20,793 nt of DNA from a virus. Location: the IMG/VR virus record IMGVR_UViG_3300044825_003714, positions 1 through 20,793 of that record. The stretch is one strand, 5' to 3'. The notes under the pieces were generated by a model. That model ran no database searches. It had not been told where the DNA came from and was given only the letters and a program-made list of their open reading frames with translations. Of the stretch, positions 1-20,793 are shown piece after piece. Made by a program: the position numbers and the translations under genes. Each line of letters opens with the position of its first letter. Position 1 is the stretch's first letter.

Positions 1-1
1 G

Positions 2-169
2 GTCAACGATCCCGAGCCCAAACCCCACATGGAGCCCACGCCGCGGCGCTACGAGAGTGGTCCCGAAGGTAGCAGCATCACCCTGGGCCGATCGCACGTC
101 GCGACGCTGCCGGACGGGGTGACGACCTTGGAGCTGCCGGCGGGCACCGTGCTCCGAGGCGTGAAGTGA
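2..169 (+). CDS. C-terminal fragment of an unknown phage protein
   Basis: An open frame runs in from the left edge and stops at TGA 167-169, giving 55 residues with no upstream start visible. The translation is GC3-rich and ends with a short repetitive-looking segment (TLPDGVTTLELPAGTVLRG) that could form beta strands. I do not recognise the family. It lies just before a hairpin and before the two putative DNA-binding proteins that precede the terminase genes, so it could end an early or middle operon. An internal ATG at 29 is an alternative start for a 46-residue peptide but has no convincing ribosome-binding site. That it is coding is fairly likely; its role is unknown. Confidence 0.55.
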   Translation, partial: VNDPEPKPHMEPTPRRYESGPEGSSITLGRSHVATLPDGVTTLELPAGTVLRGVK

Positions 170-196
170 TCGAGCAGATGGACGATTGAAAAAGAA

Positions 197-227
197 ACGC
201 CCCGGCCGGTGGAATGGCGCGGGGCGT
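197..227 (-). terminator. GC-rich hairpin, terminator-like on the minus strand
   Basis: ACGCCCCG (197-204) and CGGGGCGT (220-227) form a perfect 8-bp stem around a 15-base loop. On the + strand an A-rich run (188-197) precedes the stem, so on the minus strand the hairpin is followed by a T-rich run, the shape of an intrinsic terminator. No minus-strand gene is credible to the right, so the role is unclear. The same stretch resembles a weak + strand sigma-70 promoter: TTGAAA at 186-191, an 18-base spacer and TGGAAT at 210-215. That would place a start site inside the hairpin and upstream of the gene at 298. I cannot decide between the two readings. Confidence 0.35.
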
Positions 228-297
228 GGTGCTGACGGGCAGCGCGGAGAGAGCGCAACCCCTACCACGACGGGCCGGTCCTGTCGAGGAGCACCGG

Positions 298-1065
298 ATG
301 GAGTCACGCACCTGCAACGCCACGCGCTGCGACCATTGCGGCGCCAAACCGCCTGGATTTAAGCAACAAATCCGCCCTCTCACGCCCGCGACGTTGGCGT
401 GGTTCTTCGGCGAGGCCGCGTCTGCGATGGGCGTCCGCAGCTCACACGGGCCGCTCGTCGACATGGCCATGAGCGGGATTCAGGGGGGCGGCCGTTCCAA
501 CGGCGTCGAAGCTCGCGCGGTCGAGGCCCGTTCGCTGGACGCCGCCGGGCTTCACCGCTGCGTCACGGCACGGCTCGCGCACCTCACGGGGACGCAGCGC
601 AGTATCCTGGAGGCGCTCTACGGCCTCGGCGGCTGGACGCTCGCCCCCGAGCTGGCGCAGATCCGCGCGACGCTCCAGGCCGCCCTCGGCGAGCTCGTGA
701 ACGTCGCCCCGCTCACCGTGGCCGCCCGGCAACACGCCGCGCGTCGCCAGGCTCACCCGCCCGCGCCCCGCAAGGACCGCCCGTCGCAGCCGAAGCGGTC
801 CGTCACGCCGGCGCAGGCTGCTCGTGACTTACTTGCCGCGGACGTGGCGCTCGCCGGCAGTGCCCGTGGTGCCGTGATCGCCGCCGTCGCTCGCGAGGAT
901 CGGACGGAGCTTCAGCAGATCCTCCGCCAGGCCGCCGCGCTCGCCAGGGACGCCCGCGAGGCCGCCGCCGTTGGGGAGGTCCGCCCGAGTGGCAGGGTGC
1001 GCTCCGTGCAGATCGTCGCGCCCGCTCGCCCGCGCCTTGCCTCCGAGGTGTCGCGTGGGGAGTGA
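298..1065 (+). CDS. Putative phage regulatory/DNA-binding protein (unknown family)
   Basis: 255 residues. I chose ATG 298 because GAGGA at 286-290 lies seven bases upstream; the frame stays open to 214 but lacks a comparable site. The N-terminus carries Cys6, Cys11 and Cys14, which could be part of a small metal site. Residues about 84-111 (around LTGTQRSILEALYGLGG) resemble the helical 'scan then branch' segment of sigma-region-4 or antiterminator-Q-like phage regulators, which is an inference from pattern only. The C-terminal half is Ala/Arg-rich helix. The gene overlaps the next one by 11 bases and precedes the terminase genes, the usual place for a late-gene regulator. Coding status is well supported by frame, start site and overlap; function is tentative. 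Confidence 0.6.
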   Translation: MESRTCNATRCDHCGAKPPGFKQQIRPLTPATLAWFFGEAASAMGVRSSHGPLVDMAMSGIQGGGRSNGVEARAVEARSLDAAGLHRCVTARLAHLTGTQRSILEALYGLGGWTLAPELAQIRATLQAALGELVNVAPLTVAARQHAARRQAHPPAPRKDRPSQPKRSVTPAQAARDLLAADVALAGSARGAVIAAVAREDRTELQQILRQAAALARDAREAAAVGEVRPSGRVRSVQIVAPARPRLASEVSRGE

Positions 1066-1612
1066 GGCGCCCGCTGACGTCGCCGTGAAGGGGATCAAGA
1101 GCGTCGCTGGGGTGCTCGGCTGCTCGCCTGCGACCGTTTACGAGCTGCTCGCGCGCCCGTCCGACCCGCTCCGGCTCTTCAGCGCGGACCACGACCGCAG
1201 CCCCTGGCAGCTCCGCTCGCGGCTCGTGGCCTTTCGCCGCCGCTGGCAGTCGCCGGAGAGCATCCCCGAGGCGGACCGCGTGTCCGGGTGGGTCGCCGTC
1301 GCGCGGATCATCGGGACCTCCGTGCGGCTGGCTCAGACGCTGGCGGACCGGAAGGCGGACCCGCTGCCCGTTCTGCGCACCCGGACAGGGCGCGTGTTCG
1401 CGATCCGAGAAGCGTTGCTCGACTGGCTCGACGGGCAGAACCGGCCCCACCGATCGCGGCTCGTCACCGCGAGGAAGCGCGGAGCGGCGAGCGAAGCGGG
1501 TTCGGCGAGGGAGAACACCACCAGAGACCGCGCGCGGAGCGAAACAGGACGCAAAGCGTTCGTCAAGATGGAAAAGAATTGCTCACCCAAGAAAGATCGA
1601 GCGGCTGCATGA
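1055..1612 (+). CDS. Putative tandem helix-turn-helix DNA-binding protein
   Basis: 185 residues from GTG 1055, preceded by GAGG at 1045-1048. The open frame continues upstream only through weaker starts inside the previous gene. Two helix-turn-helix-like segments are visible. Residues about 13-33 (IKSVAGVLGCSPATVYELL) look like a classical HTH. Residues about 77-120 have an excisionase/AlpA-like layout, with VAVARIIGTS followed by a basic wing and a closing REALLDWLDG helix. The C-terminal 50 residues are Arg/Lys/Ser-rich and probably disordered, suiting nucleic-acid binding. It is joined to the terminase small subunit by an ATGA overlap (1609-1612), so it may help terminase recognise DNA or regulate late transcription. 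The exact family is not identified. Confidence 0.6.
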   Translation: MGSEAPADVAVKGIKSVAGVLGCSPATVYELLARPSDPLRLFSADHDRSPWQLRSRLVAFRRRWQSPESIPEADRVSGWVAVARIIGTSVRLAQTLADRKADPLPVLRTRTGRVFAIREALLDWLDGQNRPHRSRLVTARKRGAASEAGSARENTTRDRARSETGRKAFVKMEKNCSPKKDRAAA

Positions 1613-2523
1613 GCGAGAAGGCGTGCTGCGCCCTCGGACGGCGAGCGGACGTCGGTGCAATCAACGCGGCGCTTCGATCGGGCATGGGCGTCCGTGCGGT
1701 GGCCAAGCTCTACGGGGTCGGCAAGACCAGCGTTGGGGACCATCGAGCGATCTGCCTGAAGCTGGATCCTGTCTCGGCTGCTCCCGTGCCCCCGGACCCG
1801 CCGCCGTCCCCGTCCCCGAGGGAGACCCCGAAGGAGGAGTCGAAGCCGGACGGTGTCCGCGGACAGTCCGGACAGGTGTCCGGTGCCCCGCGCGCGCGAC
1901 TAGCGATGGACCCTAGCGAGGCGAAATCGTTCGTAGAACAGTCGCTTGTGTGCGCGGACATGATCGCCGAGGGGAAGTGGTTTGGCCGGCCCTCTGTCCG
2001 GCACCTGTCCGCGCTTTGGGGCCTGTCCGCGGACGCTGTCCGGGACCGTCACCAAGCTGGTGTCGTGGCGGCGCAGGCGGACCGAGGGCGCATCGAAGCC
2101 GAGCGACAAGTGGCGATCGGCGCGTTCCAGGAACAAGAGCGGATCGCGCTTGAGGCCTTCGAGGCGAGCAAGAGCGTGCTCGACGAGGAGGGCAACCCGC
2201 TCTCCACCGCGGGCGAGCCAAAGTTCCTCGCGGTTGCCCAGAAGGCACGGGCGGAGATCGCGAAGATCGCTGGCTGCGTGGCGCCGCCTCAGTCGGTCGT
2301 CGTGAACTTCGGCACGGACCCTGCGTTCGTGGCTGCCGCTCGGCGGTACGTGGAGACCGTGGAGGGCGTGCTCGGGTCGCCCGCGCCAATTGTTGCGCGC
2401 GTATCCGCTCGCCTCGGTGAGGTGGCACCCGACGTGGTGGAGGCGGTCCTCGACGCGGCGGCAGACCTGCTCGCGGAGCGCCTCGCGCCTTCAACCGCCC
2501 CCGCGCTCCCGGAGGCGACGTGA
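1609..2523 (+). CDS. terS: Terminase small subunit (putative)
   Basis: 304 residues from ATG 1609. The open frame extends far upstream, but there it only shadows the preceding gene, and the ATGA overlap marks the real start. Residues 12-45 form an HTH (GMGVRAVAKLYGVGKTS). Residues about 54-96 are a Pro/Ser/Gly linker, 128-148 hold a second HTH-like stretch, and 150-230 are helical and charged, as expected for the oligomerising core. Small terminase subunits recognise the packaging site and hand DNA to the large subunit, whose gene starts at GTG 2520 and overlaps the end of this one. The assignment rests on HTH content and position; the sequence is not strongly diagnostic alone. The coding region contains an unusual run of TGTCCG hexamers, listed separately. 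Confidence 0.75.
   Translation: MSEKACCALGRRADVGAINAALRSGMGVRAVAKLYGVGKTSVGDHRAICLKLDPVSAAPVPPDPPPSPSPRETPKEESKPDGVRGQSGQVSGAPRARLAMDPSEAKSFVEQSLVCADMIAEGKWFGRPSVRHLSALWGLSADAVRDRHQAGVVAAQADRGRIEAERQVAIGAFQEQERIALEAFEASKSVLDEEGNPLSTAGEPKFLAVAQKARAEIAKIAGCVAPPQSVVVNFGTDPAFVAAARRYVETVEGVLGSPAPIVARVSARLGEVAPDVVEAVLDAAADLLAERLAPSTAPALPEAT
1854..2042. repeat. Cluster of nine TGTCCG/CGGACA hexamers, candidate packaging (pac) site
   Basis: TGTCCG occurs at 1854, 1877, 1995, 2006, 2024 and 2037 on the + strand. Its complement CGGACA occurs at 1860, 1869 and 1955. Copies 1854 and 1860 abut into a 12-bp palindrome (TGTCCGCGGACA). The copies form two groups, four in 1854-1882 and four in 1995-2042, with one between at 1955. 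They fall in two different codon phases, so they are not a by-product of repeated amino acids. Two more copies lie upstream at 1281 and 1382. Elsewhere in the window I noticed only about a dozen scattered copies. The layout inside a small-terminase gene recalls the P1 pac site. Confidence 0.5.
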
Positions 2524-4139
2524 CGCCCGACGAGGCCTTCGCGGGGTTCGTGGCCCTGCATCACCAGCGTCGCGCGGAGAGAAAGAAGGCGCTCCCAAAG
2601 TGGAGCCCGCAGCCTGGACCGCAGACGTTTTGCTACGGAGCGGACCACGTCGAGCAGATCCTATACGGCGGCCAAGTGGGCGGGGGCAAGTCGGATATGC
2701 TCGTTGCGCTTGCGGCGAAGTGGCTCGATCGCCCTGGCTTCAACGCGATCATCTTCCGTCGCGAGACGCCGCAACTCGACAACCTGCTGAAGAAGGCCCG
2801 CGAAATCTACAAGTTCGGCCGACCCGGCAAGAGCGCCCCATCGATCCCCATTGCTCGGGAGAACCTCAACGACCATCGCTGGCGCGTAGACGGTGGTGGG
2901 CAGGTTCGTTTCTGGCATTGCCAGCGCGAGGACGATGCTCGCGCCCACGATGGTGACGAGTTTCAATACATTGGCTTCGATGAGCTGACGCACTTCCTCG
3001 AGTCACAGTTCGACAATCTCGTGATGCGTCTCCGAGGCTCAACGGCAGGCCTTCCTCGCATCGTGCGCGCGACCACGAACCCGGGCGGGCCGGGCGCGGA
3101 ATGGGTGAAGCGCCGATGGGGGCCGTGGCTGGACAAGAAGTTCCGCTGCGACGATTGGGAAGAGCATTGGACCGATGCTTACGGCGCGGAGCGCGTCACG
3201 CGCGGTAAGGGCCTCCCTCCGCGATTTGATGCGCGCGGCAACCCACTTCCGCCCGCCGAGGGGGGACAAGTGCTCTATGTGAGCATGTTCGGCTCGACCG
3301 AGCGGTTCAGTACGGAGCCGTTCGACGCGATGGGCGCCGCCGCGCTCTCGCGCACGTTCGTTCCGGCGAAGCTGTCGGACAACCCCGCCTTGCTAAAAGA
3401 GGACCCGGGTTACCTCGCGCGCATCCGAGCGGGCAAAGACCCTGTGCGCCGAAAGCAACTCGAAGAGGGCGATTGGGACGTCGCCTATGGAGCAGGCGAG
3501 GTGTTCAAGCGCGCGTGGTTCGAGATCGTGGACGCGGTGCCGCCCGGTCGCGCCGTCCGGTGTCGTGCGTGGGATCTCGCGGGCACCGAGCCGAGCACGG
3601 GCAATGCGGATCCCGACTGGACGCGCGGCGTGAAGCTCGCGAAGCACGAGGACGGGTTCTACTACGTCGAGCACCTCGTGGGGCGGCGCGCGCATCCGGG
3701 CGTTGTGGAGCAGCTCGTGAAGAGCACCGCAAACGAGGACGGCAAGACGACGCGCGTTCGAATACCAATCGATCCGGCGCAGGCGGGGAAGGCGCAGGCG
3801 TCCAACTTTGTGCGCCTTCTGGAGGGGTTCGATGTGCACACCGTCTCGACGAGCGGGCGTGGCGACAAGCTCACCCGCGCAGGCATCGTCGCGGCGCAGG
3901 TGTCCCCGCAGAGTACTGGCGGCACGTTTGGGCGATTCCGGATCGTGCGCGGGTCGTGGAACGCGGAGTTCTTGGACGAGCTCGAAGCATTCCCCGATGG
4001 GCCGCACGATGACATCGCGGATGCGTTCTCGGATGCGCACGATGAACTGACCGACACAATGCTCGCGCCTCCTCCGCCGCCCGAGCCACTCCCGCAAACG
4101 GACTGGCGCAGCGCGGGCCGAGGATACGGGCCGGGGTAG
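2520..4139 (+). CDS. terL: Terminase large subunit (packaging ATPase/nuclease)
   Basis: 539 residues from GTG 2520, with GGAGG at 2511-2515. This is the motor that pumps DNA into the prohead through the portal and cuts the concatemer. The ATPase half shows Walker A at residues 51-58 (GQVGGGKS), Walker B at 151-156 (IGFDEL) with the catalytic Glu, and a coupling motif at about 184-190 (ATTNPGG). The RNase H-like nuclease half keeps all three acidic positions: Asp352 (AWDLAG), Asp418 (PIDPAQAGK) and Asp497/Asp498 plus Asp501 (HDDIADA). Nothing is truncated. The Walker A form matches the GxxGGGKS type of many headful-like terminases rather than what I recall of Mu gp28. The protein ends in a Pro-rich tail, and a 196-base gap follows. 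Confidence 0.95.
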   Translation: MTPDEAFAGFVALHHQRRAERKKALPKWSPQPGPQTFCYGADHVEQILYGGQVGGGKSDMLVALAAKWLDRPGFNAIIFRRETPQLDNLLKKAREIYKFGRPGKSAPSIPIARENLNDHRWRVDGGGQVRFWHCQREDDARAHDGDEFQYIGFDELTHFLESQFDNLVMRLRGSTAGLPRIVRATTNPGGPGAEWVKRRWGPWLDKKFRCDDWEEHWTDAYGAERVTRGKGLPPRFDARGNPLPPAEGGQVLYVSMFGSTERFSTEPFDAMGAAALSRTFVPAKLSDNPALLKEDPGYLARIRAGKDPVRRKQLEEGDWDVAYGAGEVFKRAWFEIVDAVPPGRAVRCRAWDLAGTEPSTGNADPDWTRGVKLAKHEDGFYYVEHLVGRRAHPGVVEQLVKSTANEDGKTTRVRIPIDPAQAGKAQASNFVRLLEGFDVHTVSTSGRGDKLTRAGIVAAQVSPQSTGGTFGRFRIVRGSWNAEFLDELEAFPDGPHDDIADAFSDAHDELTDTMLAPPPPPEPLPQTDWRSAGRGYGPG

Positions 4140-4335
4140 CACCGCCTGCACATCGCGTCTCCGAATACCGAAAAACGTAGGCCCGGCGCGCGTCGCTTTT
4201 GGTCATCGCTGCGCTTGCCGTGACGGCCGAAACGCCTACCTTGTTCCTACGCTGCGCGCGTTCGCTCCCCACCTCCGAGCAACGCGGACGCCCCTGTGAT
4301 CGTCGCCGCCGCGCGACCTTTCGCGGAGATTTCTC
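4140..4335 (+). promoter_or_regulatory. Longest gene-free stretch; possible start of a head-gene transcript
   Basis: These 196 bases between terL and the next gene contain no believable reading frame. A weak sigma-70-like pair is present: TTGCCG at 4215-4220, a 16-base spacer and TACCTT at 4237-4242. I see no clear terminator; a short T-run near 4197-4200 lacks a good stem. The last bases (GGAGA at 4325-4329) are the ribosome-binding site of the gene at 4336. Because nearly all other junctions in the block overlap or touch, a gap this size most likely hosts a regulatory element such as a promoter or processing site. The exact element is a guess. Confidence 0.3.
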
Positions 4336-5103
4336 ATGCCCCGAGACTACGGCGACACACTCAGCAACGAGCTTGCGCTCCAACTCGGCCCGTCTGTGGC
4401 CACCACGGCGGCGCTCGCTGCTCTCCCCGCGGTCGACAAGCCCGACAACCAGATCCGCCTCGTGCGCGCCGATCGCTCCCTGTGGGTCTATCGCCTCGCG
4501 ACGGGCGACTGGGTTCCGTTTGGCACAGGCAGCACCGGCCCGATCTACACGCAGGAGTTCGCGGCGCCCGCGGCGGCCAGCACCACGGCGCTCAAGACGG
4601 CCACGGCGACCGTCGCGAGCACGGTGACGCTCACCGCGTCGGACCTGCTCGCGGGCGGCAAGACGGCGCTCGCCGCCTTCCCGCGCAACATCACCTTCAC
4701 CACGGCCGGCGGCACCGCGTCGGATGCTCCAGCGTCCGCCGTGATCACTGGTACGGACATCGACGACAACGCGCTCACGGAAACGGTGACCCTCTCGCAA
4801 ACGGCGGCCACCGCCTCGGGCGTGAAGGCGTTCAAGACGATCACGTCGATCGCGTACGCGGCCGCCGACGGCACGGGCGCCACGATCGCGATCGGCATCG
4901 GCTCGGTCTTCGGCCTCGCGAAGAAGGCGAAGGTCCGCCAGGACGGTCCCGTCGTGTTCGCGCAGACGCTCGACGGCGCGGTCGTCACCAACGGCACGTT
5001 CGTCGTGCCCGCGACTGGTGCGCCCTATGGCACGTGGTCGCCGAACACGGCCCCGAACGCGTCGCACAACTACGTGGTCGCGTATGAGTGGGACCTGAGC
5101 TGA
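4336..5103 (+). CDS. Beta-rich putative virion protein with a repeated Ig-like domain
   Basis: 255 residues from ATG 4336, with GGAGA six bases upstream. Residues about 1-70 hold a short helix and then strands; residues about 88-185 form a Thr/Ala/Gly-rich beta domain. Its signature is ITGTDIDDNALTETVTLS, then KAFKTITSI, then ATIAIGIGSVFGL. The same domain recurs in the proteins at 11270 and, more weakly, 12600. The C-terminal 60 residues (TLDGAVVTNGTFVVPATG, then SPNTAPNASHNYVV) look like an outward-facing strand-rich module. There are no catalytic motifs, signal peptide or membrane segment. The content suggests a virion surface, head-fibre or decoration protein. Its position between terminase and portal is unusual for a fibre. 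Coding is certain; the role is inferred. Confidence 0.7.
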   Translation: MPRDYGDTLSNELALQLGPSVATTAALAALPAVDKPDNQIRLVRADRSLWVYRLATGDWVPFGTGSTGPIYTQEFAAPAAASTTALKTATATVASTVTLTASDLLAGGKTALAAFPRNITFTTAGGTASDAPASAVITGTDIDDNALTETVTLSQTAATASGVKAFKTITSIAYAAADGTGATIAIGIGSVFGLAKKAKVRQDGPVVFAQTLDGAVVTNGTFVVPATGAPYGTWSPNTAPNASHNYVVAYEWDLS

Positions 5104-5107
5104 TCCC

Positions 5108-6634
5108 GTGTCCGACTCCGCCGCTCGCAGCGGCCCCTTTGCGTCGTTGACGGCGTTGGCGGCGGGCTTCTTCTCGCGCGCGTCGCAGGCGCTCGCCGGT
5201 CCACCGACGGCCGCCGAGAAGCCGCGCCCGCTCTCACAGCAGCTTCTTTACGTCGGCGTCCAGACCCCGAGCGACGTCGCGAGCCTCATGCGGCTCGCCG
5301 ACACGGGGTACATGTACCGGCTCTGCGACTTTTTCGAGGAACAGCGCAACCGCGACTGCCACCTCAACACGGTCGTCTACCGTCGCGAACACGCCCTTTC
5401 GACTGTTGGTTGGCAGATCGTGCCGGCTAGCGAGAAGCGTCGCGACCTGAAGATCGCGGCGTGGCTCGAGGACGCGATCAAGCGAATGGGCGACGTCGAG
5501 CACCGCGAGGCGCGTGCGCAGGGGTTGGAGCTTCGGCCGTTCGCTGATCTCGTGGTCCATCTCAACGGCGCCACGATCCCCGGCTACGCCGCATCCGAGG
5601 TGCTCTACGCGAAGACGCAGGGGTGCATTGTCCCCGCCGGTGCACTCCCCATGGGCGCGCGCCGTTTTGTGTTCTCGCAAATCGACGGCTCGCTCCGTTG
5701 GTTCGACGCGACGGGTCCTGTCGACGGCGTCGCGTATCCAGGCAAGGACCTCCTTCGGGACTACGCTCCCGGTCGCTTCATCGTTCACCGCCCCCGTATC
5801 AACGGCGCCGCTGGCCCTCGCGAGGGGCTCATGCGCCCGCTGACGTGGGCGAGCATGTTCCGCACGTGGGACATCGGCGACTGGTTGAAGCTCGCGGAGT
5901 TGGCCTGGAAGCCGTACCGATGGGGCACCTATCAGCCCGGCGCCGGCTCCGAGGATATTGCCGCGCTCGACAAGGCGCTGAACCTGCTGATGTCGCAGGG
6001 CTGGACGCGGATCAGCGAGCGCACCGCGCTCAACATCAAGTTCCCCGAGAACACCGCAGCGGCCGGCGGAGGCCAGCACGAAGCGCTCGCCCGGTTCCTC
6101 GCCGAAGAGATGAGCAAGGCGGCCACGGGCCACACGCTCACCGTCGAGGAGGGCAAGAAGGGCACGGCGCGCACCGCCGGCACCGCGGAGAACGTCTCAC
6201 ACGGCGTCCTCGAGATCGATGCGCGCGCCGAAGAGGGGACGATCCAGCGCCACCTTGTCGCTCCGCTCGTCCGCGCGAACTTCGGCAATGTGCCGATACC
6301 CCGCTTCGTCTTCGTGACCGAGCTCGGAAGTGACGTTGTTGCAATGTCCACCGCGCTCGCCTTGCTCGTCGAAAAAGCGGGCCTCAAAGGCGTCTCCGCT
6401 TCGTGGGTCCGGTCAATGCTTGGCGCCCCCGAGCCAGACGAAGGCGAGGAAGTCCTCGGCGGCGTGCTTTGGACGCCTCCCACGGAGACCGAGGCCAAAC
6501 AACAAGAAGAGGCCGAGACGGAGCCAGCTAACGACAACGAGCCAGACGCGTCCGAAGAGAGTTTGAAGACCGCGCTTCGGAACTACCGGGTGGACCGCGT
6601 GCTCATCGCCGCTGGGATGCGGAAAGCAGCATGA
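5108..6634 (+). CDS. Portal protein, Mu gp29-like (DUF935)
   Basis: 508 residues from GTG 5108, four bases after the previous stop; the Shine-Dalgarno is weak, so translation may be coupled. Portal proteins form the dodecameric ring at one capsid vertex through which DNA enters and leaves. Residues about 55-400 match the DUF935 layout. The hallmark is an RFIVHRPRINGAAGPREG loop near 223-240, followed by LMRPLTWASMFRTWDIGDWL and an aromatic RWGTYQPGAG strand near 271-280. A Glu-rich acidic tail follows (about 440-490), ending in a short basic helix. Length is close to that of Mu gp29-type portals. The gene sits after terL as expected and overlaps the next small gene by ATGA. Confidence 0.92.
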   Translation: MSDSAARSGPFASLTALAAGFFSRASQALAGPPTAAEKPRPLSQQLLYVGVQTPSDVASLMRLADTGYMYRLCDFFEEQRNRDCHLNTVVYRREHALSTVGWQIVPASEKRRDLKIAAWLEDAIKRMGDVEHREARAQGLELRPFADLVVHLNGATIPGYAASEVLYAKTQGCIVPAGALPMGARRFVFSQIDGSLRWFDATGPVDGVAYPGKDLLRDYAPGRFIVHRPRINGAAGPREGLMRPLTWASMFRTWDIGDWLKLAELAWKPYRWGTYQPGAGSEDIAALDKALNLLMSQGWTRISERTALNIKFPENTAAAGGGQHEALARFLAEEMSKAATGHTLTVEEGKKGTARTAGTAENVSHGVLEIDARAEEGTIQRHLVAPLVRANFGNVPIPRFVFVTELGSDVVAMSTALALLVEKAGLKGVSASWVRSMLGAPEPDEGEEVLGGVLWTPPTETEAKQQEEAETEPANDNEPDASEESLKTALRNYRVDRVLIAAGMRKAA

Positions 6635-6930
6635 GCGACACCCTCGGCACGGCCCCGTATACAAGCGCTCCGACGTTGTCGTGGTGGGAACGACTCGTTA
6701 CGTGGTGGCGTACCGGCAACGGTGGTGCTGTCATCGAGCCGACGTGGACACCCGCCAAACCGCCCGCTGCGCAACGCGCATGCGGCGAGTTCCACTGCGG
6801 CCATTGCCCACACGAAGAGTATCGCGGCATTGATAACGACCATGCACGTCTGGAGCGCCACGCACACCGTCGCAGCGTCCGCCCGCTCGTGATCCCGCTG
6901 GCCCCACCGAACGACTGGATTTTGAAGTGA
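6631..6930 (+). CDS. Small Trp- and Cys-rich protein of unknown function
   Basis: 99 residues, started by ATGA overlapping the portal stop and ended by GTGA overlapping the Dps-like gene, which is good evidence that it is real. The N-terminal third has an aromatic cluster (SWWERLVTWWRTGNGG, residues 17-32), amphipathic rather than clearly membrane-spanning. The middle has Cys51, Cys56, Cys59 and His61 (CGEFHCGHCPH), spaced like a possible metal site, followed by a His/Arg-rich run. I do not recognise the family. It occupies, with the Dps-like gene, the place where Mu-type phages normally carry the MuF minor head protein, so a head-assembly or Dps-partner role is possible but unproven. Confidence 0.65.
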   Translation: MSDTLGTAPYTSAPTLSWWERLVTWWRTGNGGAVIEPTWTPAKPPAAQRACGEFHCGHCPHEEYRGIDNDHARLERHAHRRSVRPLVIPLAPPNDWILK

Positions 6931-7394
6931 GCTTTACGAACCCCAATGGCGCTCCCGAGTCGATCCGTCGGCAAGGCGCGGAGAAGCTCCAGGCGCTCGT
7001 CGTGAACGGCGTGGTCCTCTACCTCGCGGCGCAGGACGCGCACTGGAACGTGAAGGGCCCCGCGTTCGGCCCGCTGCACGAGCTATTCGGCGAGCTGTAC
7101 GAGACGGCGCACGACCTCGTGGACCGCCTCGCCGAACGCGTCGTGACCCTCGGCGGCACCGCAAGCGGTCTCGCGGTCCTAGGCAGCAAAACGACTGTCG
7201 CGCCGCCGCCGACGCAAGATGGACTGGCTTTCTGCGCGTCGCTCGCGCCACTCCTCGCCGCGTACATCGCTGAGGTCGACGAGACGTACCATGAGCTCGA
7301 AGGACTCCGCCTCACGGCGGACGCAAACGCGCTTCAGGACGCAATCGAGAGTCTCGAAAAGCTCGGCTGGAAGATCACCGCACACCTGGCCTGA
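6927..7394 (+). CDS. dps: Dps/ferritin-like protein with an altered ferroxidase site
   Basis: 155 residues, the usual Dps length, from GTG 6927 in a GTGA overlap. Dps proteins form 12-subunit shells that oxidise and store iron and may bind DNA. The Dps signature is clear: HWNVKG at 39-44, Phe47, His51, and DRLAERVVTLGG at 66-77. Against the known ligand spacing (E. coli His51, His63, Asp67, Asp78, Glu82), this protein has His39, His51, Gly55, Asp66 and Glu70. Four of five positions are thus kept and one Asp is replaced by Gly (codon GGC, 7089-7091). The N-terminus is short and lacks the Lys-rich DNA-binding tail of E. coli Dps. Its place between portal and protease genes suggests co-expression with the capsid. 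The fold call is strong; iron chemistry and role are uncertain. Confidence 0.9.
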   Translation: MSFTNPNGAPESIRRQGAEKLQALVVNGVVLYLAAQDAHWNVKGPAFGPLHELFGELYETAHDLVDRLAERVVTLGGTASGLAVLGSKTTVAPPPTQDGLAFCASLAPLLAAYIAEVDETYHELEGLRLTADANALQDAIESLEKLGWKITAHLA

Positions 7395-7396
7395 AC

Positions 7397-8842
7397 ATGA
7401 ACGAGCCCACCCCCTTCAACCGCGCGCTCGCGCTCGGCTTCATCGGCGCAGGCGCGAACGGAACCCCCATGGTGAACACCGATGGACGAAAAAGCGATCA
7501 CGCGCGCGACGCGACTCCCCAACCGGCCGGAGATGACGGGTTCGCAGCATCGAATGGCATGCTTTTGCGGAACGCCGACGTGCGCAGTGTGCGCCGAGAG
7601 GATCGCCCGCATCCCATCACGAAAGAGGTCCGTCGACTCGTCGTCGCCGACTGGGTCGCCAGCACCGAATCCATCGACTTCTACGAATCGATCCTGATCG
7701 CCGATTGGGACAAAAACGGGGGACTCGATCAATTCCGGAAGAACCCCGTCCTCCTGTGGGCGCACGATCGCTCGTTCACGCATTCGATGCTCGCGATTGG
7801 GCATTGCGAGAACGTTCGTGTCGAGAAGAACCAGCTCCTGCTCACGTGCGTGTTTGACGACACGACGGAGTTTGACCGGGAGATCGCCGAGAAGGTCGAA
7901 AAGGGCGTGATTCGCATGGGCTCGGTAGGCTTCGACTGGACCAAGGCGGAACTGCGCACCGTTGGCGATCGCGAAGTGGTCGTGTTTTCGGGCAACAGCC
8001 TGCGCGAGTTCTCGATCTGCAACATCGGCGCGAACAACGACGCGCTGTCGCAGCGAGACCTCGTCCGTGTGACGCGCGAGCTCGTGCGAGCCCGTGGATC
8101 CATCGCCCAACAGGACGCGATCACCGCCTACCGCGAGCAGCACACGCGAGCCGCGAAGACTTCTCCCACGCCGGCCATCCCCACCCCCCGCGCGCCACAG
8201 CCCGGCGCCCCCAAGGACATCACCATGAAGACGCTTCCGATCGACGTGCGCGCCCATCGCGCCTCTCCCACCACCCCCGTCGCTTGTCCCGCCTGCAACG
8301 AGGCGATGGCCGTGCAGCTCACCAACGTCCCCGAGGCCGACGAGAAAGCCGTGGCGGATCTCACCGCGCGCGCCACGGCCGCCGAGGGGAAGCTCTCGGA
8401 GACGACCCGCTCGCTCGATGTCACCAAGACCGAGCTGGACGCCGCCAAGGCGCGGATCGCGGCGATGGAGCCGGAGCTGACCGCTGCGCGCGCCACCGCC
8501 GAGAAGCACCAGGCGGAACGCGTGGCGGCGGCGATCGACGAGCGCGTCGGCAAGCGCATCTTCGCCACGGAGCGCGCGACCGAGATCAAGTTGGCCGGCC
8601 TCCTCCTCGCGGACCGCACGCCCGACCCCGACAAGGCCGGCTCGACGCTCGGCGAAAAGGCGTGGTCTGCGCGCCTCGCCGAGATCGACGCGCGCCCGGA
8701 CATTGGCCTCCTCGGCGCGCCGATCACGGGCGCCGATCAGAAAAACAACACCGGCGCCGGCCATGAGCCTCAGGCCCGCAGTCTCGCCGCCGAGATCGAC
8801 GCGCTGCTCGCGAAGCAGGCGGGCGCGGCGCTCCCCTCCTGA
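7397..8842 (+). CDS. Prohead protease with C-terminal scaffold domain
   Basis: 481 residues from ATG 7397, two bases after the previous stop, with no good Shine-Dalgarno; ATG 7469 is an in-frame alternative. Residues about 75-235 form an HK97/S78-type serine protease. The expected catalytic His is His123 (LLWAHDRS), the Ser is Ser176 (RMGSVGFDW), and an acidic partner may be Glu204 (NSLREFSI). This enzyme matures the prohead by cutting scaffold and often capsid protein. Residues about 235-276 are a Pro/Ala linker. Residues 277-481 form a scaffold with CPAC at about 295-298 and a long charged coiled coil at about 320-385. A protease-scaffold fusion just before the capsid gene is a familiar arrangement, as in the Mu I/Z pair. 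Confidence 0.9.
   Translation: MNEPTPFNRALALGFIGAGANGTPMVNTDGRKSDHARDATPQPAGDDGFAASNGMLLRNADVRSVRREDRPHPITKEVRRLVVADWVASTESIDFYESILIADWDKNGGLDQFRKNPVLLWAHDRSFTHSMLAIGHCENVRVEKNQLLLTCVFDDTTEFDREIAEKVEKGVIRMGSVGFDWTKAELRTVGDREVVVFSGNSLREFSICNIGANNDALSQRDLVRVTRELVRARGSIAQQDAITAYREQHTRAAKTSPTPAIPTPRAPQPGAPKDITMKTLPIDVRAHRASPTTPVACPACNEAMAVQLTNVPEADEKAVADLTARATAAEGKLSETTRSLDVTKTELDAAKARIAAMEPELTAARATAEKHQAERVAAAIDERVGKRIFATERATEIKLAGLLLADRTPDPDKAGSTLGEKAWSARLAEIDARPDIGLLGAPITGADQKNNTGAGHEPQARSLAAEIDALLAKQAGAALPS
8225..8842 (+). CDS. Probable nested scaffold protein from an internal start
   Basis: Inside the protease gene, ATG 8225 is in frame and preceded by AAGGA at 8213-8217, seven bases upstream. 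This is a far better ribosome-binding site than that of the full-length start. It lies exactly at the end of the Pro-rich linker and would yield 205 residues made only of the scaffold: a CPAC motif, a long coiled coil and a tail that is helical near its end (LAAEIDALLAKQAG). Separate expression of a scaffold from within a protease gene is established for lambda C/Nu3 and Mu I/Z. Here it is inferred from the start site and domain boundary. The scaffold would guide capsid assembly and then be degraded. Confidence 0.55.
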   Translation: MKTLPIDVRAHRASPTTPVACPACNEAMAVQLTNVPEADEKAVADLTARATAAEGKLSETTRSLDVTKTELDAAKARIAAMEPELTAARATAEKHQAERVAAAIDERVGKRIFATERATEIKLAGLLLADRTPDPDKAGSTLGEKAWSARLAEIDARPDIGLLGAPITGADQKNNTGAGHEPQARSLAAEIDALLAKQAGAALPS

Positions 8843-8881
8843 CCCTCACCGCCGTTTTCTGCGGCCCTTCGGAGATCCCTC

Positions 8882-9310
8882 ATGTCCACAGCAATTCCTC
8901 GCGTGCGCGAAAACGTCGACCACGCGTTCATCTGGCCGTTCACCGATCCGTCCATGCCCTCCTTCGCCAAGGGCGACCGGGTGAAGTTCGGGTCGAGCGA
9001 CACCCTCCTCGCGGCCGTCACCGGGCCGGACGACTTGAGCTTCGGCTACGTCTACCAGCAGAACGGCAAGACCGTCGAAGTCATCATGGACGGCATCACG
9101 ATCATCAAGGTCAAGGTCGTCACCTCGGGCACCGCCACGCGTGGCGCCTACGCCGTGATGTCGTCGACGGCGAATCAGTACCAGGACGCGGCCGACAACG
9201 GCGGCGGCACCACGGCGCAGTCCATCGCCGGACGTTTCATGAACTCGGGCGAGAACGGCGACGAAGTCGGTCTGCTCGTGGGCGGCGTCAACATGCGCAC
9301 CGTCACCTGA
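8882..9310 (+). CDS. Putative head decoration protein (DUF2190-like)
   Basis: 142 residues from ATG 8882 with GGAGAT at 8871-8876. The 39-base leader (8843-8881) holds no gene. The protein is small and strand-rich. Residues about 25-60 carry hydrophobic strands (KGDRVKFGSS, SFGYVYQQNG) and residues about 65-95 a VKVVTSGTATRGAYAVMSS segment of the kind seen in DUF2190 capsid decoration proteins. The C-terminal region (AQSIAGRFMNSGENGDEVGL) has the typical 'replaced value, then gdeV' pattern. Such proteins bind the outside of the capsid at high copy number and stabilise it. The position between scaffold and major capsid protein fits well. There are no membrane or catalytic features. Confidence 0.75.
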   Translation: MSTAIPRVRENVDHAFIWPFTDPSMPSFAKGDRVKFGSSDTLLAAVTGPDDLSFGYVYQQNGKTVEVIMDGITIIKVKVVTSGTATRGAYAVMSSTANQYQDAADNGGGTTAQSIAGRFMNSGENGDEVGLLVGGVNMRTVT

Positions 9311-9366
9311 TCTCACCGCCTCTGCGCCCCACCTCCGCGCGAGGCCCCAACCGCAACCGCTTGCCC

Positions 9367-9386
9367 CGGGCCAAGAGCCCGAAGGG
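9367..9386 (+). promoter_or_regulatory. Small hairpin abutting the capsid ribosome-binding site
   Basis: CGGGC (9367-9371) and GCCCG (9377-9381) form a perfect 5-bp stem with a CAAGA loop. The stem's last base is the first base of the GAAGGG ribosome-binding site (9381-9386) for the major capsid gene at 9393. A stem here could tune initiation or protect a processed mRNA end. The 82-base leader (9311-9392) otherwise shows no gene. A short stem is easy to find by chance at this G+C. Confidence 0.25.
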
Positions 9387-9392
9387 ACTCCT

Positions 9393-10619
9393 ATGCCCCG
9401 CATCGATCCTGTTCTCCGTGCCGAGGTCCACGCAGCCGTGCGCGAGGACCAGAAAACCGAAAAGGCGCGTGCCTGGGAGCGTTGGCTCCCCACCGCGCGC
9501 GCCTTCATCCGCGATCCGCGGAATCGTTCCGCGGTGCTCGCCGAGACGCGGCACCTGCTTGCGCAGGCCATCCGGTCCGGGCGCAACATCTTCACCGAGG
9601 ACGAGGTGGCGCAGCTCTATGCGCGCGATCGCGACCTCCAGGCGTACGTGCAGAACCCGGCCGCCAACGTCCGTGATCTCGGCCCGGCCGCAGTGCACGT
9701 CGACACGCTCATGAGCCAGATGTCGGTGCGGTTCTCGAACCCCGACTACATCGGCGAGCAGCTCGCGGAGCCGTTCCAGGTCGACAAGGAGAGTAACCTC
9801 TTCGCGTTCTACGACGAGCGAGGAAACCTCGCGTTCCCGTCGAACACGGCCGGGTCGCGTGGTGAGATCCCCGAGGTGAACCAGGGGATCAACATCACCG
9901 ACCACAACTACAAGTGCTTGCCGCTCGGCATGAAAGCGCTCGTCACCCCGCGTGAAATCTCGAACGCGGATGTGCCGCTCGATCCGATGGTCGATCACCT
10001 CCTGCTCGTGATGGAGGGCAACGCCTGGAACCGCGAGGTTTCTGACGCGGCCTTCTACACGTCCACCTCGAACTACGCGGCGGCGAACATCACCGCGATC
10101 AACGCGGGCGAAGAGTACGACTCGTCGGGCGGCGGCAACCCGAACAAGCAAATCCAGGACGCCGTGATCCGTGTGTTCCGTGCTCGCGGCGCCACCAAGC
10201 GCATCGGCGCGATGTCGATTGACACGTTCACAGTGCTCTCGCGTCACCCGGCGATCCGCGACCTGTTCAAGTACACGGCGGACGGCTTCGCCTCGCGACA
10301 ACAGCTCGCGCGCTACTACGGGCTCGACGACCTCCTCGTCGGTGAGGCCTGGAAGGACACGGCGAACAGCGGTCAGACGGCGAACTACGGCCGTATCTGG
10401 AACGACTCGATCGTCATCATCTGCCAGAACCCCGGCCTCGGCGTCCGGTCGTACTCGCACTCGAAGCGCTTCCGGAAGGGCGCGCTGAAGAACGAGACGA
10501 TCTTCGTCCCGCAGGACGGCTTCGAAGGCGTTTACACGATCCGCGAGACGTACATGGAGACCGTGGTCTCCGTGGCTCCGCGCGCTGGCTCGCTCCTAAC
10601 GAACGCGCTGTCGTCCTGA
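9393..10619 (+). CDS. Major capsid protein (HK97 fold, putative)
   Basis: 408 residues from ATG 9393, six bases after GAAGGG. Residues about 1-100 are a charged helical N-arm. The capsid-like body begins near 103 (HVDTLMSQMSVRFSN), followed by a P-domain/E-loop-type stretch (EQLAEPFQVDKESNLFAFYD). The middle has LPLGMKALVTPREISNAD and a spine-helix-like LDPMVDHLLLVMEGN. The C-terminal half includes the A-domain-like KRIGAMSIDTFTVLSRHP and ends with strands (YTIRETYMETVVSV). The N-arm could be a delta-domain cut off by the upstream protease; that is inference. Place after protease/scaffold and decoration genes, length and composition all agree with the main shell protein. Confidence 0.9.
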   Translation: MPRIDPVLRAEVHAAVREDQKTEKARAWERWLPTARAFIRDPRNRSAVLAETRHLLAQAIRSGRNIFTEDEVAQLYARDRDLQAYVQNPAANVRDLGPAAVHVDTLMSQMSVRFSNPDYIGEQLAEPFQVDKESNLFAFYDERGNLAFPSNTAGSRGEIPEVNQGINITDHNYKCLPLGMKALVTPREISNADVPLDPMVDHLLLVMEGNAWNREVSDAAFYTSTSNYAAANITAINAGEEYDSSGGGNPNKQIQDAVIRVFRARGATKRIGAMSIDTFTVLSRHPAIRDLFKYTADGFASRQQLARYYGLDDLLVGEAWKDTANSGQTANYGRIWNDSIVIICQNPGLGVRSYSHSKRFRKGALKNETIFVPQDGFEGVYTIRETYMETVVSVAPRAGSLLTNALSS

Positions 10620-10626
10620 TGGTGCA

Positions 10627-10664
10627 CAGGGGGGAACGTCTCAGGGGGGACTGCAACTGAGGGA
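10627..10664 (+). repeat. Tandem G-run repeat in the leader after the capsid gene
   Basis: CAGGGGGGA occurs twice, at 10627-10635 and 10642-10650, and a shorter GAGGGA follows at 10659-10664. A 5-bp inverted repeat (CTCAG 10640-10644, CTGAG 10657-10661) overlaps it. The 56-base gap has no gene. The G-runs could act as stacked Shine-Dalgarno-like sites for the gene at 10676, whose nearest site is 11 bases away, or form a G-rich structure in RNA. Nothing shows which. Confidence 0.4.
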
Positions 10665-10675
10665 CACGTACGACC

Positions 10676-11266
10676 ATGGCCAAGAACACACCTCTCACCA
10701 ACGATCCGGCTCCTCCGCAGCCCGCCAGCGCCGACGTCGGCATGGAGCTTCTCTGCGCGAACTTCGAGGGCGGCATCACCGTGGCCGCCAAGGTCATCGG
10801 TCGCGACGAGCGCTGGGTGCGCGTGCGCATCGAGGAGCTCGACCGCGACTGGCTCGTGCGCCCCGAGCGGCTCGACCTCGCAAAGGGCACCTGGGAGCAC
10901 GTCGCGGCAGACTACCCGGCGGCCGCGGAGGACAAGGAGTTCGACGCTCTCTACCGCCCCGCGAAGATCGTCAAGGAAGACCCCGTCCGCGCGAAGAAGA
11001 TCGCGGAGGCCGCCGCGGCGCTCAAGAACCTCCTCCCCGATGGCCTGAAAAGCTCCGTCGACGACCTCGCGCAGGGCGCCACGGATCGGTTCGTCGGCGG
11101 TCCGGCCGGCAGCGTGCTCGCCCGCTGGAAGGGCAAGGGCAAGCTCGACGCACCGTTCGTGGAGCGCAAGACGCGTGAGACGAAGCGCGGCGCGACGACC
11201 GGGACCGAAGGCTGGTTCGCCAGGCCCACCGTGCAGAAGTTCGCCGCGCACTTCGAGCAACTCTGA
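10676..11266 (+). CDS. Unknown structural-region protein (position of Mu gp35)
   Basis: 196 residues from ATG 10676; the GAGGGA at 10659-10664 is rather distant at 11 bases. Residues about 22-65 look like a small beta barrel (MELLCANFEGGITVAAKV, then RWVRVRIEELDRDWLVRPE). Residues about 100-125 are a Lys/Ala-rich helix (RAKKIAEAAAALKNLL), and the C-terminal 60 residues are basic. There is no signal peptide or membrane segment. I do not recognise a family. The gene lies between the capsid gene and the head-tail adaptor, where Mu carries gp35, so a minor head or connector role is likely by position only. Confidence 0.6.
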   Translation: MAKNTPLTNDPAPPQPASADVGMELLCANFEGGITVAAKVIGRDERWVRVRIEELDRDWLVRPERLDLAKGTWEHVAADYPAAAEDKEFDALYRPAKIVKEDPVRAKKIAEAAAALKNLLPDGLKSSVDDLAQGATDRFVGGPAGSVLARWKGKGKLDAPFVERKTRETKRGATTGTEGWFARPTVQKFAAHFEQL

Positions 11267-11269
11267 CCC

Positions 11270-12112
11270 GTGCGGCGCCTGTACGCGGACATTTCCCCCG
11301 GCCTTGGGTGGGACGGGCGCGAGCCCGAAGCACTCGAAGCTGCGACGGCGACGCAGGCCACGACTCGAACCGTGTCCTCGTTCCTCGCGTCGGGGGTGTC
11401 CGCGCTGGCCGCCGCGCCTCGCCCGCTCGCGTTCCTCGTGGGGGGGACCGCCGCACACGCGCCGGCCACCGCCACGATCACTGGCACCAACGAGGACGAC
11501 GCCGCGCTTGTGGAGGTGGTGACGCTGCGGACGAACGCCTCAGGCGCTCGCGCGCTCGGCGCCACGTCCGGCAAGAAGGCCTTCAAGACAATCACCACGG
11601 TCGTCTATCCAGCTGGATCGGGCACGGGCGGGACCGTCGCCATCGGCCTCGGGCTCATCCCCGGCGTGCGCGACGTCCGCGGCAAGATCGCCTTCGAGTT
11701 TCTGCTCGAAGCACTCCAAGACCGCTCGCGCCCTGGAATGCTTGATGAACTGATGGTCGACACGCACTGCCTCGATGTGGCGGGTATGATCGACGGGAAG
11801 CTCGGGACGCCCAACGGCAATTACGATGTGCCGTTCGCGCTCGCCAACCTCGGCGACATCGGCCGGCTCGCGCTCGACCTGTGGGTCGCGGAGGCAGGCA
11901 AGGCGCACCCGGCCGCGATTGTCGTCGACCACGTACAACTCCGAAAAGACGCCGAGCGCGAGCTCGACATGATTCGCAAGGCAATGGCCGGGGTTGGTGC
12001 GACGCCCCCGGACCCGGCGGCGAACGTCGGCGGCGTTGTGGGCGCGATCGGCGCAGAGGCACCCTATGTCCCGCCGCAGTCGTTCACCTCGAACCTTGGA
12101 GACTTCGCGTGA
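11270..12112 (+). CDS. Head-tail adaptor (Mu gp36/DUF1320-like) fused to a beta domain
   Basis: 280 residues from GTG 11270, three bases after the previous stop. Residues about 26-134 repeat the beta domain of the protein at 4336: ATATITGTNEDDAAL, then GKKAFKTITTVVY, then GTVAIGLGLIPG. Residues about 150-245 look like a helical connector of the DUF1320/gp6 type, with MIDGKLG, YDVPFALANLGDIGRLALDL and KDAERELDMIRKAMAGV. Adaptors of this type form a ring beneath the portal. The fusion is unusual, because the adaptor family is normally just the helical unit of about 130-150 residues. A Pro/Gly-rich tail follows. The gene is joined by GTGA to the neck protein at 12109. The beta-domain relationship is clear by eye; the adaptor assignment is moderate. 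Confidence 0.7.
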   Translation: MRRLYADISPGLGWDGREPEALEAATATQATTRTVSSFLASGVSALAAAPRPLAFLVGGTAAHAPATATITGTNEDDAALVEVVTLRTNASGARALGATSGKKAFKTITTVVYPAGSGTGGTVAIGLGLIPGVRDVRGKIAFEFLLEALQDRSRPGMLDELMVDTHCLDVAGMIDGKLGTPNGNYDVPFALANLGDIGRLALDLWVAEAGKAHPAAIVVDHVQLRKDAERELDMIRKAMAGVGATPPDPAANVGGVVGAIGAEAPYVPPQSFTSNLGDFA

Positions 12113-12603
12113 AGGACATTTTTCAAGCCGTTCCCGACGCCGCAGCCTTCGATCGCGACCTCGTGAACGAGCTCCAGACCGCCGTCGGCCACACGACCGT
12201 CATCGTCACCGCGAAGGCACGCAGCGAGCACCGCTGGCAGCATCGCACCGGCGCGACGCGCGAAAGCATCGTCGGTGCCGTCTCCGACAGCGGCAAGGGC
12301 GCGAAGGGCACAGTCAACGTCGGCGAGAACGCCGCACGCCTCGCCACGGGCACCGCGCCACACCGCATCGAAGCGCATGATCGGAAGACGAGCGGCGGCC
12401 GTGACGCGTCCGGACGTTTCAAGAAGGGCGGCTCGCGTCCAGGCGTGCTCGCGTTCCCGATGGGCGGCACCACGATGTTCCGCCGCGCCGTGAACCACCC
12501 CGGCACGCAGCCGGACCCCTATCTCGACGCCGCGGCCGAGGCCGCTGGCGAAGAGCTCGCGGTCGCTGTGGAGCACGCTCTCGATAAGGCGCTTGGCAGT
12601 TGA
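12109..12603 (+). CDS. HK97 gp10-like neck/tail-completion protein
   Basis: 164 residues from GTG 12109, with GGAGA at 12098-12102; the open frame upstream only shadows the previous gene. The pattern fits the HK97 gp10-like/virion morphogenesis family: an N-terminal helix (DRDLVNELQTAV), an RTGATRESI motif at 46-54, a strand pair with GTVNVGENAARLATGTAPH, and a C-terminal HPGTQPDPYLDAA motif (130-142) before the last helix. Members form part of the neck joining head and tail. It follows the adaptor and precedes the likely tail terminator, the usual order. Length is typical. Confidence 0.85.
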   Translation: MKDIFQAVPDAAAFDRDLVNELQTAVGHTTVIVTAKARSEHRWQHRTGATRESIVGAVSDSGKGAKGTVNVGENAARLATGTAPHRIEAHDRKTSGGRDASGRFKKGGSRPGVLAFPMGGTTMFRRAVNHPGTQPDPYLDAAAEAAGEELAVAVEHALDKALGS

Positions 12604-13712
12604 GCGACGTCGTTGGCGCACTCTCCCTACCCGTCGCGGTGCCGGACGTCTGGCCCCCCACGGACCGCACGCTCGCCCCCGGCGATCCCGCGCTTGTCCA
12701 GCTCGGGAGCTTCGTCGCGACTGTCCTCCAGGCCGACTGCGGCACCGCGTGGGAAGCCCTCGACCCGGGCCGCCCTGCGCAGCCACGGGCGATCGACGGT
12801 GTGCGCCTCGGCGAAGGCGTAGTCCGCCGCGTGTGGTTCCAGGATCCGCGGCTCGGGTACTTCGCCCCGGAAGACCTCCCCGGCCTCTTCGTCTACCGCA
12901 CGGCGAAGGCCGACCACGCCCGCTTCAAGGCGGACGAATACCGTCGTCGCTGGCCGATCGCGATCGCATGGCTCCCGCCGCGCACCGAGGCCGATGCGCA
13001 GCGCCGGCAGCGCGACACGTTCATCAACGCCGTCACCGCGAGCCTCCATCGCAACCTCGTGTTCGCGCGACACCGCGCGTGGGTCCTCGACTCCGACCTT
13101 GCGGCACCGACCGGGCTCCTCGCGGCCGCGCTGACCTCGAGCACGTCGCTCACGACCATCACGAGCTTCGACGGAACGCTCGCGACCTTCCCGCTCAAGC
13201 CCGGCCGCCCCCTCCAGATCTCCACGTCCGTCGCGGTCGGCGCGTACAACACGACCGATCCGATCATCGTCACGGGCTGGCTCGACAGCGGCGCGACGCA
13301 CACGGACAAGCTCTACCTCACGAGCGCCAACGGCGGCGAGACGGTGGTGGGCACGTGGTCCTTTGCGACTCCGGTGAGCGTCACGATCCCCGCCCAGCTT
13401 CTCACCACAGGCTCGTTCACGATCGGCTTCTACGACTCCCCCGACGTGAAGCTTGGGAGTCTCGTGCAGCGCGTGTGCGGCTTCCTCCGGATGGAGATGA
13501 AGGGCGTCTCCACGCAGCCGATCCGCGTCGCGCAAGCCGTCGGTGAGCCCGTCGTCCACGTGGCTTGCGAGGTCACGGTCGACGTGACGGAAGAGGTGGA
13601 TTTCGACCTCGCGGAGCACGCCGAAGAGCTTCCCGATCCGCTTGTCGCCGCCGGCCTCGAAGCCGAGTTCGCACAAGGCAACAACGACCCATTCAACGCA
13701 TTCAGCCTATGA
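12600..13712 (+). CDS. Likely tail terminator/neck protein with an inserted beta domain
   Basis: 370 residues from TTG 12600, in a TTGA overlap; no strong Shine-Dalgarno, so coupling is likely. Residues about 25-160 and 280-340 read as two halves of one mixed alpha/beta protein: ARFKADEYRRRWPIAIAWLP and SLHRNLVFARHRAWV before the break, then CGFLRMEMKGVSTQPIRVAQ and VVHVACEVTVDVTEE after it. Between them, about 165-277, lies a Thr/Gly-rich beta domain (PIIVTGWLDSGATHTDKLYL, then GSFTIGFYDS) resembling the domain in the proteins at 4336 and 11270. Position before the sheath matches the tail terminator (Mu gp37 place). It is roughly twice the length I would expect, explained by the insertion. 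Function is inferred from order and shape. Confidence 0.65.
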   Translation: MSDVVGALSLPVAVPDVWPPTDRTLAPGDPALVQLGSFVATVLQADCGTAWEALDPGRPAQPRAIDGVRLGEGVVRRVWFQDPRLGYFAPEDLPGLFVYRTAKADHARFKADEYRRRWPIAIAWLPPRTEADAQRRQRDTFINAVTASLHRNLVFARHRAWVLDSDLAAPTGLLAAALTSSTSLTTITSFDGTLATFPLKPGRPLQISTSVAVGAYNTTDPIIVTGWLDSGATHTDKLYLTSANGGETVVGTWSFATPVSVTIPAQLLTTGSFTIGFYDSPDVKLGSLVQRVCGFLRMEMKGVSTQPIRVAQAVGEPVVHVACEVTVDVTEEVDFDLAEHAEELPDPLVAAGLEAEFAQGNNDPFNAFSL

Positions 13713-14242
13713 AAAAGACTCCCACTCTGCGCGTGCGGCCGAACCCGTTCCACACGCTCGACGCCGAAGGCATGCCCGGCGGCATCGCGCGCGTCGACCC
13801 GACCGTGGCCCGCCCCGGCGCCATCGAGTTCATCGGCGCCGTGATGACGAAAAGCATCGCTCCGGACCCCGAGAACCAGAAGCGCGAGCCGATGTATCGC
13901 CGGCGCAAGACGTCGATTCGATGGGCCGAGAAGCCCGTCGAGATCGTCGACACGGAATTGCATCGGCAGTACGTCAAGGAGGGCACGCTGATCGCGGAGG
14001 ACGAGGTCACGGCCAAGCTCTGCGGCGTCGTGTTCCTCCGGCCCGCGGAGGTGCTCGTAGCCTTCAAGAAGAAGGCGATCGCGGAGTACGTCGCGAGCCA
14101 TGGCGAAGAGCCGGACGTGGACGCGTGGGATGCCGCGCTGAAGCTCAAGACCATCAAGCCCGCGGAGATCGCAGACGCGACTCCTGTTCTCGCGCGTCCT
14201 TGGGATGCGCCCGTCGCGGCCCCCGCCGCCGAGGTGAAGTAG
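13709..14242 (+). CDS. Unknown protein preceding the tail sheath (Mu gp38 position)
   Basis: 177 residues from ATG 13709 in an ATGA overlap; the frame extends upstream only as a shadow. The protein begins with a short basic segment (MKKTPTLRVRPNP) reminiscent of DUF2635, the small Mu gp38-type proteins found right before the sheath gene, but it is about twice as long. Residues about 45-95 are charged and strand-like (KSIAPDPENQKREPMYRRRK), and residues 110-140 are helical (EVLVAFKKKAIAEYVASHG). The C-terminus is Pro/Ala-rich. It could cap or regulate sheath assembly, but that is a guess from position. Coding is well supported. Confidence 0.6.
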   Translation: MKKTPTLRVRPNPFHTLDAEGMPGGIARVDPTVARPGAIEFIGAVMTKSIAPDPENQKREPMYRRRKTSIRWAEKPVEIVDTELHRQYVKEGTLIAEDEVTAKLCGVVFLRPAEVLVAFKKKAIAEYVASHGEEPDVDAWDAALKLKTIKPAEIADATPVLARPWDAPVAAPAAEVK

Positions 14243-14243
14243 C

Positions 14244-15788
14244 ATGAGCGATCCGATCGGGCAGGTCTTCGAGCTGTCGGCCAGCGACAAGCTCCCGGGC
14301 CCCTACCTTCAGACGAAGTTCGGGATTGGTGGCGGCGGCACCAGCATCCGCACGCTGCTCCTCATCGGCGCGTGCGCCTCGGGCGGCGGCACGCTCACCC
14401 CGGACACGATGATCGCCGACGCGATCGACGAAAGCGACGCGATCGCGCTCACCGGCGGCACCGGCAACGAACTCCACCGCATGGTCGTGATGGTCCGGCG
14501 CTGGTTCCCGGCGACCAAGATCAAACTCGCGACGGTCACGCAGTCGACGAACACCGCGGCGACAGCGACGATCACGATCGGCGGCACGTGGACCGCAGGG
14601 AGCACCGGGCCGATCCGATACCGCCTCGGCGGCTGCCCCATCGAGGCGTTCGTGCTCGAGACCGACGACGAGACGACGTTCGGCGACACCCTCGAGGCTG
14701 TCATCAACGGCACGGCGAACTGTCCGTTCACCGCGGTCAACACCGCGGGCGCGGTCGTGCTCACCGCGAAGAGCTACGGCACGCGCGGCAACGACCTCAT
14801 CGTCTGGCAGGACCTCACCTACAAGCCGAGCGGGTTCACAAGCACGATCACTGGCGGCTCGTCCGTCGCGAGCGGCGGCAAGCGCTGCACGTCGGGCGCG
14901 GCCACGGAGAACATGTCGACGCTCCTCGACACGCTCACAAGCAGCGGCGAGGCCTTCTGGACGATCGCGGACGCGATCATCGACGCGACAAACCTCGGAC
15001 GCCTGGAGACGTGGCTCGACGCGCAGTGCGGACCGCTCGTTCGCAGGTTCGGAAACGTCGTGGTCGCGGCCACGAAGACGCTCGCCGCCAGCACCTCGCT
15101 CGCGCAGACGACGCTCGACAACGTGCGGTTCGGCTTCGGCGACTACGAGGAGGGCGAGACGCCCGCTGAAGAGGTCGCAGCCTGGCTCGCTGGGCTCCGG
15201 CACCAACGCGAGCAGACGAACCCCAACCAGAAATACGGCGACGTCCCGACGCCCTTCGTCCCGCAAGAAGCGGCCTCGAAGCGCATGTCGCGCGCGCGCC
15301 AGGTGGCCGCGCTTGACGTGGGCCTGACGCCATTCCCGACGCGCAACGGCGTGGTCGTGATGCCGCGCGCGATCACCACACGCTCGCTCACCGCCACGGG
15401 CGAGGTCGACACCGGCACGATCGACGTCGCTGCCGCGCGCGTGCCCGACGTGATCAACGAGGGCATCGGCTCGCTCTGGCAGGCCTACACCGACAGCGAG
15501 GACTCGACGGCGCACCATTATTTGCGTTCGGATCCCGCGCCCGGCGAAGAGGCGGACGTCCCCGCTGGCGTCACGTATCCGAAGGACTGGCAGCAACAGG
15601 TGACGCTCTACATGAAGGCGCGCGAGCGCGACAAGTGGATCACCGGCGTCGACACGCATCCGACCGTCGTCGGCATGCGCCCCACGACCGCCACGCCGCG
15701 GTTCGTGCAGTACACGCCCGTGATCGTGTTGCCGCACACGTACCAGCTCGAAGGCACCATCGCGCAGACGAAGTTCGTCGCGTCCTGA
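14244..15788 (+). CDS. Tail sheath protein (Mu gpL-like)
   Basis: 514 residues from ATG 14244, with GAGG at 14231-14234. Sheath subunits form the contractile helical sleeve around the tail tube. The N-terminal part contains the tube-proximal strand and a TLLLIGACASGGG segment (about 33-45). Residues about 90-190 hold an outer Thr/Gly-rich beta region. The conserved C-terminal domain includes KRMSRARQVAALDVGLTPFP, PRAITTRSLT, ARVPDVINEGIGSLWQ and the final QVTLYMKARERDKWITGVD. Length is close to Mu gpL, about 495 residues. The tube gene follows 14 bases later, the standard order. Presence of a sheath establishes a contractile tail. Confidence 0.95.
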   Translation: MSDPIGQVFELSASDKLPGPYLQTKFGIGGGGTSIRTLLLIGACASGGGTLTPDTMIADAIDESDAIALTGGTGNELHRMVVMVRRWFPATKIKLATVTQSTNTAATATITIGGTWTAGSTGPIRYRLGGCPIEAFVLETDDETTFGDTLEAVINGTANCPFTAVNTAGAVVLTAKSYGTRGNDLIVWQDLTYKPSGFTSTITGGSSVASGGKRCTSGAATENMSTLLDTLTSSGEAFWTIADAIIDATNLGRLETWLDAQCGPLVRRFGNVVVAATKTLAASTSLAQTTLDNVRFGFGDYEEGETPAEEVAAWLAGLRHQREQTNPNQKYGDVPTPFVPQEAASKRMSRARQVAALDVGLTPFPTRNGVVVMPRAITTRSLTATGEVDTGTIDVAAARVPDVINEGIGSLWQAYTDSEDSTAHHYLRSDPAPGEEADVPAGVTYPKDWQQQVTLYMKARERDKWITGVDTHPTVVGMRPTTATPRFVQYTPVIVLPHTYQLEGTIAQTKFVAS

Positions 15789-15802
15789 AGGACTGAAACA
15801 CC

Positions 15803-16168
15803 ATGGGACAGACCGCAGTCGGAATCCTGAAAGTCCAGGGGCGCAAGGTCGCGGAGATGACCAATGTCTCGTTCGACATCAAGTCGGGCGTAGCGCTGCT
15901 CGTCACCGCGGACGACATCATCAAGAGCAAGGGCAAGCCCACGTGCGAGGCGTCCTACGAGACGATCTTTGCTGTCGGCGGCTCGCGCTTCGACGTCGCG
16001 ACCGCAACGATCAACCAGACGTGGTGCTCGCTCACGTTCCAATACGACGGGGCGATGCTCGAGGTGACCGGCACCTTCGACAGCACGACGGTCAAGGGCG
16101 ACGTCGCGAAGGGGCAGACCGACGGCTCGCACAAGTTCAGCGGCGCCGTGCGCGTGATCCCGGGCTGA
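15803..16168 (+). CDS. Tail tube protein (Mu gpM-like)
   Basis: 121 residues from ATG 15803; AAGGA at 15788-15792 lies ten bases upstream. The protein is almost wholly beta, with strands such as VGILKVQGRKVAEMTNVSFD and GAMLEVTGTFDSTTVKGD, as expected of tube proteins that stack as hexameric rings inside the sheath. Length matches Mu gpM (about 118 residues). It follows the sheath gene and precedes the tail chaperone with a TGATG overlap at 16166-16170, the standard order in Mu-like tails. Confidence 0.9.
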   Translation: MGQTAVGILKVQGRKVAEMTNVSFDIKSGVALLVTADDIIKSKGKPTCEASYETIFAVGGSRFDVATATINQTWCSLTFQYDGAMLEVTGTFDSTTVKGDVAKGQTDGSHKFSGAVRVIPG

Positions 16169-16791
16169 TGGCAAAATTCGCCAACATCCTCGCGGTCCTC
16201 ACCGCGACACCCGACGCGCGGCAGATCGCCGAGCTCACCGCGCTTGACGGCGTGACCCCGATCCGGCTCGCGCTCGTGCTCCTGACGCCCGGCGACGACG
16301 CGGACATCGAGGAGGGCGCCGTGGAGTTCGCGCGCGCCCACAAGGTGGGCGACCCGAAGCCCGGCAACGGCCAGTACGAGCGCGGGCTCATGCTCCACAC
16401 GCTCCTGCGCGCGTGCGTGGACCCGGACGTTACCGACAAGCGCGAGCCCTTCTTCGCGAGCCTGGAACAGATCGCAAACGGTCGCCTCCTCGACGACGGC
16501 CGGTGCGCGCTGCTCTTCTTCCAGCAGAAGGCCTTTCAGCGCGAGCGATCGCCGAACCCGCAGCGCGGACAGAAGCCCGAGGAGTACCTCGCGCTCGTGT
16601 ACGAGTCGGTGGCCGCGGAGGCGAGGGGCGAGGATCCCGCCCTCCCTTTCGTCGATTTGCCGCGCGGCACGCTGGTGAATTTCGCGACGGAGTCGGTACG
16701 CCTGCTCTGCTCGCCTCGCCTGCCGCTGTTGCCGTCTGGATCCGAGAAACAGAGCGCGGACGCGAGTTCTTCGACTTCTGCGCCGAGTTGA
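16168..16791 (+). CDS. Tail assembly chaperone, zero-frame product
   Basis: 207 residues from ATG 16168 (TGATG overlap); the frame upstream shadows the tube gene. The body looks like a tail assembly chaperone: RQIAELTALDGVTPIRLALV, then FFASLEQIANGRLLDDGRCA and the LLFFQQKAFQRERSPNP segment. Such proteins coat the tape measure protein during tail assembly and are not kept in the virion. The gene lies between tube and tape measure as usual. From about position 16735 the zero frame loses its G/C third-position bias and ends in a Ser-rich tail. The -1 frame over the same stretch gains it, which suggests a programmed frameshift. Confidence 0.8.
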   Translation: MAKFANILAVLTATPDARQIAELTALDGVTPIRLALVLLTPGDDADIEEGAVEFARAHKVGDPKPGNGQYERGLMLHTLLRACVDPDVTDKREPFFASLEQIANGRLLDDGRCALLFFQQKAFQRERSPNPQRGQKPEEYLALVYESVAAEARGEDPALPFVDLPRGTLVNFATESVRLLCSPRLPLLPSGSEKQSADASSSTSAPS

Positions 16792-16814
16792 GGCGCCGCA
16801 AGATCATCCCATGA
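16644..16814 (+). other. Candidate -1 frameshift signal and alternative chaperone C-terminus
   Basis: CCCTTTC at 16644-16650 is a perfect X_XXY_YYZ slippery heptamer in the zero frame (CCT TTC). A slip there would read the -1 frame to TGA 16812-16814, giving a 215-residue product ending in WIRETERGREFFDFCAEL and RRRKIIP instead of the Ser-rich tail. The -1 stop forms an ATGA overlap with the next gene at 16811, as at many other junctions in this block. A small GCC/GGC stem (16659-16668) lies eight bases downstream. A one-base sequencing or assembly error, or a real mutation near 16735, is the alternative explanation. Confidence 0.5.
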
Positions 16815-17470
16815 AGGCCTCCGACATCAAGCTCGCCCCCGAGCCGCCGCACACGTTCACGCTCGGGCCGCGCTCGTTCGTGGCGACGTGGAGCGGGCGC
16901 CCGACCGGGCCGCTCAAGGTGGGCATGCGCCTCGCGAGCGGTGACGAGCAACACCGCATCGCCGCCGAAGCCACGGCGCGCGCGGACCTCCTGTTGCCGA
17001 AGCGCTCGCACGAGGACCCGCGGTGGATGACCATCTACGACGTCGCGCGGATCCACTACCTGCTCGGCACCGTTCTCACGCACCCGACGAACGTGAACGC
17101 GCCGCTCTGGGGCACGGCCCCCGACGCCGCGCACGTGGGCGAACAGGACGGGACGATGATGATGCGCGAGGCCGGCGCGAAGGAGGGCGACCCTTCGCTC
17201 GTCTCCACGCGGTTCACCGACGACGGGCTCGCACGGCTCATGGACGAATACGACGCGCTCGCGATCCGCACCTCCGAGGTGTGGCCAGAGCTCTCCGCCG
17301 AGGACGTGCGGAAGCTCGGCGCGCGCCTCGAGGACGGCTCCTTCTTCGACGGGCTCGACGTGGCCGCGAAGAGCGGCAACACCGATGCGCGCCTCGCTGC
17401 CGCGCAGCTCCGCCGACTCCTGTCCTACGTCGTGCAGCTCCGCACGTACGGCCCCCGCGGCACTCCCTGA
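16811..17470 (+). CDS. Unknown tail-assembly protein between chaperone and tape measure
   Basis: 219 residues from ATG 16811. No Shine-Dalgarno is close (GAGG at 16790-16793 is 17 bases away). Initiation probably depends on ribosomes finishing the -1 frame of the chaperone at the ATGA overlap. The N-terminal 60 residues are strand-rich (HTFTLGPRSFVATWSGRP); the rest is helical and acidic, with MTIYDVARIHYLLGTVL, DDGLARLMDEYDALAI and LAAAQLRRLLSYVVQL. No catalytic or membrane features are visible. By position it may act with the chaperone on the tape measure protein. I do not recognise the family. Confidence 0.65.
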   Translation: MKASDIKLAPEPPHTFTLGPRSFVATWSGRPTGPLKVGMRLASGDEQHRIAAEATARADLLLPKRSHEDPRWMTIYDVARIHYLLGTVLTHPTNVNAPLWGTAPDAAHVGEQDGTMMMREAGAKEGDPSLVSTRFTDDGLARLMDEYDALAIRTSEVWPELSAEDVRKLGARLEDGSFFDGLDVAAKSGNTDARLAAAQLRRLLSYVVQLRTYGPRGTP

Positions 17471-19632
17471 TGGCTGTCGAGCGCGACTACCGCATCACGG
17501 TCTCCGCGGTGCTCGGCCGCGGTGTGTCCGCCGTGATGACCGACTTCGTCACGGAAGCCACGCGCGCGAAGGCGAAGGTTGACGACATCTTCTCCAAGCC
17601 CAACAAGGGCGCCGAAGCTGCGGCAAAGCGCGAAGCGAAGGCCCGCGTCGACGAGGCCAAGAAAGCTCAAGCCGAACTGGATCGCATTCGCGAGAAGGAA
17701 AACAACCAGATCCTGCGCGACGTCGAGAAACACGCGCGGGCGGAGGAGCGAGCCAAAGAGCGGGCTCTGAAGCATGTCGCCAAGATCCGCGAGCGCTATT
17801 TCCGAGAGGAACAGAGGGAAGGGGAGAAGGCGGACGCGGCACAAGCGCAACGTCGGCAAAAGATCGCCAGCGACGCGCTCGGGTTCATGCGCAAGGCGGC
17901 CGGTGCGGCGGCGCGCGTGGCCGGCGAGGTAATGGGCGGGCTGGGCGTGTCGTTCGACGTGAGCTCTTCCGTGCGCCGCGGCGTGGATCTCGATGCGACC
18001 GCTCGGCGCGCCACGATCTCCGGCATGGGCGCGCTCGACAAGAACGCGAACGAAGCGGACGTCCAGGCGACGCTCAGCACCATCCGAACGGCCGGCATCG
18101 CATCAAAGCAGGACTTCGGGGCGCTCGCGAAAGGGCTTGAAGACTTCGTCTCCAAGTCGTCGGATCTGGAGACGGGCAAGAAGGTCCTCGCCGATCTCGG
18201 CAAGATCGCGCGCGCCACAGGCACGGACGTCAACGAGCTCGTCTCCGCCGCCGGTGACGTCAACAAGACGCTGGAGGACGGACCCGACAAGGCCGAACGT
18301 CTGCTTGAAATCATGACTCTCGTCGCGACCCAGTCCGCGAAGGGCGCTGTCGAGGTCAAGGACTTCACCCGATACATGGGGCGGATCACCGCAGGCGCCT
18401 TCAAGTTTGAGGGCTCGCGCGCGCAAAACATCGGCATCCTGTCCTCGCTCGCACAGATTGCGATGACCGGCGGCGCCGCGAGCGCTCGCGAGGCCACCAA
18501 TGCCGCACAGGCCTTCTCCAACGACATCACAAAGGGGAAGGCGCTCGAGCGCTTTCAGCAGGCCGGAATCCAGGTGTTCACGGACGACACGAAGACGAAA
18601 CTTCGATCGCCCGAGAAGATCATCACGGACTACCTGAAGAAGAGCGGCGGCAACATGGCCGACCTCTCCAAGTTCTTCCAGAACGAGGGCAGTCGTCGCG
18701 TGATTACCGGCTTTGCCGCGAAGTACACCGCGGCGGGCGGCGGAGACGCTGGTATCCGCGCAGTGCACGACGAGTTCGCGAAGTTCGCCCAGACGATGTC
18801 CGCGGACGACGTCAAAAAGCGGTTCGACCTCTCGGGCAACAGCCGCGAGGCCAAGGCGGCAGAGTTCCAGAACAAATTCGACACCATTATCGAGGGGATG
18901 ACGGCGCGGCTGTTGCCCGCGCTGGAGAAGGTGGAAGGTCCCGCGCTTCGGCTTGCGGACGCGCTCGCGGGGTTGGTGGCCAGTGCCTCCGAACACCCTT
19001 GGGCTGCGATTGCAACGGTCATTGGCGGGAGTATTGCGGCGGCCATTGCAAAAACGATGATCGGCGAGATGGCCGGCAAAGCCATCGCGGGCGGTCTGAG
19101 TAGCCTAGGGCCAGGCGGGCTCGCGATCGGTGCCCTTACGGCAACGGCCGTCACGGGGTATATCTATCTGAAGAGTACCTTTGACGAGGGGCACGAGGGA
19201 CAGACCGAGGGAGTAGGGACACAGATCAAGGCCGGTGCTACGGGACAGATGGCGCGCGACGTCGCCGCGGGGCGCATCTCCAAGGAAGAGGCGCTCAAAC
19301 AGCTTGAGGAGACGTATGCAAGCGGCTCAAAGCAGGTCAAGCTCGCGGAAAAAGGCGTCAGCTTTTGGGATTACATCAATCCGTTTGGAGATGCGACCAA
19401 CAAGGAACTTGGTGCCGCTCAAGAGCTTGCGGCCGGGGGACAGGGCGCGGCCCAGATTGGCGGCAAGACAGAGCTGGAAGCGTTGAAGTCGAACATGGCC
19501 GGCGTGAAAGAGGCGATTGAGTCGCTTAAATTGCAGATGATCGCGGACGCGCGGACCACCAAGAAGGTCATGGTGGTGAATCAACCAGGTAGTTCGCCCA
19601 GCGCGCCCACAGGCGGGACAGTACCTCAGTGA
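17470..19632 (+). CDS. Tail tape measure protein
   Basis: 720 residues from ATG 17470 (TGATG overlap); the frame upstream is a shadow. Tape measure proteins fill the tail lumen and set its length. Residues about 30-130 are a very charged coiled coil (AKREAKARVDEAKKAQAELD, then ERAKERALKHVAKIRERYFR). Residues about 140-480 are mixed helix with the phage tape-measure repeat look (KVLADLGKIARATGTDVNEL, RYMGRITAGAF). Residues about 509-567 form two hydrophobic segments (AAIATVIGGSIAAAIAK and LAIGALTATAVTGYIYL), often seen where the protein inserts into the host membrane. At about 0.15 nm per residue the tail would be near 108 nm. Codons in the last 600 bases look less GC3-biased than their neighbours. 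Confidence 0.9.
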   Translation: MAVERDYRITVSAVLGRGVSAVMTDFVTEATRAKAKVDDIFSKPNKGAEAAAKREAKARVDEAKKAQAELDRIREKENNQILRDVEKHARAEERAKERALKHVAKIRERYFREEQREGEKADAAQAQRRQKIASDALGFMRKAAGAAARVAGEVMGGLGVSFDVSSSVRRGVDLDATARRATISGMGALDKNANEADVQATLSTIRTAGIASKQDFGALAKGLEDFVSKSSDLETGKKVLADLGKIARATGTDVNELVSAAGDVNKTLEDGPDKAERLLEIMTLVATQSAKGAVEVKDFTRYMGRITAGAFKFEGSRAQNIGILSSLAQIAMTGGAASAREATNAAQAFSNDITKGKALERFQQAGIQVFTDDTKTKLRSPEKIITDYLKKSGGNMADLSKFFQNEGSRRVITGFAAKYTAAGGGDAGIRAVHDEFAKFAQTMSADDVKKRFDLSGNSREAKAAEFQNKFDTIIEGMTARLLPALEKVEGPALRLADALAGLVASASEHPWAAIATVIGGSIAAAIAKTMIGEMAGKAIAGGLSSLGPGGLAIGALTATAVTGYIYLKSTFDEGHEGQTEGVGTQIKAGATGQMARDVAAGRISKEEALKQLEETYASGSKQVKLAEKGVSFWDYINPFGDATNKELGAAQELAAGGQGAAQIGGKTELEALKSNMAGVKEAIESLKLQMIADARTTKKVMVVNQPGSSPSAPTGGTVPQ

Positions 19633-20522
19633 CCGATATCTTCGACGGCTTCAAAAAGCTCTCCTTCGGAGACATCGAGTTTCCCTACCGCTCGATCTCC
19701 ATCAAGGGCTCGCTCCGGCATCACCTGCACGAGTACCTCCATCGGCCGGGCGGAGAGGTCGAGTCGCTGTCACGGCGCGCGTACGAGATCCGCGTGGAGA
19801 GCGACTTCCACACCGACATGCCATCATGGCCGGACCTCTACCCGGACCGCCTCTCGCAGCTGATCTCGCTCTGCGAAGGTGAGCAGACGCTCCCGCTCTA
19901 CGTGCCGAACCTCGGCCGTGACCTCCCAGCGAAGTGCATCGAGTGGCCGCGCCGGCTCCTCGCGAGCGTGCGAAGTGGTGAGAGCGTCGAGTTCACGTTC
20001 CTGGAGGACAACGCCGAGCAGTACACGGCGGACAAGCTCATCACGTTCACGTCGAAGAGCATCACGCCCCTCGTCACCACCGTGCAGTTCGAGGTGGAGA
20101 AGCTCGCGGACCCCGTCGCGCAGGACCTCCTCGACCGCGTCCTTGAAGAGCTCGACAAGTACCTCGCGATCGTCGAGAGCGCCGAGTTCGTGGCGGACTA
20201 CCAGCACGCCCGCGTGGACGGCCTCTTCGACCGCGTGAACCGTCTCGCCCGCGCGCCCGTGCTCGGCACCGTGGACGGCTCCGCGGCGATGCGGGCGACC
20301 CTGTCTCTGTGGGGCACGGTCGCAAAGATGAAGAACAACTCCCTCGTGGCGTCGCGGCCCCTCGCGGCGTGGACGACGGACCGTGACAAGATGAGCGTCG
20401 TCGACGTCTCCCTGAAGCTCTTCGGCGACCCCGCGCACGCGCTCGAAATCCTCCGCCTGAACGACCTCGACGACGCGCTCGCGATCCGCGTGGGCACGTC
20501 GGTCCGGTACCTCACGCCATGA
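19629..20522 (+). CDS. Mu gpN-like tail/baseplate protein (DNA circularisation N family)
   Basis: 297 residues from GTG 19629 in a GTGA overlap. Residues about 15-130 match the 'DNA circularisation protein N-terminus' family: FPYRSISIKGSLRHHLHEYL, then ARRAYEIRV-like strands (here SRRAYEIRVESDF), LDRLSQLI-type helix (DRLSQLISLCEG), and the closing SGESVEFTFLED. Despite the family name, Mu gpN is a tail/baseplate component. Residues about 150-240 are helical. The last 45 residues (VVDVSLKLFGDPAHALEILR, then AIRVGTSVRYL) look like a LysM/tail-protein-X unit that binds peptidoglycan or neighbouring baseplate proteins. The gene follows the tape measure and overlaps the gpP-like gene, as in Mu. 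Confidence 0.88.
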   Translation: MTDIFDGFKKLSFGDIEFPYRSISIKGSLRHHLHEYLHRPGGEVESLSRRAYEIRVESDFHTDMPSWPDLYPDRLSQLISLCEGEQTLPLYVPNLGRDLPAKCIEWPRRLLASVRSGESVEFTFLEDNAEQYTADKLITFTSKSITPLVTTVQFEVEKLADPVAQDLLDRVLEELDKYLAIVESAEFVADYQHARVDGLFDRVNRLARAPVLGTVDGSAAMRATLSLWGTVAKMKNNSLVASRPLAAWTTDRDKMSVVDVSLKLFGDPAHALEILRLNDLDDALAIRVGTSVRYLTP

Positions 20523-20793
20523 GCGCGCCCCTCGACACCGTCGACATCCTCGTGAACGGCCGCGAGGTGCTGAACCTCAAGGAGTACGACGTCGTCTTCA
20601 GCTACTTCACGACCCCAAGCACGGCGAGCTTCACGCTCGCGAGCGGCGCGACGTCGCTCGACCTCATGCGCATGTGCCCGCCCGGCTCCACGATCGCGTT
20701 CCGGGTGAACGGCGTCGTGCAGTGGGTCGGCTTCGTGGACGGCTTCGACCGCGTGTCCCCCGGAGCGACGGAGATCACGTTCAGCGCGCGCGA
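20519..20793 (+). CDS. N-terminal part of a Mu gpP-like baseplate hub protein
   Basis: 91 complete codons from ATG 20519 (ATGA overlap with the previous stop); the gene runs off the right edge. The sequence is strand-rich with the gpP-type opening: VDILVNGREVLNLKEYDVVF, then STASFTLASG, GSTIAFRVNGVVQWVGFVDG and a closing TEITFSAR. This matches the first beta domain of gp27/gpP-like hub proteins, which form the trimeric platform linking tube and spike. Order after a gpN-like gene matches Mu. The rest of the protein, and any spike, lies outside the window. Confidence 0.85.
   Translation, partial: MSAPLDTVDILVNGREVLNLKEYDVVFSYFTTPSTASFTLASGATSLDLMRMCPPGSTIAFRVNGVVQWVGFVDGFDRVSPGATEITFSAR

Follow-up and report, generated by a model that had tools for sequence, protein, structure and literature searches.

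Why should the gene that directly precedes a phage large terminase gene carry nine copies of a single hexamer, TGTCCG or its complement CGGACA, within 189 bp? The array occupies positions 1854–2042 of IMGVR_UViG_3300044825_003714, inside the gene at 1609–2523. The entire stretch of 20,793 bases, a complete IMG/VR record, was analyzed and is referred to below as the window. No replication genes were seen in the window, which therefore probably represents only part of the phage genome. The reading that we favor, with a probability of about two in three, is that the array is a pac site embedded in the small-terminase gene, of the architecture found in phage P1, at which packaging of the phage genome would start. 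Such a function is suggested by the anatomy of the locus, by one relative, and by one well-studied analogue.

The hexamer array and its gene

The 5′ end of gene 1609–2523 overlaps the stop codon of the preceding gene, and its 3′ end overlaps the large terminase gene (terL) by 4 bp. Downstream of terL are the genes for a Mu-type portal, a head protease, the major head protein, and the tail sheath (coordinates in Table 1). The gene product had no match in the Pfam and PHROG family searches and only weak HTH matches, and the PDB search and the fold (Foldseek) search, the latter with a low-confidence model, returned nothing usable. In this AlphaFold model, built from a two-sequence alignment and with a pLDDT of 50, HTH-like helices at about residues 15–50 are followed by a linker (52–106) and a long helix (141–188). 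According to PMC9611059, an N-terminal HTH is common among small terminases, whose sequences vary widely. Because of this diversity, the assignment depends mainly on position, the gene being directly upstream of terL. By its position, the weak HTH matches, and a predicted helical core, 1609–2523 is a candidate small terminase gene.

Table 1. Coordinates of the array, of its surroundings, and of the features compared with it
Feature	Position	Strand	Remarks
Array copies, plus strand	1854, 1877, 1995, 2006, 2024, 2037	+	TGTCCG
Array copies, minus strand	1860, 1869, 1955	−	TGTCCG
Left hexamer group	1854–1882		1854(+), 1860(−), 1869(−), 1877(+); includes the palindrome
Palindrome TGTCCGCGGACA	1854–1865		Within the left hexamer group
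Spacer between groups	1883–1994		One hexamer at 1955(−); predicted cleavage region
Right hexamer group	1995–2042	+	TGTCCG at 1995, 2006, 2024, 2037, all +
Whole candidate pac site	1846–2043		Outer edges form an inverted repeat, 1846–1869/2020–2043, 21 of 24 pairs
Upstream gene	1064–1612	+	Weak HTH_17/excisionase-like matches; holds TGTCCG at 1281 and 1382
Candidate small terminase gene	1609–2523	+	304 aa; HTH at the N-terminus, then a disordered linker and long helices (low-confidence model)
Large terminase gene (terL)	2520–4139	+	Terminase_6N, E 5e-15; Terminase_6C, E 3e-14; PHROG 979, E 5e-101
Mu-type portal gene	5108–6634	+	Portal_Mu, E 1.5e-52; query used to find the relative L072
Terminase-like gene of L072	3022–4725		29% to a Virus Rctr16k protein with the annotation "similar to terminase"
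Initiator-like gene of the L072 record	L196 6129–7055	−	Beside DnaC-/DnaB-like genes; recognized by eye
TGTCCG arrays at helicase genes (1)	L160 789–979, L079 2040–2242, L109 2531–2742, L130 4587–4830		
TGTCCG arrays at helicase genes (2)	L166 8242–8455, L122 8731–8981, L189 2807–2984, L077 4676–4904		

The existence of the array is certain. The initial annotation had listed six TGTCCG and three CGGACA copies in 189 bases, arranged 4 + 1 + 4 in two codon phases and including a 12-bp palindrome, and all of these were recovered at 1854–2042. The two further copies it placed at 1281 and 1382 are present as well, and the dozen or so others that it had estimated proved to be 14, the total on both strands of the window being 25 vs. 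18.0 ± 3.9 expected. Equal density throughout, which would have spoken against a local site, was not seen: the density outside the cluster is ordinary, and TGTCCG/CGGACA is the most clustered of all hexamers in the 20.8-kb window (Poisson −log10 p of about 13 within 220 bp). A genome-wide (Chi-like) TGTCCG signal was also considered and was dropped because of the ordinary density outside the cluster. As a separate observation, a dense run of CGCGC, 17 in 149 bases, is found at 15289–15437, inside the tail-sheath gene.

An array of this kind might be a by-product of the protein sequence, of codon usage, or of local duplication, without any function at the DNA level. The gene is GC-rich, and when its own codons are permuted about two copies arise by chance. 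However, in synonymous-codon permutations that kept both the protein and the codon usage, the maximum count per 189 bp averaged 1.5 and peaked at 6, and nine copies were reached in none of 20,000; with any hexamer allowed, the peak count in 3,000 trials on the permuted gene was again 6. Nor do tandem or protein repeats explain the copies, which are irregularly spaced and occupy both strands and two codon phases. We therefore regard a by-product as very unlikely. Among 321 ORFs of at least 150 aa, taken from the window and related contigs, only four score at least nine copies of a hexamer, namely the replication genes of the contigs L004 and L015, which contain origin-like iterons, one low-complexity gene, and 1609–2523 itself.

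The array is roughly symmetric, and the inverted repeat formed by its edges is owed largely to the hexamers themselves. In permuted genes, the corresponding pairing did not exceed 19 of 24 positions in 100 trials, vs. 21 of 24 in the window array. The spacer has a GC content of 65% vs. 70% for the gene as a whole, with a minimum of 57.5% at 1929–1968; measured against the AT-rich unwinding segment that adjoins the iterons of an origin, this is a mild shift toward AT. It also contains CTAGCGA twice, at 1900 and 1913 (13 bp apart, 1900–1919), while CTAG itself has only five copies in the whole window.

A second array in the only near relative

Searches with the portal and with the capsid each returned only L072 (IMGVR_UViG_3300036851_000755, a record of 43,232 bases), the only near relative found, whose portal is 80–81% and whose capsid is 74% identical to those of the window. 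No close relatives of the query protein P0001 were found in IMG/VR or among GenBank phages, and the two-sequence alignment A2, used as a query, found no further relatives. In the same place of the operon as 1609–2523, and downstream of a homologue of the upstream gene 1064–1612, L072 has a gene at 2048–3025 with 24% identity (E 2e-4; 28% in a global alignment), which also overlaps the following terminase-like gene by 4 bp.

This gene carries an array of a different motif. GYGGAA is present at 2240, 2252, 2274, and 2282 and again at 2340, 2352, and 2364 (4 + 3), and because these copies lie in two codon phases and encode different residues (AER, RGT, VER, GGT, CGI, RGM), selection seems to act on the DNA. 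With any hexamer allowed in the null, the best count was reached in 8 of 3,000 permutations (p about 0.003), so that the L072 array is only moderately significant after a search over all hexamers and is less overwhelming than that of the window. GGAACGG has 14 copies in the whole L072 record, five of which are in the array, and no clustering of TGTCCG was found in L072. The two arrays share their operon position, their segment of a weakly homologous gene, the division into two groups, and the use of two codon phases, and the letters CGGA are common to most copies of both. They differ in the motif itself, in that the L072 copies are mostly direct repeats, and in the following gene, which in L072 encodes a non-homologous terminase-like protein. 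Counted in codons, the arrays span 82–145 in the window, 65–107 in L072, and about 65–118 in P1 (HEX4 and HEX3 in pacA), in all cases after the HTH, which for the window gene is a predicted one.

The recurrence in L072 also bears on a reading in which a phage regulator, such as the HTH protein encoded at 1064–1612, uses the array as an operator or partition-type site serving late genes or maintenance. That neighbor has weak excisionase/HTH matches and two more TGTCCG copies, and an array with dyad symmetry would suit a dimeric regulator. The array, however, is inside a coding sequence and 480 bp ahead of the next gene start, and the presence of an array of another motif in the equivalent gene of L072 fits sites that track the protein of their own gene. 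A regulatory site is thus rather improbable and ranks third, behind an origin.

The terminase-like gene of L072 is not homologous to the window terL, gave no Pfam terminase match, and has few relatives. It replaces the Terminase_6 type of the window ahead of otherwise similar head genes, and the terminase module thus appears to have been exchanged. Relatives of the window TerL are 28–44% identical, and in L069 and the 14 best of these relatives no comparable cluster was found just 5′ of terL.

Likeness to P1 pac and other packaging sites

The pac site of P1 comprises 161 bp inside pacA, where the hexamer groups HEX4 and HEX3 flank the cut and an IHF site, and the titer of wild-type P1 drops about ninefold when these hexamers are altered synonymously (PMC10028697). 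The P1 record places the start of pacA at 90,529 and annotates cuts at 90,804–90,813. When applied to pacA, the cluster scan gave TGATCA as the top hexamer cluster (6 copies; 5 of 1,000 permutations), which makes it about as significant as the L072 array, with TGATCA/TGATCG at gene offsets 194, 201, 213, and 228 and at 324, 336, 347, and 375.

The comparison with P1 pac made in the initial annotation stands for the position in the gene, the size, the two groups, and the use of more than one codon phase. The P1 array is found after the N-terminal HTH region of the small-terminase gene, and that of the window after the predicted HTH region of a gene that is a small-terminase candidate by its position against terL; both have two hexamer groups, over about 160 bp in P1 (gene offsets 194–380) and over 189 bp in the window (246–434). 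The comparison fails for the IHF-like spacer site and for homology to PacA. No IHF consensus with up to two mismatches was found in 1883–1994, and hhalign of A2 against PacA, as a test for a terminase of the PacA/PacB type, gave a probability of 0.1%, so that homology of the protein to PacA is not detectable. Moreover, the P1 hexamer TGATCA/G is Dam-methylated, and TGATCA is palindromic, whereas TGTCCG is directional, is present in 4 + 1 + 4 copies, and contains no GATC, in line with the expectation of a hexamer without a Dam site. By these membership tests the window array is not a P1 pac site, but it probably works like one.

Packaging also starts inside the small-terminase gene in P22, whose pac is a 22-bp asymmetric sequence within terS (PMC9611059), and in the haloviruses PhiH1 (PMC6210493), phiCh1, and ChaoS9 (PMC6471424), according to the passages of these papers that cover them. 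As described there, the PhiH1, phiCh1, and ChaoS9 sites differ in lying close to the stop codon of terS, within a GC-rich motif that is conserved, and in those passages a hexamer array is not described for any of the four phages.

It is extremely unlikely that the array belongs to a packaging site of the cos type, with subsites like those of lambda cosB, instead of a headful pac site. A cos site would involve the same kind of gene and of protein–DNA contact, and the type of end is not readable from a contig; two groups inside the gene nevertheless fit P1 pac better, and lambda cos lies outside the small-terminase gene.

On the favored reading of the array as a pac site, small-terminase oligomers would bind both hexamer groups via their N-terminal HTH domains and would bend the spacer between them, the large terminase may then make the first cut in or near this spacer (about 1883–1994), and headful packaging would proceed from there along concatemeric DNA.

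Hexamer arrays in replication genes and the meaning of the array

Arrays of this kind are not specific to packaging, because TGTCCG arrays of other phages sit at helicase genes. Other phages were scanned for close TGTCCG triplets, and eight arrays among the matches listed were checked for genes; each of them overlaps or borders a gene for an AAA_25 helicase or primase-helicase. These arrays are irregular, extend over both strands with 9–13 copies, and are positioned at the 3′ end of the gene or just after it. The phages that carry them differ widely in GC content, and in several of the arrays a hairpin separates inverted copies. The arrays are probably a recurrent iteron-type origin, on which the papers searched had nothing. 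Among the matches listed, stretches with at least seven copies and at least two per strand numbered 22 of 119 for TGTCCG and 9 of 120 for the control hexamer GTTCCG. Since the checked arrays sit at helicase genes and the control also forms two-strand arrays, TGTCCG was rejected as a packaging-specific signal. In L103 (3140–3257), L146 (11854–12001), and L188 (5193–5294), the TGTCCG arrays are compact and surround a palindrome such as agtcctaaaggact.

The arrays of L004 (806–950) and L015 (433–565) belong to sister phages that are 90% identical in the head region. Both consist of inverted-pair iterons in a replication-O-like gene, recognized by eye, with the motif GGCAAAA in L004 vs. GAGACAA in L015, and this difference is a natural origin-specificity swap. 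These lambda-type origins resemble the window array in that short sites are arrayed within a gene for a DNA-binding protein and motifs swap between relatives, and differ from it in belonging to replication genes away from terL and in repeating in tight inverted pairs.

The main rival, second to the pac reading, is accordingly a replication origin of the lambda type, with iterons inside an initiator gene and bound by the initiator, whether the product of 1609–2523 or another protein. Iterons inside initiator-like genes, as in L004 and L015, look alike to a cluster scan, all eight TGTCCG arrays tested elsewhere adjoin or overlap helicase genes, and the window is without its replication module, so that the phage's own origin is outside view. 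Against this, the gene of the array is in the head operon and not in a replication module, is beside terL and the portal, and in both phages shares 4 bp with a terminase gene. In addition, the window array is without the central hairpin seen in several of the helicase-gene arrays. The L072 record also holds a separate cluster of AAGCAA iterons (L196, about 6618–6670), inside an initiator-like gene next to DnaC-/DnaB-like genes and followed by an AT-rich stretch, which is a candidate origin of that phage. Because of these separate iterons, the array in the L072 small-terminase candidate need not be an origin, an argument about the relative that does not extend directly to the window phage, the replication module of which is absent from the window. 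Altogether, we consider an origin unlikely.

The pac reading would matter first for the study of recognition. According to PMC9611059, specific binding by small terminases has proved difficult to demonstrate in P22, Sf6, SPP1, and SF6, and how packaging sites are recognized is still unclear. A dense symmetric array, together with a relative that uses another motif, offers a two-way specificity test in which each protein should prefer its own array; with a constant gene segment and a motif that changes from one phage to the other, recognition is directly testable. The finding also suggests a way of searching uncultured phages for candidate pac sites, as multi-phase hexamer clusters in the gene before terL. 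More tentatively, each small-terminase gene of this group may carry its own recognition array, with a motif that shifts with the HTH of the protein (CGGACA here, GYGGAA in L072). If this possibility holds, a packaging gene would travel and diverge together with its start site, the two forming a self-contained cassette for specificity, in parallel with initiator genes that move with their origins.
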